Source: Brachyspira alvinipulli ATCC 51933
GTDB taxonomy: Bacteria > Spirochaetota > Brachyspiria > Brachyspirales > Brachyspiraceae
Reading direction: 5' to 3'
NCBI RefSeq assembly: GCF_000518245.1
Contig: NZ_KI912402.1
Location: forward strand, 302,544-366,543
DNA length: 64,000 nucleotides
Shown here: positions 1 through 64,000 of the stretch, piece by piece
How the letters are laid out: every line of letters starts with the position of its first letter
How positions within the stretch are numbered: position 1 is the stretch's first letter
The notes under the pieces: generated by a model
Databases searched by the model: none
The model's input: the letters and a program-made list of their open reading frames with translations, nothing else
What the model was told of the DNA's origin: nothing
Made by a program: the position numbers and the translations under genes

Positions 1-1040
1 AAGAGCATTATAGTAATATTTTGGAAAAAGCAAAATATATAATGCTTCCTGCAGATTATTTAATTTTTAAACTTACTGGTAATTTTGTTACAGAAAGAGG
101 CGGAGGATCAGGTACGGGGTATTTAAATCCTTATACTAATGAATATGATTATGAGATATTAAAAAAATGTCTTAAAACCGATATAAGCGATAAACTTCCA
201 AAAATTTATCCTTCTAATTCTATAGCTGGAGAAGTAAAATTTATAGATGAGCTTAAAGAGCTTCAAGGTGCTGTTGTAGGAATGGGTACTGGAGATAACA
301 TGGCAGCAGCAATAGGATTAAATTGTAAAGAAGGAGATACAGTAATATCTATAGGTACTAGCGGAACTGTATATTCTGTAACAAAAAAATCTATAAAAAA
401 TTCATGTAATGGTATGTTAAATTTATATGCTGATGCTACAGATAGATTTATTCCAATGTTTACAACATTAAATTCCTCAAAAGTTACAGATGCTTTTAGA
501 AGAATTTTAAATGTATCTTTTGAAGAATTTGATAATTTAGCATTAAGCGATAAATTGGATAATGGATTAAATTTGGTTCCTTATTTAGATGGAGAGCGTT
601 CACCTAATCTTCCTTTAGCCTCAGGATTTTTTACCGGTATGAGAAGCGATATTTCAAGAGAAAATATAGCAAGTACAGCGATAAAAGGTGTTGTATGTAA
701 TTTACTAGATGGATTGGATATATTAAAAAGTGTAGGGGTTGAAGATAGTGGAAAAATAATAGTTACCGGTGGCGGATCAAAAAGTACTGCATACAGACAA
801 TTTTTATCAGATCTATCATCAAAAGATATTTATACTTGTCAATATGTAGAGACAGTAGCTGCCGGTGCTGCTTTGTATGCTGTAAGTTCTTATAAAAATA
901 TTGATATACAGAAATTAATGAATGAATGGGCTTTAAATATAGATAAGGTATCTTCCCCAAGAGATGTTGATTTTAAATCTATAAGAGAATCATATCATTT
1001 CTATGCTAAAAAATATGAGGAGTATATTTATGGAAAATAA
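1..1040 (+). CDS. FGGY-family carbohydrate kinase (xylulokinase-like), 5' end cut by window
   Basis: The reading frame is open to the first base of the window, so this is the C-terminal two thirds of a kinase that normally has about 490-510 residues. The TTG at 21 is internal, not a start. Family marks are visible: LPADYLIFKLTG, then the phosphate-binding segment ISIGTSGTVYSVT, the GERSPNLP block typical of xylulokinases, and the adenosine motif VTGGGSKSTAYRQFLSD followed by AAGAALYA. FGGY kinases phosphorylate a ketose or polyol with ATP in the cytoplasm. The stop overlaps the start of the following ABC permease by 11 bp, so it is the upstream member of a sugar uptake operon. The visible part is intact although later genes of the operon are broken. 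The substrate cannot be read from sequence; a pentulose or hexulose is likely. Confidence 0.85.
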   Translation, partial: EHYSNILEKAKYIMLPADYLIFKLTGNFVTERGGGSGTGYLNPYTNEYDYEILKKCLKTDISDKLPKIYPSNSIAGEVKFIDELKELQGAVVGMGTGDNMAAAIGLNCKEGDTVISIGTSGTVYSVTKKSIKNSCNGMLNLYADATDRFIPMFTTLNSSKVTDAFRRILNVSFEEFDNLALSDKLDNGLNLVPYLDGERSPNLPLASGFFTGMRSDISRENIASTAIKGVVCNLLDGLDILKSVGVEDSGKIIVTGGGSKSTAYRQFLSDLSSKDIYTCQYVETVAAGAALYAVSSYKNIDIQKLMNEWALNIDKVSSPRDVDFKSIRESYHFYAKKYEEYIYGK

Positions 1041-2009
1041 GAAAATAAAATTACCAAATGAAACAGGAATAGCCATAGTAATGCTTTTGGTATTATTGGT
1101 TGGATTTATTGCAACACCCAATTTTTTAACTGTTTCTAATATTTTGATATTATTGCTTAATGGATCAGTAATATGTTTCTTATGTTTGGGGCAGACATTT
1201 GTATTGCTTACAGGAGGTATAGATTTATCAACAGGTTCTATAGTTGCAATGACATGTGTTTTGGCTGCTGTATTTATGGAATATCTTCAATTGGCATGGT
1301 ATATTGCTGTTATTTTAGTATTAGCAATTGGAGCATTTACTGGATTTGTTAATGGTTTTATTATATCAAAAACTAAGGTTCCTCCATTTATAGTTACTTT
1401 TGCATGCAAGGAGTTGCTGCTTCAATTCCTCAAATTATTACAAAAGCAAATTCTATAAGAGTTACAGACACTGCCTATAGTTTTATAGGTCAAGGAAGAA
1501 TTTTTTCAATACCTTTTCCTGTTATAGCCTTAATAATTGCTGCTATAATATCTTCATATTTTCTAAAAAGAACTGTAAAAGGTGTACATATATATGCTGT
1601 TGGAGGAAATGCTGACTCATCAAGATTAGCAGGTATTAACATATCTAAAACAATTATGCTTGTTTATGCTATTAGCGGATTATGTGCAGCATGCGGAGGT
1701 TTAATATATGGTTCAAGATTAATGGTTGGATATCCTACAGCCGGAAGAGGGGAGGAATTATTTTTCTCTATAGCAGGTGCTGTTGTAGGAGGTGTTAGTT
1801 TATTTGGTGGGATAGGTACAATACTAGGTGCTATGATAGGTGCTGTTATGATAGCTTCCATATCAAATTTAATGAATGTTATGAATGTAAGTGCTTATTG
1901 GCAGCCTTTAGTTATAGGGGTAATTATTTTGATAGGTGTAATTATAGACACTACAAAATCATTTGATAAAACAATATTTAAAAAGATATTCAAAAAAAAT
2001 AATAGTTAA
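1030..2009 (+). pseudogene. sugar ABC transporter permease (RbsC/MglC type), frameshifted
   Basis: Start ATG at 1030 follows GAGGAG by 7 bp. The first frame encodes an N-terminal membrane segment, the family region with LLTGGIDLSTGSIVAM, and ends in KVPPFIVTFA. At 1402-1404 the frame breaks: the homologous continuation (MQGVAASIPQIITKANS, then transmembrane helices to the end) lies in another frame from 1404. One inserted base between GC and ATG would restore an ordinary reading (PFIVTFA-MQG) of about 326 residues, the normal family length. In the first frame translation ends at 1458 after a meaningless tail. The break is not in a homopolymer, which argues somewhat against a sequencing artefact. 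The product would be the inner-membrane channel for the binding protein at 2053 and the ATPase at 2948. Confidence 0.85.
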
Positions 2010-2052
2010 TTATTAACTTTTATTAAAAAATAATTATTTTAAGGAGATTTAT

Positions 2053-2929
2053 ATGTTAAAAAAGGCAGCATTATTTTTTCTAATAGGTGTTATGCTAATA
2101 TCTTGTAACAGAGGGGGGGCTTCTGATACTTCTGCTCAAAAAGTTGTAGGAATAAGCCTTCCTAATATTACAAATCCATATTACATAACTATGAAAAAAA
2201 CTTTTGAAGAATATGGAGCTTCAAATGGATTTACAATTAGAGTGTTAATAGCAGATAATGATGATGCTAAACAGCTTTCACATGTTCAAAGTTTTATAGA
2301 ACAAAAGGTAGATGCTGTTGTATTGAATCATGTTAGTTCTGGTCCTGGTGTATCTCAAATATTAGAGTTAAATAAGGCTAATATTCCTGTATTTACAATT
2401 AATATATTACCAGATTCAGATGGTATGAAAGAGCAAAACGCTGTTATGATACAGGGTATACAAACAGATCAAGAAGCTGGCGGATATTATATTGGTGAAC
2501 AATTAATAAAAGATATGGGAACTACAGCTTCAATTATAGTTGGTATTGTAGGAGAACCAACTTCTATTTCTGCTATGGCTAGAGATACAGGTTTTGAAAA
2601 AGCTGCTTCAGGGTAATCCAGATATGAATGTAGTATTTGCTGATACAGAGCCTGCTGCTTTAGGTGCTGCTGCTGCTATATCACAATTAGGATTAAAAGA
2701 TAAAGTAAAATTATATGCTTTTGTAGATAAAGCAGGTGTTCAATTAATACAAAAAGGGGATATAATTGCTGGTGCTATACAGGAGCCTGATAAATTAGCT
2801 AGATTAGCTACAGATAGTGTTAAAAAATATTTAAGTGGTGATACTAATAATATCGAATATATATTAAATAGCCCTCCTTTATTAGTAAACAAAGATAATG
2901 CGGCTGAAGTTTTACCATTTGCGTATTAA
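2053..2929 (+). pseudogene. periplasmic sugar-binding lipoprotein (RbsB/MglB type), internal deletion
   Basis: An AAGGAG ribosome site precedes the ATG. The N-terminus is a lipoprotein signal (MLKKAALFFLIGVMLISC). The Peripla_BP_4-like fold follows, with GISLPNITNPYYITMKK and IEQKVDAVVLNHV. The first frame stops at 2614-2616 just after GFEKAAS. The other frame carries the C-terminal lobe (KLLQGNPDMNVVFADTEPAALGA to the end at 2929). By comparison with RbsB about 30 residues between these blocks are missing. The junction aaagctgcttcag reads KAAS in one frame and KLLQ in the other. This suggests recombination between two short direct repeats that removed roughly 90-95 bp out of frame. The gene would have delivered sugar to the adjacent permease. 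Confidence 0.85.
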
Positions 2930-2947
2930 TTATTTTTAGGAGGAATT

Positions 2948-4447
2948 ATGTTAGATTCTTATGATGCTTGCAATATAAGAAAAGAATATTCTGGTGTAAG
3001 AATTTTACATGGTATAAATTTTAGAATACAATCTGGTACTATTCATGGTTTATTTGGACATAATGGGGCAGGAAAATCTACTTTATTAAAAGTTATGGCT
3101 GGAGTTGAAAAACCTGAAGATGGTACATTACAATTGAATGGAGAAACTATTACTTTGTCTTCTCCTCAAGTTGCTTTGTCTTCTGGAATAGCTTGTGTTT
3201 ATCAAGAACTTAGACTTATACCTGATTTAACAGTTATGGAAAATATATTTTTGGGAAGAGAATTTGCAAATAAATTTGGTATTATCAATGAAAAGTATAT
3301 GCTTGAGTATTCTAAACAATTGCTGGAGAAACATAATATAAATGTTAATCCAAAAGAGTATGTAAAGAATCTAACACATCCAATAAAACAAATAATAGAA
3401 GTTATAATCAATTTGGATAGAAAAGCTAAATTTATTATATTGGATGAACCTACAACAGCACTTGAAAGTAAACAGGCAGATATTTTATTGAAAGATGTTC
3501 AAAAGATAGTAAGAGAGAACAATATTGGAGTTGCAATAGTATCTCATAAAATAGATGAAGTTTTGCCATATTGCGATGAAGTATCTGTCATGTCTGGCGG
3601 AAGAATGCTGTTTAATGCTAAAAGCGGTAATTTTTCTAAAAAAGATATTGTTGATTCTATAATAGGAAAAAAGGAAAATGAAAAAGAATTGATATATAGT
3701 AAAACGGATAATGAATTTAATATTGATTATACTAAACCTTTTTTGGAAGTAAAAAATTTATCAACTTTAAAATTAAAGAATATCAATTTAAAATCTTACA
3801 AAGGAGAAATTTTAGGGATTTATGGATTAGTAGGATCAGGAAGAACTAGTTTTTGTCATACTATGTATGGTCTTTATAAAGCAGATTCTGGAGATATATT
3901 AATAGACGGCAATAAATATGAACCTAAAGATCCTTTGCATTCTATAAAGAATGGAATATCATATTTAACAGAAGATAGAAAACATTTTGGTATTATACCT
4001 TTAATGTCAGCTATTATAAATTCATCTATAACTTCTTTGCAAAGATTTAGTAATGGATTTAATTTGAATTATAAAAAATTAGATAAGCAAATATTAAATA
4101 CATTAGAAAAAATTCAAATAAGAGGAAATGTTTATAATAGTATTAAATCTTTATCTGGAGGAAATCAGCAAAAGGCATTATTGGCTAGAATAATAGAAGA
4201 AAATTCAAATTTATTATTGTTGGATGAACCTACAAAAGGTGTTGATTTAGGAGCTAAGGCTGATATTTATAATATAATAAAATCATTAGGTAAATTAGGT
4301 AAATCAATAATTATAGTTTCAAGTGAAGAAGAAGAATTAGTAGAAACTGCTGATAGAGTTATAATATTTAAAGATGGACAATGCAGAGATATAGTTTTAA
4401 AAGGCAGTGATATTACAGTTACTAATTTAAGAGAATCGGTATTTTAA
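2948..4447 (+). CDS. sugar ABC transporter ATP-binding protein (RbsA/MglA type)
   Basis: Start ATG is preceded by TAGGAGG. The 499 residues hold two ABC domains, as in ribose/galactose importers. N-terminal half: Walker A GHNGAGKST, Walker B FIILDEPTTALE, H-loop IVSHKIDEV. C-terminal half: degenerate Walker A GLVGSGRTS, signature SLSGGNQQK, Walker B LLLLDEPTKGVD. The second P-loop with R in place of K is usual for this subfamily. The reading frame is complete, yet both transporter partners directly upstream are broken. It would energise import at the cytoplasmic face only if the permease is supplied elsewhere. Confidence 0.9.
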   Translation: MLDSYDACNIRKEYSGVRILHGINFRIQSGTIHGLFGHNGAGKSTLLKVMAGVEKPEDGTLQLNGETITLSSPQVALSSGIACVYQELRLIPDLTVMENIFLGREFANKFGIINEKYMLEYSKQLLEKHNINVNPKEYVKNLTHPIKQIIEVIINLDRKAKFIILDEPTTALESKQADILLKDVQKIVRENNIGVAIVSHKIDEVLPYCDEVSVMSGGRMLFNAKSGNFSKKDIVDSIIGKKENEKELIYSKTDNEFNIDYTKPFLEVKNLSTLKLKNINLKSYKGEILGIYGLVGSGRTSFCHTMYGLYKADSGDILIDGNKYEPKDPLHSIKNGISYLTEDRKHFGIIPLMSAIINSSITSLQRFSNGFNLNYKKLDKQILNTLEKIQIRGNVYNSIKSLSGGNQQKALLARIIEENSNLLLLDEPTKGVDLGAKADIYNIIKSLGKLGKSIIIVSSEEEELVETADRVIIFKDGQCRDIVLKGSDITVTNLRESVF

Positions 4448-4471
4448 CAAAATAAATAAAAGGAGATATTT

Positions 4472-5095
4472 ATGAATAAAGATAGAAGAGATAGTATAGA
4501 CTATGTATTAAAAGCAGAAAGTGACAGCATATTAGAGGTATTGAATAATTATGATGAAAAAGTTTTAGATTCAATAGTAGATGCTATAATGAATTGTAAA
4601 GGTAAAATTATTATTTCCGGATGCGGAACTTCAGGGGAAGCTGCTAAAAAAATAGCTCATACACTTTCATGTACAGAATGTCCTTCAGTATTTTTAAGTC
4701 CTTCTGATGCGGTTCATGGAGGATTGGGATTAGTTCAAAAAGAAGATATAGTAATATTATTGTCTAAGGGCGGAGAAACAATGGAATTAACATCTATGAT
4801 TCCAGCTATAAAACAAAAAAAATCACTTTTAATAGGAATAACAGAAAATGAAAATTCTTCTCTTGCAAAAGAGAGTGATATATTCTTTAAATTGAAAATT
4901 TCAAAAGAAGCTGATAATTTTAATCTTTTAGCAACTTCAAGTATTATTGTATTAATAGCTATATTTGATGCTGTAATAATTACAATTATGAAAGAAAAAG
5001 GTTTCTCTAAAGAAGATTTTAGTCTAATACATCCAGGCGGTGCTGTAGGAAGAAAACTTACAGGAAAAATTTTATATTCTGAAGAGAAGATATAA
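4472..5095 (+). CDS. SIS-domain sugar-phosphate isomerase (KpsF/GutQ-like, no CBS domains)
   Basis: AAAAGGAGAT precedes the ATG. The 207 residues contain one SIS domain: IIISGCGTSGEAAKKIAHT at about residues 48-66, ILLSKGGETMEL, and the KpsF/GutQ hallmark HPGGAVGRKL near the C-terminus. Arabinose-5-phosphate isomerases of this family usually carry two extra C-terminal CBS domains (about 320 residues). Here they are absent, as in stand-alone catabolic SIS isomerases. The stop codon and the next start overlap as TAATG, so translation is coupled to the epimerase. Likely role: an aldose/ketose phosphate isomerisation in the same pathway as the kinase and epimerase. The exact substrate is unknown. 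Confidence 0.8.
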   Translation: MNKDRRDSIDYVLKAESDSILEVLNNYDEKVLDSIVDAIMNCKGKIIISGCGTSGEAAKKIAHTLSCTECPSVFLSPSDAVHGGLGLVQKEDIVILLSKGGETMELTSMIPAIKQKKSLLIGITENENSSLAKESDIFFKLKISKEADNFNLLATSSIIVLIAIFDAVIITIMKEKGFSKEDFSLIHPGGAVGRKLTGKILYSEEKI

Positions 5096-5742
5096 TGTCT
5101 GCTTTTTCTTTATCAATATTTTCTTCAAATCATGATAATATGCTTGATTCGTTAAATGAAGCTAAAGAATATAATGTAACATATTTGCATTTTGATGTTA
5201 TGGATGGAAAATTTGTACCTATGACTGGATTAAGTATACATGATTTAGAATATGTAGTTGATTATACGAGCATACCTATAGATGTTCATTTGATGACTTA
5301 TAATTTGAAATAAACTGTAAGAGAATTTTCAAAATTTGATTTGAATTCTATAGCAATACATATTGGAGTAGAATCATATAATAATACTATAGATATTTTG
5401 AAGTATATAAGAAGTGCAGGGATAAAATCATCAATAGTGATTTCTCCAGAAAATGATATTTTGGAAATAGAAAGGTATTTAGATTTTATTGATGAAATTC
5501 TTATTATGACTGCAAAACCTGGTGTTAAAAATAGTGCATTTATAGAGGATAGTTTTGAAACTATAAAGAAAGCTTCATATATTTTGAATAGTAGTAATAT
5601 AATTATATCTGTTGATGGAGCATTAGATATAGATAGAGCTTTCAAATGTATAGATAATGGAGCTGAGAAAGTTATTATGGGAAGATGCTTCTATAATAGT
5701 ACAAATAAATTGGATTTAGTAAATAGTGTTATAAATAAATAA
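5095..5742 (+). pseudogene. ribulose-phosphate 3-epimerase family enzyme with in-frame stop
   Basis: The frame starts at the TAATG overlap with the SIS gene. It encodes SIFSSNHDNMLDSL, then HFDVMDGKFVP (family metal-ligand motif) and PIDVHLMTYNLK. An in-frame TAA at 5311-5313 follows. The same frame continues without shift: SIAIHIGVES, MTAKPGVKNSAFIE and ISVDGAL to GAEKVIMGRCFY, ending at 5742. The intact protein would be about 215 residues, the usual length. This is a plain nonsense mutation. Homologues include Rpe and AlsE (allulose-6-phosphate epimerase). The kinase/isomerase context would fit a rare-sugar route, which is inference only. Confidence 0.85.
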
Positions 5743-5753
5743 TTATTAAAATT

Positions 5754-5782
5754 TTGAAATTTTTGCTGTTATTTTATATAAT
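5754..5782 (+). promoter_or_regulatory. sigma-70 type promoter of uvrC, leaderless
   Basis: TTGAAA at 5754-5759 and TATAAT at 5777-5782 are separated by 17 bp. Only six bases lie between the -10 box and the uvrC ATG at 5789, so transcription should begin at or within a base or two of the start codon. No Shine-Dalgarno sequence is present. Confidence 0.65.
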
Positions 5783-5788
5783 GCAATT

Positions 5789-7639
5789 ATGAATCAAGAA
5801 GTTAAAAGCTATATATATGATAAATTAAAGCGTATACCAGATAAATCTGGTGTATACTTTATGAAAGACATCAATTCTGCTATAATTTATATAGGTAAGG
5901 CAAAATCTCTAAAAAAAAGAGTATCATCATATTTTAATAATTCTAATAAAGATGCTAAAACTACAGCACTTGTTGATCATATAAGATATATTGATTATAT
6001 ATTGACAGAGAATGAAGTTGAGGCTTTGATATTAGAAGCTGAAATGATAAGAAAGCATAAGCCTCATTATAATATATTGCTTAAAGACCAGAAATCATTT
6101 CCATTTATAGCTGTTACAAATGAGCATTTTCCTAGGGTTATTAAGGCTAGAAATGTTATAGATAAAGAAAATGCAAGCAAATATAAAAGATATTACGGAC
6201 CTTATGTTGCTGCTGAGAAAGCAGATAATATAGTTAAATTTATAGTTGATAATTTTAAATTAAGAAGATGTAAGTATGATTTTCCTTTAAAAAGACCTAT
6301 AAGACCTTGCCTCTATCATCATATAGGAAAATGTACAGCTCCTTGTGCTAATTTAATTAATGAAGAAGATTATGATAAAACAATAGAAGAAGCTATTATG
6401 GTGCTTGAAGGGAATGTTGATGAACTTGTTGCTAAACTTAAGCAAGATATGTTTCAGCATACAGAAAAATTAGAATTTGAAGCTGCAAAGGATTTAAGAG
6501 ATAAAATAGATTTGCTTAAATATATAACTGTAGAACAGAGCATTTATATACCAGAAAGTGATGACATAGATATAATAGGTGCTTATGGGGAGAATGGAAA
6601 TTATATAATAGTTATTTTATCTGTTAAAGGTGGCAAACTTATAGATAGAAAAACTTTTAATATGCAGGCTGCAGAAAATATTGAAGATGATTATTATGAT
6701 GATAAAAAAGTATCAAAATATTCTGAGGTTATATCTGCATTCTTTACACAATATTATACTCATGCTAATTTGATACCTGCATCAATATCAACTGATTTTC
6801 CAATTATAGATGCTGATGTTATAAAAGATTATTTAAAAAAAATATCTGGAAGAGATGTTGATATTAAATTAGATAATACTAAAAAAGGCCTTATGAATAT
6901 AGCAAATGAGAATGCTAAGCATTTATTTAAAGAAAAGGCACTTGTAAGAGAAATACCTTTAGGAATAACAAGGCTTCAGGAAATATTTAAATTGAAGCGT
7001 GCTCCTACAATAATAGAATCATTTGATATAGCACATATTCAGGGAAGTTATACTATGGCAGGAATGGTTAGGTTTGTAAATGGGGTATCAGACAATAAGA
7101 ATTACAGAATATTTAATATGAAAACAGTTACAGGAATAGATGATTTTGCTTCTATAAAAGAGGCTGTTTATAGAAGGTATAAAAGGCTTAAAGAAGAGAA
7201 TCTAACATTTCCAGATTTAATATTAATAGATGGAGGACGCGGACAGCTTAATTCTGCTATAGAGGCTTTGAAAGAACTTGATATAAAGGGACAGCCTATA
7301 ATGGCACTTGCTAAAAAATTTGAAGAGATATATTTACCTAATAGAGATAAACCTGTGCAGTTAAATGATAATGAACCTGCAAGACTTTTTTTGCAGAAAG
7401 TTAGGGATGAAACTCATAGATTTGTTAATACAAGTCATGGAAAGAAAAGAAGCAGAGAAATGGTTAAAAGCGAACTTGAAAATATTGAAGGACTTGGTAA
7501 AAAAACTATAGAGAAATTATATGCCCATTTTATCAATATTGATAATATAAAAAAGGCTTCATTAGAAAGTATACGTAATATACCCGGTATAAGCTATAAA
7601 GTGGCTAATAATATATATAATCATTTTCATGATGCATGA
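5789..7639 (+). CDS. uvrC: UvrABC nucleotide excision repair subunit C
   Basis: 616 residues, the normal UvrC length. Domains in order: an N-terminal GIY-YIG nuclease (SGVYFMKD, IIYIGKAKSLKKRVSSYF) for the 3' incision; a Cys-containing region (LRRCKYDFPLKRPIRPCLYHH, split by the family's LKRPIRPCL core); a UVR domain for UvrB contact around residues 205-240; the RNase H-like 5' nuclease domain (ESFDIAHIQGSYTMAG, LILIDGGRGQLN); and C-terminal helix-hairpin-helix repeats (IEGLGKKTIEKLY, IRNIPGISYKVANNIY). It cuts on both sides of DNA lesions with UvrB. It lies downstream of the degraded sugar operon with its own promoter and no ribosome site, so it is probably translated from a leaderless mRNA. 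Confidence 0.97.
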   Translation: MNQEVKSYIYDKLKRIPDKSGVYFMKDINSAIIYIGKAKSLKKRVSSYFNNSNKDAKTTALVDHIRYIDYILTENEVEALILEAEMIRKHKPHYNILLKDQKSFPFIAVTNEHFPRVIKARNVIDKENASKYKRYYGPYVAAEKADNIVKFIVDNFKLRRCKYDFPLKRPIRPCLYHHIGKCTAPCANLINEEDYDKTIEEAIMVLEGNVDELVAKLKQDMFQHTEKLEFEAAKDLRDKIDLLKYITVEQSIYIPESDDIDIIGAYGENGNYIIVILSVKGGKLIDRKTFNMQAAENIEDDYYDDKKVSKYSEVISAFFTQYYTHANLIPASISTDFPIIDADVIKDYLKKISGRDVDIKLDNTKKGLMNIANENAKHLFKEKALVREIPLGITRLQEIFKLKRAPTIIESFDIAHIQGSYTMAGMVRFVNGVSDNKNYRIFNMKTVTGIDDFASIKEAVYRRYKRLKEENLTFPDLILIDGGRGQLNSAIEALKELDIKGQPIMALAKKFEEIYLPNRDKPVQLNDNEPARLFLQKVRDETHRFVNTSHGKKRSREMVKSELENIEGLGKKTIEKLYAHFINIDNIKKASLESIRNIPGISYKVANNIYNHFHDA

Positions 7640-7642
7640 ATA

Positions 7643-8275
7643 TTATTCTAATTCTGTTTCTATTACAACATTGTATTCATTTGAAGTATAGCTTTCTTCT
7701 AGTATATAGGCATTATTTGTTAATTTAACAGCATTATCAACTTCTATTCCAGAATCTATTAATATGTTGTATAAAGATTTGTAAGCTCTTTTTAAGGCAT
7801 TTTGAGTAAGTATTTGTCTTGTATAAGCACTTAAATTATCTGTTATTTCTATAGAGGCATTTGCTCTAAAAAATTTTTCTTCTACAGAGCCTTCTTTTTT
7901 TATAAGTTTTAATGCTTCCAAAGTTTTTTCGTATATTGTATCATCTTTCACTTTTATTTCAGTGTAGAAATTATTATCTTTTTCATATTGTTTTATATTC
8001 GCTATGTCTTTATTATCAAAATCTATTAAATTTTTATCTTTTAAATGTACAGCAACTACATTAAAATCATTTCTGTTTATTGATTGAGCTGTCTGTTCGG
8101 CTATAGAGTAATATATACCGTCTATTGCTTTTGATTTGCTGGCATCATAATTTACATCGCTGTATGATTTTGAATATAATATTCCCTTTTTTACATTGCT
8201 TTTTGAACATGATACTGTTATAATTGATAGAAATATAAAAAATATCAATAAAAAATTTGTATTGTTTTTTTTCAT
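7643..8275 (-). CDS. hypothetical lipoprotein (210 aa)
   Basis: Lipoprotein signal FLLIFFIFLSIITVSC with Cys at residue 23. The mature part is charged and has no motif I recognise. It mentions two IDGIYYSIAEQTAQS- and TRQILTQNALKRAY-like helical stretches that resemble the general look of LPP20-type spirochaetal lipoproteins, but this is weak. It is convergent with uvrC (the stops lie 3 bp apart) and divergent from the next lipoprotein gene. The 81 bp between them must hold both promoters. Expected location: periplasmic face of the inner or outer membrane. Confidence 0.7.
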   Translation of the reverse strand: MKKNNTNFLLIFFIFLSIITVSCSKSNVKKGILYSKSYSDVNYDASKSKAIDGIYYSIAEQTAQSINRNDFNVVAVHLKDKNLIDFDNKDIANIKQYEKDNNFYTEIKVKDDTIYEKTLEALKLIKKEGSVEEKFFRANASIEITDNLSAYTRQILTQNALKRAYKSLYNILIDSGIEVDNAVKLTNNAYILEESYTSNEYNVVIETELE

Positions 8276-8356
8276 AGTTTATAATAGGTTATCCTTTAAT
8301 ATATTAATTATTTTAACTTGATAATATTAATAATTGTAAAAAATGGAGATTATATA

Positions 8357-9103
8357 TTGAAAATAAAATTAATTATTTTATCAGCATTGTTTATTGCAAT
8401 TTTTACTTCATGTGCCAAGCAAGAGGATAATTTTCTTGAAGATATGGCATCTTTAGACAAATCCTATATTGATGCTCTTTTAAATATTAGAGATTCAAAT
8501 AATTCTAATGGAAAAGAAGTTATAGAGAAATTTATAATAGTATGGGATGATTTTAAAAATAAATATTATAGTGTTAATACAGAAGATCCTCAATGGAAAG
8601 CAGATTTTGACAGTTTGCAGGACATATTAATACGTTCGCATTACTATATATCCAGCGGAGAGGATGAGAGTGCAGGATACTCTATACTGCATGATATAAA
8701 ATATGTTTTATCAGATTTGAGGAAAAGAAATAATGTAAATTGGTTTTTTGATAATTTAAATTCTATATATAAAACAGCATTTAGAATGTATGAATTATCA
8801 AAAATATATAGTTCTTCTAATACTATACTTACTCAGGAAGAGGAAGAGAAGTTATTGGTTGTTTATTATTTGCTTGATAATGCCACAAAAACAACAATAT
8901 CAGAATTTGATAAAAGTAATATTCATTTACTTCATTTATCTCAAGAACAGCTTGGAACTTTAAGACATAATATAGAAACTATAGATGATTTAGTTAAGTC
9001 TATAGGAGAGAATTTATTTTCAAAAAGGTATGATACTATTTATAATATATCAGATAATATTTTAAATATTTATTTTAATTCACTGCAGATAATAAGAGGG
9101 TAG
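8357..9103 (+). CDS. hypothetical lipoprotein (248 aa), TTG start
   Basis: The TTG at 8357 is preceded by TGGAGA at about 10 bp and begins a clean lipoprotein signal, LKIKLIILSALFIAIFTSC. An upstream ATG at 8318 in the same frame would put 13 extra residues before the signal and has no ribosome site. The mature protein is mostly helical and acidic, and no family is recognised. It ends 7 bp before truB and is probably co-transcribed with it. Confidence 0.7.
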   Translation: MKIKLIILSALFIAIFTSCAKQEDNFLEDMASLDKSYIDALLNIRDSNNSNGKEVIEKFIIVWDDFKNKYYSVNTEDPQWKADFDSLQDILIRSHYYISSGEDESAGYSILHDIKYVLSDLRKRNNVNWFFDNLNSIYKTAFRMYELSKIYSSSNTILTQEEEEKLLVVYYLLDNATKTTISEFDKSNIHLLHLSQEQLGTLRHNIETIDDLVKSIGENLFSKRYDTIYNISDNILNIYFNSLQIIRG

Positions 9104-9110
9104 GTTTAAT

Positions 9111-9995
9111 TTGCTTAAAGGATTTTGTATAGTTAATAAACCTATTGGAATAACCTCATTTGATGCCATAAAAAAAATTAAAAAACATTTTAGAGAAGAA
9201 TATAATATAATAGAAAAGAGAATAGGGCATGTAGGAACATTGGATCCTTTCGCAGATGGAGTTTTAATACTTGCTTTTGGAAGATACACTAAACTTTTTT
9301 TCTTATTTGATGATATGTCTAAAGAATATATTGCAGAAGGTGTTTTTGGTGAAAGCAGGGATACAGATGATGTAGAGGGAAATGTTTTAGCCATATCAGA
9401 TTCTAAAAATATATTAAGTTTTGAAGAATTAGATAAAATTATAAAAACAAATTTTTCTGGAAATATTATACAAAAACCGCCTATATATAGTGCTAAAAAA
9501 ATAAATGGTAAAAGAGCTTATGATATGGCTAGAGCTAATGAAAAATTTGAATTAAAAAGTGTAAATGTATGCATTAATAATATTGAGCTTCTTGAATACA
9601 ATTATCCATATTTCAAAATAAAAACATCTGTAAGCAAAGGTACTTATATAAGGTCTATCATTAGAGATATAGGCATTATTACAAATAATCTTGCCTATAC
9701 TAAAAGTCTTACAAGATGTTCTATAGGTAAATATAATATAGATATGGCTTGTAATATAGAAAATATAAGCAGTGATAATATACTTTCTTTTTCTGAGATG
9801 TTTAAAGATTTTGATAATATTGTTATAGAAGATAAAGAAACAGTAAAGCAAATATTATGCGGCAATACTAAAATGATTGAAACTTTAGAGATAAAAAATA
9901 AATACTTAGTTTTGAATAATGAAAATAATGATTTAATTGCTGTTATTACAAATGATTCTGATAAAAGAAATACTTATTCATTTATAAATATATAA
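9111..9995 (+). CDS. truB: tRNA pseudouridine(55) synthase TruB
   Basis: 294 residues starting at TTG. The first residues GFCIVNKPIGITSFDAIKKI are the standard TruB opening. The catalytic motif is GHVGTLDPFADGVL, with the aspartate that attacks the uridine. KPPIYSAKKINGKRAYDMAR and KGTYIRSIIRDIG are also family blocks. The enzyme makes pseudouridine 55 in the T-loop of tRNAs. The start TTG lies 7 bp after the lipoprotein stop. The usual neighbours rbfA, infB and rpsO are absent. Confidence 0.95.
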   Translation: MLKGFCIVNKPIGITSFDAIKKIKKHFREEYNIIEKRIGHVGTLDPFADGVLILAFGRYTKLFFLFDDMSKEYIAEGVFGESRDTDDVEGNVLAISDSKNILSFEELDKIIKTNFSGNIIQKPPIYSAKKINGKRAYDMARANEKFELKSVNVCINNIELLEYNYPYFKIKTSVSKGTYIRSIIRDIGIITNNLAYTKSLTRCSIGKYNIDMACNIENISSDNILSFSEMFKDFDNIVIEDKETVKQILCGNTKMIETLEIKNKYLVLNNENNDLIAVITNDSDKRNTYSFINI

Positions 9996-10000
9996 TAAAA

Positions 10001-10037
10001 AAATAAAGCAAAGATTATTAAAATCAATGCTTTATTT
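10001..10037. terminator. bidirectional intrinsic terminator between truB and gatA
   Basis: AAATAAAGCA pairs with TGCTTTATTT, with an inner GATT/AATC pairing, and A/T runs lie on both sides. It fits the convergent truB and gatA genes. Confidence 0.65.
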
Positions 10038-10056
10038 TATTTATTTAAATTTTATA

Positions 10057-11505
10057 TTATTTATTTAATAATTCATGAGCATAAGCCATTTTGAACATTG
10101 ATACTTCGTCAAACTGTTTAGTTATAAACTGTATACCTATAGGCATATTGTTTTTATCTACACCGCAAGGTACACTCATTGCAGGAAGTCCAACCAAGTT
10201 TATATTAGAAGTATAACTGTCAGCTAAGAAACTTAAAGCACTGTCAGTTTGATCTCTTGTACCTAAAAGTCCAGCAGTTACAGGAGATGAAGGGGATATG
10301 ATAACATCAACATTCTTGAATGCATTATCAAAATCCATCTGCATTAATTTTCTTACTTTTAATGCATGTTGATAATGACTGTAGAAGAATCTTTTACCAG
10401 TCATTAAAGTTCCAAATAGTATTCTAGCTCTAGTTTCAAAAGCAAGTCCTACGCTTCTTGAAGTATAATAATATTCGTCTAAATTGAAATCGCCTTTAGG
10501 GTGATAACCGTATCTTATTCCATCATATCTTCCCATATTTGATGCTACTTCAACGGCCATAACAGCAGTATAAACTCTTGAACCATATTTAGCATTAGGA
10601 AGACTAATATCAACTATTTCAGCACCTTGATCTTTTAATTTTCCAATAGCATCCATTATATTTTCTTTTACATCATGTGCTATTAAATCTGTATCATAAT
10701 ACTCTTTAGCAAGTCCTATTTTCATACCTTTAATATTACCGTCTAAAGCAGAAACATAATCAGGAACAGGAATATTTAATGTAGTAGACTCTTTAGGATC
10801 AAAACCAGCTATAACTTTAGTCATTAAAGCAGCATCTTTAACATCTTTAGTTAATGGTCCTACTTGATCCAAACTGCTTGCCATAGCTATACATCCAAGC
10901 CTAGGTACTCTTCCATAAGTAGGTTTAACACCAACTATTCCGCAGAATGATGCAGGCTGTCTTATAGAACCTCCTGTATCGCTTCCCAAAGCTCCAAAAG
11001 CAAAGTTAGCGGCAACAGCAGCAGCAGAACCACCAGAAGATCCTCCTGGTACATGATTTCTGTTTATAGGGTTTCTAGTTATGCCATAATTGGAAGTTTC
11101 TGTAGTTCCTCCCATAGCAAATTCATCCATATTAGTTCTGCCTATTATAATAGCTCCATTATCTATTAATCTTTGAACTGTAGGAGCTGTATAAGGTGCT
11201 TTATAACCTTCAAGCATTTTTGAAGAAGCAGTCATTAAATGATCTTTATAACATAGATTATCTTTAATAGCTATAGGAACACCTAATAATGGTAAATCTT
11301 CTCCGTTGTTTATTCTATCCTGCGCTTTTTTAGCTTGTTCTAATGCTTCATCTTTAAAAACTTCAAGATAAGCGAATATTTTATCTTCTCTTTTATCATC
11401 AGCTTCTATCTTTTTTATAATAGAATCAACTAATGTAGGAGCATCTATTTCCTTATTTTTTAATTTTTCTCTTATTTGAATTATAGTTAATTCATTTAAC
11501 TCCAT
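10057..11505 (-). CDS. gatA: Asp/Glu-tRNA(Asn/Gln) amidotransferase subunit A
   Basis: The start is the ATG at 11505 (MELNELTI), preceded by AAGAGG 9 bp upstream. A TTG seven codons earlier overlaps that ribosome site and is rejected. The 482-residue protein has the amidase signature: the catalytic Lys in GVPIAIKDN, the Ser-rich loop GGSSGGSAAAVAANFA and the cis-Ser/Ser pair in SDTGGSIRQPASFCG, followed by GVKPTYGRV. It supplies ammonia from glutamine to GatB for transamidation of mischarged tRNAs. gatB and gatC are not adjacent, so the complex is encoded at separate loci. It is convergent with truB. Confidence 0.95.
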   Translation of the reverse strand: MELNELTIIQIREKLKNKEIDAPTLVDSIIKKIEADDKREDKIFAYLEVFKDEALEQAKKAQDRINNGEDLPLLGVPIAIKDNLCYKDHLMTASSKMLEGYKAPYTAPTVQRLIDNGAIIIGRTNMDEFAMGGTTETSNYGITRNPINRNHVPGGSSGGSAAAVAANFAFGALGSDTGGSIRQPASFCGIVGVKPTYGRVPRLGCIAMASSLDQVGPLTKDVKDAALMTKVIAGFDPKESTTLNIPVPDYVSALDGNIKGMKIGLAKEYYDTDLIAHDVKENIMDAIGKLKDQGAEIVDISLPNAKYGSRVYTAVMAVEVASNMGRYDGIRYGYHPKGDFNLDEYYYTSRSVGLAFETRARILFGTLMTGKRFFYSHYQHALKVRKLMQMDFDNAFKNVDVIISPSSPVTAGLLGTRDQTDSALSFLADSYTSNINLVGLPAMSVPCGVDKNNMPIGIQFITKQFDEVSMFKMAYAHELLNK

Positions 11506-11644
11506 AGTAAAAAACCTCTTAAACAAAAATATAATAAAAGTTATTAATTTAAACGATTATATCATATATATAACTTTTTTGCAAAATAAATAATATTTTA
11601 AAAAGGAATATTGTGGTTGGAAATTAATTTAAATATAAAAAAAT

Positions 11645-11679
11645 AGAAGGACTATATAATATTATTATATAGTCCTTCT
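11645..11679 (-). terminator. intrinsic terminator of the exported protein gene at 11694
   Basis: A long perfect stem (AGAAGGACTATATAAT with ATTATATAGTCCTTCT) is followed on the minus strand by ATTTTTTTATA. It lies 15 bp past the stop at 11694. Confidence 0.85.
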
Positions 11680-11693
11680 ATCTATCTAATCAA

Positions 11694-12593
11694 TTACTGA
11701 TTGTTTTCAACAGCTTGAGTATTATTATTTCCCTCTTTATTTTCATCTTTTGGAGGTTTAATTTCTGGTGGTATTCCTACAGGAACATCAGCGAAATCGA
11801 AATAATTTTCATAATATAAATTTTGGAATCTTAAAGCTATAGGCTGCATTCTAAAATTATCTACATAAGAAGCTACAAAGTTAATATTTTTTTGACCATA
11901 AGTAGCATAGAAAACAGCTAAAGAAGTATTAGCAGCTTTGTTCATATAGTTACCATATTTCATAGAAGTAAAATCATCAAATGTTCTGCTTCTGCTGTTA
12001 TGGAAACCGCCGTATTTAGTATGGAAGCCACCTAAAGTTCTGCTGAATAAACCTCTAGACATTACATAACCAGGATGAGCATATTCATTGCCTTCATTTC
12101 TTGATTTATACTGTTCTAAAGTGTAATCTCCTTCATAAACAGCACTTACAGCAAATAATTTATCTTCATGGAAGAAGAATTTATAAGCCCATTTAGTTTC
12201 TTTTCCAGCTAGTGTAGCATCTTCATTAATAGCATCAGCTCTAACTGTCATACATTTAAATTCGTTTGTAACTATAAAGTTGAAATATAAAATGTTTTCA
12301 TCTCTTGTGAATAATTCTGAAACATCATTAGTAGTAAATTTAACATTTATCCAATCCATAGTTTGAGGGTTATACCATACTAAATCTGGATCTGGATATT
12401 TACTAACATAGAATGTACCGCTTACAGGCTCAGCAGCTGCTGATGAGAAATTAGAAGCCATTAAGATCTCATTAACTTCATCAGGACTTATACCATAAGG
12501 AACCAAATCATTAAACTTGTAAGGAACTGTTTGGTATGCATGAACTGATATTGATATAGCTACCAACAAAAACATAACTAGTAATTTTTTCAT
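11694..12593 (-). CDS. hypothetical exported protein (299 aa)
   Basis: The start is the ATG at 12593, with GGAG 6 bp upstream. An in-frame TTG four codons earlier overlaps the ribosome site. A signal peptide (MKKLLVMFLLVAISISVHA) with an AHA-type cleavage site and no lipobox predicts a periplasmic or outer-membrane product. The rest has many aromatic residues and beta-type spacing, with a Gly/His/Arg-rich stretch (LGGFHTKYGGFHNSRSR), and ends in a low-complexity Asn/Glu/Lys tail. I recognise no family. It stands alone with its own terminator. Confidence 0.75.
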   Translation of the reverse strand: MKKLLVMFLLVAISISVHAYQTVPYKFNDLVPYGISPDEVNEILMASNFSSAAAEPVSGTFYVSKYPDPDLVWYNPQTMDWINVKFTTNDVSELFTRDENILYFNFIVTNEFKCMTVRADAINEDATLAGKETKWAYKFFFHEDKLFAVSAVYEGDYTLEQYKSRNEGNEYAHPGYVMSRGLFSRTLGGFHTKYGGFHNSRSRTFDDFTSMKYGNYMNKAANTSLAVFYATYGQKNINFVASYVDNFRMQPIALRFQNLYYENYFDFADVPVGIPPEIKPPKDENKEGNNNTQAVENNQ

Positions 12594-12712
12594 TTTGTTC
12601 TCCAAGATTTTAATTGTTTATATTATACTATATTAAAAAATTAAAGCAAATCAATTATGTTTACTTACTGTAATTTTTTTAATTTTTTACATTATTAATA
12701 AATTTATTTTGA

Positions 12713-12741
12713 TTGACTTTTTATGGAAAATCGTATATTAT
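12713..12741 (+). promoter_or_regulatory. promoter of the rpsF-ssb-rpsR operon
   Basis: TTGACT (12713-12718) and TATTAT (12736-12741) are separated by 17 bp. The implied start near 12748 leaves a leader of about 60 nt before rpsF. Confidence 0.65.
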
Positions 12742-12765
12742 GTTTCAAATAAATTTATATACTTC

Positions 12766-12787
12766 GCTTCCTTATTTATAAAGAAGC
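12766..12787 (+). promoter_or_regulatory. hairpin in the rpsF leader, possible S6:S18 autoregulatory site
   Basis: GCTTC pairs with GAAGC and TTA with TAA around a TTTA loop, with one C/A mismatch. It lies inside the leader about 20 nt before the rpsF start. Many bacteria bind S6:S18 to an rpsF leader RNA; that this hairpin does so is inference from position only. Confidence 0.3.
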
Positions 12788-12808
12788 TTTGTCCAAGGAG
12801 TTAAAGAA

Positions 12809-13150
12809 ATGAGAGAATACGAAATATTATTCGTAACAGAAATCAATGACGCTGTGCATCAAAATGCTAAAGATCATGTAAAAACTATTTTGCAGAATTA
12901 TCATTCTGAAATATTCCATGAAGCAGATTATGGAATTCATAATTTAAGCTACCCAATACGTAAAGTTAATCAGGGTAAATTTTATTTCTACCATTTTAGA
13001 TGTGACGGCAACAACTTATCTAATATTGAAAGAGAATTACGCTATGAACTCAGTATATTGAGATTTATAATAGTTCGCTTAGATGAGATAATTCAAAAAG
13101 ATAAAAAAGAAAATAATAGTAATAATGAAGAAGCTTCAAAAGAGGCTTAA
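12809..13150 (+). CDS. rpsF: 30S ribosomal protein S6
   Basis: 113 residues. It opens with MREYEILFVTEIND and contains the S6 core ADYGIHNLSYPIRKVNQGKFYFYHF (seen in parts), ending in an acidic Asn/Lys tail. CAAGGAG precedes the ATG. It binds 16S rRNA together with S18. The order rpsF-ssb-rpsR is the widely conserved one; rplI, often next, is not here. Confidence 0.96.
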   Translation: MREYEILFVTEINDAVHQNAKDHVKTILQNYHSEIFHEADYGIHNLSYPIRKVNQGKFYFYHFRCDGNNLSNIERELRYELSILRFIIVRLDEIIQKDKKENNSNNEEASKEA

Positions 13151-13168
13151 TTTTTAGAGGCTTATTTT

Positions 13169-13600
13169 ATGGCAACAGATTTTAATAATGTAACAATAAT
13201 AGGAAGACTTACTGCGGATCCTGTAACTAAATATTTACCTAGCGGAAGTGCAGTTGTAGAGTTTTCTATAGCAAATAATTATTATGTTAGTACAAAAAAT
13301 ACTACAGAAGTTAATTATTTTGATGTGGTTGCTTTTGGTAAAATGGCTGAGACTGTTGGGAAGTATCTTACTAAAGGAAAACAGGTTGCTATAAGCGGTA
13401 CTTTAAGACAGGAAAGATGGCAGGATAAAGATACTAATGCTACAAGATCTAAAGTAAGAATCATTATGCAGACTATGCAGATGTTAGGTGCTGCAGGCGG
13501 TTCTGGTTCTGCAAGCATGGATACTACATATTCTCCTTCAGCTTCTCCTTCAAGTGTTGATTTGGGAAGTTTTGAGGATGATGATGAAGTTCCATTTTGA
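13169..13600 (+). CDS. ssb: single-stranded DNA-binding protein
   Basis: 143 residues. An N-terminal OB fold opens with FNNVTIIGRLTADPV and contains FDVVAFGKMAETVGKYLTKGK and ISGTLRQERWQDKD. A short Gly/Ser linker follows, then the acidic tip EDDDEVPF that recruits repair and replication partners. It lies 18 bp after rpsF in the conserved rpsF-ssb-rpsR operon. It coats single-stranded DNA during replication and repair. Confidence 0.97.
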   Translation: MATDFNNVTIIGRLTADPVTKYLPSGSAVVEFSIANNYYVSTKNTTEVNYFDVVAFGKMAETVGKYLTKGKQVAISGTLRQERWQDKDTNATRSKVRIIMQTMQMLGAAGGSGSASMDTTYSPSASPSSVDLGSFEDDDEVPF

Positions 13601-13630
13601 TGATTAATAATTTTTTAGGAGATAAAAATC

Positions 13631-13960
13631 ATGGATTTAGAAAATACAGAAAATTTTGAAAATAGTGCTGAAGAAGAAATGAAAGCTAAAGGTGATAAAA
13701 AAGCTCATTTCAATAAAGAAGTAAATGAAAAAGACGGCAGAAAAAAATTCTTTAAAAAGAAAGTATGTTATTTCTGTAAAAACAATATAGATGTATTAGA
13801 TTACAAAGACATTAAATTATTAAAAAGATACGTTAAAGACAGCGGTAAAATTATACCTAAACGTTTAAATGGTACTTGTTCTAAGCATCAAAGATTAGTT
13901 ACTAAAGCTATTAAAAGAGCTAGAAATATAGCACTTTTACCTTATGAAACTAGATATTAA
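13631..13960 (+). CDS. rpsR: 30S ribosomal protein S18, N-terminally extended
   Basis: The C-terminal part is clear S18: KVCYFCKNNIDVLDYKD, LLKRYVKDSGKIIPKRLNGTCSKHQ and AIKRARNIALLPYETRY. The 109 residues exceed the common 75-90 because of a charged N-terminal extension of about 30 residues. TTAGGAG precedes the ATG. It is the last gene of the operon and is followed by a strong terminator. Confidence 0.96.
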   Translation: MDLENTENFENSAEEEMKAKGDKKAHFNKEVNEKDGRKKFFKKKVCYFCKNNIDVLDYKDIKLLKRYVKDSGKIIPKRLNGTCSKHQRLVTKAIKRARNIALLPYETRY

Positions 13961-13984
13961 TTTTTTATTATATTAAAGAATATT

Positions 13985-14020
13985 AGCAGCTGTTATAATT
14001 ATTTATAGCAGCTGTTTTTT
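13985..14020 (+). terminator. intrinsic terminator of the rpsF operon
   Basis: CAGCTGTTATAA pairs with TTATAGCAGCTG (one G-U pair) around TTAT, followed by TTTTTT. Confidence 0.85.
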
Positions 14021-14022
14021 AT

Positions 14023-14050
14023 TTGACAGTTTTTTATCTTGTATTATAAT
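14023..14050 (+). promoter_or_regulatory. consensus sigma-70 promoter for the aldolase/CAT pair
   Basis: TTGACA at 14023-14028 and TATAAT at 14045-14050 with a 16 bp spacer. It starts immediately after the rpsR terminator T-run and gives a leader of about 30 nt with TAGGA before the ATG at 14087. Confidence 0.75.
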
Positions 14051-14086
14051 AAAAAGCACAAAATAATTAAAATTAGGATTTTATAT

Positions 14087-14752
14087 ATGGGTAATGAAAT
14101 TAACGAATATAGAAGATATTTATCTCAAGATATTATAAGAACCTGTATAAGAATGCAAAAGGATGGAATTAATCAGGGAACTTCAGGTAATGTAAGTTTT
14201 CGTTTTGAAAATGGAATGCTTATAACTCCTTCTAGTATGCCTTATGATACTATGAAAGCTGAAGATATTGTTTTTGTTGATGAGAATGGAAATGCTGAGC
14301 CTAATAAAAGACCTTCAAGCGAATGGAGATTTCATTTATCTATATTGAAGGATAATCCTGATTTTAATGTTGTTATACATAGCCATTCAATATATTCTTC
14401 AATAGTTTCAATAATGGGAGTTGATTATATACCTGCTATACATTATATGGTAGCTATTGCAGGTGGTAAAATTATACCTTGTGCTGAATATGCAACTTAT
14501 GGTACAGAAGAGCTTTGCAATAATATATCAAAAGCTATGAAAGGATATAAGGCATGTATTATAAAAAATCATGGTCTTGTGGTTTCTGATTCCAGTATGG
14601 AAAAGGCTTACGGTGTTTTAGTTGAAGTAGAAAATCTTGCCAGAGAATTTGTTGAAGTTAGTAAAATTGGAAAGTATAATATTTTATCCGATGAGGAAAT
14701 GGATATAATACTCAAAAAATTCGGCAATTACGGACTTAATGCTAGAAAATAA
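14087..14752 (+). CDS. class II aldolase/adducin family protein (FucA-like)
   Basis: The ATG at 14087 has TAGGAT 9 bp upstream. An in-frame ATG at 14039 lies inside the promoter and is rejected. The 221 residues show the zinc-aldolase layout: GTSGNVSFR, ITPSSMPYDTM (phosphate site), the catalytic Glu in RPSSEWRFH, the zinc ligands in VIHSHSIYSS, and the third His in IIKNHGLVVS. Relatives such as L-fuculose-1-phosphate aldolase cleave a sugar phosphate to dihydroxyacetone phosphate and an aldehyde; ribulose-phosphate epimerases and methylthioribulose-phosphate dehydratases share the fold. The substrate cannot be assigned. It is probably co-transcribed with the acetyltransferase 15 bp downstream. 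Confidence 0.85.
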   Translation: MGNEINEYRRYLSQDIIRTCIRMQKDGINQGTSGNVSFRFENGMLITPSSMPYDTMKAEDIVFVDENGNAEPNKRPSSEWRFHLSILKDNPDFNVVIHSHSIYSSIVSIMGVDYIPAIHYMVAIAGGKIIPCAEYATYGTEELCNNISKAMKGYKACIIKNHGLVVSDSSMEKAYGVLVEVENLAREFVEVSKIGKYNILSDEEMDIILKKFGNYGLNARK

Positions 14753-14766
14753 TATTTCATAATTTT

Positions 14767-15405
14767 ATGTTTAATGTAATAGATTTTAATCTTTATAATA
14801 GGAAAGAACATTACAAAATGTATATGTCGGATGTTCCTTGTACTTATAGTATAACGGTTAATTTGGACATAACTAATTTTTATAAATCAGTTAAAAATAA
14901 AGATGTTAAATTTTATGCTTCTATTATTTACTTTATATCAAAATCTGTAAACAAATATAAAGAATTTAGAATGTCATTGAACGATAATAAAGAACTTGGA
15001 TACTATGACATAGTGCATCCTAGTTATACTATATTTCATAAAGATTCTAATACTTTTTCATGTATTTATACTGAATATAATGAAGATTTTAATTTGTTTT
15101 ATAAAAATTATATTTTGGATATAGAAACTTATGGAGATAATAAATCATTTTTAGCAAAGCCTTGTGATTTGAAAAATATATTTAATATTTCATCAATTCC
15201 ATTATCTGCATTTACTAGTTTTAATTTGAATTTAAAAAATGGTTTTGATTATTTGCCGCCTATATTTACAATAGGAAAGTACTATTATAATGATAAAAAT
15301 AATTTAATAATACCTTTAGCATTGCAAGTACATCATAGTGTATGCGATGGTTATCATGTAGGTATTTTCTTTGAAGATTTGCAAAGAGAATTAAATAATT
15401 TTTAA
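14767..15405 (+). CDS. chloramphenicol acetyltransferase family protein (CatA-like)
   Basis: 212 residues, the standard length of type A CAT. The catalytic motif is QVHHSVCDGYHVG near the C-terminus, with the general-base His. An N-terminal YNRKEHYKMYMS block, PCTYSITVNLDIT and FYASIIYFISKSVNKYKEFRM are also typical. CATs acetylate chloramphenicol with acetyl-CoA as cytoplasmic trimers, but chromosomal homologues often lack resistance activity. There is no ribosome site before the ATG, which follows the aldolase stop by 14 bp. Base composition matches its neighbours, and there is no flanking mobile element. Confidence 0.85.
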   Translation: MFNVIDFNLYNRKEHYKMYMSDVPCTYSITVNLDITNFYKSVKNKDVKFYASIIYFISKSVNKYKEFRMSLNDNKELGYYDIVHPSYTIFHKDSNTFSCIYTEYNEDFNLFYKNYILDIETYGDNKSFLAKPCDLKNIFNISSIPLSAFTSFNLNLKNGFDYLPPIFTIGKYYYNDKNNLIIPLALQVHHSVCDGYHVGIFFEDLQRELNNF

Positions 15406-15420
15406 AATAAGTGAAGCTTA

Positions 15421-15449
15421 TTGAAAAAATATTACTTTAATTATAAAAT
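15421..15449 (+). promoter_or_regulatory. putative promoter of the LPP20/FlgT-like lipoprotein gene
   Basis: TTGAAA (15421-15426) and TAAAAT (15444-15449) with 17 bp between. The ATG follows at 15504. Confidence 0.45.
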
Positions 15450-15503
15450 AAATGTTTATAACATTATATTTTATAATATTTTTTATTCGAGGTTTATGGA
15501 TTT

Positions 15504-16751
15504 ATGAAATTATTGAAAAATAAAATCTATATATTTGTATTTACACTTCTATCGCTATTTTTTATATCATGTGCTACAACATCAAAAAGTACATCAAGCG
15601 GCGGTGTATATGTAGGTGAAGAAACAGGTGAAATAGGTATAGTTAATAATTGGAAGAACCCTGATTTTAAAGGCGGAAAAACTACAAAAATAGTTGCTGA
15701 AGGTTTTGCTTCTGCTGACGGAAGAGGTGAAGCTGATGCTATAGAAAGATCTATAGAGAGTGCTAAGCGTAAAGCGGTAGAACAGGCAGTTGGTTCTATT
15801 GTTCAAGGTTCAACTTTAGTAGAAAATAACAGACTTATAAGTTCAAAAATATATGATAATACAACAGGTTATATATCTTCATATAAAGTATTAAACATTT
15901 CAAAAAGCGGTTCCGTATGGTATTCAAAAATAGAAGCTGTTGTTGGTGTAGATATGATTCAGGATAATTTGCAGGCTATGGGAATACTTATGGACAGAAA
16001 GAATATGCCTCTTATAGTTATGCTTGTTACCGATGAAACAGGAGAATTAAGCGAATCATTTAATGTTCAATTAGAAAAGAATATGAGTGAAAAAGGATTC
16101 AAATTTGTAAGTGCTAGTTCTCTAAGCAGCGTTATGAGAAGAGAAAATATAAGTTATGAAGATACAAGAGGTTCACGTGCTTCAGATTATGTAAAAAGAA
16201 TAGCATCTGCAACAGGAGCACAGATTGCAATATTGGGTAAGGCTGAGGCTGCTTTCTTTACTACTATAAAAGGTACTGCTATGAAAAGTTATAGAAGCGA
16301 TGTAGCAATTACAGCTGTTAATATATCAGATTACAGTACTATAGCACGTTCTACTCATCAGGCTGGAGGAGTAGGAGGAAGCGATAAAGATGCACATTCA
16401 ATTGCTTTAGTAAAATCTGCAGATTCTATATCAGATGATTTTGTAAATCAGATAGTAACAAAATGGCAGAGCGAAGTTCAAAATGGTACAGAATATACTA
16501 TATATGTTAGTGGATTAGATTTCAATGATTCTATAAATTTTGAAGAGGCATTAAAAAAGAATATCGGCGGATTAAAGAGCGTTTATAATAGAGGAGTCTC
16601 TGGTACTTCATCTACATATGTTGTTAGATATGTAGGCAGCAGCAGAGATTTAGCTGTTGATATTAATGCCAAAGCAAAAAATATGGGTTATCAAGTTATT
16701 ATAAGTAAATTTGATGATAAAACTATTACTTTGAAAGCTAGTAAAAGGTAA
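15504..16751 (+). CDS. LPP20/FlgT-like lipoprotein (415 aa)
   Basis: Lipoprotein signal IYIFVFTLLSLFFISC, then a Ser/Thr linker. Residues of about 60-145 hold a domain with IVAEGFASADGRGEA and ESAKRKAVEQAVGSIVQG. This is the repeated-Ala helix seen in LPP20 lipoproteins and the N-domain of FlgT. The middle part (IVMLVTDETGELSES, ATGAQIAILGKAEAAFF) resembles the FlgT middle or CsgG-like nucleotide-fold region. The C-terminus (YTIYVSGLDFNDSINFEEAL) looks like another small alpha/beta domain. An envelope or flagellar-basal-body role is possible in a spirochaete but unproven. The 3' end is part of an 18 bp tandem duplication. Confidence 0.7.
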   Translation: MKLLKNKIYIFVFTLLSLFFISCATTSKSTSSGGVYVGEETGEIGIVNNWKNPDFKGGKTTKIVAEGFASADGRGEADAIERSIESAKRKAVEQAVGSIVQGSTLVENNRLISSKIYDNTTGYISSYKVLNISKSGSVWYSKIEAVVGVDMIQDNLQAMGILMDRKNMPLIVMLVTDETGELSESFNVQLEKNMSEKGFKFVSASSLSSVMRRENISYEDTRGSRASDYVKRIASATGAQIAILGKAEAAFFTTIKGTAMKSYRSDVAITAVNISDYSTIARSTHQAGGVGGSDKDAHSIALVKSADSISDDFVNQIVTKWQSEVQNGTEYTIYVSGLDFNDSINFEEALKKNIGGLKSVYNRGVSGTSSTYVVRYVGSSRDLAVDINAKAKNMGYQVIISKFDDKTITLKASKR

Positions 16752-16778
16752 TATTAATATAAAAGGTAATATTAATAT
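16743..16778. repeat. 18 bp perfect tandem duplication across a gene end
   Basis: The unit aaaaggtaatattaatat occurs twice without interruption. The first copy supplies the last codons and stop of the lipoprotein gene. The second lies just before queH and brings the only AAAGG (possible ribosome site) near the queH start. Confidence 0.95.
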
Positions 16779-16781
16779 AAT

Positions 16782-17324
16782 ATGAAAGAAAAGCTAGTAC
16801 TTCATACTTGCTGTGCAGTTTGTATGTGTTATCCTAGAACCATACTGGAAGATTATGATACTGTGTTTTATTTTTATAATCCTAATATATACCCGATTGC
16901 TGAATATGAAAGAAGAAGAGACGAGTTTATAAATTATGCTGAAAGTATTGGTATAAAAACCCATATAGTAGAAGGTGAAAATGATGTTCAAAATTGGTAT
17001 AATGATATTAAGGGTTTTGAAAATGAACCTGAGAAAGGTGCCAGATGTAGTATTTGTTTTAAGCATAGAATGAAAAAAGCATTTGAATATGCTGAAAGTA
17101 TCAATGCTAAATATGTAGCAACCGTTATGACAGTAAGTCCACATAAAAACAGTAAGGTTATTGAAATGATAGGTAATTCTTTAGCCAAAGAGCATGAATC
17201 AGTAGAATATCTGCATTTTGATTTTAAGAAAAAAGACGGATTCAAAAAGACTAATATAATAGCAAATGATGCTGGACTTTACAGACAGCATTACTGCGGA
17301 TGCGAGTTTAGTATTAGAGATTAA
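16782..17324 (+). CDS. queH: epoxyqueuosine reductase QueH
   Basis: 180 residues of the QueH (formerly DUF208) family. Paired cysteines appear where expected for the 4Fe-4S cluster and second metal site: LHTCCAVC at the N-terminus, GARCSICFKHR in the middle and YRQHYCGCEFS at the end. Adenine-nucleotide-hydrolase-like core: FYNPNIYPIAEYERR. It reduces epoxyqueuosine to queuosine in the wobble base of tRNAs, replacing QueG. It lies 30 bp after the lipoprotein stop. It is the last ordinary gene before a repeat-rich stretch. Confidence 0.9.
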   Translation: MKEKLVLHTCCAVCMCYPRTILEDYDTVFYFYNPNIYPIAEYERRRDEFINYAESIGIKTHIVEGENDVQNWYNDIKGFENEPEKGARCSICFKHRMKKAFEYAESINAKYVATVMTVSPHKNSKVIEMIGNSLAKEHESVEYLHFDFKKKDGFKKTNIIANDAGLYRQHYCGCEFSIRD

Positions 17325-17379
17325 TTTTATAGTTTGTATTTTTATCTGATAAATTTTGATTAAGTTTAAAATTTAATTA

Positions 17380-17535
17380 AATTCCCGCCCTCTAGGTTTA
17401 AAATCATTTTTGTTATTTTTGTATAGTTTTTATTTTTTATTTTTTTATGATATTTTAACACCCGCCCAAGTTTTTTTAAATTTATTGTGATGATTACCGT
17501 ATGCTTAATGATTTTTTGATTATGGAGAATTAATG
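17380..17535 (+). repeat. palindromic GC-box element copy 1 (left B half only)
   Basis: CCCGCCC at 17384 and 17461 (77 bp apart), with the second followed by AAG and T-rich DNA. Then a decayed inner box ACCGTATGC (17496-17504) and GAATTA where complete copies have GAATTC. The right half is missing. The region 17325-17582 holds no gene. Confidence 0.75.
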
Positions 17536-17581
17536 ATTTAAATTTATTATATAACATAGGTATAATAGGAAATGATTATCA

Positions 17582-17762
17582 ATAAAAAACCCCCTTACTT
17601 GAAACTTAAGCAAGGGGCAGTATTATATTATTTAATCAAACCCATTAGGATATTATAAAGACTTGAATAAATATCGCGGAATACCTGTAGAATTTTTAGT
17701 AAGTAAGCATTATAAGTTGGCTTTTATGTTCTAATATTGTTTGGGTAACGGGCATATAGAGA
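17582..17762 (-). ncRNA. repeated small RNA candidate, copy 1
   Basis: The first 135 bp are nearly identical to 18875-19012; a further 40 bp is similar. Read on the minus strand, the unit ends in a textbook intrinsic terminator: CCCCTTGCTT pairs with AAGTAAGGGG and is followed by GTTTTTTATT. This orientation is inferred from the terminator. A segment CTTACTT (17707-17701 on the minus strand) could also pair with AAGTAAG in the 3' arm of the terminator, giving a closing helix that excludes the hairpin. No ORF is present. No family is recognised; 6S-like RNA or a 3'-UTR element are alternatives. Confidence 0.5.
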
Positions 17763-17823
17763 TATTAACTTTAATATATTTTATTAAAAAACTATTTAAC
17801 ATGAATTAATGTAAAGGCTTACT

Positions 17824-17852
17824 TTGACAAAATATACTATTTTTATTATAAT
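17824..17852 (+). promoter_or_regulatory. perfect consensus promoter, leaderless, of the PDDEXK gene
   Basis: TTGACA (17824-17829), 17 bp, TATAAT (17847-17852). The ATG is at 17861, eight bases after the -10 box, so the transcript should begin at or next to the start codon. No Shine-Dalgarno sequence is present. Confidence 0.75.
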
Positions 17853-17860
17853 AGTTATAT

Positions 17861-18724
17861 ATGAGTAAAAAATTAGATGATGAAAAAATAAAAAATTTTA
17901 ATCCTTTGAATGATTATTTTATGCGTTATATATTTGCTAAAGAAGGACACGAACATATATTAAAAAATCTTATTAATTCTGTGAGAATAGATTCTAATCA
18001 GGAACCTTTTGAATATATAGAAGTTTTAAATGCTTTTAATTTGAAAGAAAATGTTTTTGATAAAGAAAGTATTGCAGATGTTAAAGCGAAAACAAAATCA
18101 GGCGAAACTATAATAATAGAAATACAGAGAATAGGTAATCATTCATTTATATATAGAAGTTTATACTATTGGGCTAAAAACTATTTCACGAATTTAAAAT
18201 CTAAAGATATATATTCAGATTTAACACCAGTAATAAGTATTAATATTTTGGATTTTAATTTGATAAAAGGTATAGATAAACCGCATAGCTGCTATTTTAT
18301 TAAAGAATTAGAAACCAATTATATATTAACTAATCATTTGGAGCTTCATTTTCTTGAATTGAAAAAATTTAATAGTAATAATAAATTATATAAAGATTTA
18401 TCAGATTGGTTTGAATTTTTAAATTCTAAAGATAAATTGGAGGATACTATGGAAATATTAGTGAAGAAAAACCCTATAATGAAAGATGTTTATGATGAGT
18501 ATAATAAATTTATAAAGAGTAATGATTTATATAACGGCTACAGTAATTATGAAAGAGATTATTTTAATGTTCTGATGCTTAATGAAGAGCGTATAAAAGG
18601 TATAGAAGAAGGTAAAAAAGCTGAACAAATTAATATAGCAAGAGAAATGAAAAAAGAGAATATGGATATTAATTTGATAAGTAAATTAACAGGATTAAGT
18701 ATAGAAGAAATAAAAAACTTGTGA
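17861..18724 (+). CDS. Rpn/PDDEXK_2-type PD-(D/E)XK nuclease-transposase family protein
   Basis: 287 residues. Opening LNDYFMRYIFAKEGHEHILKNLIN, seen in pieces, is typical of the family. The nuclease core is ESIADVKAKTKSGETIIIEIQ, with the Asp and the E-x-Q pair of the PD-(D/E)XK fold, followed by RSLYYWAKNYF. The C-terminus EEGKKAEQIN plus a short helical tail with LTGLSIEEI is also characteristic. Relatives promote RecA-independent recombination (Rpn) or are annotated as transposases. It is flanked by two direct copies of a 135-180 bp terminator-ended repeat (17582 and 18875), which makes a repeat-gene-repeat unit. Codon use resembles the neighbours. Confidence 0.8.
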   Translation: MSKKLDDEKIKNFNPLNDYFMRYIFAKEGHEHILKNLINSVRIDSNQEPFEYIEVLNAFNLKENVFDKESIADVKAKTKSGETIIIEIQRIGNHSFIYRSLYYWAKNYFTNLKSKDIYSDLTPVISINILDFNLIKGIDKPHSCYFIKELETNYILTNHLELHFLELKKFNSNNKLYKDLSDWFEFLNSKDKLEDTMEILVKKNPIMKDVYDEYNKFIKSNDLYNGYSNYERDYFNVLMLNEERIKGIEEGKKAEQINIAREMKKENMDINLISKLTGLSIEEIKNL

Positions 18725-18874
18725 ATATATGCTAAATTTATTTAGCAGATACTTATAGTGAGCAAGTTTTTTTATATGTAAATAAAGAAATAAAAGAGTT
18801 ATGATAAAAAATACTTAATATCAAGCTATTCTGTAAGGCTTTATACAGATAATATTTTTATATGTAATATATAA

Positions 18875-19046
18875 ATAAAAACCCCTTACTTGAAACTTAA
18901 GCAAGGGGCAGTATTATATTATTTAATCAAACCCATTAGGATATTATGAAGGCTTGAATAAATATCGCGGAATACCTGTAGAATTTTTAGTAAGTAAGCA
19001 TTATAAGTTGTGCTGTATAATGTATTTTGGTAAGCGGGTATATAGA
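18875..19046 (-). ncRNA. repeated small RNA candidate, copy 2
   Basis: Second copy of the unit at 17582, same orientation. The minus-strand terminator is conserved (CCCCTTGCTT / AAGTAAGGGG, then TTTTTATTT). The alternative pairing 18885-18891 with 18992-18998 is also conserved. It lies 49 bp past the 3' end of the minus-strand lipoprotein gene at 19095, so it could be its 3' UTR/terminator or a separate RNA. Between them is another hairpin, GTATATAG with CTATATAC (19038-19073), with no T-run. Region 18725-19094 holds no gene. Confidence 0.5.
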
Positions 19047-19094
19047 GGCGGAGTAACACCCACCCCTATATACTCTTTATAACAAACGTAAAAA

Positions 19095-19652
19095 CTATAT
19101 AGAATACAAATTAATTAGCCCAAGTAGTAGAGGAGTTATTGTTACTTTCATAGTAGCTACTCCCTTACCATCAATAGTAACACCAGCAGTTTTGAAACTA
19201 GCTGAATCAAATTCATGTGTGCTAGCAGGTGTAAGAGTTATAGTTATATCAGCAGGATTTGTATCTGTTGGAAGTGGTTCAGGAGCAACAGCTTTAAAAG
19301 TTACACTGCTAACACTTTTAATAGCAGTAATTTTTGTTTCTACTGCAGTTAAAAGTTTATTTTTTGTATCACTATTACCTGCTGGGTCTTCAGCAGTTAA
19401 TGCTATTGTTCCACTTGTAATTGATTTTCCTGTAAAATCAACATTATCTTTAGTAGAAGTATCATTACCTCCATCTTCATCTATAACAGCTAAAGCAATT
19501 ACAGCATCTTGAACTGATTTTAATGTTACTTTTGTTTTTTGTGTTGTTGAACCTCCGTCATTGGTTGGGTCAGTAGTTTTTTTGTTACAGCTTACGCCTA
19601 GTAATGATAAAGCCATTACCATTACAAAAATAGATAAAATCTTTTTGTTCAT
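19095..19652 (-). CDS. hypothetical lipoprotein (185 aa)
   Basis: The start is the ATG at 19652, with AAAGGAG 8-9 bp upstream; the longer frame to 19817 adds 55 residues before a perfect signal and is rejected. Lipoprotein signal MNKKILSIFVMVMALSLLGVSC without its Cys is 21 residues. The mature part begins with a Gly/Ser/Thr/Asp linker. It continues as Thr/Val/Ile-rich beta-type sequence with TGKSITSGTIALTAEDPAGN and ITLTPASTHEFDSASF (in part), suggesting an Ig-like or similar surface domain. No named family recognised. Its composition (many Thr and Ala, less Lys/Asn) differs from most neighbours. Confidence 0.75.
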   Translation of the reverse strand: MNKKILSIFVMVMALSLLGVSCNKKTTDPTNDGGSTTQKTKVTLKSVQDAVIALAVIDEDGGNDTSTKDNVDFTGKSITSGTIALTAEDPAGNSDTKNKLLTAVETKITAIKSVSSVTFKAVAPEPLPTDTNPADITITLTPASTHEFDSASFKTAGVTIDGKGVATMKVTITPLLLGLINLYSI

Positions 19653-20130
19653 AGTCTGAACTCCTTTTAATAAATTTTTATTATAAACATTATTACTAAT
19701 GCTTATTTCTGAGTTGTAGGAATTAGGGCATTCCTTAATTATGTTAAGTTTGTATTTTGAAATATTATTTAATGCTTTATGATAAACTTTTATTGATAAA
19801 TTAATTAATTTCTGCAACGCAAAAAGAGACTGCAGGTATAGTATAGTTAGTATAAAGTTAGGGTTGTTGTTTTGAGATTTTTTATTGATTAAAGAATGGT
19901 TAGAGTGCTGAGTGCTGAGTTTCAGCGATTAGTGTGTTTAGTGATATTTTTGTATTTCTCATAAGCGAATAATATGCTTTTTTTATTTTTATGTCAATAT
20001 TTATGATTTATAATTTTTTAATTTTAATAAAATTTTTATAATGAAAAGTATTATATTAAAACAATATTAAAGAAAGAAATTTAATTGCAGTATATCTTCT
20101 TTTTCAAGTAAATAAATTAATAAAAATTAT
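19653..20130. other. gene-free region between lipoprotein gene and pckG
   Basis: About 480 bp without a credible ORF. It contains the ribosome site of the minus-strand lipoprotein gene and a short imperfect tandem/hairpin block (agtgctgagtgctgagtttcagc, split as AGTGCTG repeats with GCTGA/TCAGC pairing) near 19905-19927. Otherwise AT-rich; I see nothing else. Confidence 0.5.
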
Positions 20131-20158
20131 TTACTAAAAATTTATTTTATTGTATAAT
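20131..20158 (+). promoter_or_regulatory. putative pckG promoter
   Basis: TTACTA (20131-20136) and TATAAT (20153-20158) with a 16 bp spacer, 34 bp before the ATG and followed by ATAAGGAG. Confidence 0.45.
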
Positions 20159-20191
20159 TTCCGCAACAAATTTTTATAAGGAGTAATATTC

Positions 20192-21985
20192 ATGAAGGTT
20201 GAAGAATTAAAACATGAGAAGCTTAAAGCTTGGATTAAAGAAATAGCAGATATGTGTCAGCCAAAAGATATATATGTATGTGATGGAACTAAAGAAGAAT
20301 ATGACAACTGCATGAATGGTTTAGTAGAAATAGGTTTAGCAAAACCTCTTAAAAAAAGACCTCATAGCCATTCTTTTAGAAGCGATCCTTCTGACGTAGC
20401 ACGTGTTGAAGATAGAACTTTTATCAGTTATCCGGATAAAGAGGATGCAGGTCCTACTAATCACTGGATGGCTCCGGATGAATTAAAAAGTACTATGAAA
20501 GAATTATATAAAGGCTGTATGAAAAACAGAACTATGTATGTAATTCCTTTCTCTATGGGTCCTGTTGGTTCTCCTATAGCTAAAATAGGTGTAGAAATCA
20601 CTGACAGCCCTTACGTTGTATGTAACATGCATATAATGACTAGAGTTGGTACTAAAGTATTAGATGTATTAGGTGCTAACGGTGAGTTCATACCTTGCTT
20701 ACACTCTGTAGGTGCTCCTCTTGCTGACGGTGCAAAAGATACTAAATGGCCATGTGCTCCAATAGAGCAAAAATATATTTCTCATTTCCCAGATGAAAAC
20801 TTAATTTGGTCTTATGGTTCAGGTTACGGCGGAAACGCTTTACTTGGTAAAAAATGTTTCGCTTTACGTATTGCTTCTGCTATGGCTAGAAGAGAAGGCT
20901 GGATGGCAGAACATATGCTTATCTTACGTCTTACTAACCCAGAAGGCAAACAATTCCATATAGCAGCTGCATTCCCAAGTGCTTGCGGTAAAACTAACCT
21001 TGCTATGTTGCAGCCAACTATTCCTGGTTGGAAATGTGAAACTGTAGGTGACGATATTGCTTGGATGAAAATAAATCCTGAAGACGGCAGACTTTATGCT
21101 ATTAACCCAGAAGCTGGTTTCTTCGGAGTAGCTCCAGGAACTTCTTATGATTCTAACCCTATGGCTATGGATTCAATAAAAGAAAACACTATATTTACTA
21201 ACTGTGTAGAAACAGATGACGGCGATGTATGGTGGGAAGGTATGGGAGAAGCTCCTAAGCATGGTATAGACTGGAAAGGTAATGACTGGACTCCTGAAAG
21301 CGGTGAAAAAGGTGCTCACCCTAATGCTAGATTTACTGCTCCTGCTAGACAATGTCCTGTTATTTGTAAAGACTGGGAAGATCCTAAAGGTGTGCCTATA
21401 GATATATTCATCTTCGGAGGAAGAAGAGCTTCTGTTATGCCTTTAGTACATGAATCTTATAACTGGGATCATGGTGTATTTATGGGTGCTAGTCAGGCTA
21501 GTGAAACTACTGCTGCTAATATCGGTTCAGTTGGTGCTTTAAGATTTGACCCATTTGCTATGCTTCCTTTCGCTGGATACAATATGGGCGATTATATGAA
21601 ACACTGGCTTGAAATGGGAGATAAATTAGGAAATAAAGCTCCTAAAATCTTCTATGTAAACTGGTTCAGAAAAGATGCTAATGGTAAATGGTTATGGCCT
21701 GGATTCGGTGATAACTCAAGAGTATTAAAATGGATGTGTGAAAGAGTTGAAGGTAAAATCGATGCTGTTGATACTCCTATAGGTAAAATGCCTAAAGAAG
21801 GAGATTTCGATCTTTCTGGTTTAGATATACCTGAAGATGATTTCAAAGAACTTATGAGAGTAGATGTTGACGCTTGGAAAGAGCAGTCTAAACAAATAGA
21901 AGATCATTTCAATAAGTTCGGAAGCAGACTTCCTGAAAGACTTAAAAAACAATTAGAAGAATTAAGAGCTAGATTAAGCAAATAA
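20192..21985 (+). CDS. pckG: phosphoenolpyruvate carboxykinase (GTP)
   Basis: 597 residues, the usual length of the GTP-dependent class. Visible motifs: [20 protein letters not shown] (substrate site), the P-loop [13 protein letters not shown] with the family's reactive Cys, metal-binding VGDDIAWMK, and the guanine-site/PEP region [12 protein letters not shown] and [17 protein letters not shown]. It interconverts oxaloacetate and phosphoenolpyruvate with GTP/GDP, linking fermentation end-product formation and gluconeogenesis. It is a single-gene transcript with its own promoter and terminator. Codon choice is visibly biased (more C-ending codons than neighbours), consistent with high expression. 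Confidence 0.97.
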
Positions 21986-22014
21986 TTTTAGTTAGTAATT
22001 TTTCTTAAGAATAT

Positions 22015-22053
22015 AGCCAATAGTTTAACTTAATATTAAGCTATTGGCTTTTA
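22015..22053 (+). terminator. intrinsic terminator of pckG
   Basis: AGCCAATAG pairs with CTATTGGCT, extended by TTAA/TTAA, followed by TTTATTTTT. Confidence 0.85.
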
Positions 22054-22087
22054 TTTTTGTAATTAATTAGGCTTTAAAATTTAATTA

Positions 22088-22320
22088 CATACGCCCGCCC
22101 TTTAGATTTTTAATCGTTTCTGATGTTTTTGTATTATTTTTCTTTTTTATTTTTTTAGTTATTTTAGCTGCCCGCCCAAGATTTTTTTTAATTTTTTGTA
22201 CGTTTACCGCACGCAGAGCGAAATTAAAAAATATATGTTTATTTGGAATTCAAATTTTATTATATTATAAATTTTGTTAACCGTGCGTTATGTAGATTTT
22301 AAATCTAGTTTGTGTATAAT
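22088..22320 (+). repeat. palindromic GC-box element copy 2 (B half plus inner A half)
   Basis: CCCGCCC at 22094 and 22171 (77 bp apart). CGCACG at 22208-22213, central GAATTC at 22246-22251, CGTGCG at 22282-22287. The outer right GC boxes have been lost. It fills the gap between the pckG terminator and the 3' end of the exported ankyrin gene; no ORF lies in it. Confidence 0.85.
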
Positions 22321-22397
22321 AATTCTATACTTTCCTTTCTAAAAAATAACAATAAGAAAATCATTAACATATAGACTAGAAATGTATAATAAAACTT

Positions 22398-23594
22398 TTA
22401 TTTTTTCTTATAATATTTTTTTACTATATTAATCATTTTTTTATCCTGAATAGCCTCAGCATATTCTAAAACATTGTAGCTTTCTTTTATACTTCTGCCG
22501 TAGTCATTATCAGGTTTCATTTTTATATTTAAATCAACACCATTTTTTAATAAATATTCAGCAACTTTATAATTATGTTGGTCTATAGCATGAAATATCG
22601 CAGTATAGTTTATATCATTAGGATAATAGTTCATATCAGCCCCATTTTCAACCAATGCCTTAACTATTTCTAAATTACCCGCACCTGCAGCAATTGCTAT
22701 AGGAGGATAATAATCTAAAAATTTTGTATCTAAATCGGCACCATTATCTTTTAAGAGTTTTACCACTTTAGGAGTAGATGCCGCAAGTATAGTAGCAGGA
22801 GCAACTCCGCTGTTATTTGTAGCATTTACATCCGCACCATTTTCTATTAAAAGTTTTGAAGCTTCATAAGGATTCTCTCCTGTAACAGCCCAAAGTAATG
22901 GAGTGTCCCCATTTTCATCGGCTTTTCCATTAACATCTATTCCATTATCTATTAAATATTGCATTATATTAATATTACCTTTTTCAGAAGCATAAATAAG
23001 TGCAGATGCCCCCCAAGATGATTTTGCATTTATATCTGCATTATTTTCTATTAATAGATTAAACATTTCTTCATTGCCATTTTCGCATGCAAGTATAATC
23101 ATATTTTTGCCGTCTTTATTTTTTATATTTATATCAGAATTATTGTTTATTAGTAATTTTGCTATCTCTATATTATCAGTTCTTACAGCTTCCATTAAAG
23201 CATTAAATCCATCGTCTGCTCTTAAATTAACCAAAGCCCCATTATCAATCAAAGCTTTTGCTATATCATAATGCCCGTATGATGAAGCTATCATTAAAGG
23301 AGTAGAATTAGTATAGTGTGTAACATCGTCTATAATAAGCTCGCTTTTTGAAGCAGCATTTATACCGCCCTCATTTATCAATTCAATCATTTCAGCAACG
23401 CCTGTTTTTCTTTTATTTTTTTCTAATAAAGTTAATAATTCATCACTTGGTTTTATTATATCTATATCATTTTGTATTTCATTAAAATTGTTTGTATTAA
23501 AATATTTCAGTTCTTTATTGCTTATTATTTTAAACGGCTTTGAATAAAGCATTAATGCAGATATAAACAAGATAATTAGAATTTTATTTTTCAT
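22398..23594 (-). CDS. exported ankyrin-repeat protein
   Basis: 398 residues with a signal peptide (MKNKILIILFISALMLYSK). About eight ankyrin repeats run from residue 70 to the end, with the consensus visible in TPLMIASSYGHYDIAKALIDNG, in part, and in GDTPLLWAVTGENPYEASKLL and NATNNSGVAPATILAAS. An AAAGAGG ribosome site precedes the ATG. Export implies a periplasmic or surface protein-binding role, unlike the ankyrin protein at 41891, which has no signal. The 3' end faces element copy 2. Ankyrin families are expanded in this kind of spirochaete; the partner is unknown. Confidence 0.85.
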   Translation of the reverse strand: MKNKILIILFISALMLYSKPFKIISNKELKYFNTNNFNEIQNDIDIIKPSDELLTLLEKNKRKTGVAEMIELINEGGINAASKSELIIDDVTHYTNSTPLMIASSYGHYDIAKALIDNGALVNLRADDGFNALMEAVRTDNIEIAKLLINNNSDINIKNKDGKNMIILACENGNEEMFNLLIENNADINAKSSWGASALIYASEKGNINIMQYLIDNGIDVNGKADENGDTPLLWAVTGENPYEASKLLIENGADVNATNNSGVAPATILAASTPKVVKLLKDNGADLDTKFLDYYPPIAIAAGAGNLEIVKALVENGADMNYYPNDINYTAIFHAIDQHNYKVAEYLLKNGVDLNIKMKPDNDYGRSIKESYNVLEYAEAIQDKKMINIVKKYYKKK

Positions 23595-23748
23595 TTTAAA
23601 CCTCTTTATTGTATTGTTATTTTTATTATACTATAATGATGTATAATTATCAATACCGTCATATAGTATAATATTTTTTATAATTTATATTGTTATTTAT
23701 TTTTTTTTATTGTAAAATATGTTAACAAATATTTAAGAGGTTATTTTT

Positions 23749-24357
23749 ATGAAAAAGCTTTTTATTTCTATACTATTTTCTTTATTTTTTATATCTTGTT
23801 TAGATTATACTCAGTATGTTACGATTGATGAGAATGATAATATAAGCGTTATTGCAATAGCTACAATATCAAAATCTATGATAGAATTGGCCGCTTTATC
23901 TGAGGGTTACGAAGATACTGTTCCTGTCAGATATTATGATGAAATTTTGAGTGATATGGAAAAGGAAGCTAAAAGCAGTTATCCTAGAAATTTTAAATTC
24001 AAACGTATAAATAATGATAATGAAATAGGACTTTATATAAATGGTACAGTTAAAAAGAGTGATTTGAAAGATAGTGACAGTTACTTGCTTCCAGTAAGAA
24101 CAGGAAATAAATTTATGTTCACTCCTTTTGACAATTCAGAAAATACTAGTGAATATAATGAATATTCTTCTATGCTTAGTTCTATGAAAATGAAATTAAT
24201 AGTTTCAAAAAGCTATATACCTACTATAAGTGCATGTTATATTTCTTCTTATGATGAATTAAGAAATATTAATGTTTATGATTTAAAGGATTCATTTTTA
24301 ATAGAACTTCCTATTTTTGCTGATATTTCTAATCCTATTTTATATATTGAATTATAA
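23749..24357 (+). CDS. hypothetical lipoprotein (202 aa)
   Basis: Signal MKKLFISILFSLFFIS followed by Cys17 (ISCLDY). The start of the mature protein, DYTQYVTIDENDNISVIAIA, resembles the beginning of a class of bacterial lipoproteins with a beta-strand-rich domain. I do not assign a family. AAGAGG precedes the ATG by 8 bp. It is likely co-transcribed with the exported gene 11 bp downstream. Confidence 0.7.
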   Translation: MKKLFISILFSLFFISCLDYTQYVTIDENDNISVIAIATISKSMIELAALSEGYEDTVPVRYYDEILSDMEKEAKSSYPRNFKFKRINNDNEIGLYINGTVKKSDLKDSDSYLLPVRTGNKFMFTPFDNSENTSEYNEYSSMLSSMKMKLIVSKSYIPTISACYISSYDELRNINVYDLKDSFLIELPIFADISNPILYIEL

Positions 24358-24368
24358 TGAGGTGAATT

Positions 24369-24920
24369 ATGTATAGATTATTTGTATTGATATTTTTATT
24401 TATATTTTCTAATTTGTATTCGCAGACATCTCCTCTTAATGTTAATAGCAGTTTTTTTAGCAGAGATGGTAATTTAATATATAACAAAGATTTGAAAGTA
24501 CATGCAATTAGTAAGATAACTTTTGATGATAGGTCTAATTATGAGATGATGGTATTGAAAGGTAAAAACTGGTATTATTATTCGCTTTTACAAAAAGTTG
24601 GAAATTATTATAAATATATAGGTACTATTGCTTTGAATGATGAAAATAATTCATGCAATAATAGAGGTTTTTCTAAAATAGCAAATAAATCCAATTATTT
24701 TACTATAGAACATGAATACTGCAACAACGATGCAGATAAACTTATGTTTTATATTACATTTAAATTAGATACTAATACAAAAAATATATATCTTCATAGA
24801 TGCAGTGCTGTTGTAAATAGGACTCAATTTGATACTGATATAAGCAGTTTGGGAAGAAAAGTTTTATACGATGATGTAACAGAGGATTTGCTTGTTAAAT
24901 TAATTTTTGATAATATGTAA
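24369..24920 (+). CDS. hypothetical exported protein (183 aa)
   Basis: Signal peptide MYRLFVLIFLFIFSNLYSQ with probable cleavage after YSQ or earlier and no lipobox. The remainder is rich in Tyr/Asn/Lys and looks like a beta-sandwich. Two Cys pairs are possible (SCNNRGF, EYCNND, HRCSA). GAGGTG precedes the ATG. Second gene of a pair with the preceding lipoprotein; no homologue recognised. Confidence 0.65.
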   Translation: MYRLFVLIFLFIFSNLYSQTSPLNVNSSFFSRDGNLIYNKDLKVHAISKITFDDRSNYEMMVLKGKNWYYYSLLQKVGNYYKYIGTIALNDENNSCNNRGFSKIANKSNYFTIEHEYCNNDADKLMFYITFKLDTNTKNIYLHRCSAVVNRTQFDTDISSLGRKVLYDDVTEDLLVKLIFDNM

Positions 24921-24921
24921 T

Positions 24922-24940
24922 GATAATGATTGTGAACAAT
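24922..24940 (+). promoter_or_regulatory. Fur/Zur-like box upstream of the zinc locus
   Basis: The stretch aatgataatgattgtgaac contains GATAATGAT, one half of the classic Fur-type palindrome, with a degraded second half. It lies just before the promoter of the 24997 gene and the znu genes. A metalloregulator site is plausible from location; the match is partial. Confidence 0.3.
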
Positions 24941-24958
24941 AAAAAAATATATTCATAA

Positions 24959-24986
24959 TTGACAATTATTTATTATAAATTATAAT
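24959..24986 (+). promoter_or_regulatory. consensus promoter of the Cys/His small membrane protein, near-leaderless
   Basis: TTGACA (24959-24964), 16 bp, TATAAT (24981-24986). The ATG at 24997 starts 10 bases after the -10 box, leaving a leader of only about 3-4 nt and no ribosome site. Confidence 0.65.
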
Positions 24987-24996
24987 AAATAATGTT

Positions 24997-25287
24997 ATGA
25001 AGTTAATATTTATATTATTAGTTATTATTTTTATTACATCTGTATATGCTATACCTGCATATTATGTTATATCGCATTCGGGTCATCATTGTTTGGATGC
25101 AGATTGCGAAACATGTTTAAATTTATCGTCAATAATTAGAATAATTAATAAGATATCAAGAATAGTAGTAGCATGTAGTTTTATAATATATTTTTCTATA
25201 ATACCAATAGTATTTATAAAATATAATATAATATTTTATAATAATAATATTACCCCCATAAAACTTAAGGTCAAGCTTATTAATTGA
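24997..25287 (+). CDS. small membrane protein with HHCxxxxCxxC motif, zinc-locus associated
   Basis: 96 residues with two membrane segments (residues about 2-20 and 52-74). The loop between them carries HSGHHCLDADCETC, a cluster of His and Cys suited to bind a metal on the outer face. Small proteins of this architecture with HxC...DCxxC-type loops occur beside metal transporters in Firmicutes; I recall this as a pattern, not from a search. Its position right in front of znuA supports a zinc-linked role. The start has no Shine-Dalgarno site and is fixed by the near-leaderless promoter. Confidence 0.65.
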   Translation: MKLIFILLVIIFITSVYAIPAYYVISHSGHHCLDADCETCLNLSSIIRIINKISRIVVACSFIIYFSIIPIVFIKYNIIFYNNNITPIKLKVKLIN

Positions 25288-25343
25288 TTTACATCCTTGT
25301 ATTTATAATTATATTTAATTAAAAATATTTCAAGGATTATGTA

Positions 25344-26336
25344 ATGAATAAAAAAATATTAATTTTAATTTTTTTAGTATTATTAACGTCATGTAATAAT
25401 AAAACAGATAATAATATAGATAAAGATGGTAAAATAAAAATAGCAGCTACTATATTTCCTATATATGATTTCACTAAAAATATAATAGGCGATAATGCTA
25501 ATTTAAAGATGATTATAAAACCTGGAATAGAAATTCATTCTTTTAATGCAACTCCTGCTGATATAATAGATATACAAAATGCGGATGTATTTATTTATAT
25601 AGGAGGAGAAAGCGAAGAGTGGGCAGAAAAAGTTGTAGCTTCAATGGATACAAACGGTAAGAAGATAGTGAAGTTAATAGATTATGTAAAAGCATTGGAT
25701 GAAGAGATAGTTGAAGGTATGGAGCATGATGCAGAACATGATCATGGAGAAGAAGCCAATCATGAAGAGCATGAGGAACATATTGAAGAAGCTCATACTC
25801 ATGAAGGAATTTATGATGAGCATATATGGACTTCTCCAAAAAATGCCCAATTAATGGTTAATGCAATATGCGATGCTTTATCAGAGATTGATGCTGATAA
25901 TGCTGATACATATAAATCTAATGCAGAAAAATATAATCAGGAATTAACAGCATTAGATGATGAAATAAGAAATACAGTAAACTTATCTAAAAGAAAAAAT
26001 ATAGTATTCGGAGATAGATTTCCATTCAGATATTTTGCAGATGAGTACGGTTTAGAATATAGAGCACCTTTTACAGGATGCAGCAGTCAAGTTGATGCAA
26101 GCCCTAAAACTATTACTTATTTAATAGAATATATTAAAGACAATAATATACCTTATTTATATTATATAGAGATGAGTAATGAGAAAATAGCTAATACTTT
26201 AGCAGAGCAAACAGGAGTGACTAAATTAAAACTTCATTCCGGACAAAATGTAAGCAAAGAAGAATTTGATTCAGGTGTTACATATTTATCTATTATGAAG
26301 GATAATTTAGAGAGTTTGAAAAAGGGTTTAAATTGA
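25344..26336 (+). CDS. znuA: zinc ABC transporter substrate-binding lipoprotein
   Basis: 330 residues with lipoprotein signal MNKKILILIFLVLLTSC. TroA/ZnuA fold: KPGIEIHSFNATPADI (first His ligand) and DVFIYIGGESEEWAEK. A His/Glu-rich flexible loop spans about residues 128-158 (HDAEHDHGEEANHEEHEE), followed by DEHIWTSPKNAQ. Such loops mark zinc rather than manganese binders. The usual third His motif is replaced by GDRFPFRYFADEYGL, as in a known clostridial-type subgroup. It binds zinc in the periplasm and delivers it to ZnuB. CAAGGAT precedes the ATG. The stop overlaps znuC (TGATG). Confidence 0.92.
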   Translation: MNKKILILIFLVLLTSCNNKTDNNIDKDGKIKIAATIFPIYDFTKNIIGDNANLKMIIKPGIEIHSFNATPADIIDIQNADVFIYIGGESEEWAEKVVASMDTNGKKIVKLIDYVKALDEEIVEGMEHDAEHDHGEEANHEEHEEHIEEAHTHEGIYDEHIWTSPKNAQLMVNAICDALSEIDADNADTYKSNAEKYNQELTALDDEIRNTVNLSKRKNIVFGDRFPFRYFADEYGLEYRAPFTGCSSQVDASPKTITYLIEYIKDNNIPYLYYIEMSNEKIANTLAEQTGVTKLKLHSGQNVSKEEFDSGVTYLSIMKDNLESLKKGLN

Positions 26337-27028
26337 TGTTGAATATAAAAGATTTATCGGTATTTTATGATAGTAATGAGGTATTATCTAATATCAATTT
26401 CTCTTTGAATAAAGGAGATTATCTTTCTATAATAGGTGAGAATGGTTCTGGTAAAACTACATTAATAAAAACTATACTTGGACTAATAAAACCTAAAAAA
26501 GGAAACATAGTTTTTAACAGTGTAAGGAAAAATGAAATAGGGTATTTACCTCAGCAAGGAATAGTACAAAAATCTTTTCCGGCAAGCGTATTTGAAGTGG
26601 TTATATCAGGAAGATTAAATAAGAAAAAGTTTCTGCCTTTTTATACTTCAAAAGATAAAAAAATAACTTTAGATAATTTAAAAAAACTTAATATAGAGAA
26701 TTTAAAAAATAAATCATATAAAGATTTATCAGAAGGACAGCAGCAGAGGGTAGCATTGGCTAGGGCATTATGTTCTACAAAAGAGTTATTAATACTTGAT
26801 GAGCCTTCCACAGGATTAGATCCTATAGCTACAGTTGATCTTTATAATTTGATAAAAAAACTTAATAGTGAAGTTACTATTATTATGGTTTCGCATGATA
26901 TAGCAAGTGCAATAAAATACTCTAATAAAATACTTCATTTGAATAAAGATATGCTTTTTTTTGGAAGCACAGAGGATTATATAAAAACGGATATATACCA
27001 AAGAATATCAGGGGAGGATATGAAATGA
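26336..27028 (+). CDS. znuC: zinc ABC transporter ATP-binding protein
   Basis: 230 residues from the ATG at 26336, which overlaps the znuA stop; AAAGGG lies 9 bp upstream. Walker A GENGSGKTT, Q-loop GYLPQQG, signature LSEGQQQRVALARAL, Walker B LLILDEPSTGLD, H-loop MVSHDIASA. It drives import through ZnuB and overlaps it by 4 bp (ATGA). Confidence 0.95.
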   Translation: MLNIKDLSVFYDSNEVLSNINFSLNKGDYLSIIGENGSGKTTLIKTILGLIKPKKGNIVFNSVRKNEIGYLPQQGIVQKSFPASVFEVVISGRLNKKKFLPFYTSKDKKITLDNLKKLNIENLKNKSYKDLSEGQQQRVALARALCSTKELLILDEPSTGLDPIATVDLYNLIKKLNSEVTIIMVSHDIASAIKYSNKILHLNKDMLFFGSTEDYIKTDIYQRISGEDMK

Positions 27029-27852
27029 TTGCTTTGCTTCAGGAACTTTTTTCATATACCTTCATTGTAAGGGCTGTTATAGTTGGTATATTGGTTTCAT
27101 TATGTGCTGCTCTTTTAGGCGTTAACTTAGTTTTAAAAAGATATTCTATGATAGGTATTGGACTTTCAAATGTAGGATTCGGAGCATTATCTCTTTCTAT
27201 GATGTTTGGTTTTTCTACTTTGAAGCTTTCTATACCTATAGTTGCTATTGCTTCAATACTTCTTTTGAGATTAAGTGAAAATAGCAAAATAAAAGGAGAT
27301 GCAGCTATTGCTTTGATATCAAGTGTATCTTTAGCTGTAGGTATTATTGCCATTACTGTAAAAACAGGAATAAATACGGATGTATGTAATTATATGTTTG
27401 GAAGTATACTTGCTATGAGTAAAAGTGAAGTTTACATAAGTATAATTGTTAGTGTTATAGTTATAGTACTTTATGTATTATTTTATAATAAAATATTTTT
27501 AGTGACTTTTGATGAAAATTTTGCCCGTGCTGTAGGTATTAATGCTGAGCTTTATAATATGCTTATATCTATACTTACATCTTTGATAATAGTATTGGGT
27601 ATGAGAATGATGGGGGCTATGCTTATATCAAGTTTGATAATATTTCCGGCATTAACTTCTATGAGAGTATTTAATACTTTTAAGAGTGTGGTAATTTCAT
27701 CGGCTGTATTATCAGTATTTTGCTTTTTTATAGGTATAGTTGCATCATTTCAATTGGAATATCCTACAGGAGCATGTATTGTTATGGTTAATTTGGCTAT
27801 GCTTTTAATATTTTCTGTTATAGGAAAATTTGTAAAATTAGGAGCAAAATAA
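27025..27852 (+). CDS. znuB: zinc ABC transporter permease
   Basis: 275 residues with about eight membrane helices of the ABC-3 family. YSMIGIGLSNVGFGALSLS and the cytoplasmic coupling segment around FDENFARAVGI are recognisable. GAGGAT precedes the ATG, which overlaps the znuC stop. It forms the inner-membrane channel for zinc. Confidence 0.93.
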   Translation: MIALLQELFSYTFIVRAVIVGILVSLCAALLGVNLVLKRYSMIGIGLSNVGFGALSLSMMFGFSTLKLSIPIVAIASILLLRLSENSKIKGDAAIALISSVSLAVGIIAITVKTGINTDVCNYMFGSILAMSKSEVYISIIVSVIVIVLYVLFYNKIFLVTFDENFARAVGINAELYNMLISILTSLIIVLGMRMMGAMLISSLIIFPALTSMRVFNTFKSVVISSAVLSVFCFFIGIVASFQLEYPTGACIVMVNLAMLLIFSVIGKFVKLGAK

Positions 27853-27869
27853 AAAGGAGAAATATGGAT

Positions 27870-28427
27870 ATGAAAAAAATATTATTTTTATTTATTATAT
27901 TGCTGTCATTTTCTTCTTGTTCAAAAAAAGAATATAATGACGGATGGTTTGATATAGAAAAAAATTATGTTGATATACCGAAGAAAAAATATGATTATGG
28001 AAATCCTAGAGATAAGTCTTCAAATGATGCTAATAATGCTGCAAGTTCTTCATCATCTATTGATATGAATAATGTTATAGAAATAAAAGAAAGAATGTTT
28101 ATAAATCAATGCAATGATGTTTATTTGAATCCGGATGATTACAGAGGGAAAATAATAAAACTTCAAGGTATATATGATGGATTTACAGATGAAGAAACTG
28201 GAGAGAAACTTAATTTTGTATTCAGATATGGACCAGGATGCTGCGGATATGATGGCGTTGCAGGTTTTGAGTTTAATTATAACGGTGAAATACCTAATCC
28301 CCAGGATTGGATTGAAGTCGTTGGTGTTGTGGAGATATTAGATATAGACAATTATGAAACCGTTAGACTTAATGCTATAAGTTTGAATGTACTCGATAAA
28401 AGAGGAAAAGAATTTGTAGCTAATTAA
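27870..28427 (+). CDS. lipoprotein with YcgQ/TIGR03943-like CCxxD domain, zinc-locus associated
   Basis: The ATG at 27870 is preferred over that at 27864, because AGGAG lies 10 bp rather than 4 bp upstream and the lipoprotein signal MKKILFLFIILLSFSSC begins there. The C-terminal 110 residues contain VFRYGPGCCGYDGVAGFEF, then DWIEVVGVVEI. The rF...CC..D layout followed by a W-x-x-V-x-G strand matches the soluble part of YcgQ-type proteins (COG3689), known near metal permeases and in Zur regulons. The paired Cys may bind a metal. It lies 17 bp after znuB, so probably the last gene of the zinc operon. Confidence 0.65.
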   Translation: MKKILFLFIILLSFSSCSKKEYNDGWFDIEKNYVDIPKKKYDYGNPRDKSSNDANNAASSSSSIDMNNVIEIKERMFINQCNDVYLNPDDYRGKIIKLQGIYDGFTDEETGEKLNFVFRYGPGCCGYDGVAGFEFNYNGEIPNPQDWIEVVGVVEILDIDNYETVRLNAISLNVLDKRGKEFVAN

Positions 28428-28470
28428 TTTAGATAATTTTCGTATATTTATATTTTATAAACCATGTTGA

Positions 28471-28512
28471 GGGCAAAGTAATAATATCACTTATTATTTT
28501 GCCCGCTTTTAT
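28471..28512 (+). terminator. intrinsic terminator of the zinc operon
   Basis: GGGCAAAGTAATAA pairs with TTATTATTTTGCCC (one A/T shift) around ATCAC, followed by GCTTTTATATTTT. Confidence 0.75.
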
Positions 28513-28519
28513 ATTTTAT

Positions 28520-29545
28520 TTATTTCCAAAAAGCCCCAACTCTTTTTCTAACATTTTCTTTCAAATCATAATAATAAAGAGCTATATCATAAGCATGATA
28601 AACGCCTTTTTCAAATACACTTTTTTCTCCTAAGTAAAAATCATCAGGATTTATGGTGCTGCATTTTATAACGCCTCTTGCTTTATCAACTTTTGCATCT
28701 GCTATTTTTGTTGGTTTTCCATAATTTGATGCAATATTAGCTCCTATGCTTTGTTCTTTTGTTGCTATAGTTTCATCTAATGTCCAAGTTATAGGATTAA
28801 TTGAAATAGAGCCTTCAAGAACGGTAGGGTTATATCCGTTAAAATCTGGGCTTTCAGTGTTGTATGAAATTATTACTCCAGTGTCATATTCGCTGTTTGC
28901 AAATCTTAAATGAGGATTTTCATCTAACTCTTTTTGAGTAACAGAATATCCAAGCACATAAGCTGCAACCATTCTATTTTTTAAATTTTCATTTGTCTTG
29001 AAATAATCCTTTAATATTTCTTTTATCATTATAGCACCTTGAGAATGTCCTACTAATATGAAAGGTCTGATATTATTATAATTTTTTATATAATAATCAA
29101 ATGCAGCAATAGCATCTTCTTTTGGTTCTGCGAAAAAGTATTTATCTTGTTCTTCTCTGCTTATATTATTTTTTTTATCTACTAAATATAAAGCATCAGC
29201 TTGTCTGTAGAATGGGGCGTATACACTTGCTGTTTCATCAAATATTCCTATATGCTGCATCATCATATTTGTAGCTCCGCTTCTCATTGGGGCATAATCT
29301 ATAGGACATATTATACTTTCATTTGTATTTTCTCTTTCCCAAGTTGTAGGGTATAAATAAAATACATCTACTTCTCTGTCATTTGGATTTTCTGGTATGG
29401 ACATCCAATTATTTTTATCTGAATAGTCTGTTTTGGTTTCTATTGTTTTTATTATCCCTATTGTTTCTGAGGATTTATTATTACAGCTTAATATAGTAAT
29501 AATAATTAATGATACGGTGATGAATATTTTAATTTTATTAATCAT
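28520..29545 (-). CDS. DUF3089 alpha/beta-hydrolase lipoprotein (lipase/esterase-like)
   Basis: 341 residues with lipoprotein signal IKIFITVSLIIITILSC. DUF3089 marks: VDVFYLYPTTWERE near the N-terminus, YAPFYRQADALY, then the nucleophile elbow PFILVGHSQGAIMIKE with Ser in GHSQG, and a C-terminal VYHAYDIALYYYDLKENV with the likely catalytic His. The fold is that of esterases acting on lipids or polyesters; no substrate can be named. Anchored on the outside of a membrane by its lipid. GGATG precedes the ATG. It is convergent with the zinc operon. Confidence 0.8.
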   Translation of the reverse strand: MINKIKIFITVSLIIITILSCNNKSSETIGIIKTIETKTDYSDKNNWMSIPENPNDREVDVFYLYPTTWERENTNESIICPIDYAPMRSGATNMMMQHIGIFDETASVYAPFYRQADALYLVDKKNNISREEQDKYFFAEPKEDAIAAFDYYIKNYNNIRPFILVGHSQGAIMIKEILKDYFKTNENLKNRMVAAYVLGYSVTQKELDENPHLRFANSEYDTGVIISYNTESPDFNGYNPTVLEGSISINPITWTLDETIATKEQSIGANIASNYGKPTKIADAKVDKARGVIKCSTINPDDFYLGEKSVFEKGVYHAYDIALYYYDLKENVRKRVGAFWK

Positions 29546-30026
29546 AATTTACATCCTTTATTAAAATGTTTTATAATTATAAATTTAAAAACATTAAAAT
29601 CAATTAAAAAATATTAAATAGCTATTTTATTTATTTGAAAATTATAATTAAATCTGTTATAAATTAAGAAATAAGGAGGTGTATATACTGAAATGATCTC
29701 ATTTTGCCACCTTCTGCACATTATATAAATATTATCAACTTGTTTGTCGCACAAAAAAGTTTTTATTCTTCGGATATGTTTCATGAAAAACGTAAGTACT
29801 AGAACTTTATATTTTGGGAATATGTATTAAATATAAGATAATAATTGTATTTTGTCTACAAATGCAGTTCTTTTGCTTCTTTTATACAAATAAAAGAAGT
29901 GTGGTCTGGCACAACTGTTTTTTCTGAATAATTTTTTTATTAAAAATATTTTATTTAATGAAAATTGATTAAAAAATAGTTTTATTATATATTTTTGTAT
30001 TATTCAAACGATATAAGGATGATATT
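29546..30026. other. gene-free region before the DUF4132 operon
   Basis: 481 bp without a plausible ORF. It holds an orphan perfect ribosome site (AAGGAGGTG near 29672) whose GGAGGTG can pair with GCCACCTT about 25 bp later, and a perfect 10 bp hairpin CTTCTTTTAT / ATAAAAGAAG near 29876-29900. It is less AT-rich than the typical spacers here, suggesting a gene remnant or an RNA. TAAGGATG before 30027 is the ribosome site of the next gene. Confidence 0.4.
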
Positions 30027-33000
30027 ATGGGTAACATAGAAAGTCATATAAAAAAAGTTACAAATAATAAAGATATTTCAGATGATATTAGACATACTAT
30101 CGAAGATTATGTGTATTTAAAAACTGATGAAGTACCTGAAAGAGTTCATTCTATAATGAATAGAAATGATTTTGATGCCTTTATTAATGATTTAAGTAAA
30201 TGCCGACAAGATGAGAGAGAATCATATAAAAGACTGCTTATTCTTTATATACATAATAATTATGAATATAGAGAAAATAATACTTATAATATTATAAGAT
30301 TTTATTATTTAGATGAGTCTGTAAAAAATGCATTTCTTTATTATATTTTTGAAAACAAAGAAAATATTATAGGTATTCATTTTTTTATAGAGTTTTTAAA
30401 ATGTTATAATTTAATTTTCAAAGATCTAGTAAAAATAGATAACAAAATAAAGAATTCTTTCAATAGATTTATAGAAGAAATAAAAAATAAAACTGATGAT
30501 GAAATAATTAATGAATATAAAGATTATCAAATATACTGCCCATTATATATTTTATCGCAATTAATAATACATACCAAAGATAAAAACTTGGCTAATAAAT
30601 TATTATCTCTTATTTCAAAAATAGAAAACAAAGAAAATATAATAATTAGAAATATTTTATGTTCTTTGTTTTTAATAATTGATGTATCAGATGAAATAAA
30701 AAATAAATTTGTAGAAATTTTATTAAATAATAAAGGTTCGTCAGCTTTATTTATGAAGGATATTAATGTTTTTTATAAAAGCGAATATTTTATAAGATAT
30801 ATAATAGATGTTAATTATACTTCATCTGATAATAAATATAATAATGTAACTTTAACATATCCTTTTATCAATGAACTTCCTCAAATCTTACAAAAAATAT
30901 TTTATTTATTTAAATCTAATTCTCAAAGTATAAAATTGGAATTAATAGAATCATTATACAATGAAGATAAGGATAATTTCTATAATATGTATAAATTATA
31001 TCAGGAATCTGTTTTGCTTGATTATAATAATTCTAATCCTCAATTAAAATATAATAACATGCATTTTGTAGATAATTGTATTGATATTTATTTGCTTATG
31101 TCTGCATTTTTATTTAATAAAAAAGAAAATGAAATTATAGATCATAATATAGTTGATAGGGCAGTAGATTTTCTATTTAATTTTTTAGATCCTCTTCCTG
31201 AATGTTATGATGATTATAATGATTATAAATATTTGATACATAATATATTTGAATATCATACATATATGCTTGCATTATTGTATGATTATAATGATAAGGC
31301 TAAAAACTTTATAAACTCTACTTTATATTCTTATATTACAATAAATAGTTTTATTCTGGCTAGAAATTATTTATATGATGAAACAGTTTTTAATATTGTA
31401 AAAGAAATATTTAGTTTAAATGATAAAGTTAATATAATAAATATTTATTTAACTTACTATATTTATACAAGTGCCATATATTCGGCAGATGGCAAGAAAA
31501 AAACATTTTTGAATATATATAATATTACAGAAATAGGCAATGATTATTTAGAAGATATTTATAAGTTTATAGATGATGATAAGTTTATAAAAAATATTTC
31601 TAAAGATATTAATTTTACCATACATTTTTTGAATACTCTATATAACAAAGAAAGTAAAATAGAAAATTATAAATTAGTATTAAAACTTCTTGAAACATCA
31701 AAATCAAAAGAGATAAAAAAGACATGCATTAAAATATTAGAAAAATCAGAAAGTAAAGTAAAAGATGATGTACTTCAAAAACTTGATAAAGCTAAAGGAG
31801 AATTTGAAACTTCATTAAAAAGCATAATAAGAATTTGGGATATGAGCAGATTTAATGAAAGTTTTGAGTTTAAAAATATAGAAGAAATAAACTCTCATGT
31901 AGATAAATATTATAATGAAGGATATGAAGAAAAAATAAATAAATATAATTTTATAGAAAAAGAAATATCAAATGTATTATTTAAAGATAAAAAAACATTA
32001 GTGCCGTTAAAAGTAATGAAGTATATTTTTACTGAATATATAGCATTAAAAGAAATAAACAAATTAATAGATATAGAAAAAATCATTAATCATTTTTATA
32101 TGGAATCTTTCAGAAATGCTTTATCAAATATTTATAATGAATTTATTAATTTGAAATATCCTATAGAATTAAAAAACATATATATTCTTTACTGTTTATA
32201 TATGGATAATGAAACAGTATTAAAATTAAAAAATGAAGTAGATTATTTAACTAATAATGCCAGAGGAGCATTAGCAGCACATATAGTACAATGTATGGCA
32301 TTGAATGGTAATAAATTAATTCTTGTTATGCTTGATTCTATTTCTTTAAAGTATAAAAATAATCAAGTAAAAAATGCTGCTAAAACTGCATTAGAAAATG
32401 TTTCTTCTATACTTGGAATCAGCAGAGATGAACTTATTGATAAAATAATACCTAATTTTGATTTTGACAGTAAAGGACAAAAGACTTTATCTTATGGAGG
32501 AGAGGCTCAAAGAACTTTTACTATAAGCATAAATAATGATTTTAGTTTATCTATTAAAGACAATCAAAATGATAAAATAATAAAATCTCTTCCTGCTCCA
32601 AATACTAAAGATGATAAAGATACTGCCTCAAAAGCAAAAAAAGAATTAACAGAATTAAAAAAATCTATAAAAAATACTCTAGAAAATCAAATTATAAGAT
32701 TAAAAAAAGTTCTGCTTAATGGAAGAAAATGGAGCTATAAAGGATTTAAAGAAGTATTTGTGGATAATCCTTTGATGAATATATTCGCTCAAAAACTTAT
32801 ATGGGGCATTTATGATGATAATAATAAATTAATAGAGTCATTCAGATACACAGAAGACGGTTCTTTTAATACGGTATATGATGAAGAATATATATTTAAA
32901 GATGAATTACAAAATAAAAAAAATATAACATTAATTCACCCTATAGAACTTGATAATGAAATTTTATTGAAATGGAAAAATCAATTAGCAGATTATGATA

Positions 33001-33395
33001 TTGCACAGCCTATAGAACAGCTTAATATGATTTATGAACTTCCGGAAGAAAAAGATATAAATAAAAATCTTGAAATAGTATATCATGATAAAAAAGTTAA
33101 TCCTTATGCATTAATGAAATTTGCAGCTTCTCTTGATATGAAAAGAGGCGAAATATTAGATGCAGGAACTTTTTTTGAATATAATTTAAAAGATGAAATA
33201 GCAAAAATAATGTTTGTTATTCATTTTAATTATTTGATGGTTGGTTATGTACAGGAAGAAGATGTTGACATTGAAAGAGCAGTATTTTATAAATTAGATG
33301 AAGATAATAATTTTGATTTTAATTGTCCAAGCAATCCTTTGGAATTGAATAAAAGATTTGTATCTTCTATATGCGGTTTAGTAAAAGAGTTATAA
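30027..33395 (+). CDS. DUF4132-domain giant protein 1 (1122 aa)
   Basis: The C-terminal third is DUF4132: SYGGEAQRTFTISINND, then the long helix region, RLKKVLLNGRKWSYKGFKEVF and NPLMNIFAQKLIWGIYDDN. The end region with LIHPIELDNEILLKWKNQ and the QPIEQLN block follows. The N-terminal 750 residues are helical repeats with no named motif. E. coli relatives (MolR/YehI type) carry a WGR domain in addition; it is missing here. The gene heads an operon with a TPR protein (22 bp gap) and a HEAT-like protein (4 bp overlap). A paralogue lies at 51747. No signal peptide, so cytoplasmic. Function unknown. Confidence 0.8.
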   Translation: MGNIESHIKKVTNNKDISDDIRHTIEDYVYLKTDEVPERVHSIMNRNDFDAFINDLSKCRQDERESYKRLLILYIHNNYEYRENNTYNIIRFYYLDESVKNAFLYYIFENKENIIGIHFFIEFLKCYNLIFKDLVKIDNKIKNSFNRFIEEIKNKTDDEIINEYKDYQIYCPLYILSQLIIHTKDKNLANKLLSLISKIENKENIIIRNILCSLFLIIDVSDEIKNKFVEILLNNKGSSALFMKDINVFYKSEYFIRYIIDVNYTSSDNKYNNVTLTYPFINELPQILQKIFYLFKSNSQSIKLELIESLYNEDKDNFYNMYKLYQESVLLDYNNSNPQLKYNNMHFVDNCIDIYLLMSAFLFNKKENEIIDHNIVDRAVDFLFNFLDPLPECYDDYNDYKYLIHNIFEYHTYMLALLYDYNDKAKNFINSTLYSYITINSFILARNYLYDETVFNIVKEIFSLNDKVNIINIYLTYYIYTSAIYSADGKKKTFLNIYNITEIGNDYLEDIYKFIDDDKFIKNISKDINFTIHFLNTLYNKESKIENYKLVLKLLETSKSKEIKKTCIKILEKSESKVKDDVLQKLDKAKGEFETSLKSIIRIWDMSRFNESFEFKNIEEINSHVDKYYNEGYEEKINKYNFIEKEISNVLFKDKKTLVPLKVMKYIFTEYIALKEINKLIDIEKIINHFYMESFRNALSNIYNEFINLKYPIELKNIYILYCLYMDNETVLKLKNEVDYLTNNARGALAAHIVQCMALNGNKLILVMLDSISLKYKNNQVKNAAKTALENVSSILGISRDELIDKIIPNFDFDSKGQKTLSYGGEAQRTFTISINNDFSLSIKDNQNDKIIKSLPAPNTKDDKDTASKAKKELTELKKSIKNTLENQIIRLKKVLLNGRKWSYKGFKEVFVDNPLMNIFAQKLIWGIYDDNNKLIESFRYTEDGSFNTVYDEEYIFKDELQNKKNITLIHPIELDNEILLKWKNQLADYDIAQPIEQLNMIYELPEEKDINKNLEIVYHDKKVNPYALMKFAASLDMKRGEILDAGTFFEYNLKDEIAKIMFVIHFNYLMVGYVQEEDVDIERAVFYKLDEDNNFDFNCPSNPLELNKRFVSSICGLVKEL

Positions 33396-33417
33396 TAATT
33401 TTTTAAAGGATTAAAGT

Positions 33418-34464
33418 ATGATTGATGATTTTTACAAATTAGCAGATGAAGCATTCGATGCAGGAAATTATGAAAAGGCAATAGAATATTATGATAAACT
33501 AATATTTTATAATGGAGATAATGCAGAACTTTATAATTGCAGAGGACTTGCAAAAAACAATTTAGGTAAATATAAAGAGGCGTTAAAAGATTTTAATACT
33601 GCTTTAAAATTGGATAATAATAATGCAGATATATATTATAATAAGGGTTTGGCTGAATATGAGATGGGTGATTATGAGAAAGCCATTAAAGATTACACTA
33701 AAAGTATAAAACTTGATAATACCATTGGCGATGTTTATAATAATAGAGGTTTATGTTATGGAGCATTAGGAGAATTTGAAAAGGCTATTGAAGATTTTAC
33801 TTGTGCTATAAAATTAAATAAAAATGATGCAGAGCTTTATTATAATAGAGGACTTTCAAAATCTAATTTAGAAGATTATGAAAATGCATTAATGGATTTT
33901 GATAAAGCTATTGAAATAAATCCTAAATACAGCAATGCTTATAATAGCAGAGGAAATGCAAAAAATGAACTAAATTATAATGAAGAAGATATTATAGCGG
34001 ATTATGATAAAGCTATAGAAATTGATAATAATATAGATGCTTATTATAATAAGGCATTATATTATAATACTAATGAAAATTATGAGAAGGCTTTAAATCT
34101 TTATAATAAAGTATTAGAGATAGATGAGTATTATATAGAGGCTTATGGAAATAGGGCTATTGTTTTATATAACTTAAATAAAAACGAGGAAGCTATTAAA
34201 GATTGCGATAAAGCTATTGAGTTAGATAGTGAGTATTGGCTTTTATATTTTAATAGGGCAGAGATTAAACTTGAAGTTGCTCAAAAAAATATTGATGATT
34301 TTAAAAAGTTAAATGATGAAGCATTTGAAGATATAAATAAATCTTATGAGTTAGCTTTAGAAGATGAAGATAATTTAGATGAATTTAAAGATTATGTATT
34401 AGAATTAGCGAATAAAAATTTTGAAGCAGCAATTAAATTTTGTAATGAGCATAAATTATTATGA
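33418..34464 (+). CDS. TPR-repeat protein (348 aa)
   Basis: About eight tetratricopeptide repeats from residue 3 to 290, with the W/G/Y/A/F/A/P pattern clear in YKEALKDFNTALKLDNNNAD and YEKAIKDYTKSIKLDN. A shorter acidic helical tail follows. No signal peptide or membrane segment: a cytoplasmic adaptor. AAAGGA precedes the ATG. Positioned between the DUF4132 and HEAT-like genes; the stop overlaps the next start (ATGA), indicating translational coupling. Confidence 0.9.
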   Translation: MIDDFYKLADEAFDAGNYEKAIEYYDKLIFYNGDNAELYNCRGLAKNNLGKYKEALKDFNTALKLDNNNADIYYNKGLAEYEMGDYEKAIKDYTKSIKLDNTIGDVYNNRGLCYGALGEFEKAIEDFTCAIKLNKNDAELYYNRGLSKSNLEDYENALMDFDKAIEINPKYSNAYNSRGNAKNELNYNEEDIIADYDKAIEIDNNIDAYYNKALYYNTNENYEKALNLYNKVLEIDEYYIEAYGNRAIVLYNLNKNEEAIKDCDKAIELDSEYWLLYFNRAEIKLEVAQKNIDDFKKLNDEAFEDINKSYELALEDEDNLDEFKDYVLELANKNFEAAIKFCNEHKLL

Positions 34465-36275
34465 ATATAGAATCGCTTCCAAAATGGGATAATTATTATA
34501 TAGAAACTGATAAAGAATTTCAATCAGATGAAACAGAGCGTCCTCCATTAACAGGAAAAAATAGATATGTTCCTAATGGGCTTTATGATGAGAAATGGGG
34601 AGATGTTTATGATGCTTATGGCAAAGCAGATTTAACTCCTTATTATATAGAAGCTTTAACTAGCGATGATGATAATGATGTTAATTTCGGAGTGTATGGA
34701 CTCTACTCGGCAACCACTCATCAAGGAAGTGTTTATAAATCTTCAAAAATGGCTGTTCCTTATTTGGCAGATTTACTTAAGTTCAATAATAATGCTTCAG
34801 AATTGGCATGTACATTTCTAGCAAGAATAGCATTGGGAGAAAAGCATTTTATTAATACGCCATTCTTTTATAAAACTAAATATTATGGCACTGTTAAAAA
34901 ATATAAAAATGAAATACTTGATTATTATAATAAAAGCAATTCACTTGAAGCTATGAGATTATTATGTTTTATTCCAAACTCTTTAAATGAAATATTAAAT
35001 TTCTCTTATAATGAATGCTTAAAATTAGAAAATGGAAATAAAAATAATGCTTATATTCGTCAGGCCTCCACTTTATTAGTACAAGGTTTTACAGCTGCAC
35101 AGCATAATTATAAAATTTCTAATAAAGACTATTATAAAGAATATCCAAATATTATTAATAACATAACAAAATTAAAAGTTAATAAGCATATTGAAGAAGT
35201 TTATAATATTATGAACAGCAGCGAATCACTTTTGGTAAGAGGCTCTGCAGTAATTTGTTTAGCTTATACAGGTATTTTTAATAAAGATATTTCAGATTTA
35301 CTTTTATATATAGCTGAAAATAATTGTACAGGTGTTGATTGGGTATGGAATGATAATTTTTCTAATATGGCAAAATATACTTGGGCTTATTCAGCTGATA
35401 TTGAAACATTATTAAATACTGATGGCATTAAAACAAAAAGCGATGTATTTATTGCAGGTGTCACTAATAATGAAAAAAGTTATGATGATATATTGATAGA
35501 AGCAGTTACAAGAGTTTTTCCATATAAAAAGAAAAAAGAAGAATTAATAAATCCAGAGTTGAATGACATACAAAAAAGAGTATTAAGAAAACTAATTAAT
35601 AATGCTCCTAATTTGATTGGAAGTTATGAACTAGAAGCTATTAATATGCCTTTAAATATTGAATCTGCCAAAAGGCTTATAGATGATGATTATATAAAAA
35701 ATAAGATTCTATGCAAGATAATTGATTCAAAACCTTTATGGTATATTATAGAAGAATCATTGATTAAAAAAGATGAAGAAACTATTACAGATATAATTAT
35801 TAATAATAATATGGATGCAATGAAATTATTATTTGAAATATATGCTCCTATAAAAAATATTATTAATAGGGAAGTAATAATAAATACTTTGAATATATAC
35901 AGTAGTTTAGATGATAAAAAGATATTAAATGAAAATAATAGTATTCTTTTATCTTCGATAGCGAATTGCCTAACTAAAAGTATAGAAAACTATAAAGATG
36001 AAATATTTAATTATTTAGATGAAACATTAATAAAAGTAAATGATTTCAAAGATGATTATGATTATAAAGAAAAATTAGTTGGAGAATATGTAGGAGTATT
36101 TTTATTAACATTAGGACGTTCAAAATTATTAGATAAAAAATATTATAAATTGGTTCGTCCTTATCATAAATATATTCAATATTCAGTTTTTCCAAGTAAA
36201 TTATTTTTTGAGCTTTTAAGTTATACATCTTTAGAACATCAGGAAATTATAAAAAATAGATTTGGTATTAAGTAG
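34461..36275 (+). CDS. HEAT-like helical-repeat protein (604 aa)
   Basis: The start overlaps the TPR gene stop by 4 bp. Early segments NFGVYGLYSATTHQGSVYK and KMAVPYLADLLKFNNNASEL resemble HEAT-repeat proteins found near WGR/DUF4132 genes. The rest is alpha-helical without catalytic motifs (SESLLVRGSAVICLAYTGIF is another HEAT-like unit). Likely a scaffold working with the other two operon products. I recognise no named family with certainty. Confidence 0.7.
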   Translation: MNIESLPKWDNYYIETDKEFQSDETERPPLTGKNRYVPNGLYDEKWGDVYDAYGKADLTPYYIEALTSDDDNDVNFGVYGLYSATTHQGSVYKSSKMAVPYLADLLKFNNNASELACTFLARIALGEKHFINTPFFYKTKYYGTVKKYKNEILDYYNKSNSLEAMRLLCFIPNSLNEILNFSYNECLKLENGNKNNAYIRQASTLLVQGFTAAQHNYKISNKDYYKEYPNIINNITKLKVNKHIEEVYNIMNSSESLLVRGSAVICLAYTGIFNKDISDLLLYIAENNCTGVDWVWNDNFSNMAKYTWAYSADIETLLNTDGIKTKSDVFIAGVTNNEKSYDDILIEAVTRVFPYKKKKEELINPELNDIQKRVLRKLINNAPNLIGSYELEAINMPLNIESAKRLIDDDYIKNKILCKIIDSKPLWYIIEESLIKKDEETITDIIINNNMDAMKLLFEIYAPIKNIINREVIINTLNIYSSLDDKKILNENNSILLSSIANCLTKSIENYKDEIFNYLDETLIKVNDFKDDYDYKEKLVGEYVGVFLLTLGRSKLLDKKYYKLVRPYHKYIQYSVFPSKLFFELLSYTSLEHQEIIKNRFGIK

Positions 36276-36278
36276 ATA

Positions 36279-36821
36279 TTATTTAATCTTATAGAAATCG
36301 TCAAGATTGTATATATTTTTATGAATAAGATTAACAGCCTTTTTGTATTCATAATCATTTAATTTATCTGATGACATTATCCTAAATTCTATAAATGTAA
36401 CTTTTCCATCATCTAAAAAATATGGGTATGGATAAATATTATCATGCAAATGAAATCCTAAAGATTTGTACCAGTTTATACGTCTGTATGCCAAACTGTT
36501 AATATTTTCCGGCACAACTTCAACTATGATATTATTATGTATTTTTATAAGTTCTTTTAATGCAGCACTTCCGTATCCTAAACATCTGTATTTTCTTTCT
36601 ATAGCGAAATATTCTATATATGGAAAATCCTCAAGCTGCCAGCATAAGCATACACCTATATGAATATTATCTTTCTTAATATCATAAAGATTTTTTTTAA
36701 TTGATGATTTTTGATTAAAAGACTCTTTCAAACTCCAATTTTCTCTAATATTAAAAGAGTCTCTTATAATATCTTCATTTAGATTTGAAGTATTTGTACT
36801 TTCTATTAATTTTATCTCCAT
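36279..36821 (-). CDS. GNAT-family N-acetyltransferase, copy A
   Basis: 180 residues. The acetyl-CoA motif A is at YRCLGYGSAALKELIKI (R/Q-x-x-G-x-G/A form, RCLGYGS), followed by IIVEVVPENINSLAYRRINWYKSLGF, seen in two parts, the usual GNAT beta5-alpha4 region. Substrate unknown. It overlaps the upstream paralogue at 36812 by 10 bp and shares its layout (similar WxLEDFxYxEYxAI strand), so the pair arose by tandem duplication. Convergent with the HEAT-like gene (3 bp apart). Confidence 0.85.
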   Translation of the reverse strand: MEIKLIESTNTSNLNEDIIRDSFNIRENWSLKESFNQKSSIKKNLYDIKKDNIHIGVCLCWQLEDFPYIEYFAIERKYRCLGYGSAALKELIKIHNNIIVEVVPENINSLAYRRINWYKSLGFHLHDNIYPYPYFLDDGKVTFIEFRIMSSDKLNDYEYKKAVNLIHKNIYNLDDFYKIK

Positions 36822-37375
36822 TTATCAATTTCATCTAATCTAGGTTTGTATACTTTATTATATAATATTTTTGTAATACTGTCATGCTCTTCTTTGCTTT
36901 TTATATTTTCGCTTGTCATTATTTTCATTTTCATTGTAGATATTTGATTATTTTTATCAATGCATGGCATATCATAATCATATTCTGCCAATATAAACCC
37001 GTATCTTTTGTACCACTCTATACGTTTTTGTGCTATTTCATTTAAATCATAAGGTTCTACTTCTATTACAATTAATTTATCTTTAAGCATATCAAGTATT
37101 TTTACTAGAACTTCTGAACCGTAATTTTTACCTCTTAATTTTTTATCTATAGCTAAATACTCTCCGTAATTAAAATCTTCTAAATACCAAAGCATAGTTA
37201 ATCCTATTGGTGTTTCATCATCAAGTATGCCGTAAAATTTATAATTATGATTATCTTTATTTTCCAAAGTCATAACAAAAGACCATCTTTCTTCGGGAGG
37301 AAATGCATCATTATATAATTCTTCGTAGAAATTCTTATTTTGCAAGTCATTTTTCATTTCAATTAATCTAATCAT
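36812..37375 (-). CDS. GNAT-family N-acetyltransferase, copy B
   Basis: 187 residues. Motif A is KKLRGKNYGSEVLVKIL; then IVIEVEPYDLNEIAQKRIEWYKRYGF in the conserved GNAT place. First gene of the two-gene GNAT operon. AAGAGGTG precedes the ATG. The N-terminus (NDAFPPEERW) contains the PxxERW motif often seen in this GNAT subgroup. Substrate unknown. Confidence 0.85.
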   Translation of the reverse strand: MIRLIEMKNDLQNKNFYEELYNDAFPPEERWSFVMTLENKDNHNYKFYGILDDETPIGLTMLWYLEDFNYGEYLAIDKKLRGKNYGSEVLVKILDMLKDKLIVIEVEPYDLNEIAQKRIEWYKRYGFILAEYDYDMPCIDKNNQISTMKMKIMTSENIKSKEEHDSITKILYNKVYKPRLDEIDKWR

Positions 37376-37567
37376 AAAAACACCTCTTATTTTATAATTA
37401 GTCCGATTATATACTATTTTAAAAATTAAGTAAATATTATATCAAATATGACAGTTGAAAAATAATAATATTTTTTTATATATTATAAAAATATATTATT
37501 ATTTTGCTTGAAGTTTTTAAATAAAGTTATATATTTAAAAATATATTCCAATTTCTAGGGGTTTTTT

Positions 37568-39061
37568 ATGTCTAAAATGAAAGTTATGATAGCATCATCA
37601 GAAGCAGCACCGTTTATAAAAACAGGCGGTCTGGCTGATGTAGTTGGCTCATTGCCAGCATATTTAAAAAAATTAGATGTTGAGGCTTTTGTTGTTCTTC
37701 CTAAATATAGGGATATAAATTTTCATGACTGCTATTTAGAAAATGTACTTCCTACTATGGGAGTATGGATGGGTAATGGAGAGGAATGGTGTTCAGTATT
37801 TAAAACAGTGAAAGATGGAATAGATTTTTATTTTATAGAACATCATAATTTTTTCAGTAGAGAAGGGCTTTATCATGATGCATCATTTAATGATTATCAA
37901 GATAATGCTTGGAGATTCGGATTTTTTTCACGTGCGGCTTTGCAGTTATGTAAGGATTTGCAGTTAGATGTTGATGTTGTTCATGTTAATGATTGGCAGA
38001 CAGCTGCTATTCCTGCTTATATAAAGACTTGGCATTGGAATGATAGAATAGGGCGTGCTGCTAGTTTGCTAACTATACATAATGCTAATTATCAAGGTAT
38101 ATATAATGCCACTACTACTTATGATTATTTAGGTTTGGGTTGGAATAATTTTAGTCCGGATACATTTGAGGATCATGGAAATATTAACTTTTTGAAAGGG
38201 GGAATATTCTTCTCTGATGTTGTTACTACAGTGAGTCCTACTTATGCAAGGGAAATATCTTCTCCTTACGGCGGACATGGTATGGCACCTTATTTGCAGA
38301 ATAAAACTACAAGTTTCTTTGGAATACTTAATGGTATAGATGAAAATGAATGGTCTCCTGAAAAAGATAAATATATACCTGCAAATTTTTCTGCAGATAA
38401 GATGGAAGGCAAAAAAATATGCAAGAAAGAACTTCAAAAAAGATTTTTATTATCTGAGGATGATGATGTTGTTTTAATAGGTGTTGTTGGACGTTTTGTA
38501 GATCAAAAAGGGTATCATTTTATAGCTTCTATAATAGATTCTTTGGTTAATAATATGAAAATTCAGTTTTGTATACTTGGTACAGGTGACAAAGGATTAG
38601 AAAATTTCTTCGGAGATTTACCTAAGAGATATCCTACAAGAGTTGGTTCTTATATAGGATACAGTAATGAGCTTGCACATTTAATAGAGGCTGGATGTGA
38701 TTTATTTGTTATGCCTTCATTGTTTGAACCTTGCGGACTTAATCAAATGTATTCTTTAAAATATGGAACTTTACCTATAGTGCATGCTACAGGAGGACTT
38801 GAAGATACTGTTGAAAATTATAATGAACAGACTGGAGAAGGTACAGGTTTTAAATTCTATGATTCTACAGCTTCAGCATTATATAATACTATTGGATGGG
38901 CTGTAAGTGTTTATTATGATCATAGAGACAGATTTACTGCTATGCAGAAAAGAGGTATGAAAATAGATAATTCTTGGGAAAAAAGTGCTAGAGAATATGT
39001 TAAGGCTTATGAACTTGCTATTTTAAATAAAAACAATTATGATAGAAATTGCGGATTATAA
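37568..39061 (+). CDS. glgA: glycogen synthase (ADP-glucose), GT5
   Basis: 497 residues. ADP-glucose site KTGGLADVVGSLP at about residue 20, the HVNDWQTAAIPAYI block, GVVGRFVDQKGYHFI at the domain border and the catalytic Glu region MPSLFEPCGLNQMYSLKYGTLPIV, in part, are all in order. It elongates alpha-1,4-glucan chains. glgC, glgB and glgP are not adjacent. TAGGGG precedes the ATG. It is followed at 50 bp by the DJ-1-like gene. Confidence 0.95.
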   Translation: MSKMKVMIASSEAAPFIKTGGLADVVGSLPAYLKKLDVEAFVVLPKYRDINFHDCYLENVLPTMGVWMGNGEEWCSVFKTVKDGIDFYFIEHHNFFSREGLYHDASFNDYQDNAWRFGFFSRAALQLCKDLQLDVDVVHVNDWQTAAIPAYIKTWHWNDRIGRAASLLTIHNANYQGIYNATTTYDYLGLGWNNFSPDTFEDHGNINFLKGGIFFSDVVTTVSPTYAREISSPYGGHGMAPYLQNKTTSFFGILNGIDENEWSPEKDKYIPANFSADKMEGKKICKKELQKRFLLSEDDDVVLIGVVGRFVDQKGYHFIASIIDSLVNNMKIQFCILGTGDKGLENFFGDLPKRYPTRVGSYIGYSNELAHLIEAGCDLFVMPSLFEPCGLNQMYSLKYGTLPIVHATGGLEDTVENYNEQTGEGTGFKFYDSTASALYNTIGWAVSVYYDHRDRFTAMQKRGMKIDNSWEKSAREYVKAYELAILNKNNYDRNCGL

Positions 39062-39111
39062 TATTTAAAGAATAAAATAGAAATAAAAAATAAAAATCGG
39101 AGAATTTAGTG

Positions 39112-39636
39112 ATGGAAAAAACTAATAATATTTTGTATGTAATGTCTGGTCAGAATTTTCAGGATGAAGAATACTTTGAAAGCAAAAAAATATTTGAATC
39201 TGCCGGATATAAAACAGAAGTATCATCTACATTTATAGGTACTGCCCAAGGAAAACTAGGAGGTATAACTAATATAGATTTACTTTTTAGTGAAGTTGAT
39301 GCTGTTGAATTTGATGCTGTTGTATTTATTGGAGGAATAGGATGTATAACTTTATGGGATGATTGGCGTACTCAAGGACTTGCTAAATTATTTTTGGATA
39401 ATCAAAAAGTAGTTGCAGGAATAGGCAGCGGAGTTGTTATTATGGCTAATGCTAAAATATTAGAAGGTATTAATGTTACATGCCTAGCTGCTGATGAATC
39501 CCATGTAAGACATGGTAATGCTAATATTATGCCTGACAGTGTTGTGGTTTCTGGAAATATTATAACATCTAATGGTCCTTCTTCATCTAAAGATTTCGCA
39601 AATGCTGTAATTAACGTATTGAATACTATTTCTTAA
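39112..39636 (+). CDS. DJ-1/PfpI-like protein lacking the usual catalytic Cys
   Basis: The ATG at 39112 follows CGGAG by 9 bp; an in-frame GTG one codon earlier is possible. The 174 residues show the family fold: a first strand ILYVMSGQNFQDEEYFE, Glu near the first helix, and FDAVVFIGGIGCITLWDD. At the nucleophile elbow, where PfpI/DJ-1 have A-x-C-H/A-G, this protein reads AGIGSGVVIMA: the Cys is Gly and the next residue Ser. C-terminal SGNIITSNGPSSSKDFANAV is typical. The loss of Cys suggests a non-hydrolytic role. Other cysteines exist (GCITL, CLAAD). Confidence 0.8.
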   Translation: MEKTNNILYVMSGQNFQDEEYFESKKIFESAGYKTEVSSTFIGTAQGKLGGITNIDLLFSEVDAVEFDAVVFIGGIGCITLWDDWRTQGLAKLFLDNQKVVAGIGSGVVIMANAKILEGINVTCLAADESHVRHGNANIMPDSVVVSGNIITSNGPSSSKDFANAVINVLNTIS

Positions 39637-39646
39637 TATTTTATAT

Positions 39647-39678
39647 TTAAAGGGCTTTTTTAAAGCCCTTTAATTTTT
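39647..39678 (+). terminator. intrinsic terminator after the DJ-1-like gene
   Basis: TTAAAGGGCTTT pairs with AAAGCCCTTTAA around a T loop, followed by TTTTT. Confidence 0.85.
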
Positions 39679-39774
39679 AATACCAAAATTCATACACAAA
39701 TATAAAAAGTCTAAAAACACAAACCGTTTAGTATTAAATGTATTATAATGTTGTATAAATTTTTAATAATATAG

Positions 39775-39802
39775 CCAATAATGTATAAAAATACATTATT
39801 GG
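39775..39802. promoter_or_regulatory. perfect 12 bp inverted repeat just before the HTH module
   Basis: CCAATAATGTAT and ATACATTATTGG are separated by AAAA. It ends 19 bp before the ATG at 39822, where no ribosome site exists. A TATAAT lies at 39744-39749. The site could be an operator for the HTH protein of the module or an RNA hairpin controlling initiation. Confidence 0.55.
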
Positions 39803-39821
39803 TAGTTGTAACATATTATAT

Positions 39822-40046
39822 ATGAAACCCTTTCAAAACAAACTTTATCATAAAAAACTAATCAAAAATATCTTAGATAATATAGAGGAGGATGATTATT
39901 TTTACAACAAAAGATATAATTGGGAGGAGTGGGTTATAATGCGTGTAGACATTAAAGAAGCTGTAAAGAAAACTGATTGTGAAAACATATCAGATTACAG
40001 CCATGAAGTTTTATGTAAAGTATTAGAATTTTTGGAGGATAAATAA
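39822..40046 (+). CDS. small protein (74 aa) of the HTH module
   Basis: 74 residues, charged, no signal, no recognised family. The core is NWEEWVIMRVDIKEAVKKTD. It is separated by 2 bp from the HTH gene, and GGAGG before its stop serves the next start. It probably works with that regulator. Its own ATG lacks a Shine-Dalgarno site but follows the inverted repeat closely. Confidence 0.6.
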   Translation: MKPFQNKLYHKKLIKNILDNIEEDDYFYNKRYNWEEWVIMRVDIKEAVKKTDCENISDYSHEVLCKVLEFLEDK

Positions 40047-40048
40047 AT

Positions 40049-40429
40049 ATGTGTGATTTATGTCCTAAATATGAAACTTGTAATAAATTATGTGATAAGG
40101 TATTAAATGAAATTAATAAGAGTATTGCTAAAAAAGGAAAACAGAATATTGATAGTATTGACAGCAGAGAAGTAGTATTAACTAATGATGATTTAGATAA
40201 TATAATATATGCAAATTCATTAACAAATAATGAGTACAGCAGATTATCTAATCTAGTTATAGCTATATTAACTCCTAAACAAAAGGAATTATTAAAATTA
40301 TTTTCAGAAGGAAAAACTCAGTCAGAATTGGCAAAAATATTTAATGTAAGTCAGTCTGCCATATCTCAAAGTATTAAAACTATAAAAAAAGAGATATGCA
40401 GTCAATTCAAAATAGTTATAGAAGTCTAA
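40049..40429 (+). CDS. Cys-cluster helix-turn-helix regulator (sigma-70 region 4-like)
   Basis: 126 residues. The N-terminus MCDLCPKYETCNKLC arranges four Cys as CxxC-x5-C-x3-C, suited to zinc or an Fe-S cluster. The C-terminus LTPKQKELLKLFSEGKTQSE continuing LAKIFNVSQSAISQSIKTI is a helix-turn-helix of the sigma-70 region 4/LuxR type. Similar small proteins are phage or mobile-element regulators; a redox- or metal-responsive transcription factor is also possible. GGAGG precedes the start. Convergent with flaB. Confidence 0.65.
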   Translation: MCDLCPKYETCNKLCDKVLNEINKSIAKKGKQNIDSIDSREVVLTNDDLDNIIYANSLTNNEYSRLSNLVIAILTPKQKELLKLFSEGKTQSELAKIFNVSQSAISQSIKTIKKEICSQFKIVIEV

Positions 40430-40444
40430 TTTAGACAAAAATAA

Positions 40445-40474
40445 AGGGAGACACTCATTTAAGAATGCCTCCCT
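40445..40474 (-). terminator. terminator of flaB
   Basis: On the minus strand AGGGAGG...CATT pairs with AATG...CTCCCT (internal loop), followed by TTATTTTTG. It may also stop the opposite HTH transcript. Confidence 0.65.
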
Positions 40475-40511
40475 AAATATGGTTAATATTACAACATCAA
40501 GTAAATATTAA

Positions 40512-41384
40512 TTATTGTAATAATCTAAGAGCACCTTGTGGTAACTGATTAGCTTGAGCAAGCATAGACAAGTTAGCTTGGTTAAGAATTTGATCTTTAG
40601 CAAGTTTAACTGATGCTTCAGCCATATCTGTATCACGAATTCTGCTTTCAGAAGCCTGCATGTTTTCGAATCCAATCATTAAGCCTTGAGCAGTCATTTC
40701 TAATCTGTTCTGATATGCACCTAAGTCAGATCTTTGTTTTAATACTTTAAGAAGAGCTTCGTCTACCATACCTATAACAGAGTTAGCTTTAGCTGGGCTA
40801 GAAACACTGATGAATGTAGCTGTAGTAGCTGGTCCAACTGGGTTTTTAAGTCCAAGAGCTTGGCTGTTCATAGTACCTATATAAACACGTTTTCTTTCGT
40901 CCATGTTAGCACCGATATGTAACCACATAGAAGCTGTAGGAGTGTTTTCTCCTGTAGATCTAGCGAATCTACCAGTTAACATGTTAAGCTTGTTGAATTG
41001 AGCATGTGAAGCAACTCTGTCGATTTCGTCTATTAACTGAGAAACTTCGATTTGTACATAAAGTCTGTCTTCATCAGTATAGATACCGTTAGCTGCTTGT
41101 ATAGCTAATTCACGGATTCTTTGAAGAATGTTAGTAGTTTCTTCTAAGTATCCTTCAGTAGTTTGAATGAAAGATATACCGTCTTGAGTATTTCTTTCAG
41201 CCATACGTAAGCCACGAATTTGTGTACGCATTTTTTCAGATACTGCTAATCCAGAAGCATCATCACCAGCTTGATTGATTCTTAAGCCGCTAGAAATTTG
41301 AGCAGCGTCTTTTCTTAAATCTACTTGGCGGAATTTAAGAGTGCGTTGTGCGTTTATAGCACTAATATTATTGTTGATAACCAT
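40512..41384 (-). CDS. flaB: periplasmic flagellar core filament protein FlaB
   Basis: 290 residues, the usual FlaB length. The N-terminus [18 protein letters not shown] and [24 protein letters not shown], in part, are the conserved D0/D1 flagellin region. The C-terminus has [22 protein letters not shown] (part) and ends PQGALRLLQ. The short middle matches spirochaetal core flagellins. It forms the filament of the periplasmic flagella. GGAGG lies before the ATG, and a sigma-28-like promoter is upstream. There is no neighbouring flagellar gene, so it is a stand-alone copy, probably one of several flaB genes. Confidence 0.95.
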
Positions 41385-41435
41385 ATGGTTCCTCCATGAA
41401 TTAATTATATGCGTCCTTCCTTGAACACATAAATA

Positions 41436-41462
41436 TTATCGGTTAGTGCTTATTAATTATTA
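41436..41462 (-). promoter_or_regulatory. sigma-28 (FliA) type promoter of flaB
   Basis: On the minus strand TAAT, 15 bp, ACCGATAA, very close to the sigma-28 consensus TAAA-N15-GCCGATAA. It lies 52 bp upstream of the flaB start. Confidence 0.75.
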
Positions 41463-41576
41463 ATTTTTTTTTATAAAAATAAAAATTTTTTTTCTTTAGT
41501 TTTATTAAAAAAAATATCATAATATTATGTTAATATAATTATGTTAATATATTTCGATTGATCATAAATTATTCTA

Positions 41577-41768
41577 CGCACGTAGAATATAACTATATAA
41601 TTAAATTCATTTTATTTTTTAATTTATTACTTATATAAATACATTGAACGTGCGGTTAATAAAGTATTTATCTATAATAAAAACTTGGGCGGCATGCTTT
41701 TTCTAATCTACTTAAAATAAATAAGATCTATATAAAAAATAGCGCAGAAAATATAAAAGGGCGGGCTG
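41577..41768 (-). repeat. palindromic GC-box element copy 3 (inner A arm and complete B half)
   Basis: CGCACG at 41577-41582, CGTGCG at 41649-41654, GGGCGGC at 41687 and GGGCGGG at 41759 (72 bp apart). The left outer boxes are missing. It has the same orientation as copy 4. The region 41463-41890 between the flaB promoter and the ankyrin gene contains no ORF. Confidence 0.75.
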
Positions 41769-41890
41769 TGTAAATAAATTATTTATTTTGAAATTTTTAT
41801 TATAAATATTATGTTTATTAGATTTTTTATTGACTAAATTTTTTAATTTTACTATACTATACTGAGGTAATATCCATTAGAGGGGTTATT

Positions 41891-44318
41891 ATGTTTGAAA
41901 ATGAAAGAGAAGAAATAGAATTTTTAAATGCTGCTAAAACAGGAGATATTGAGAAAATAAAATATATATTAAATAATAGCAATTATATAAATATAACAAA
42001 TATCAATTTTATAAGAAATGAAAAAGATTATAATAATGCCTTGCTTCTAGCTTCATATCGTAATCATGCGGAGATTGTTAAATTCTTATTGGATTATGGT
42101 ATGGATATTAATATGGTGAATAAGAATCGTCAAACAGCTTTGTTTATAGCCTCATCAGCAAATAATTTAGAAATAGTAAAAATATTGCTAGAATATAAAT
42201 CTGCAAATAATGAGAGTGTTCTTGTAAAAAAAGATGCTGAAATTGACTCCCAGGATAAAGAAGGACAAACTCCATTAATGATAGCTGTGCACAACAAAAA
42301 TGTAGAAATGATAAAAATATTATTAGAATATGGGGCTGATCCTGATAAATATAAAGAATATTATATAACACCTTTAATGGTTTCTTCTTTATTATGGAGA
42401 GGTTGATATTATAAAACTTTTATTAAAATATAATGCTTCTATAGATATGACTAGCGATGATAATTATACGGCTTTAATATATGCATGTGATGGAGGTAAA
42501 GCAGATTCAGTTAAAATCCTTCTCGAGCATAAAGCTGATATGTATATAGAGGCTTCAAAAGAATATAATTATTCAACTTCTTTAATGATGGCTTGTAAAA
42601 AAAATCATACTGAAATAGTTAGAATATTACTTGAAAACGGCTATGATCCTAATCATAAAAATAAAAAAGGTGAAACAGCGTTATTATATTGTGCCCATGT
42701 AGGTAAACCTAGTGCTGAAATAATAAAAATCTTATTAGAATACGGAGCAGATATAAATGCAAAGAATGATGGAGGAACTACAGCATTGATGTCCGCCTCT
42801 TATATTATAGGAAAAGAATATTTTATAAGAGCTTTATTAGAAAATGGTGCCGATATTGAAATAAAAAATAATTTTAATAATAATACAGCCTTACTTAATG
42901 CATGCGAACAAAGAAATATTGAAGCAGTTAAAGTTCTTCTTGAATATAATGCCAATGTAAATGTACAGGATAAATTTAAAAAAACTCCTTTAATATTAGC
43001 TTGCGAATTGCTTTGTGATAGTGATTCTTATGATATAGTAAAAATATTGCTAGAGCATAATGCTGATATTAATTTGTCAGATCACAGAAAAGAAACCCCT
43101 CTAATGCATGCAGTAAAGGAAAGAAATACAGAAATTGTTGAGCTTCTTTTAAAATATAAACCTGACTTAACCTTAAAAAATGAATCTGGAAAAACTGCAT
43201 TAGATATTGCATACAATAGAAATAATTATGTAAAAGAAATAACAGATTTAATAAAAGAATCATCATCAAGAGAAATACAATTTTTATATGCCGCTGCTGA
43301 AAATGATGCTGATAAGGTTTTAAAATATATTGCTGGAGGAATTGATATTAATAATACTATAGATGAATCAGATGACTCAATAGGTTCTAATGCTTTGCTT
43401 TTAGCTTCGCAGTTTCATCATAAAGAAATAATAAAAATATTATTAGAGCATAATGCTGATGTTAATTTTAAAAATTATTTGAACAAAACAGCTTTAGAAT
43501 ATGTTGCTAATAATGATAATAATTTTGATATAGCTTTAGAGTTTATAAAGAGGGGAGCGGATGTAAATGCTGTAGATAATGAAAATGCTACACCTTTAAT
43601 GTATGCCGCTTCTCGTAATGCTAAAAAAATATTAAAATTACTAATAAAAACTAATACTGATGTTAATATTCAAACTAAATCAGGTGATACAGCATTAATT
43701 CTTGCTGCTCTTAATGATAATCTTGATATAGTGAAAATTTTAATAGAAAATAAAGCTGACGTATTTGCAAGAGATGGTTATGGCAGAAGATGTTTATATT
43801 ATGCTGATAAAAATGGAAATGCTGAGATGTATGAAATTTTTAGGAAGTATCATGATGATGAATATAAAAAAAGTTTTCAATTCCTTCTTGATGTTGAAAG
43901 GGGAAAAATTGATGAAATAAATAAATATATATATGAAGGCGGAGATATTAACTTTCAAGATGATAATGGTTTTACAGCTTTAACTGTTGTAGAAAAGATA
44001 GAGATTGCAAAGATATTATTAGATAATAATGCAGATATCAATAAAAAAGGAAGGGACGGATATACTCCATTAATGATGGCAGTAAGGAGAGATAATATAA
44101 ATCTTGTAGAATTCTTTATAGAAAATAATGCTGATCTTAATATGTTTGATCCAGAAGGAAATACTGCATTAATTGTAGCTGCTCAAAATCACAAAGATGA
44201 TATATTTGAGCTTTTATTAAAAAACGGAGCAGACCCATCTATAAATAGTGAAGATTTAGAATTCTATATAGAGTTTGAGGATGAAATGAAAAATATGTTA
44301 AAAAAATATAGAAAATAA
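41891..44318 (+). pseudogene. large ankyrin-repeat protein, one frameshift
   Basis: The first frame (41891-42406) starts after GAGGGG and gives an N-terminal segment (EREEIEFLNAAKTGDIEKI) and about four ankyrin repeats, then stops after SSLLWRG. The repeats continue at once in another frame: GEVDIIKLLLKYNASIDM from about 42396, through some 14 more repeats to 44318. Removing one T from ttattatgg near 42390-42395 restores SSLYGEVDIIKLLL, a perfect ankyrin repeat, and one ORF of about 808 residues. So either a one-base insertion or a sequencing error. No signal peptide, unlike the ankyrin protein at 22398. It is bracketed by repeat copies 3 and 4 in the same orientation. Confidence 0.8.
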
Positions 44319-44337
44319 GTTTTTTAATTTTTTTTCA

Positions 44338-44655
44338 TACCCCGCCCTTTAGATTTTTTATCTATTTTGATATTTTTATTTACAATTTTCTTAATGCTTT
44401 ATTTAGAAATTATAGCTGCCCGCCCTAGTTTTTTTAAATTTTAAAATTTATTCTACGCACGGTGAGCAAAATTTCAAATATAATAAAAATTAGAATTCAT
44501 AATTAGTATATATTTATAGCTTTATTCTACGTGTGGTTTGGATACTATAAATTTAAGTAAAATTTGGGTGGGTGTGCTTTTTCTAAGTTAATACAGAAAT
44601 ATTATGCATTATACGATTCTAAATATATTTTAAAGTTTATAGGGTGGGGTGTATA
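44338..44655 (-). repeat. palindromic GC-box element copy 4 (complete)
   Basis: CCCGCCC at 44341 and 44419, CGCACG at 44456-44461, GAATTC at 44493-44498, CGTGTG at 44530-44535, GGGTGGG at 44566 and 44642. The inner boxes, the CGCACG pair and GAATTC share the dyad centre 44495.5; the outer pair is 1 bp off. A-type arm left, B-type right, i.e. inverted relative to copies 2 and 5. It fills 44319-44749 with no ORF. Confidence 0.9.
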
Positions 44656-44749
44656 AATAAAAAACTTCTAGCTATATATATGGTATTATTTCATAATGTT
44701 ATATATGTATCATATGTAGTGTAATATTATATGTATTATTCATTTTTAC

Positions 44750-44777
44750 TTGAAAAAATTATTATATATGTTAAAAT
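44750..44777 (+). promoter_or_regulatory. promoter of the rnfEAB genes
   Basis: TTGAAA (44750-44755) and TAAAAT (44772-44777) with 16 bp between, 38 bp before the rnfE start. Confidence 0.55.
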
Positions 44778-44815
44778 AGTCGAGTATAATCTTAATTAAA
44801 TCAAGGTTAATTATT

Positions 44816-45475
44816 ATGAAAAATTCTCAAGTATTTATGGAAGGGGTGTGGAAAAATAACCCAACTTTCGTTCAAGTTCTTGGTATGTGTCCTAGTTTAG
44901 CAGTTACAAGCAGTGTAATGAATGCTATCGGTATGTCAGTTGCCACTATATTTGTACTTGTTTGTTCATCTGCATTAATTTCACTTATTAAAAAAGTATA
45001 TGCTAATGAAGTTAGAATTATGGGATACATTGTAGTTATAGCTGCTTTTGTTACTTTAACTGATATAGTAATGAAAGCTAAATTTTATACTTTATCTTTA
45101 GCTTTAGGTCCTTATATACCGCTTATAGTTGTAAACTGTATAATATTAGGAAGAGCTGAGGCTTTTGCTAATAAAAATGGCATTATCCCTAGTATTTTTG
45201 ATGCTTTAGGAAATGGTGTAGGTTTCTTCATTGCTTTAACATTACTTGCTTCTATTAGGGAGATATTAGGAAACGGTAGTTGGTTAGGTTTTGATATAGT
45301 AGGATCTATAAGAGGATTTGTTGAATCAGCTATGCCTTTTGCTTTGAATGCATATAATGAAATTACTACTCCTTGGGTTGTTATGATTATGGCTCCTGGT
45401 GCTTTCTTTACTTTAGGAACTTTAATTGCTATTAAAAGAGCTATAGATGCTAGAGGAGGAAAGGCTAATGGTTAA
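44816..45475 (+). CDS. rnfE: Rnf complex subunit RnfE (RsxE)
   Basis: 219 residues, six membrane helices of the NqrDE/RnfAE family. The start WKNNPTFVQVLGMCPSLAVT is characteristic of E subunits; LGPYIPLIVVNCIILGRAEAFA and GNGVGFFIALTLLASIREILG are also diagnostic. It is an integral subunit of the ferredoxin:NAD+ oxidoreductase that couples electron flow to an ion gradient. AAGG precedes the ATG; the stop overlaps rnfA by 8 bp. Confidence 0.93.
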   Translation: MKNSQVFMEGVWKNNPTFVQVLGMCPSLAVTSSVMNAIGMSVATIFVLVCSSALISLIKKVYANEVRIMGYIVVIAAFVTLTDIVMKAKFYTLSLALGPYIPLIVVNCIILGRAEAFANKNGIIPSIFDALGNGVGFFIALTLLASIREILGNGSWLGFDIVGSIRGFVESAMPFALNAYNEITTPWVVMIMAPGAFFTLGTLIAIKRAIDARGGKANG

Positions 45476-46049
45476 TTTAATTTTACTTTTTATAGCAACT
45501 GTATTGGTTAATAATTTTGTATTAACTAAATTTTTAGGTATATGTCCTTTTTTGGGAGTATCTAATAAAATAGATTCTGCTGTAAGTATGGGTATTGCTG
45601 TTACATTTGTTCTTGTTTTAACTGCGGCAGTTAGCTGGATGATTCAGTATTATATATTAGTGCCTTTCAAAATCGAATTTTTACAAACTATTCTTTTTAT
45701 TATAGTTATAGCTGCTTTAGTACAGTTTGTTGAAATGGTTGTTAGAAAAACTAGCGAAAGTTTATATTTAGCTTTAGGTATTTTCCTTCCATTAATAACT
45801 ACTAACTGTTGTGTATTAGGTTTAGCTTTATTTGGAGTTTTATATAAGTACAGTTTTATAGAAAATATAGTATTTGCTTTAGGTGCTGGCGTTGGTTTTA
45901 CATTAGCATTAGTTATAATGGCTAGTATAAGAGAGCGTTTAGCTACAGCAGATATACCGGAAGCTTTTAAGGGACCTGCTATGCCTTTCATTACAGCTGG
46001 CATACTTGCTCTTATTTTCTATGGTTTCTCTGGTATAATAAAAATATGA
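45468..46049 (+). CDS. rnfA: Rnf complex subunit RnfA (RsxA)
   Basis: 193 residues. The start ATG at 45468 lies 8 bp after GAGGAGGA; the in-frame ATG at 45447 lies before that ribosome site and is rejected. Six helices with VNNFVLTKFLGICPFLGVS and LGIFLPLITTNCCVLGLALF; the TTNCC motif is expected for the membrane-embedded 2Fe-2S site shared by RnfA and RnfE. Confidence 0.93.
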   Translation: MVNLILLFIATVLVNNFVLTKFLGICPFLGVSNKIDSAVSMGIAVTFVLVLTAAVSWMIQYYILVPFKIEFLQTILFIIVIAALVQFVEMVVRKTSESLYLALGIFLPLITTNCCVLGLALFGVLYKYSFIENIVFALGAGVGFTLALVIMASIRERLATADIPEAFKGPAMPFITAGILALIFYGFSGIIKI

Positions 46050-46097
46050 TTTTATAATACTTAAAAATAATAGTGTTATAAGTAAAGGATAGTTAAA

Positions 46098-46916
46098 ATG
46101 ATGACATCAGTTTTAGTGGCTTCAATATCTTCTGGTTTAATTGCTTTGATATTGGCTGTTTTATTAATATTTTCTTCAAAGATTTTTAGAGTTGAAGTTG
46201 ATGAGAGAGTTACTCAATTAACTGAAATGCTTCCTGGTGCTAATTGCGGCGGATGTGGTTTTCCAGGATGTGCACAATTTGCTAAGGCTTTAGTTGATGA
46301 TAAAGCACCTGTAGATGGATGTTCTGTAGGAGGTGCAGATACTGCTGCTAAAGTTGCTGATTTCTTAGGTAAGGTAGCACCTGAGCAAAAAGAAAGAACT
46401 AGAGCATACATATTCTGTCATGGGCATAAAGATATAGCAAAATCAAATAAAATTTATAATGGAGCTCAGACTTGTGTTTCTGCTGTTATGGCAGGTGGAA
46501 ATAAAGATTGTTCTTACGGATGTGTAGGACTTTATGATTGTATGAAAGCATGCGATTTCGGTGCTATTATTAAAAGCGATACTGGAGTTCCTATTATTGT
46601 TGAGGATAAATGTGTTTCATGTTCTGCTTGTGTTAAGGCTTGTCCTCAAAAACTTATAGAAATACATCCTGTTTCTCAAGAGTTTCATGTTTACTGTAAG
46701 TCTAAGGATAAAGGTCCTGTTGCTAAAAAGGCATGCGACAGAGCTTGTATCGGATGCAGTATATGTGTAAAAAATACTAAAGAGGGCGGTATGAAGATAG
46801 ATAATTATCTTGCTATAGTTAATTATGAAGATTATTCAATAACAAATGAAAGTATAGCAAAATGCCCTACTAAAGCCATAACTAATGAGAGAGTAAATTC
46901 TGTTAAAAATATATAA
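46098..46916 (+). CDS. rnfB: Rnf complex subunit RnfB (ferredoxin-type)
   Basis: 272 residues. N-terminal membrane anchor (residues 8-28), then the 4Fe-4S motif PGANCGGCGFPGCAQFAKAL. A GHKDIAKSNKIYNGAQTC segment follows, then ferredoxin-type clusters (CVGLYDCMKACDFGAI, DKCVSCSACVKACPQ, ACDRACIGCSICVK). It passes electrons from ferredoxin into the complex. Last gene of the trio; a terminator follows. Confidence 0.93.
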   Translation: MMTSVLVASISSGLIALILAVLLIFSSKIFRVEVDERVTQLTEMLPGANCGGCGFPGCAQFAKALVDDKAPVDGCSVGGADTAAKVADFLGKVAPEQKERTRAYIFCHGHKDIAKSNKIYNGAQTCVSAVMAGGNKDCSYGCVGLYDCMKACDFGAIIKSDTGVPIIVEDKCVSCSACVKACPQKLIEIHPVSQEFHVYCKSKDKGPVAKKACDRACIGCSICVKNTKEGGMKIDNYLAIVNYEDYSITNESIAKCPTKAITNERVNSVKNI

Positions 46917-46940
46917 TTAATTTTTTATATGTTACTGTAA

Positions 46941-46974
46941 AACAAGGGTTCTTTTTAAGAACTCTTGTTTTTTT
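46941..46974 (+). terminator. intrinsic terminator after rnfB
   Basis: AACAAGGGTTCTT pairs along 13 positions with AAGAACTCTTGTT (one G-T pair), followed by TTTTTTT. Confidence 0.9.
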
Positions 46975-46992
46975 ATATGAAAAATTAATAGA

Positions 46993-48153
46993 TTAATAGA
47001 ATAAAGGTATTATAAAACAAACTATGAAAGCTGCTATTCCATAAACATATACATAGGAATTTTTATTATTTAATACAATATTCTTTATATATTTCATATC
47101 TCTCAATTTTATTAATGATATTATATTTTCAAGTATTATTAGAATGAAATGGAAGAATATTATCAAATTTGTACCTAATAGTGTTATTTTATTTGGGCTA
47201 ATACCATATTCTATTATTCTATATATTGTTGAATTCAAAATTATTATATTAAATATAACAGCTACTGCAGGTAATATAAGATAAACTAATTTTGTAAATA
47301 TAGATGATTTATAATCTATACGTACAAAGAATAAATTTACTGCTGCTATAGTGATAGCAACATTATAAAGTATGAAATTCATTCTAATATCGTAAGGATT
47401 ATTATAAGGCATTGATATAGAAAATAAATATTTAACTATATTATATAAACTTATATACATTATTATTCTTGAAAAGTATATTGATATATTTTTTATATTT
47501 TTTTTATATATTATGTAAATTATAAAAGGTGTGAAAGCAAATATATAAAATATAGATAATATAAAAATATTAAAAATAATAACGGTATCAGGAAATATAT
47601 TTGTAATGATTCCTTTAAATAAATTGATAAATAAATTAAAACATATTATAAAGATTACAGAAATAGCAATACTAATCAAAAAAGATAATATCATAATATT
47701 CGCACTAAAAGTAAATATATGATTAATATTTCTATAATTTTTATATTCATTAAATGATAAAGCAAACATTATGAAAAATATAATATCCAAAAATAAGTTT
47801 TTATTTAAAATTGTATGAATAAAGAAAATAAAATCAGCATCTCTTGACATTATATCATTGATAGTAAAATTAGCAGATGGAATAAGTACTGCCATAATAC
47901 CTATAAATAAAAATATAAAAGAAGTTATAAGTATATTTTTTTTATTATTTAAATTAAATATAAGCGAAAAACAAAATAAATAAAAAATTTTAAAAGCAAA
48001 GAAATAAGATGTTATTTTAGTAATTTTATAATTAACATTAATATTTCCAGTAAAAAATAAAAAATATATAGTAAAAGGCATAACAGAAATCAATGCCAAT
48101 ATTATGATTCTTTTTTGTGATGATATTTGTAATTTTTTTATTAAATTATTCAT
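46993..48153 (-). CDS. polytopic membrane protein (386 aa), possibly DUF4153-like
   Basis: About ten membrane helices separated by short Lys/Asn-rich loops. The late segment YRIIEYGISPNKITLLGTN resembles the R-I-x-x-Y-G-L-T motif of DUF4153 proteins, but the rest does not allow a firm call. No Shine-Dalgarno site is obvious before the ATG at 48153. It is isolated: convergent with rnfB, divergent from the PepSY-like gene. Role unknown. Confidence 0.6.
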   Translation of the reverse strand: MNNLIKKLQISSQKRIIILALISVMPFTIYFLFFTGNINVNYKITKITSYFFAFKIFYLFCFSLIFNLNNKKNILITSFIFLFIGIMAVLIPSANFTINDIMSRDADFIFFIHTILNKNLFLDIIFFIMFALSFNEYKNYRNINHIFTFSANIMILSFLISIAISVIFIICFNLFINLFKGIITNIFPDTVIIFNIFILSIFYIFAFTPFIIYIIYKKNIKNISIYFSRIIMYISLYNIVKYLFSISMPYNNPYDIRMNFILYNVAITIAAVNLFFVRIDYKSSIFTKLVYLILPAVAVIFNIIILNSTIYRIIEYGISPNKITLLGTNLIIFFHFILIILENIISLIKLRDMKYIKNIVLNNKNSYVYVYGIAAFIVCFIIPLFY

Positions 48154-48334
48154 AATTATTTTTCTTACTGTTTATTTTTTATAGATTATCTATTCAAACA
48201 GCAAAAAAATCAATTGTATATATTATAGAAATATAAGCTATTAAAATACTAAAATTTATTATAAATTTAGTGAATATAAAGACTAATGGATTATTATTTT
48301 TTTGTAAATTTTCTTTAAAATAATGTAAAATAAA

Positions 48335-48362
48335 TTGACAATTTATTTTTATATGTTATAAT
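48335..48362 (+). promoter_or_regulatory. consensus promoter of the PepSY-like gene
   Basis: TTGACA (48335-48340), 16 bp, TATAAT (48357-48362). An AAAGGAG ribosome site precedes the ATG at 48403. Confidence 0.75.
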
Positions 48363-48402
48363 ATAGGTATAAGTTAATTGAATATACAAAAAGGAGATAT
48401 TT

Positions 48403-48645
48403 ATGAAAAAATTAATTTGTTTTATATTTGCTTTATCTGTATTAGGAAGTGCTAGTTTATTTGCAGACTGGATGGTTCCTATTAATCAAGTTCCAAGACC
48501 TGTTATTAATGCTGTAAAACAATACTTTCCTCAGGCTCAAATTTGGATGGTTGAGATGGATGATGGATTATATAAAGTAAAACTTAATAATGGTTTAGAA
48601 GTAGAAGTAACTCCTTACGGACAAGTGGTTGATATAGGTGATTAA
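48403..48645 (+). CDS. small secreted PepSY-like protein (80 aa)
   Basis: Signal peptide MKKLICFIFALSVLGSASLFA, cleavage after LFA. The 59-residue mature part (VPRPVINAVKQYFPQAQIWMV, in part, then DDGLYKVKLNNGLEVEVTPYGQ) is one PepSY-like/BLIP-like beta-alpha unit. Such periplasmic domains bind peptides or inhibit proteases. Strong promoter, ribosome site and terminator make it a single-gene transcript. Confidence 0.8.
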   Translation: MKKLICFIFALSVLGSASLFADWMVPINQVPRPVINAVKQYFPQAQIWMVEMDDGLYKVKLNNGLEVEVTPYGQVVDIGD

Positions 48646-48703
48646 TAGTTTTAAATATTAAATTTTAATATACATAAAATAAAGAAATTTATTGGTCTTA
48701 ATA

Positions 48704-48748
48704 AAAATATAGCTAATATTTCATAAAAAGATATTAGCTATATTTTTA
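48704..48748. terminator. bidirectional terminator between PepSY-like gene and katA
   Basis: AAAATATAGCTAATAT pairs with ATATTAGCTATATTTT, with U-rich sequence on both strands; the two genes converge here. Confidence 0.8.
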
Positions 48749-48763
48749 TATTGTTATTTTTTA

Positions 48764-50215
48764 TTATATATCTTTCTCATCAATGCCTAATGCTTTAGCA
48801 ACCCCAAGTCCGTAAGCTTTATCAACATTCATGCAGTTTTTTATATGTCTTAATTGTACTTCTTTAGTAACACCGTTCATATCTCTTGCAGTATTTTCAA
48901 ATAATACTTGTTTTTGTGCATCCGTCATAAGATTGAATAATGCCCTTGCATCTGTGTAGTAATCGTCATCATCTTCTCTATGATCATATCTGTAAGCATC
49001 TCCGAAAAGTTTCAAAGGCGGTTCAGAATATTCTTTTTGTTCTTTCCATTCTCCTTGAGAATTAGGTTCATATTGTACAGCAGAACCGTTATTAGAATCA
49101 ACTCTCATAGAACCATCTTTATGGAATGAGTGGAATGGACATCTTGGAGCATTTACAGGTATGCTTGAATAATTAACACCTAATCTGTATCTTTGAGTAT
49201 CAGTGTATGAGAATAATCTTCCTTGAAGCATTCTGTCAGGAGAGAATCCTATACCAGGAACTATTGTAGAAGGACTGAATGCTGACTGTTCTACTTCAGC
49301 GAAATAGTTTTCAGGGTTTTTATTTAATTCTAAAACTCCAACATCGATTAAAGGATATTCTTTTTGTGACCAAGTTTTTGTTAAGTCAAATGGATTTCTT
49401 TTGCTTGCATTTGCTTGTTCTTCAGTCATTATTTGTATTTTCATGTTCCATCTTGGATAGTCGCCTCTTTCAATAGCGTCAAATAAATCTCTTTGAGAAC
49501 TTTCTCTGTCTTTTGCTATGATTGCTGCAGCTTCTTCATCTGTTAAATTTTTAATTCCTTGCTGAGTTTTGAAATGGAATTTTACCCAGAATCTTTTATT
49601 ATCTTTATTTATGAAACTATAAGCATGACTGCTGAAACCATGCATATGTCTGTAGCTGTAAGGTATACCTCTGTCGCTCATATCTATAGTTATTTGGTGA
49701 ATAGCTTCAGGCAAAGATGTGAGGAAGTCCCATTTATTTTGAGCACTTCTCATATTAGTTTTTGGATCTCTTTTTACAGCGTGATTTAAATCTGGGAATT
49801 TTAAAGGATCTCTAAAATAGAATACTGGAGTGTTATTTCCAACTAAATCCCAGTTTCCTTCTTCTGTATAAAATTTAATAGCAAATCCTCTTATATCTCT
49901 TTCAGCATCTGCTGCGCCTCTTTCTCCTGCTACTGTAGAGAATCTTACGAATAAATCAGTTTTCTTTCCAACTTCTGAGAATATTTTTGCTTTAGTATAT
50001 TGTGTAATATCATGTGTAACTGTGAATGTACCATAAGCACCAGAACCTTTAGCATGCATTCTTCTTTCAGGTATAACTTCTCTGTCGAAATGTGCCATTT
50101 TTTCCATGAACCATACATCTTGTAAAAGCATAGGTCCTCTTGCACCTGCAGTAATAGAATTTTGATTGTTGTCAACTGGAGCACCAAATTCAGTTGTTAA
50201 TTTTTTATCTGACAT
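48764..50215 (-). CDS. katA: catalase (small-subunit, heme)
   Basis: The start is the ATG at 50215 ([11 protein letters not shown]) with AAGGAG 8 bp upstream; the longer frame to 50248 runs over that site. 483 residues, as in clade 3 catalases. Catalytic His in [16 protein letters not shown], Asn in [15 protein letters not shown], and proximal heme Tyr in [14 protein letters not shown]. It breaks down hydrogen peroxide in the cytoplasm. Divergent from hemH, whose product makes its cofactor. For an anaerobic gut spirochaete it is an oxygen-tolerance gene. Confidence 0.96.
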
Positions 50216-50513
50216 ATATAAAAACTCCTTATTAATATTTATTATCAATAAGTATATTATATTTGTTAATAATATTTTTTCAAGATCATTTTTGATAATT
50301 TTTTAAATATACAAGGCTATTTATATAAATTTTTATAATAAATTTATATAAATCATCAATTTCTGTTAAATTATCATAATGAAATTTTTATAAAATTTTG
50401 TCTATTTGAAGAAATTATATTAATATACCTTTGTTCTTAAAAAGAATTTTATTTATTTCAGTCTAATTATTTAATTTTTATGAAAATATTCTATGAAAAA
50501 TTGATAATATATA

Positions 50514-50542
50514 TTGACTAATAATTATAAAAGATTTATTAT
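50514..50542 (+). promoter_or_regulatory. promoter of hemH
   Basis: TTGACT (50514-50519), 17 bp, TATTAT (50537-50542), the same boxes as the rpsF promoter. The 298 bp between here and katA is AT-rich with no ORF. Confidence 0.6.
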
Positions 50543-50577
50543 TTAATAGTAAATATTATTAATAAGGATTATGTATT

Positions 50578-51564
50578 ATGAGTAATGGAAAAGAAACTGT
50601 TGTACTTCTAAATATGGGAGGCCCTAGAAATTTTGATGAAATAAATACATTTTTAGTGAATATGTTTAATGATTACTATATATTAAATATAAAAAACAGC
50701 ATTATAAGAGGTATGGTAGCTAAAAAAATAGTTAATAAAATAAAGCCTAATGTCATTAAGCATTATGATGCAATAGGAGGAAAATCTCCAATAAATGAAT
50801 ATACAGAGAAATTGATAAATAAATTAAATAGTATGGACAATACAAAAGATTATAAATACATAATGAATTATACGTCTCCTTATTCTTATGATGTATTAAA
50901 AGAATTAAAAAACAATGATGTAAAAGAAATTACTTTATTTAGTATGTATCCTCAGTACTCAGAAGTTACAGTAAAATCATCTTTAGAAAATGTTTATAAA
51001 GCTATGAAGAAATTAAAATATAATCCTAAAATTAATATAATAGACAGGTACTATGACAATGAATATTATAATGATTCAGTTGTAAATTTAATAAAAAACA
51101 GTTTAGGAAATAAAAATAGTGAAGAATATATATTAATTTTTTCTGCTCATTCTATACCCAAAATGTATGTAGATAATGGTGATACTTATGAATATGAATG
51201 TAATATGAACGTGAATATATTAAAAGAAAAATTAAAAGAATCAGGTTTATATTTTAAAGATGTATTACTTTCTTATCAATCAAAAATAGGCAAATTAGAA
51301 TGGCTTGAACCATCAACAATAGATATAATAAAGAAATACAACGGTGAAAAATTAATAATATACCCTTTAGCATTCACAATAGATAATTCAGAAACGATTT
51401 ATGAAATAGATATTGAATATAGAGAAGAAGCTATTAATAAATATAATATTAAAGATTTTATATTATGCCCATGTTTAAATGACAATATATCATTTGCCAA
51501 AACTATACTTTCATTATCAAACAACAAAATAGAAAATATTTACTATAATAGAGAAATAGTTTAA
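50578..51564 (+). CDS. hemH: ferrochelatase
   Basis: 328 residues. VVLLNMGGPRNFDEINTFL opening, the NYTSPYSYDVLKEL and LFSMYPQYSEVT blocks, the catalytic LIFSAHSIPKMYVDNGD with the active-site His, and YQSKIGKLEWLEPST then DNSETIYEIDIEYREEA, all in family order. It inserts iron into (proto)porphyrin. No other heme genes are present in the window. AAGGATTATGT precedes the ATG. Confidence 0.93.
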   Translation: MSNGKETVVLLNMGGPRNFDEINTFLVNMFNDYYILNIKNSIIRGMVAKKIVNKIKPNVIKHYDAIGGKSPINEYTEKLINKLNSMDNTKDYKYIMNYTSPYSYDVLKELKNNDVKEITLFSMYPQYSEVTVKSSLENVYKAMKKLKYNPKINIIDRYYDNEYYNDSVVNLIKNSLGNKNSEEYILIFSAHSIPKMYVDNGDTYEYECNMNVNILKEKLKESGLYFKDVLLSYQSKIGKLEWLEPSTIDIIKKYNGEKLIIYPLAFTIDNSETIYEIDIEYREEAINKYNIKDFILCPCLNDNISFAKTILSLSNNKIENIYYNREIV

Positions 51565-51705
51565 AAATACATATAACCTTTTTATATTCCCTAAGTTTTA
51601 TAATAAGTAGAGAATTTTAAAGTAAATAATGGTATAATAAAAAGTGAGTATAAAAAATATTTTTAGTTTTATCATTTACTTAAAAAATTATATGTGATAT
51701 AACTT
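51563..51705 (+). repeat. duplicated upstream region, copy 1 (before DUF4132 gene 2)
   Basis: Begins aaaaatacatataaccttt and ends gatataactt. It aligns along its length with 55307-55438, with small indels. Near its end TTACTT, 16 bp, TATAAC looks like a promoter. The ATG of the DUF4132 gene follows at 51747. Confidence 0.75.
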
Positions 51706-51746
51706 CATTTATTTCAATATTATCAATATTAGTAAGAAGGATTTTT

Positions 51747-54700
51747 ATGGATTTAGAAAAGAAATTGGAAGAATTTTATATTGATGTAAGAATGCCTATG
51801 AAGCTGGCTGAAGCAAATACAAATTTCACATCAATACCTATTTTGGGATATTCATTATCTTATCGAATGAATGATATAATTAAATGCTACTGCGAAATAG
51901 AAGAAGACAATCAAAAATTAAAAGACAGATATAAACATTTATTAAAAATATATTATTATAATGAACATAAGAAAAAAGAGCACAGAGAAAGTCTTGTGCT
52001 TCCATCTTTAATATTATTTGGAAATTTAGAAAAAGCATTACAAAATATAAATTACAGCACATATAAATCACCTGTATGCAGACTAATGGCTTTTCAAAGA
52101 CCTATACATAAAATATTTGAATTATTAAATGAGTATTTCAATAAAGAGTTTACTGAATATGTTAATAAATATATTGATATAATAAATTATAAGGATGCAG
52201 AAAAAATATTTAAAGATATGGATAGAGATGCAGTTATACCATTATTTGCATTATGTGCTATGGCAAACACTGAAGATAAATATGTAGATATTATTATCAA
52301 AGCATTAGACTATATGCCGAATAAACTTGATGCTTTAAATGTTATTGCTCCTATTATAAATAAACATGAATTATTGAGAGATAAATTTGTAGAAATAATA
52401 AATAATGATGAATCTTTAATTATAGAAATTAATATAGACTTTGGAACTTATGTAAATAGAGATTCTTTTTCAGATAGATATAAAATGATTGATAAAAGAT
52501 ATAAAGAACTTGATTTTCCAAATTATTTTTCAGTTATTGCTAAACATTTTAATGATTATTTTTATATAGATAAAGTTCATAATTTCAAAAAACTTTATTT
52601 AAATGATAAAGAATCTTTTTATAAATTATATAATCTTTTAAAATCAGAAAGATATATCATAAGACAAGATATAAAAATCATATTTATTTTATTTAGTGCG
52701 ATTTTACTAGAGCATAATGATAATAATTTTGATTTAGAAACATTTAAATTATGCTATCAAATAATACCTAATATAATTTTAAAATGTTTAAAAAAGCAAG
52801 ATAGCGGAGATGTCAATAAAATATCTAATAATATTCAAAATTTAGAAGATGTATTTGATAAAAATAAAAATAAGGCATTCGATAATTTAATAGATGGTTT
52901 TACAGGAAAAAGTTCTTCAAACAGACTTTACAGATTTAGAGCAACTTATCCTGAAATTAATTTAAATACAGATATGATGTATCTATTTGCATTATTTAAT
53001 TTTGAAAATTTATGTGAAGAAACAAAATCAGCTAAAAAATTCTGTGTAGATGTATTAAAATATTTAACTATACAGCTTGGAATTAGAAAATACATAGAAA
53101 CTCAATATGGCCTAACTTCAAAAACATTTAGAGAAATTGTTGATTCGCTTATAAATAATGAAGAATTAAATATAACATTAAAAGAAGTTCTTCTTTCATA
53201 CTATTATGATTATGGTAATTACTATATGCCGCCTCCATCATTATATAATAGTTTAACAGATGAAAAAGATAATGTAAAAACTTTAAAAGATTTATTAATA
53301 GAAAATTACAGTGAAGAATTAAAAAATATATTAGATGATAAAAGCTTCATTAAAAAAGAATTAAGCAATGAAAAATTGGCTATTTTAGATATATTAAAAT
53401 GGGCATATAATCCTAATTTCAATTATAATAATTTTGATTTAGTTTATACAGTTCTTGAAAGCACTAAAAAAGTAGAAGTTAAAAGAGTTTGTTTAAAACT
53501 CATATCTAATAATGAAAATATAACAAGAGAATATGTTGAAAAAGCTATTGATAAAGTAAGAGCTTCAGATTTAAAAGGAGCTTTAAAAACAATACTCAAA
53601 AATTGGAACTTAAAAAAATACGGCGATAAATTTAATAGTGTTGATGAAGCAATTGAATTTATTAATACATACTATAATACAAGTTATGAAAACAGTATTA
53701 AGTTTTTAGATAATCTAAAATTAGATAAAGTATTATATAAAAATGGAAATGAGGCAGATGAAAGAATTATTAAATATATTTTAATGGAGTATATGAATCT
53801 AACAGAGCCCGCAAGACTTAAAGATTGTGATATGCTCGCTGATTTATTAGAAACTAACTCTTTTGAAAAAGTATTAAATGATATATTCAATTATTGGAAA
53901 GATACTAATTATGACAGTAAAGAAAAAAATATCTTGATGCCTTATTGTATATACTCTGATAATTCAAAAATCGATGCAGTATATACATTAATAAAAGAAT
54001 TTGCTAAAGGCTCAAGAACTATATTGGGAGCATTTATTGTAAAATGTATTGCATTAAACGGAAAAAATTATGCTTTAATATTGGTTGATAATTTAACAAG
54101 AAAAGCACCTACTGCCAAAATTAAAGAAACAGCAAATGAAACTATGAAAAATGCTGCAGATATTTTAGAGATTTCTACTGATGAACTTTCTGACATAATT
54201 ATTCCTGATTTTGGTTTTGACAGAAAAGGAAATAAAGTTTTAAGCTATGGAGGAGAGGCAAACAGAACATTCACTTTAAATATCGATAATAATTTAGAAT
54301 TAACAATTAATGATGATGAAAAAAATAAAATTATAAAATCACTTCCAGTACCAAACAGCAAAGATGATAAGGCAGCAGCAGATTTAATTAAAAAAGAATT
54401 TAGTACTCTAAAAAAAGAAATAAAAACTTTAATACAATCTCAAAAAATAAGACTTCAAAGAGTTTTAATGAACGGCAGAAAATGGAGTTATGAGAGTTTT
54501 AAGAATGTATTTGTTAATAATAGCATTATGAATATATTTGCTTTAAAATTAATTTGGGGTGTTTATGATGATGATAATAAATTAATTGAAAGTTTTAGAT
54601 ATATGGAAGACGGAACTTTCAATACTGCCGATGAAGAAGAATATAAACTTGAAGATACAAACAAAAAAAATATTAGTTTAGTTCACCCTATGGAATTAGA

Positions 54701-55136
54701 TGAAAATACTTTAAATAAATGGAAACAGCAATTAACAGATTATGAAATTAATCAGCCTATAGAACAGCTTAATTTTGTATTAGAAACTATAAAAGAAAAA
54801 GATATTCAAAATGATGAGCTAACTGCATTTGAAGGAGTTACTGTTAAAGCTGGAACTTTAATGTCATTTGCCAATAAATATGATTTGGAAAGAGGAGAAG
54901 CAGAAGATGGAGGAAGCTACAGCGAATATATTTTAAAAGATACCTATTTGCAAATTTCAGCACATATTACATTTGAATATATGTATTTTGGAATTGATCC
55001 AAATGAAGATGTTAATTTAAATAATATTATTTTCTATGATGAAAGCGATGAGCTTCAGCCTGTAAAAACTAATCCTTTAAAATTAAATCAAAGGTTTGTT
55101 AATTCTGTTTATAATATAGTAAAGAATAATATATAA
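51747..55136 (+). CDS. DUF4132-domain giant protein 2 (1129 aa)
   Basis: Paralogue of the protein at 30027, with a closely similar C-terminal third: SYGGEANRTFTLNIDNN, RLQRVLMNGRKWSYESFKNVF, NIFALKLIWGVYDDDN, QPIEQLNFVLE. The N-terminal 750 residues are helical and clearly more divergent. No WGR domain, no signal peptide. Unlike copy 1 it has no TPR/HEAT partners; it stands alone between hemH and the alpha-2-macroglobulin gene. TAAGAAGG precedes the ATG. Confidence 0.8.
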   Translation: MDLEKKLEEFYIDVRMPMKLAEANTNFTSIPILGYSLSYRMNDIIKCYCEIEEDNQKLKDRYKHLLKIYYYNEHKKKEHRESLVLPSLILFGNLEKALQNINYSTYKSPVCRLMAFQRPIHKIFELLNEYFNKEFTEYVNKYIDIINYKDAEKIFKDMDRDAVIPLFALCAMANTEDKYVDIIIKALDYMPNKLDALNVIAPIINKHELLRDKFVEIINNDESLIIEINIDFGTYVNRDSFSDRYKMIDKRYKELDFPNYFSVIAKHFNDYFYIDKVHNFKKLYLNDKESFYKLYNLLKSERYIIRQDIKIIFILFSAILLEHNDNNFDLETFKLCYQIIPNIILKCLKKQDSGDVNKISNNIQNLEDVFDKNKNKAFDNLIDGFTGKSSSNRLYRFRATYPEINLNTDMMYLFALFNFENLCEETKSAKKFCVDVLKYLTIQLGIRKYIETQYGLTSKTFREIVDSLINNEELNITLKEVLLSYYYDYGNYYMPPPSLYNSLTDEKDNVKTLKDLLIENYSEELKNILDDKSFIKKELSNEKLAILDILKWAYNPNFNYNNFDLVYTVLESTKKVEVKRVCLKLISNNENITREYVEKAIDKVRASDLKGALKTILKNWNLKKYGDKFNSVDEAIEFINTYYNTSYENSIKFLDNLKLDKVLYKNGNEADERIIKYILMEYMNLTEPARLKDCDMLADLLETNSFEKVLNDIFNYWKDTNYDSKEKNILMPYCIYSDNSKIDAVYTLIKEFAKGSRTILGAFIVKCIALNGKNYALILVDNLTRKAPTAKIKETANETMKNAADILEISTDELSDIIIPDFGFDRKGNKVLSYGGEANRTFTLNIDNNLELTINDDEKNKIIKSLPVPNSKDDKAAADLIKKEFSTLKKEIKTLIQSQKIRLQRVLMNGRKWSYESFKNVFVNNSIMNIFALKLIWGVYDDDNKLIESFRYMEDGTFNTADEEEYKLEDTNKKNISLVHPMELDENTLNKWKQQLTDYEINQPIEQLNFVLETIKEKDIQNDELTAFEGVTVKAGTLMSFANKYDLERGEAEDGGSYSEYILKDTYLQISAHITFEYMYFGIDPNEDVNLNNIIFYDESDELQPVKTNPLKLNQRFVNSVYNIVKNNI

Positions 55137-55147
55137 GTAATGATAAA

Positions 55148-55185
55148 AAAGAGTCTTTATAATTTTTATGAGGGCTCTTTTTATT
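55148..55185 (+). terminator. intrinsic terminator of DUF4132 gene 2
   Basis: AAAGAGTCTT pairs with AGGGCTCTTT (two G-U pairs), extended by ATA/TAT, followed by TTTATTATT. Confidence 0.75.
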
Positions 55186-55306
55186 ATTACTTATATTTTT
55201 ATAATATATAAAAACACAAGGATGTTTATATACTAAAATTATATATAAGAATATAACTATAAAATAATATTAAAAATTTCAATATTCATTATAATAACAA
55301 ATAGTA

Positions 55307-55438
55307 AAAAATACATATAACCTTTTTATATTTTGTAAGTTTTATATATAAAGTGTAATTTTTTAGTAAAAGTATTACTATGTAAATAAAATATTTTTAC
55401 TGATATTATTTACTTTTAAATTATTTATGATATAACTT
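55307..55438 (+). repeat. duplicated upstream region, copy 2 (before the alpha-2-macroglobulin gene)
   Basis: Matches 51563-51705 from aaaaatacatataaccttt to gatataacttt, including the promoter-like TTACTT and TATAAC. Region 55186-55470 otherwise has no gene. GAGGG precedes the ATG at 55471. Confidence 0.75.
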
Positions 55439-55470
55439 TATAAGTTAAAATACATGAAAAAGAGGGCTTT

Positions 55471-58400
55471 ATGAAAAAATTGAGAAATATTTATTATGTT
55501 TCTATTATGTCATTAATGTTAACAATGTTAATGGGGGCAACTATGTTTGCAGCTGTGACTATTGACAGAGCTACACCTATTGGAGAAAATACTTCAAGAA
55601 ACAATTATGAAGCAATAACAGTAACTTTTAATCAGCAAATGGTAGCTTTGCAGGCTATAACTGATATTACTAATGAATATTTTACTTTTAACGTAGATGT
55701 TGAAGGTAAATACAGATGGCTTTCCATTAATACTTTAGCATTTTATCCTTCAAAGCCATTGCCTGATAATACAGCAATTGAAGTAACTTTAAAAAAAGGA
55801 ATAAAAAGCGAATTAACTGGGGAAGTATTAGAAAATGATTATACTTGGAGTTTTAATACTTTAAGACCTATAATGCAGAAAAGTTCTCCTTATGACAGAC
55901 AATCAGAACTTCCTACAGATGTTAATATAGTTGTATATTATAATATGCCTATATATCTTCAAAGTGCAAAAGAAAAAATACAGTTAATTTCAAGCAATAA
56001 TAATACTGCTATAGATTTTGATGTAAGATATGCAAGAATAGAAGATTTAAGAGAGTGGGAAACTAATGAATATGAATTAAATCAAGTGTTGGTTATAAAG
56101 CCTAAAACTGCCTTAGCAAAAAATGATGGAATAACAGTGCATATAGATGAAGGACTTGCTGCTGTTAATGGTGATTTAGGTACAGCAGATGCAAAAAGCT
56201 TTAGTTTTTCTATACATGATGATTTCTATTTCAGCGGAAATAAAGAACAGACAGTAACAGCATCATACTCTCCGGAAGCTCCTAAATTAGAGTTTAGTAC
56301 CAGAGTTGAATGGGCAGACTTAATTAGAAATATTGAGATTACTCCTGAAGTACAGCTTCCTACAGAAGAAGAAATTCAACAGAGTTCTTGGTCATCTAAA
56401 AGTTTTTCACTTTATTCATTAAGATTTAATCCTAATATTACATATAATATAAAAATTAATGGAAATTTAAAAGATTCTTACGGACAGACTTTAGGTGAAG
56501 AACAAAATATTAAATTAAATGTTACCGACTATAACCCTAGTGTTTCAATACCTTCAGGAATGGGAGTTGTAGAAGCCTATGAAGGAATGAAACTTCCAGT
56601 GCAGTTAATGAACCCTAATACTATTAATATAAGAAGCAGATATGTTGATAAAGAAAATATTATACCTTTCCTATTTGTAAATAAACAAGTATACAGATAT
56701 GATGAAGGTGCAGAGTTTAGAAGTTATACCAATCAATATGGAAATTTATTCGGATATGATAATACTACCAAATACACTCCTAATATTGAAAGAAACAGAT
56801 ATATTACAACAGCTCTTTATTTAACTAACTATATGAATAATAATAGTTATGGATTTTTATCTATAGAGTTTAAAAGTAAAACCGGATATCAAAATCAATA
56901 TGATTATTCATCATCTTCACAAATACAAATAACTTCTATGGGAGTAACAGGTAAATTCTCAGGAGATTCAAATACTATATTTGTAACTGACTTAAAAACA
57001 GGAATGCCGGTTGAAGGTGCAGAAGTAGAAATAAGAGATGACTTTAATAAGGTTTTAGATAGAGCGACTACAGATGAAAACGGAATTGCAACTACCAAAG
57101 GATTCAGAGAATTAGGAATAAAAAGGGCTAGCAGATGGGATGCTCCAAGACAATGGGCTATAGTTACAAAAGGCGATGATGTATCCTTCATAAACAGCGA
57201 TTGGGGTACAGGTGTTTCGCCTTGGAGAATGGATATAAATTATAATTATTCTCCTTCTGACAAAGATTATAATGGCTCTATGTTTACAGAAAGAGGTATA
57301 TATAAACCCGGAGAAGAAGTACATATAAAAGGTGTTGTTAGAGAAAATAAAATAGGAAATTGGCAAATACCTAATGGTTTGAAAGATGCTTTATTTACAA
57401 TAAATAACTCAAGAGGAGAGGAAATACATAAAGGAACTGTTACTTTAAATGAATATGGTTCTTATTTAATAGACTTCACTCTTCCGCCAGATGCTCCTAC
57501 AGGTTATTATAGTGTAAGAGTAGCTTTTAAAGATGATATAAATAAAACAGATGAAGAAGAATTATACAGTTTATCACAAAGTTTTAGGGTAGAAGAATTT
57601 AAACCTTTAGAATATGAAAGCAGACTTTGGGTTGAAGATAAAAATTATTATTTAGGCGATACAATGCCTATTAAAATGTCAGGCTGGTATTTATTCGGCG
57701 AGCCTATGATATCTAATCAAGTTGATTATAATATTTCTATGAATGAAACTTTCTTCACTCCTCCTAATAATGCAGGATTTAGATTTACAAAATTAAGCTG
57801 GTTTGAAGATGAGTATTATAATAATTATTATTCTATGATAGCAAATGGTACAGGAGCTTTAGATGAAAAAGGAGAATATGCTTATTCGCCTAAAATAGAT
57901 GCAAGCCGTTCTATACATGCTGCTTATGTTACTATAGAAGCAACTGTATCAGGTGAGGATTCTCAAAGAGTAAGCACTACTAAAAATGTACTAGTTCATG
58001 GAAGTGATTATTATATAGGTATAAAAAGACAAGGATATTTCTTAGAAACAGATAAGCCTACACAATTAGAATTCATTGCTGTTGATCCTGAAGGAAACAG
58101 ACTTGAAGGCAAACAAATAGAAGTTCAAGTTATAAGAAGACATTGGGAATCTGTAAAAAAAGCTATAACAGGCGGAAGATTTGAATGGGAATCAAAACAG
58201 ATTGATGATGTTATAGAAACTACTACTGTTACAACAGCTAATGACCCTGTAGCATACAGCTTTACTCCTACAAATTCAGGACTTTATATAATATTGGCAA
58301 GAGCTAAAGATTCTGCAAATAGAGAAGTTGCTGCTGATGAATATATGTATGTCATAGGTAAGGATTATGCTCCTTGGGCTATGTTTGATGATGATTTGTT

Positions 58401-61227
58401 AGAGCTTATCACAGAAAAAGAAGAATATAAACCTTATGAAACTGCTAGAATAATGATAAAATCTCCTTATGAATCTGCTACTGCTTTAGTAACAGTTGAA
58501 AGGGAATATGTAATAGATTCTTATGTAACAAATATTGAAGGTTCTACTGCTTTAATAGAAGTACCTATAAAACCTGAATATTTACCTAATGTATATGTAG
58601 GTGTTTCACTTGTTAAAGGAAGGGTTGAAAATGAAGCTTATACTAATTATGCAACTGATGAAGGTAAGCCGTCATTCAAAATAGGTTATGCAGGACTTTC
58701 AGTATCTCCTCGTGAAAAAGAACTTAATGTAAAAATAACAAAATCTGCTGATAGTTTAGAGCCTCGCGATGAAATGACAGTAGATTTATATGTAGAAACT
58801 AAAGAAAGCCAGCCTATGGAAACAGAAATCATGTTAAGCGTGGTTGATGTTGGTGTATTAAATTTAATAGGTTATAAAACTCCTAACTGGTTTAATACTT
58901 TCTATGGACAAAGACCTTTGAGTGTAGCAAGTGCTGACACAAGAATACACTTAATAGGACAGAGAAACTATGGAGAGAAAGGAGATACACCTGGCGGCGA
59001 TGGTATGAGAGCTGCTAATGATATGCTGGCTAAAGCTGAAGCTATGGGTATGGATGTATTTAGTATAAGAAAGAATTTCTTGACAACTGCATTCTATCAA
59101 GGAAGAGTTAAAACTGATGCAAGCGGTAAAGCTACAGTTACATTCAATTTACCTGATAATATTACATCATTTAGAATAATGGCTTCTGCTATAAATAAAG
59201 ATGGATATTTCGGTGCTTCTGATGATGTTGTAGTAGTTAAGAAAAATCTTATGCTTATGCCTACGCTTCCGGAATTTGCTTATATTGAAGATAAATTGAA
59301 AGCAGGAACTATAATATATAATTATTCTGATCAAGATTTAGAGATAGAGATTCAAGCTGCTGCTTCTAATGCTATGATACAAAATGATGTTCAAACAGTA
59401 AAAGTTCCTAAAGGCGGAAATGCTGATGTAAGATTCGATATTATAGCTACAAACAGAGGAGAGGCCAAAGTTACTATATTTGCTAAAGGCGGAGAATATA
59501 CTGATGCTGTAGAAAAAACATTTGAAGTTAATGTACCTATGACTACAGAGTCTGTTGCTATGTTCTCAAGTATGACAAATAATAATACTGATTTGATGTT
59601 AAGAATACCTAGTGTAACAGAAGCATATAAAGGTGCAGGAAGTTTGGAAGTTTATATGTCTCCTAGTGCATTCAGCGAGCTTACAGGAGGTATAAATTAT
59701 CTTATAAATTATCCTTATCTATGTTTGGAACAGCAGTTATCAAGAGTTTATCCTATAATAACTAGTAAGAGAATATTGGTTGATATGAAGCTTACAGATA
59801 TAACAGAAGAGAGTTTAGACAACACAGTACAAACTTTCTTAAAGACTATGCCTACATATCAGAGTCCTGACGGAGGATTCGCTTACTGGCCTAGCAAAAC
59901 TTGGACATCTCCATGGCTTACTGCTTATGCGGCTGATGCTATGGTTAAAGCTAAGAAAGAAGGATACACTGTTGATGAGAATTCTTTATCATTAGCATTG
60001 GAATATATTAATAATTATGCTAAGAGCGGAAATGCTGAAAAACCTAGCTTCTGGTTTGATGAATATATTAATCTTTCTTCTATAGCTTATATTGCGGCTG
60101 TTCTTGCTGAAGGCGGATATAATGCTAATGATGTAAAAGCTATAATAGACAGAATATACCCTCAAGTTAATAATATACCTTTCTACGGACAGGTTCAATT
60201 AATGAGAGCTATGTATTACAATAAATATGATAATAAAGCATTGACTGAAGTTAGACAGTATATACTAAATACTATTAAAGAAGACCCTACAACAGCACAT
60301 TATGAATTAGAAACTAGATATGCTAATTTATATTGGATACACTCTTCATCAGTAAGAGATACTGCGGTTGCTTTATATGCATTAATAGAAACAGAATATG
60401 ATAATGCTATAAATGAAAAAGTGGTTCGCTGGCTTGTTCAATCAAGAAAAAACGGCAGATATTTAAATACTCAGGACAATGTATCAGTATTTGCTGCTAT
60501 GAATATGTATTTCAGAAAGTATGAAAATGTTTATCCTAATTTCAAAGCAGAATTTGTATACGAAGGAAAAACTTTACTTTCAGAAACATTTAATTCAAGA
60601 ACTCAGCCTAGTGTAACAGAAAATTATGCATTAGATGAGTTTATGGATGAGAAATTAAGCAATTCAAATACTAGAAGTTCTGTTGCTAATATAAAAAGAA
60701 ATGGAGAGGGAAGACTTTATTATGGTGTAAGACTTACTTATGCTCCTCGTGATTTGGCTGTTAATAGAGATGCTGGAATAAAAGTTGAAAGACAGTATCA
60801 AACTAAAGACGGAAAAGTATTAGACTTAACTAAAGATAAATTCAAGCAGGGAGAAGAATATATTGTAGTAGTAAAAGTTACAGCTCCTTTTGAAAGACAT
60901 TTCGTTGTAGTGGATACTCCTATTGCGGCAGGTATGAGAATATTAAATGCCAGCTTTGCTACAGAAAGCAGCGAGGTTAAAAACTTAACAGGAAATGCCG
61001 GAAAACCTACTTGGTGGTGGGGCGGATTTAATCACACTGAAAACTACAATGATAAAGTGTTATTGTTTGCTGATATGCTTAGTGACGGTACACATGAATA
61101 TAGATATGTAGTTCGTGCAGTTACTCCTGGCGAATATTTGCTTCCTGCTACTAAAGCTGAAGAGATGTATAATCCTGAAGTATTCGGTTATGATGGACAG
61201 CATAAAGTTGTTATAGAGGCTAAATAA
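55471..61227 (+). CDS. bacterial alpha-2-macroglobulin-like protein (1918 aa)
   Basis: Signal peptide of about 28 residues (SIMSLMLTMLMGATMFA), no lipobox. N-terminal macroglobulin-type beta domains (an Ig-like region with ITVTFNQQM and DYTWSFNTLRP). The MG block with FTERGIYKPGEEVHIKGVVR comes at about residues 606-630. The complement-like part has FQRMLM-like strands seen as FRIMASAINKDGYFGASDD. The thioester site is INYPYLCLEQQLSRVYPI with Cys1418: the CxEQ motif is intact. A helical toroid with DGGFAYWPSKTWTSPWLTAYAADA (in parts) follows, then a C-terminal receptor-like domain. Such proteins trap attacking proteases in the periplasm. pbpC, the common partner in proteobacteria, is not beside it. 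Confidence 0.92.
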   Translation: MKKLRNIYYVSIMSLMLTMLMGATMFAAVTIDRATPIGENTSRNNYEAITVTFNQQMVALQAITDITNEYFTFNVDVEGKYRWLSINTLAFYPSKPLPDNTAIEVTLKKGIKSELTGEVLENDYTWSFNTLRPIMQKSSPYDRQSELPTDVNIVVYYNMPIYLQSAKEKIQLISSNNNTAIDFDVRYARIEDLREWETNEYELNQVLVIKPKTALAKNDGITVHIDEGLAAVNGDLGTADAKSFSFSIHDDFYFSGNKEQTVTASYSPEAPKLEFSTRVEWADLIRNIEITPEVQLPTEEEIQQSSWSSKSFSLYSLRFNPNITYNIKINGNLKDSYGQTLGEEQNIKLNVTDYNPSVSIPSGMGVVEAYEGMKLPVQLMNPNTINIRSRYVDKENIIPFLFVNKQVYRYDEGAEFRSYTNQYGNLFGYDNTTKYTPNIERNRYITTALYLTNYMNNNSYGFLSIEFKSKTGYQNQYDYSSSSQIQITSMGVTGKFSGDSNTIFVTDLKTGMPVEGAEVEIRDDFNKVLDRATTDENGIATTKGFRELGIKRASRWDAPRQWAIVTKGDDVSFINSDWGTGVSPWRMDINYNYSPSDKDYNGSMFTERGIYKPGEEVHIKGVVRENKIGNWQIPNGLKDALFTINNSRGEEIHKGTVTLNEYGSYLIDFTLPPDAPTGYYSVRVAFKDDINKTDEEELYSLSQSFRVEEFKPLEYESRLWVEDKNYYLGDTMPIKMSGWYLFGEPMISNQVDYNISMNETFFTPPNNAGFRFTKLSWFEDEYYNNYYSMIANGTGALDEKGEYAYSPKIDASRSIHAAYVTIEATVSGEDSQRVSTTKNVLVHGSDYYIGIKRQGYFLETDKPTQLEFIAVDPEGNRLEGKQIEVQVIRRHWESVKKAITGGRFEWESKQIDDVIETTTVTTANDPVAYSFTPTNSGLYIILARAKDSANREVAADEYMYVIGKDYAPWAMFDDDLLELITEKEEYKPYETARIMIKSPYESATALVTVEREYVIDSYVTNIEGSTALIEVPIKPEYLPNVYVGVSLVKGRVENEAYTNYATDEGKPSFKIGYAGLSVSPREKELNVKITKSADSLEPRDEMTVDLYVETKESQPMETEIMLSVVDVGVLNLIGYKTPNWFNTFYGQRPLSVASADTRIHLIGQRNYGEKGDTPGGDGMRAANDMLAKAEAMGMDVFSIRKNFLTTAFYQGRVKTDASGKATVTFNLPDNITSFRIMASAINKDGYFGASDDVVVVKKNLMLMPTLPEFAYIEDKLKAGTIIYNYSDQDLEIEIQAAASNAMIQNDVQTVKVPKGGNADVRFDIIATNRGEAKVTIFAKGGEYTDAVEKTFEVNVPMTTESVAMFSSMTNNNTDLMLRIPSVTEAYKGAGSLEVYMSPSAFSELTGGINYLINYPYLCLEQQLSRVYPIITSKRILVDMKLTDITEESLDNTVQTFLKTMPTYQSPDGGFAYWPSKTWTSPWLTAYAADAMVKAKKEGYTVDENSLSLALEYINNYAKSGNAEKPSFWFDEYINLSSIAYIAAVLAEGGYNANDVKAIIDRIYPQVNNIPFYGQVQLMRAMYYNKYDNKALTEVRQYILNTIKEDPTTAHYELETRYANLYWIHSSSVRDTAVALYALIETEYDNAINEKVVRWLVQSRKNGRYLNTQDNVSVFAAMNMYFRKYENVYPNFKAEFVYEGKTLLSETFNSRTQPSVTENYALDEFMDEKLSNSNTRSSVANIKRNGEGRLYYGVRLTYAPRDLAVNRDAGIKVERQYQTKDGKVLDLTKDKFKQGEEYIVVVKVTAPFERHFVVVDTPIAAGMRILNASFATESSEVKNLTGNAGKPTWWWGGFNHTENYNDKVLLFADMLSDGTHEYRYVVRAVTPGEYLLPATKAEEMYNPEVFGYDGQHKVVIEAK

Positions 61228-61253
61228 AGTTAAACAATAAATTTAAAATAATT

Positions 61254-61287
61254 AAAGGCGGTATTTTTTTGAGGTATCGCCTTTTTT
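61254..61287 (+). terminator. intrinsic terminator of the alpha-2-macroglobulin gene
   Basis: AAAGGCG pairs with CGCCTTT, extended by a TA/TA pair, followed by TTTATTT. Confidence 0.8.
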
Positions 61288-61333
61288 ATTTGATATAAAA
61301 TTTATTTGTATTTATAATACTTATATAAAAATT

Positions 61334-62860
61334 ATGAAAAAAATGCATTTAGACATAATAAATTTGTTATTCGATAAAAATAGAGAATTAATTAATAATA
61401 AAGAAACCATTTTAAATCTTTTATTAGAAAATTATGAAAGTCTTATTAATTCTTTAAAAGAATATAAATTAAGTAAACCGCCAAGAATTAATATATTTAA
61501 ACTAATTGATATAGAAGAATTAGAACGTAAAAATTCTACAATATTATATGAATTACTGAAAATAAATATTAATAATGCAAATATACGATTCAATTTTATA
61601 AACTCTTTTTTACAATATATTTTTAAAGAAGATATTATAAATAGTACTAATGAATCATTTGAAATAGAAAAAGAGTATAGTCCAAAAGGAACTCAAAAAT
61701 CTATAGATTTGTATATTCATAATAGAAATTTTTCTGTTATTATTGAAAATAAAATTAACAGCGGAGATAATGGAGATAATCAGCTATTAAATTATATCAA
61801 GTATGTAAAAGATGAAATAAGTCATAATAATATTTATGTTATATATTTAACTAGAGGCGGTTATTTACCTTCAGAAAATAGTTTACCAACAAAAGAAAGA
61901 ATAAAATTAAAAAATAGATTTATTAATATATCACATAGAAATATTGCTGAGTGGCTTAAATATATTATTTATGAAGATGAAAATTGTAATTTTATACATA
62001 TGAAAGAATATGATAATTTGAAATCTGCAATAGTTCAAATTATAGAAGAAGAGGAATATTTAAGTTCAAGCAGCGAAGAGGATACTTTTATGCAAGATAA
62101 ATTAAAAGAATTATTACAAAGCAATGATGCATATAATAATATTAGTACACCTGAAGAAGCACAGGAATATATTGATTTGATTGAAAGTACAATAACTGTA
62201 TTAAATAATAAAAAAAATAATAAAATAAAAATATATATAAATTATGTAAAAGATGTACTTAATATATTGAATAGTGAATATGGTATAAAGGATTTTGAAT
62301 TACATGAAATTTTGAATAAAAAAATAGATAGAATAAGATATAATAGAGATGAAGAGTATCATAGTATATGGTATTATAGTAAAAATATTCCTGTATAGAA
62401 GATATAGATAATTTTATTGATATATTAGAAAATACAAAAGAAGTTCTTATTAAAAAAAGACGTGAATTAGTAAAAAAAGATGTACAGAATCATATTGATT
62501 TTTCTAAGGACGTTTATGAATTAATAAAATCTAAAAATGAACATTTTAATTTTAAAGAAGAAAATACTTTATTAGATGAGATTTATAAAGATATAGAAGG
62601 AGCTATAATATATTGTTATGTAAATGACTTTACTATTTATATAAGTATTGGTCAAGGAGAAGAATATATATATCTTTGTATTTACTCTGAAAATATAAAA
62701 CTAATAAATAAATTAATAAAGTATATATTTAGATAATGAATTGTCTTTCCTTGATGGAAATGATGAGCATTATATATGGGGACCTGTTGCTCAAAATGAT
62801 GCAGAAGAAACAGCAAATAGAATGCTTACTATATTTGATGTAGTAAATAAAATTAAATAG
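61334..62860 (+). pseudogene. PD-(D/E)XK nuclease-superfamily protein (PDDEXK_4-like), two frameshifts
   Basis: First part 61334-62398 (354 residues): helical N-terminus, then nuclease core KGTQKSIDLYIHNRNFSVIIENKINSG (in part), with Asp and E-x-K, and YVIYLTRGGYLPSE. This is the layout of PDDEXK_4-type proteins. It stops at 62396. The protein continues in a second frame from 62398 (EDIDNFIDILENTKEV to IKLINKLIKYIF, stop 62734-62736). It then changes to a third frame (DNELSFLDGNDEHYIWGP to VVNKIK, stop 62858-62860). Restored, it is about 505 residues. Two independent indels make decay more likely than a single error. Flanked downstream by element copies 5 and 6. Confidence 0.75.
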
Positions 62861-63061
62861 TTGTTATAATTAATTTAATATATTTTTTATCGCTTTTTCT
62901 AACTTTATGGCACTGTATTTGAGTTTATAAAAGAATCTTATATTCTATTATGCTTTTGAAAGCGTAAGTTAAATATTGTATTAAATAATACTAAGACAAA
63001 GCCCTGCAAATATTAAAATTAAAAAGCTTAGTATAATTTGTTATTTTTAATCTATTTACAT

Positions 63062-63378
63062 TTGCCCGCCCTATATATTTAAAACTTCTATATATTATGT
63101 TTATTTTATACTTCTTGAAAAATAATACTGCAATTATAAAACCCACCCGAAATTTTATTTTACTTTATAATCTACACACCGCACGCAGAATGAAATTATA
63201 AATATATATTAATTATGAATTCTAATTTTTACTATATTTGAAATTTCACTTACCGTGCGTATAGTAAAGTCTTAAATTTAAAAAAATCTTGGGCGGGTGC
63301 TAAAATTTATAATAAAGCTATAAATATAATAATATTATAATTTCAAAATAAAACTATAAAAAATAAATGGCGGGGAAT
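63062..63378 (+). repeat. palindromic GC-box element copy 5 (complete)
   Basis: CCCGCCC at 63065, CCCACCC at 63142 (77 bp), CGCACG 63180-63185, GAATTC 63217-63222, CGTGCG 63254-63259, GGGCGGG 63291, TGGCGGG 63368 (77 bp). Every pair is symmetric about exactly 63219.5. B-type arm left, A-type right. The stretch 62861-63061 before it holds no ORF. Confidence 0.92.
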
Positions 63379-63379
63379 G

Positions 63380-63672
63380 TAATTTATTATTCAAATCTGT
63401 TTGTATCTGCAAGCTTTATATTTTTAAAATTTTATTTTATAATTCTGCAAAATTAATACTGCAATTATAATCCTACCAAAATTTCATTTAAATATATAGT
63501 ATCTTCATCATATTCGCAATGAAATTATAAATAAATGTTAATTTTTATTATTTTGAAATTTATTAAGTGTACTGCGGTATATTTTTAATTTTTTAAAAAG
63601 TTATTGTTTTTATTAATTAATTTATTACCTTTATAATATAGAAACAAAGATATATATATGCGGGGTAGGTTA
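63380..63672 (+). repeat. palindromic GC-box element copy 6 (decayed, tandem to copy 5)
   Basis: Aligns with copy 5 in the same orientation: taatactgcaattataa near 63455 (same words near 63124), gaaattataaat near 63520, TTTTGAAATT near 63551, ACTGCGGTA at 63571 for the inner box, and GCGGGG at about 63661 for the outer right box. Most GC boxes are mutated. Confidence 0.65.
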
Positions 63673-63689
63673 TAAAATGGAGGAAAAGC

Positions 63690-63800
63690 ATGGAAAAATT
63701 ATCAGCGTTGTTACATATTATTTATACTTTCTTGGATGATGAAGAATATTATTTACTAATTAGTGAATATCAAGCTATATCTAATTATTTAGAAGAATGA
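63690..63800 (+). CDS. small ORF of 36 aa with its own SD and terminator
   Basis: ATG at 63690 preceded by TGGAGGAA at 7 bp; stop at 63798. Product MEKLSALLHIIYTFLDDEEY continuing with YLLISEYQAISNYLEE: acidic, amphipathic, no membrane segment or signal. It is directly followed by a strong terminator and directly preceded by element copy 6. Too short for homology calls; supported only by ribosome site, terminator and codon pattern. Confidence 0.5.
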   Translation: MEKLSALLHIIYTFLDDEEYYLLISEYQAISNYLEE

Positions 63801-63808
63801 AATCGACT

Positions 63809-63845
63809 AATAATACCTACACAAATAGTGTAGGTATTATTTTAT
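63809..63845 (+). terminator. intrinsic terminator after the 36-aa ORF
   Basis: AATAATACCTACAC pairs with GTGTAGGTATTATT around AAATA, followed by TTATTT. Confidence 0.9.
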
Positions 63846-63945
63846 TTATATAAAATAAGTATGATATCTTTTATTTTATAAATATTATTGATTAATATAT
63901 AATTAGCTATATAATATATCTGTTAAAATTAAAAAGGATAAATCT

Positions 63946-64000
63946 ATGATTGCAGAAAATGATTTTTCATTTCATAATCAAAATAAGCATTTTATAATAA
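63946..64000 (+). CDS. start of an unidentified gene, cut by the window end
   Basis: ATG at 63946 with AAAGGA 9 bp upstream. The frame (MIAENDFSFHNQNKHFII) stays open to the last base. Too little is visible for a function. Confidence 0.45.
   Translation, partial: MIAENDFSFHNQNKHFII

Follow-up and report, generated by a model that had tools for sequence, protein, structure and literature searches.

Five genes on the forward strand of the window, the 64,000-nucleotide stretch of Brachyspira alvinipulli DNA analysed here, encode a small membrane protein (M), a ZnuA-like lipoprotein, the ATPase ZnuC, the permease ZnuB and a second lipoprotein (D), in that order (Table 1). A ZnuA-type SBP, an ABC ATPase and an ABC-3 permease are thus all present, as in a cluster A-I metal ABC importer. 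The znuA stop codon is overlapped by a possible znuC start (ATG at 26336), and the five genes, the promoter and the hairpin look like one operon, with the hairpin downstream of D as what would be its end.

Table 1. Genes and sequence features of the locus (window positions)
Feature	Position	Strand	Properties
M	24997..25287	+	96-aa membrane hairpin; outer loop HHCLDADCETC; tail IKLKVKLIN
ZnuA-like lipoprotein	25344..26336	+	PF01297, 9e-79; GDRF/GCS subclass; His-rich loop
ZnuC ATPase	26333..27028	+	ABC_tran, 7.5e-30
ZnuB permease	27025..27852	+	ABC-3, 2.4e-52
D lipoprotein	27864..28427	+	lipobox Cys19; OB-fold domain (predicted); C126-C127; DUF1980_C
DRFPFRY codons, ZnuA subclass signature	26013..26033	+	pattern searches
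Promoter TTGACA-16-TATAAT	24959..24986	+	sigma-70, 12/12 match
Terminator-like hairpin, 3' of D	28471..28504	+	14-pair stem, T-rich tail
Palindrome ATAATTG-A-CAATTAT	24955..24969	.	perfect 7-1-7, spans -35 box

Upstream region

The promoter is the sole 12/12 match between 24300 and 28600, a region in which promoter-like sites as a whole are in no excess (38 vs 37.8 in shuffles). Only 10 bases separate it from the M ATG, and this gap is 6-10 bases in all 13 promoter-bearing loci, so the M transcript may be leaderless or have a very short leader. The original prediction also placed the locus behind a partial Fur/Zur-like half-site, ATGATAATGATT; this occurs in the window only and in 0 of the 14 other Brachyspira upstream regions aligned, and we abandon it. 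The alignment comprises 15 regions and excludes L075 (assembly gap), L081 (contig start) and L071, L073 and L010 (no M). The palindrome ATAATTGACAATTAT is found in 13 of these 15, being absent in the distant L087 and L088, and is a candidate operator for a Fur-family repressor. The window's own genome has one exact copy, and a genome search for a wider regulon at up to one mismatch gave 9 sites vs 8 for a reversed control pattern, which shows no regulon; as far as they can be read by eye, the neighbours of the eight one-mismatch sites have no zinc theme. Upstream of the motif-selected loci among the matches listed (see below), palindromes of the 9-1-9 form with at least 8 matched are found at 9 of 79 vs 2.5 expected, a weak excess that we do not count as evidence. 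One FUR-family protein was found in the window genome, and in 7 of 19 M regions the gene immediately upstream is Fur-like, though some of these scores are weak.

Conservation of the locus

Neighbourhoods in relatives are not random: gene order is kept, and in further classes and phyla, too, M and D remain beside the importer. The motif-selected set comprises 80 loci among the matches listed (120 stretches), from Clostridia, spirochaetes and Synergistaceae. At 74 of these 80, the importer gene that follows M within 400 bp is that of ZnuA, and D is present at 28 of the 32 that have at least 4 kb downstream, both counts again among the matches listed. All six strong M profile matches in spirochaetes outside Brachyspira lie directly 5' of ZnuA, as do 10 of 11 in Clostridia, the 11th lying directly 5' of D. 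Five D-less Brachyspira genomes are also M-less and have the second ZnuA type only (the pattern search covered four of the five).

The DRFPFRY pattern of the window ZnuA is present in 22 of 196 Clostridia genomes, a sample centred on one genome (G155) picked for having M, and all 10 strong-M Clostridia genomes are among the 22; one match (G223) has Ser for Arg, and ZnuA was not found there. True DRFPFRY-type ZnuA is thus found in 21 Clostridia genomes, and since 11 of these have no adjoining M (8 of the 11 also have no D in the region fetched), M is not obligatory. Three spirochaetes (G034, G100 and G129) have DRFPFRY-type ZnuA and D with no M match, and a fourth (G012) has a transposase-like ORF at the expected M position. 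Finally, one locus (L274) has an M-D pair with no znu genes within the 12 kb examined, so a partnership of M and D need not be with ZnuA.

The small membrane protein M

The 96-aa ORF ahead of znuA carries the predicted HHC-x4-C-x2-C motif and fits a family with two hydrophobic helices, an HxC-x4-C-x2-C loop between them (consensus HxCxGEDCPxC), an LKVKLxN tail and a gene 5' of znuA. A profile of 28 non-Brachyspira members finds window M at 4e-12 (Z set to 10000) as its sole match among 159 window ORFs, and AlphaFold2 predicts helices at residues 2-27 and 38-83 (pLDDT 88.7). The loop CxxC is present in 16 of 16 Brachyspira copies and 19 of 19 profile-found copies, neither set being motif-chosen, and in a 34-row alignment, 28 rows of which were motif-chosen, loop His, Cys and Glu reach at least 90% conservation. 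In 12 of the 16 Brachyspira copies His replaces the first loop Cys (Gln does so in L084), an exchange expected of a metal ligand; four Clostridia loci (L287, L289, L290 and L292) lack this Cys and have HxHD ahead of a longer loop. No Pfam or NCBIfam model was found for the family, each listed model matching 1 of the 34 members in a chance-like way, and in the freely available literature GEDCPIC, GEDCPVC and HDCTGEDC were not found. M is thus a small membrane family for which no name was found.

The DUF1980-type lipoprotein D

The lipoprotein encoded after the importer genes has, as predicted, a YcgQ-like C-terminal domain with CCGYD (DUF1980_C, PF21537, 41.4 bits vs a cut-off of 25.9). The CCxxD pattern holds for the window, most Brachyspira and the membrane-type D of L089, but most of the wider lipoprotein family has CCxxG. 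Window D scores 34.5 bits with the YcgQ-type equivalog TIGR03943, below its cut-off of 88.8, and PF21537 matches 9 of the 33 members of D alignment A2 (E 0.01). The Cys pair itself is present in 33 of 33 aligned members and 66 of 69 D frames, the exceptions being L262, which ends at the locus edge, and L091 and L119, which have CxC instead; the core of the model is least certain where this pair is placed (residues 121-130, mean pLDDT 74). A PDB sequence search gave nothing credible (best E 0.039), and a fold search returned the OB folds of tRNA synthetases, SSB, RPA and MCM; the OB fold is common and uninformative on function. None of eight neighbourhood proteins scanned is an ArsP_1 permease, and in the freely available literature DUF1980 was found only as a table label and TIGR03943 not at all.

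An altered ZnuA

Zinc SBPs of the ZnuA/AdcA kind are taken to bind the metal through His and carboxylate ligands. Those of AdcA are His63, His140, His204 and Glu279 (PMC7858048). The ligand columns and an alignment to 2o1e and AdcA (7jj8) show that window ZnuA keeps the first two (H65 and H160); by this sequence comparison the canonical three-His-one-Glu site is otherwise replaced, with D224-R225 at His204, Q301 at Glu279 and an extra Cys, C246, whose place relative to the metal we infer from strand order.

These changes recur in M-linked ZnuA proteins. Asp-Arg (in GDRFPFRY) stands in place of the third zinc His of AdcA, which is kept in 3 of 95 M-linked frames vs 22 of 23 controls (9 of the 22 read by eye from sequence stretches); the fourth ligand position, Glu in AdcA, is mostly Gln, and Gln or His in most. 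The extra Cys is present in 92 of 95 (91 of 95 by a second count) vs 1 of 16 scored controls, that one D-linked, with kinship uncorrected. The 95 frames come from 110 M loci, with an Eisenbergiella locus counted twice (L107 and L282), and the 23 control loci, 16 with a residue in the Cys column, are high-scoring ZnuA of M-less genomes together with the window genome's second system (L221), G027 (L293) and G034 (L090). L099, L133 and L168 have canonical ZnuA despite M linkage, and the ZnuA frames of L149 and L152 are odd or truncated. Judged by these residues, M-linked ZnuA is a subclass with changed ligand positions and an added Cys, which is beyond what the original prediction could see. Genes for M and D accompany this altered ZnuA in many gut bacteria. 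A ZnuA-ZinT fusion is encoded in B. catarrhinii (PF09223, 4e-39), and other M-linked ZnuAs, at 509-579 aa, are of a length akin to it. The window genome also has a second ZnuA-like system (L221).

A probable role for M and D in zinc import

We read the locus as a zinc-import operon of a distinct cluster A-I (ZnuABC/AdcABC) subclass in which M and D act as helpers of a Cys-bearing ZnuA, and we put the probability of this at about one half. That two metal-motif proteins aid the importer was part of the original prediction, and the conserved neighbourhoods bear out an accessory role in zinc import, which is likely, the half-site part of that idea having been lost. Direct hand-over of zinc in a relay between M, D and ZnuA is possible, and cysteine may help the system to capture zinc in a manner that we have not found described. 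M would lie in the membrane adjoining ZnuB with both ends inside and its His/Cys loop outside; charges summed over the 34 rows are 95 K/R and 9 D/E in the N-terminus, 7 and 130 in the loop, and 73 and 17 in the tail. The outer loop would bind zinc, D, with its OB domain and CC pair, would be a second zinc- or thiol-bearing helper, and zinc would pass between the Cys-bearing ZnuA site and M, D or both, and then through ZnuB. What the three would share is thiols outside the cytoplasm, which anaerobes can afford, as thiols stay reduced there.

Small membrane regulators of transporters exist, and with this precedent M could be a zinc-sensing gate and not a carrier, its outer site reading periplasmic zinc and its cytoplasmic tail acting on ZnuB or ZnuC to slow or allow transport. 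The tail has Lys conserved at 90% or more in the 34-row alignment, is placed inside the cell by the charge rule and would be needless in a pure capture protein; however, it is the sole evidence for a gate, and M also pairs with D where znu genes are missing (L274), so that we think such a gate unlikely. We give somewhat less credence still to M and D being thiol-redox helpers that hold the ZnuA Cys in its reduced state or join it in a mixed disulfide. Many M proteins have CPxC where the second predicted helix begins, and CC in D and Cys in ZnuA would suit such a role, but Brachyspira M does not keep the Pro (CETC), the first-Cys-to-His exchange suits metal binding better, and M is a predicted hairpin and not a thioredoxin fold. 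Least probable is transport of another metal (e.g. Mn, Fe, Co or Cu): C-lobe ligand positions unlike those of AdcA/ZnuA and the genome's other ZnuA-like system could point that way, but ZnuA has an acidic His-rich loop as in zinc SBPs, B. catarrhinii has the ZinT fusion, and published work has B. anthracis Zur binding upstream of an ArsP_1 permease gene, BAS1632, which by our own reading encodes the YcgR that goes with a YcgQ/DUF1980 protein.

An accessory role of M and D in zinc import can be taken further only tentatively, to a reading that we hold more doubtful than not: the ZnuA His2-Cys(-Asp), M His-Cys3 (or His-Cys2) and D Cys pair might form an extracytoplasmic zinc chain, a thiolate importer of anaerobes that would work only where thiols stay reduced and whose thiolate affinity would let it compete with the gut's strong zinc sequesterers. 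A ZnuA subclass with its third His lost, Glu mostly lost and Cys gained, together with M and D, would explain part of gut-anaerobe zinc biology. We know of no activity of DUF1980 proteins, and a link to a zinc importer would suggest a function for them.

Comparison with known systems

The homologues of YcgQ and YcgR in group A Streptococcus are given as ScfB and ScfA, and these DUF1980-related proteins have fitness phenotypes; in B. subtilis, ycgR and ycgQ reportedly answer to ECF sigma factors (all PMC5584981), not Zur. Window D shares DUF1980_C and CCxxD with the YcgQ (DUF1980)-YcgR (ArsP_1) pair, but is a lipoprotein encoded with ZnuACB in place of an ArsP_1 permease and falls below the TIGR03943 cut-off. 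With ZnuABC/AdcABC the locus has in common the SBP, ATPase and permease families, the His-rich loop and the two N-lobe His ligands; it differs in the lost third His, the Gln or His that is the fourth ligand in most, the added Cys and the two extra proteins. In the freely available literature, Brachyspira and znuA were found together in one paper, whose passage concerns Salmonella ZnuABC. AdcA with fused ZinT is matched by the B. catarrhinii fusion, whereas window ZnuA is without a ZinT domain. In AztABCD, the metallochaperone AztD gives zinc to AztC (PMC6689063), and this system likewise ties an additional extracytoplasmic protein to a zinc ABC importer; AztD is a beta-propeller, in contrast to the predicted helical hairpin of M and the predicted OB fold of D.

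ZnuA subclass with altered metal-ligand positions

The importer genes znuA, znuC and znuB of the window are flanked by genes for a small membrane protein, here called M, and a DUF1980-type lipoprotein, here called D (coordinates of all features are in the table). The kind of importer is already known. The window ZnuA reads GDRFPFRY where the solved zinc-binding proteins 2o1e and AdcA have QHxAFxY. The zinc ligands of AdcA are His63, His140, His204 and Glu279 (PMC7858048), and the window ZnuA retains the equivalents of His63 and His140 and has Asp-Arg at the His204 position; HMMER aligns the Arg to that column and profile alignment the Asp, the His being lost in both. Among 97 ZnuA frames linked to M, 87 have exact DRFPFR together with GCS, three (loci L099, L133 and L168) are canonical, and seven fail the strict pattern, five as variants that keep DRFP and the GCS Cys and two as truncated or odd frames. 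With close relatives included, as in all our ZnuA column counts, the Cys is present in 92 of 95 M-linked proteins (91 of 95 in a second count) versus 1 of 16 scored controls, which are ZnuA proteins of genomes without M plus L221, L293 (genome G027) and L090 (G034). The sole Cys-positive control is that of G034, which has D, lacks M and also carries DRFPFR. The third His was recognized in the 23 controls by pattern in 13 and by reading of the printed stretches in 9. The Glu279 column holds Gln in 78, His in 8 and Glu in 4 of 90 M-linked proteins, and His occurs there in 4 of 14 controls as well. A rival reading of this importer is that it carries another metal.

The genome also has a second ZnuABC-like operon (L221), which encodes a binding protein with HPAFGHF and without the added Cys and an ATPase with a His/Cys-rich C-terminal tail (HKHKHPHNNDVCSCC). 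In B. catarrhinii (L088) the operon is a more Clostridia-like version in which ZnuA is fused to ZinT; identity is 64% to a Clostridium MAG and 43% to the window, which suggests replacement by transfer.

Features of the window and of the compared loci
Feature	Location	Description
Lipoprotein	23749-24357	202 aa
ORF	24369-24920	183 aa, between upstream lipoprotein and M
Promoter	24959-24986	12/12 match
-10 box to ATG of M	24981-24997	10 bases
Operon	24997-28427	five genes, one strand: M, ZnuA, ZnuC, ZnuB, D
M	24997-25287	96 aa
D	27864-28427	DUF1980-type lipoprotein
Terminator-like hairpin	28471-28504	3' of D
Second ZnuABC-like operon	L221:556-3008	own genome
B. catarrhinii operon	L088:2622-6531	ZnuA-ZinT fusion
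Transposase-like ORF	L073:1-306	G012
M-D pair	L274:5274-6337	Eisenbergiella tayi, G155
Divergent D	L091:6937-7620	CxC
Divergent D	L119:3164-3865	CxC
ZnuB and D in one frame	L153:4138-5418	

The membrane protein M

Sequence search found M in 16 of 41 genomes, all 16 in Brachyspira, and a profile added a 17th (G006). D is present in 20 of 25 Brachyspira genomes, three of which remain without M: in G002 and G020 the contig ends there, and in G012 a transposase-like ORF lies in M's place directly 5' of znuA, a putative natural loss or displacement in our reading. The B. catarrhinii copy of M, which reads HHDCIGEDCPICQC, linked the protein to a motif shared by Clostridia, by Treponema and other spirochaetes, and by Synergistaceae. 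Against a profile of 28 members without Brachyspira, the window M scores 4e-12 and is the sole match among 159 window ORFs. No Pfam or NCBIfam model recurs among the members, and a literature search with M motif strings returned no paper.

The predicted structure of M is a helical hairpin, and by charge distribution its two ends would lie inside and its acidic His/Cys loop would face outward; an alternative role for M is that of a sensing gate. The CxxC is present in 16/16 Brachyspira copies and in 19/19 copies found by profile, while in our 34-row alignment (A1) motif conservation is partly by construction, 28 rows having been picked by motif. Of the 16 Brachyspira copies, 12 have His at the first-Cys position, L070 and L072 keep Cys, L084 has Gln, and L087 has its Cys one residue earlier; the Clostridia copies L287, L289, L290 and L292 lack the first Cys and have HxHD before a longer loop. 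Such exchange is a pattern that a metal ligand tolerates.

Linkage of M to ZnuA

Among the matches listed, the first importer gene after M is that of ZnuA, at most 400 bases away, in 74 of 80 motif-selected loci; in L096, L103 and L127 an ABC ATPase comes first with ZnuA 1.2-1.5 kb on, and M is followed by an ABC ATPase in L138, a contig end in L144, and ZnuB and D in L159. Used as a search profile, A1 has matches in 23 of the 149 genomes sampled from spirochaetes, Brachyspira accounting for 15, and in 15 of the 196 sampled from Clostridia, the latter sample being centred on G155, picked because it has M. Strong matches lie directly 5' of ZnuA in 6/6 cases in spirochaetes outside Brachyspira and in 10 of 11 (10 genomes) in Clostridia. 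The eleventh, in Eisenbergiella tayi, lies 5' of a D gene, and no znu gene occurs within the 12 kb retrieved. As for weak matches, G141 has ZnuA 1.4 kb on, none was seen in G074, G276 has an interrupted copy 5' of ZnuC-ZnuB-D, and four in Clostridia are without znu genes.

Conversely, 22 of the 196 Clostridia genomes carry codons for DRFPFRY (G223 with a Ser variant and no ZnuA found), among them all ten with strong M; leaving out G155, 9/9 fall inside 21 of 195 (chance ~3e-10, relatedness ignored). None of the other 11 has M before ZnuA, and three have D (L363, L371, L372). In spirochaetes the pattern occurs in 24 of 149 genomes and, weak matches G074 and G141 aside, in 20 of 21 with M, the exception being G133 (GDRFPFTY). 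The four pattern-bearing spirochaetes without an M match (G012, G034, G100, G129) all have D. Thus, where M is present this type of ZnuA almost always is too, and the converse is untrue, which by sequence argues that the ZnuA subclass is the core of the system, M and D being common additions.

The lipoprotein D

By iterated profile and counting divergent members, D lies near M in 28 of the 32 loci (among the matches listed) whose downstream sequence extends 4 kb or more. Its gene either follows that of ZnuB or separates the ZnuA and ZnuC genes; the match counted for L168, one of these 28, is a membrane-type copy 4.1 kb off. The window D scores over the DUF1980_C cut-off and under that of TIGR03943. 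A CC pair is common to 33/33 aligned members and the lipobox Cys to at least 90%; among 69 frames CC occurs in 66, L262 is cut off, and L091 and L119 have CxC and further Cys instead. The D model is an OB fold with core blocks at mean pLDDT 87-95, but residues 121-130, which include CC, are at 74. The single frame of L153 is a possible natural ZnuB-D fusion.

DUF1980 proteins are elsewhere paired with an ArsP_1 permease, as YcgQ is with YcgR. B. anthracis Zur binds by EMSA upstream of the ArsP_1 permease gene BAS1632 (PMC6336718), which we read as related to YcgR. PMC5584981 describes ScfA (a YcgR homologue) and ScfB (a YcgQ homologue) of group A Streptococcus as required for mouse-infection fitness and without known function, and B. 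subtilis ycgR and ycgQ as under ECF sigma factors. Our literature search returned nothing for TIGR03943 and found DUF1980 only as a table label.

Possible mechanism

Gene linkage, conservation and ligand changes are seen in the sequences, and the folds are predicted from them. M and D would help the Cys-bearing ZnuA, with zinc handed over on the external side of the membrane; for this we infer zinc binding by M and by D, contact with ZnuB and zinc transfer. Hosts of the M motif (among the matches listed) belong to groups known as anaerobes, so thiols outside the cytoplasm could stay reduced. M and D might instead be redox helpers.

Operon and upstream region

The only 12/12 promoter within 24300-28600, where promoter-like matches of any strength are as numerous as in shuffled sequence, precedes M, and a terminator-like hairpin follows D, so the five genes are likely one operon. 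The gap from the -10 box to the ATG of M (6-10 bases in 13/13 loci with this promoter) is short, which predicts a message with little or no 5' leader for M.

The original prediction put the locus behind a partial Fur/Zur-like half-site, and this is absent from all 14 other aligned upstream regions. A ATAATTGACAATTAT block overlaps the -35 box in 13 of 15 aligned regions (missing in L087 and L088); the exact palindrome has one copy in the 3.42 Mb genome, and with up to one mismatch it gave 9 sites versus 8 for a control pattern. PF01475 detects one FUR-family protein in this genome, encoded on a different contig, and its regulation of the operon is possible. In other taxa a Fur-like gene, part of them with weak scores, lies directly 5' of M in 7 of 19 regions. 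For the 183-aa ORF upstream of M, comparison with the other Brachyspira loci gave no match at 1e-3, and the lipoprotein gene before it is also found 5' of M in 12 other Brachyspira loci.
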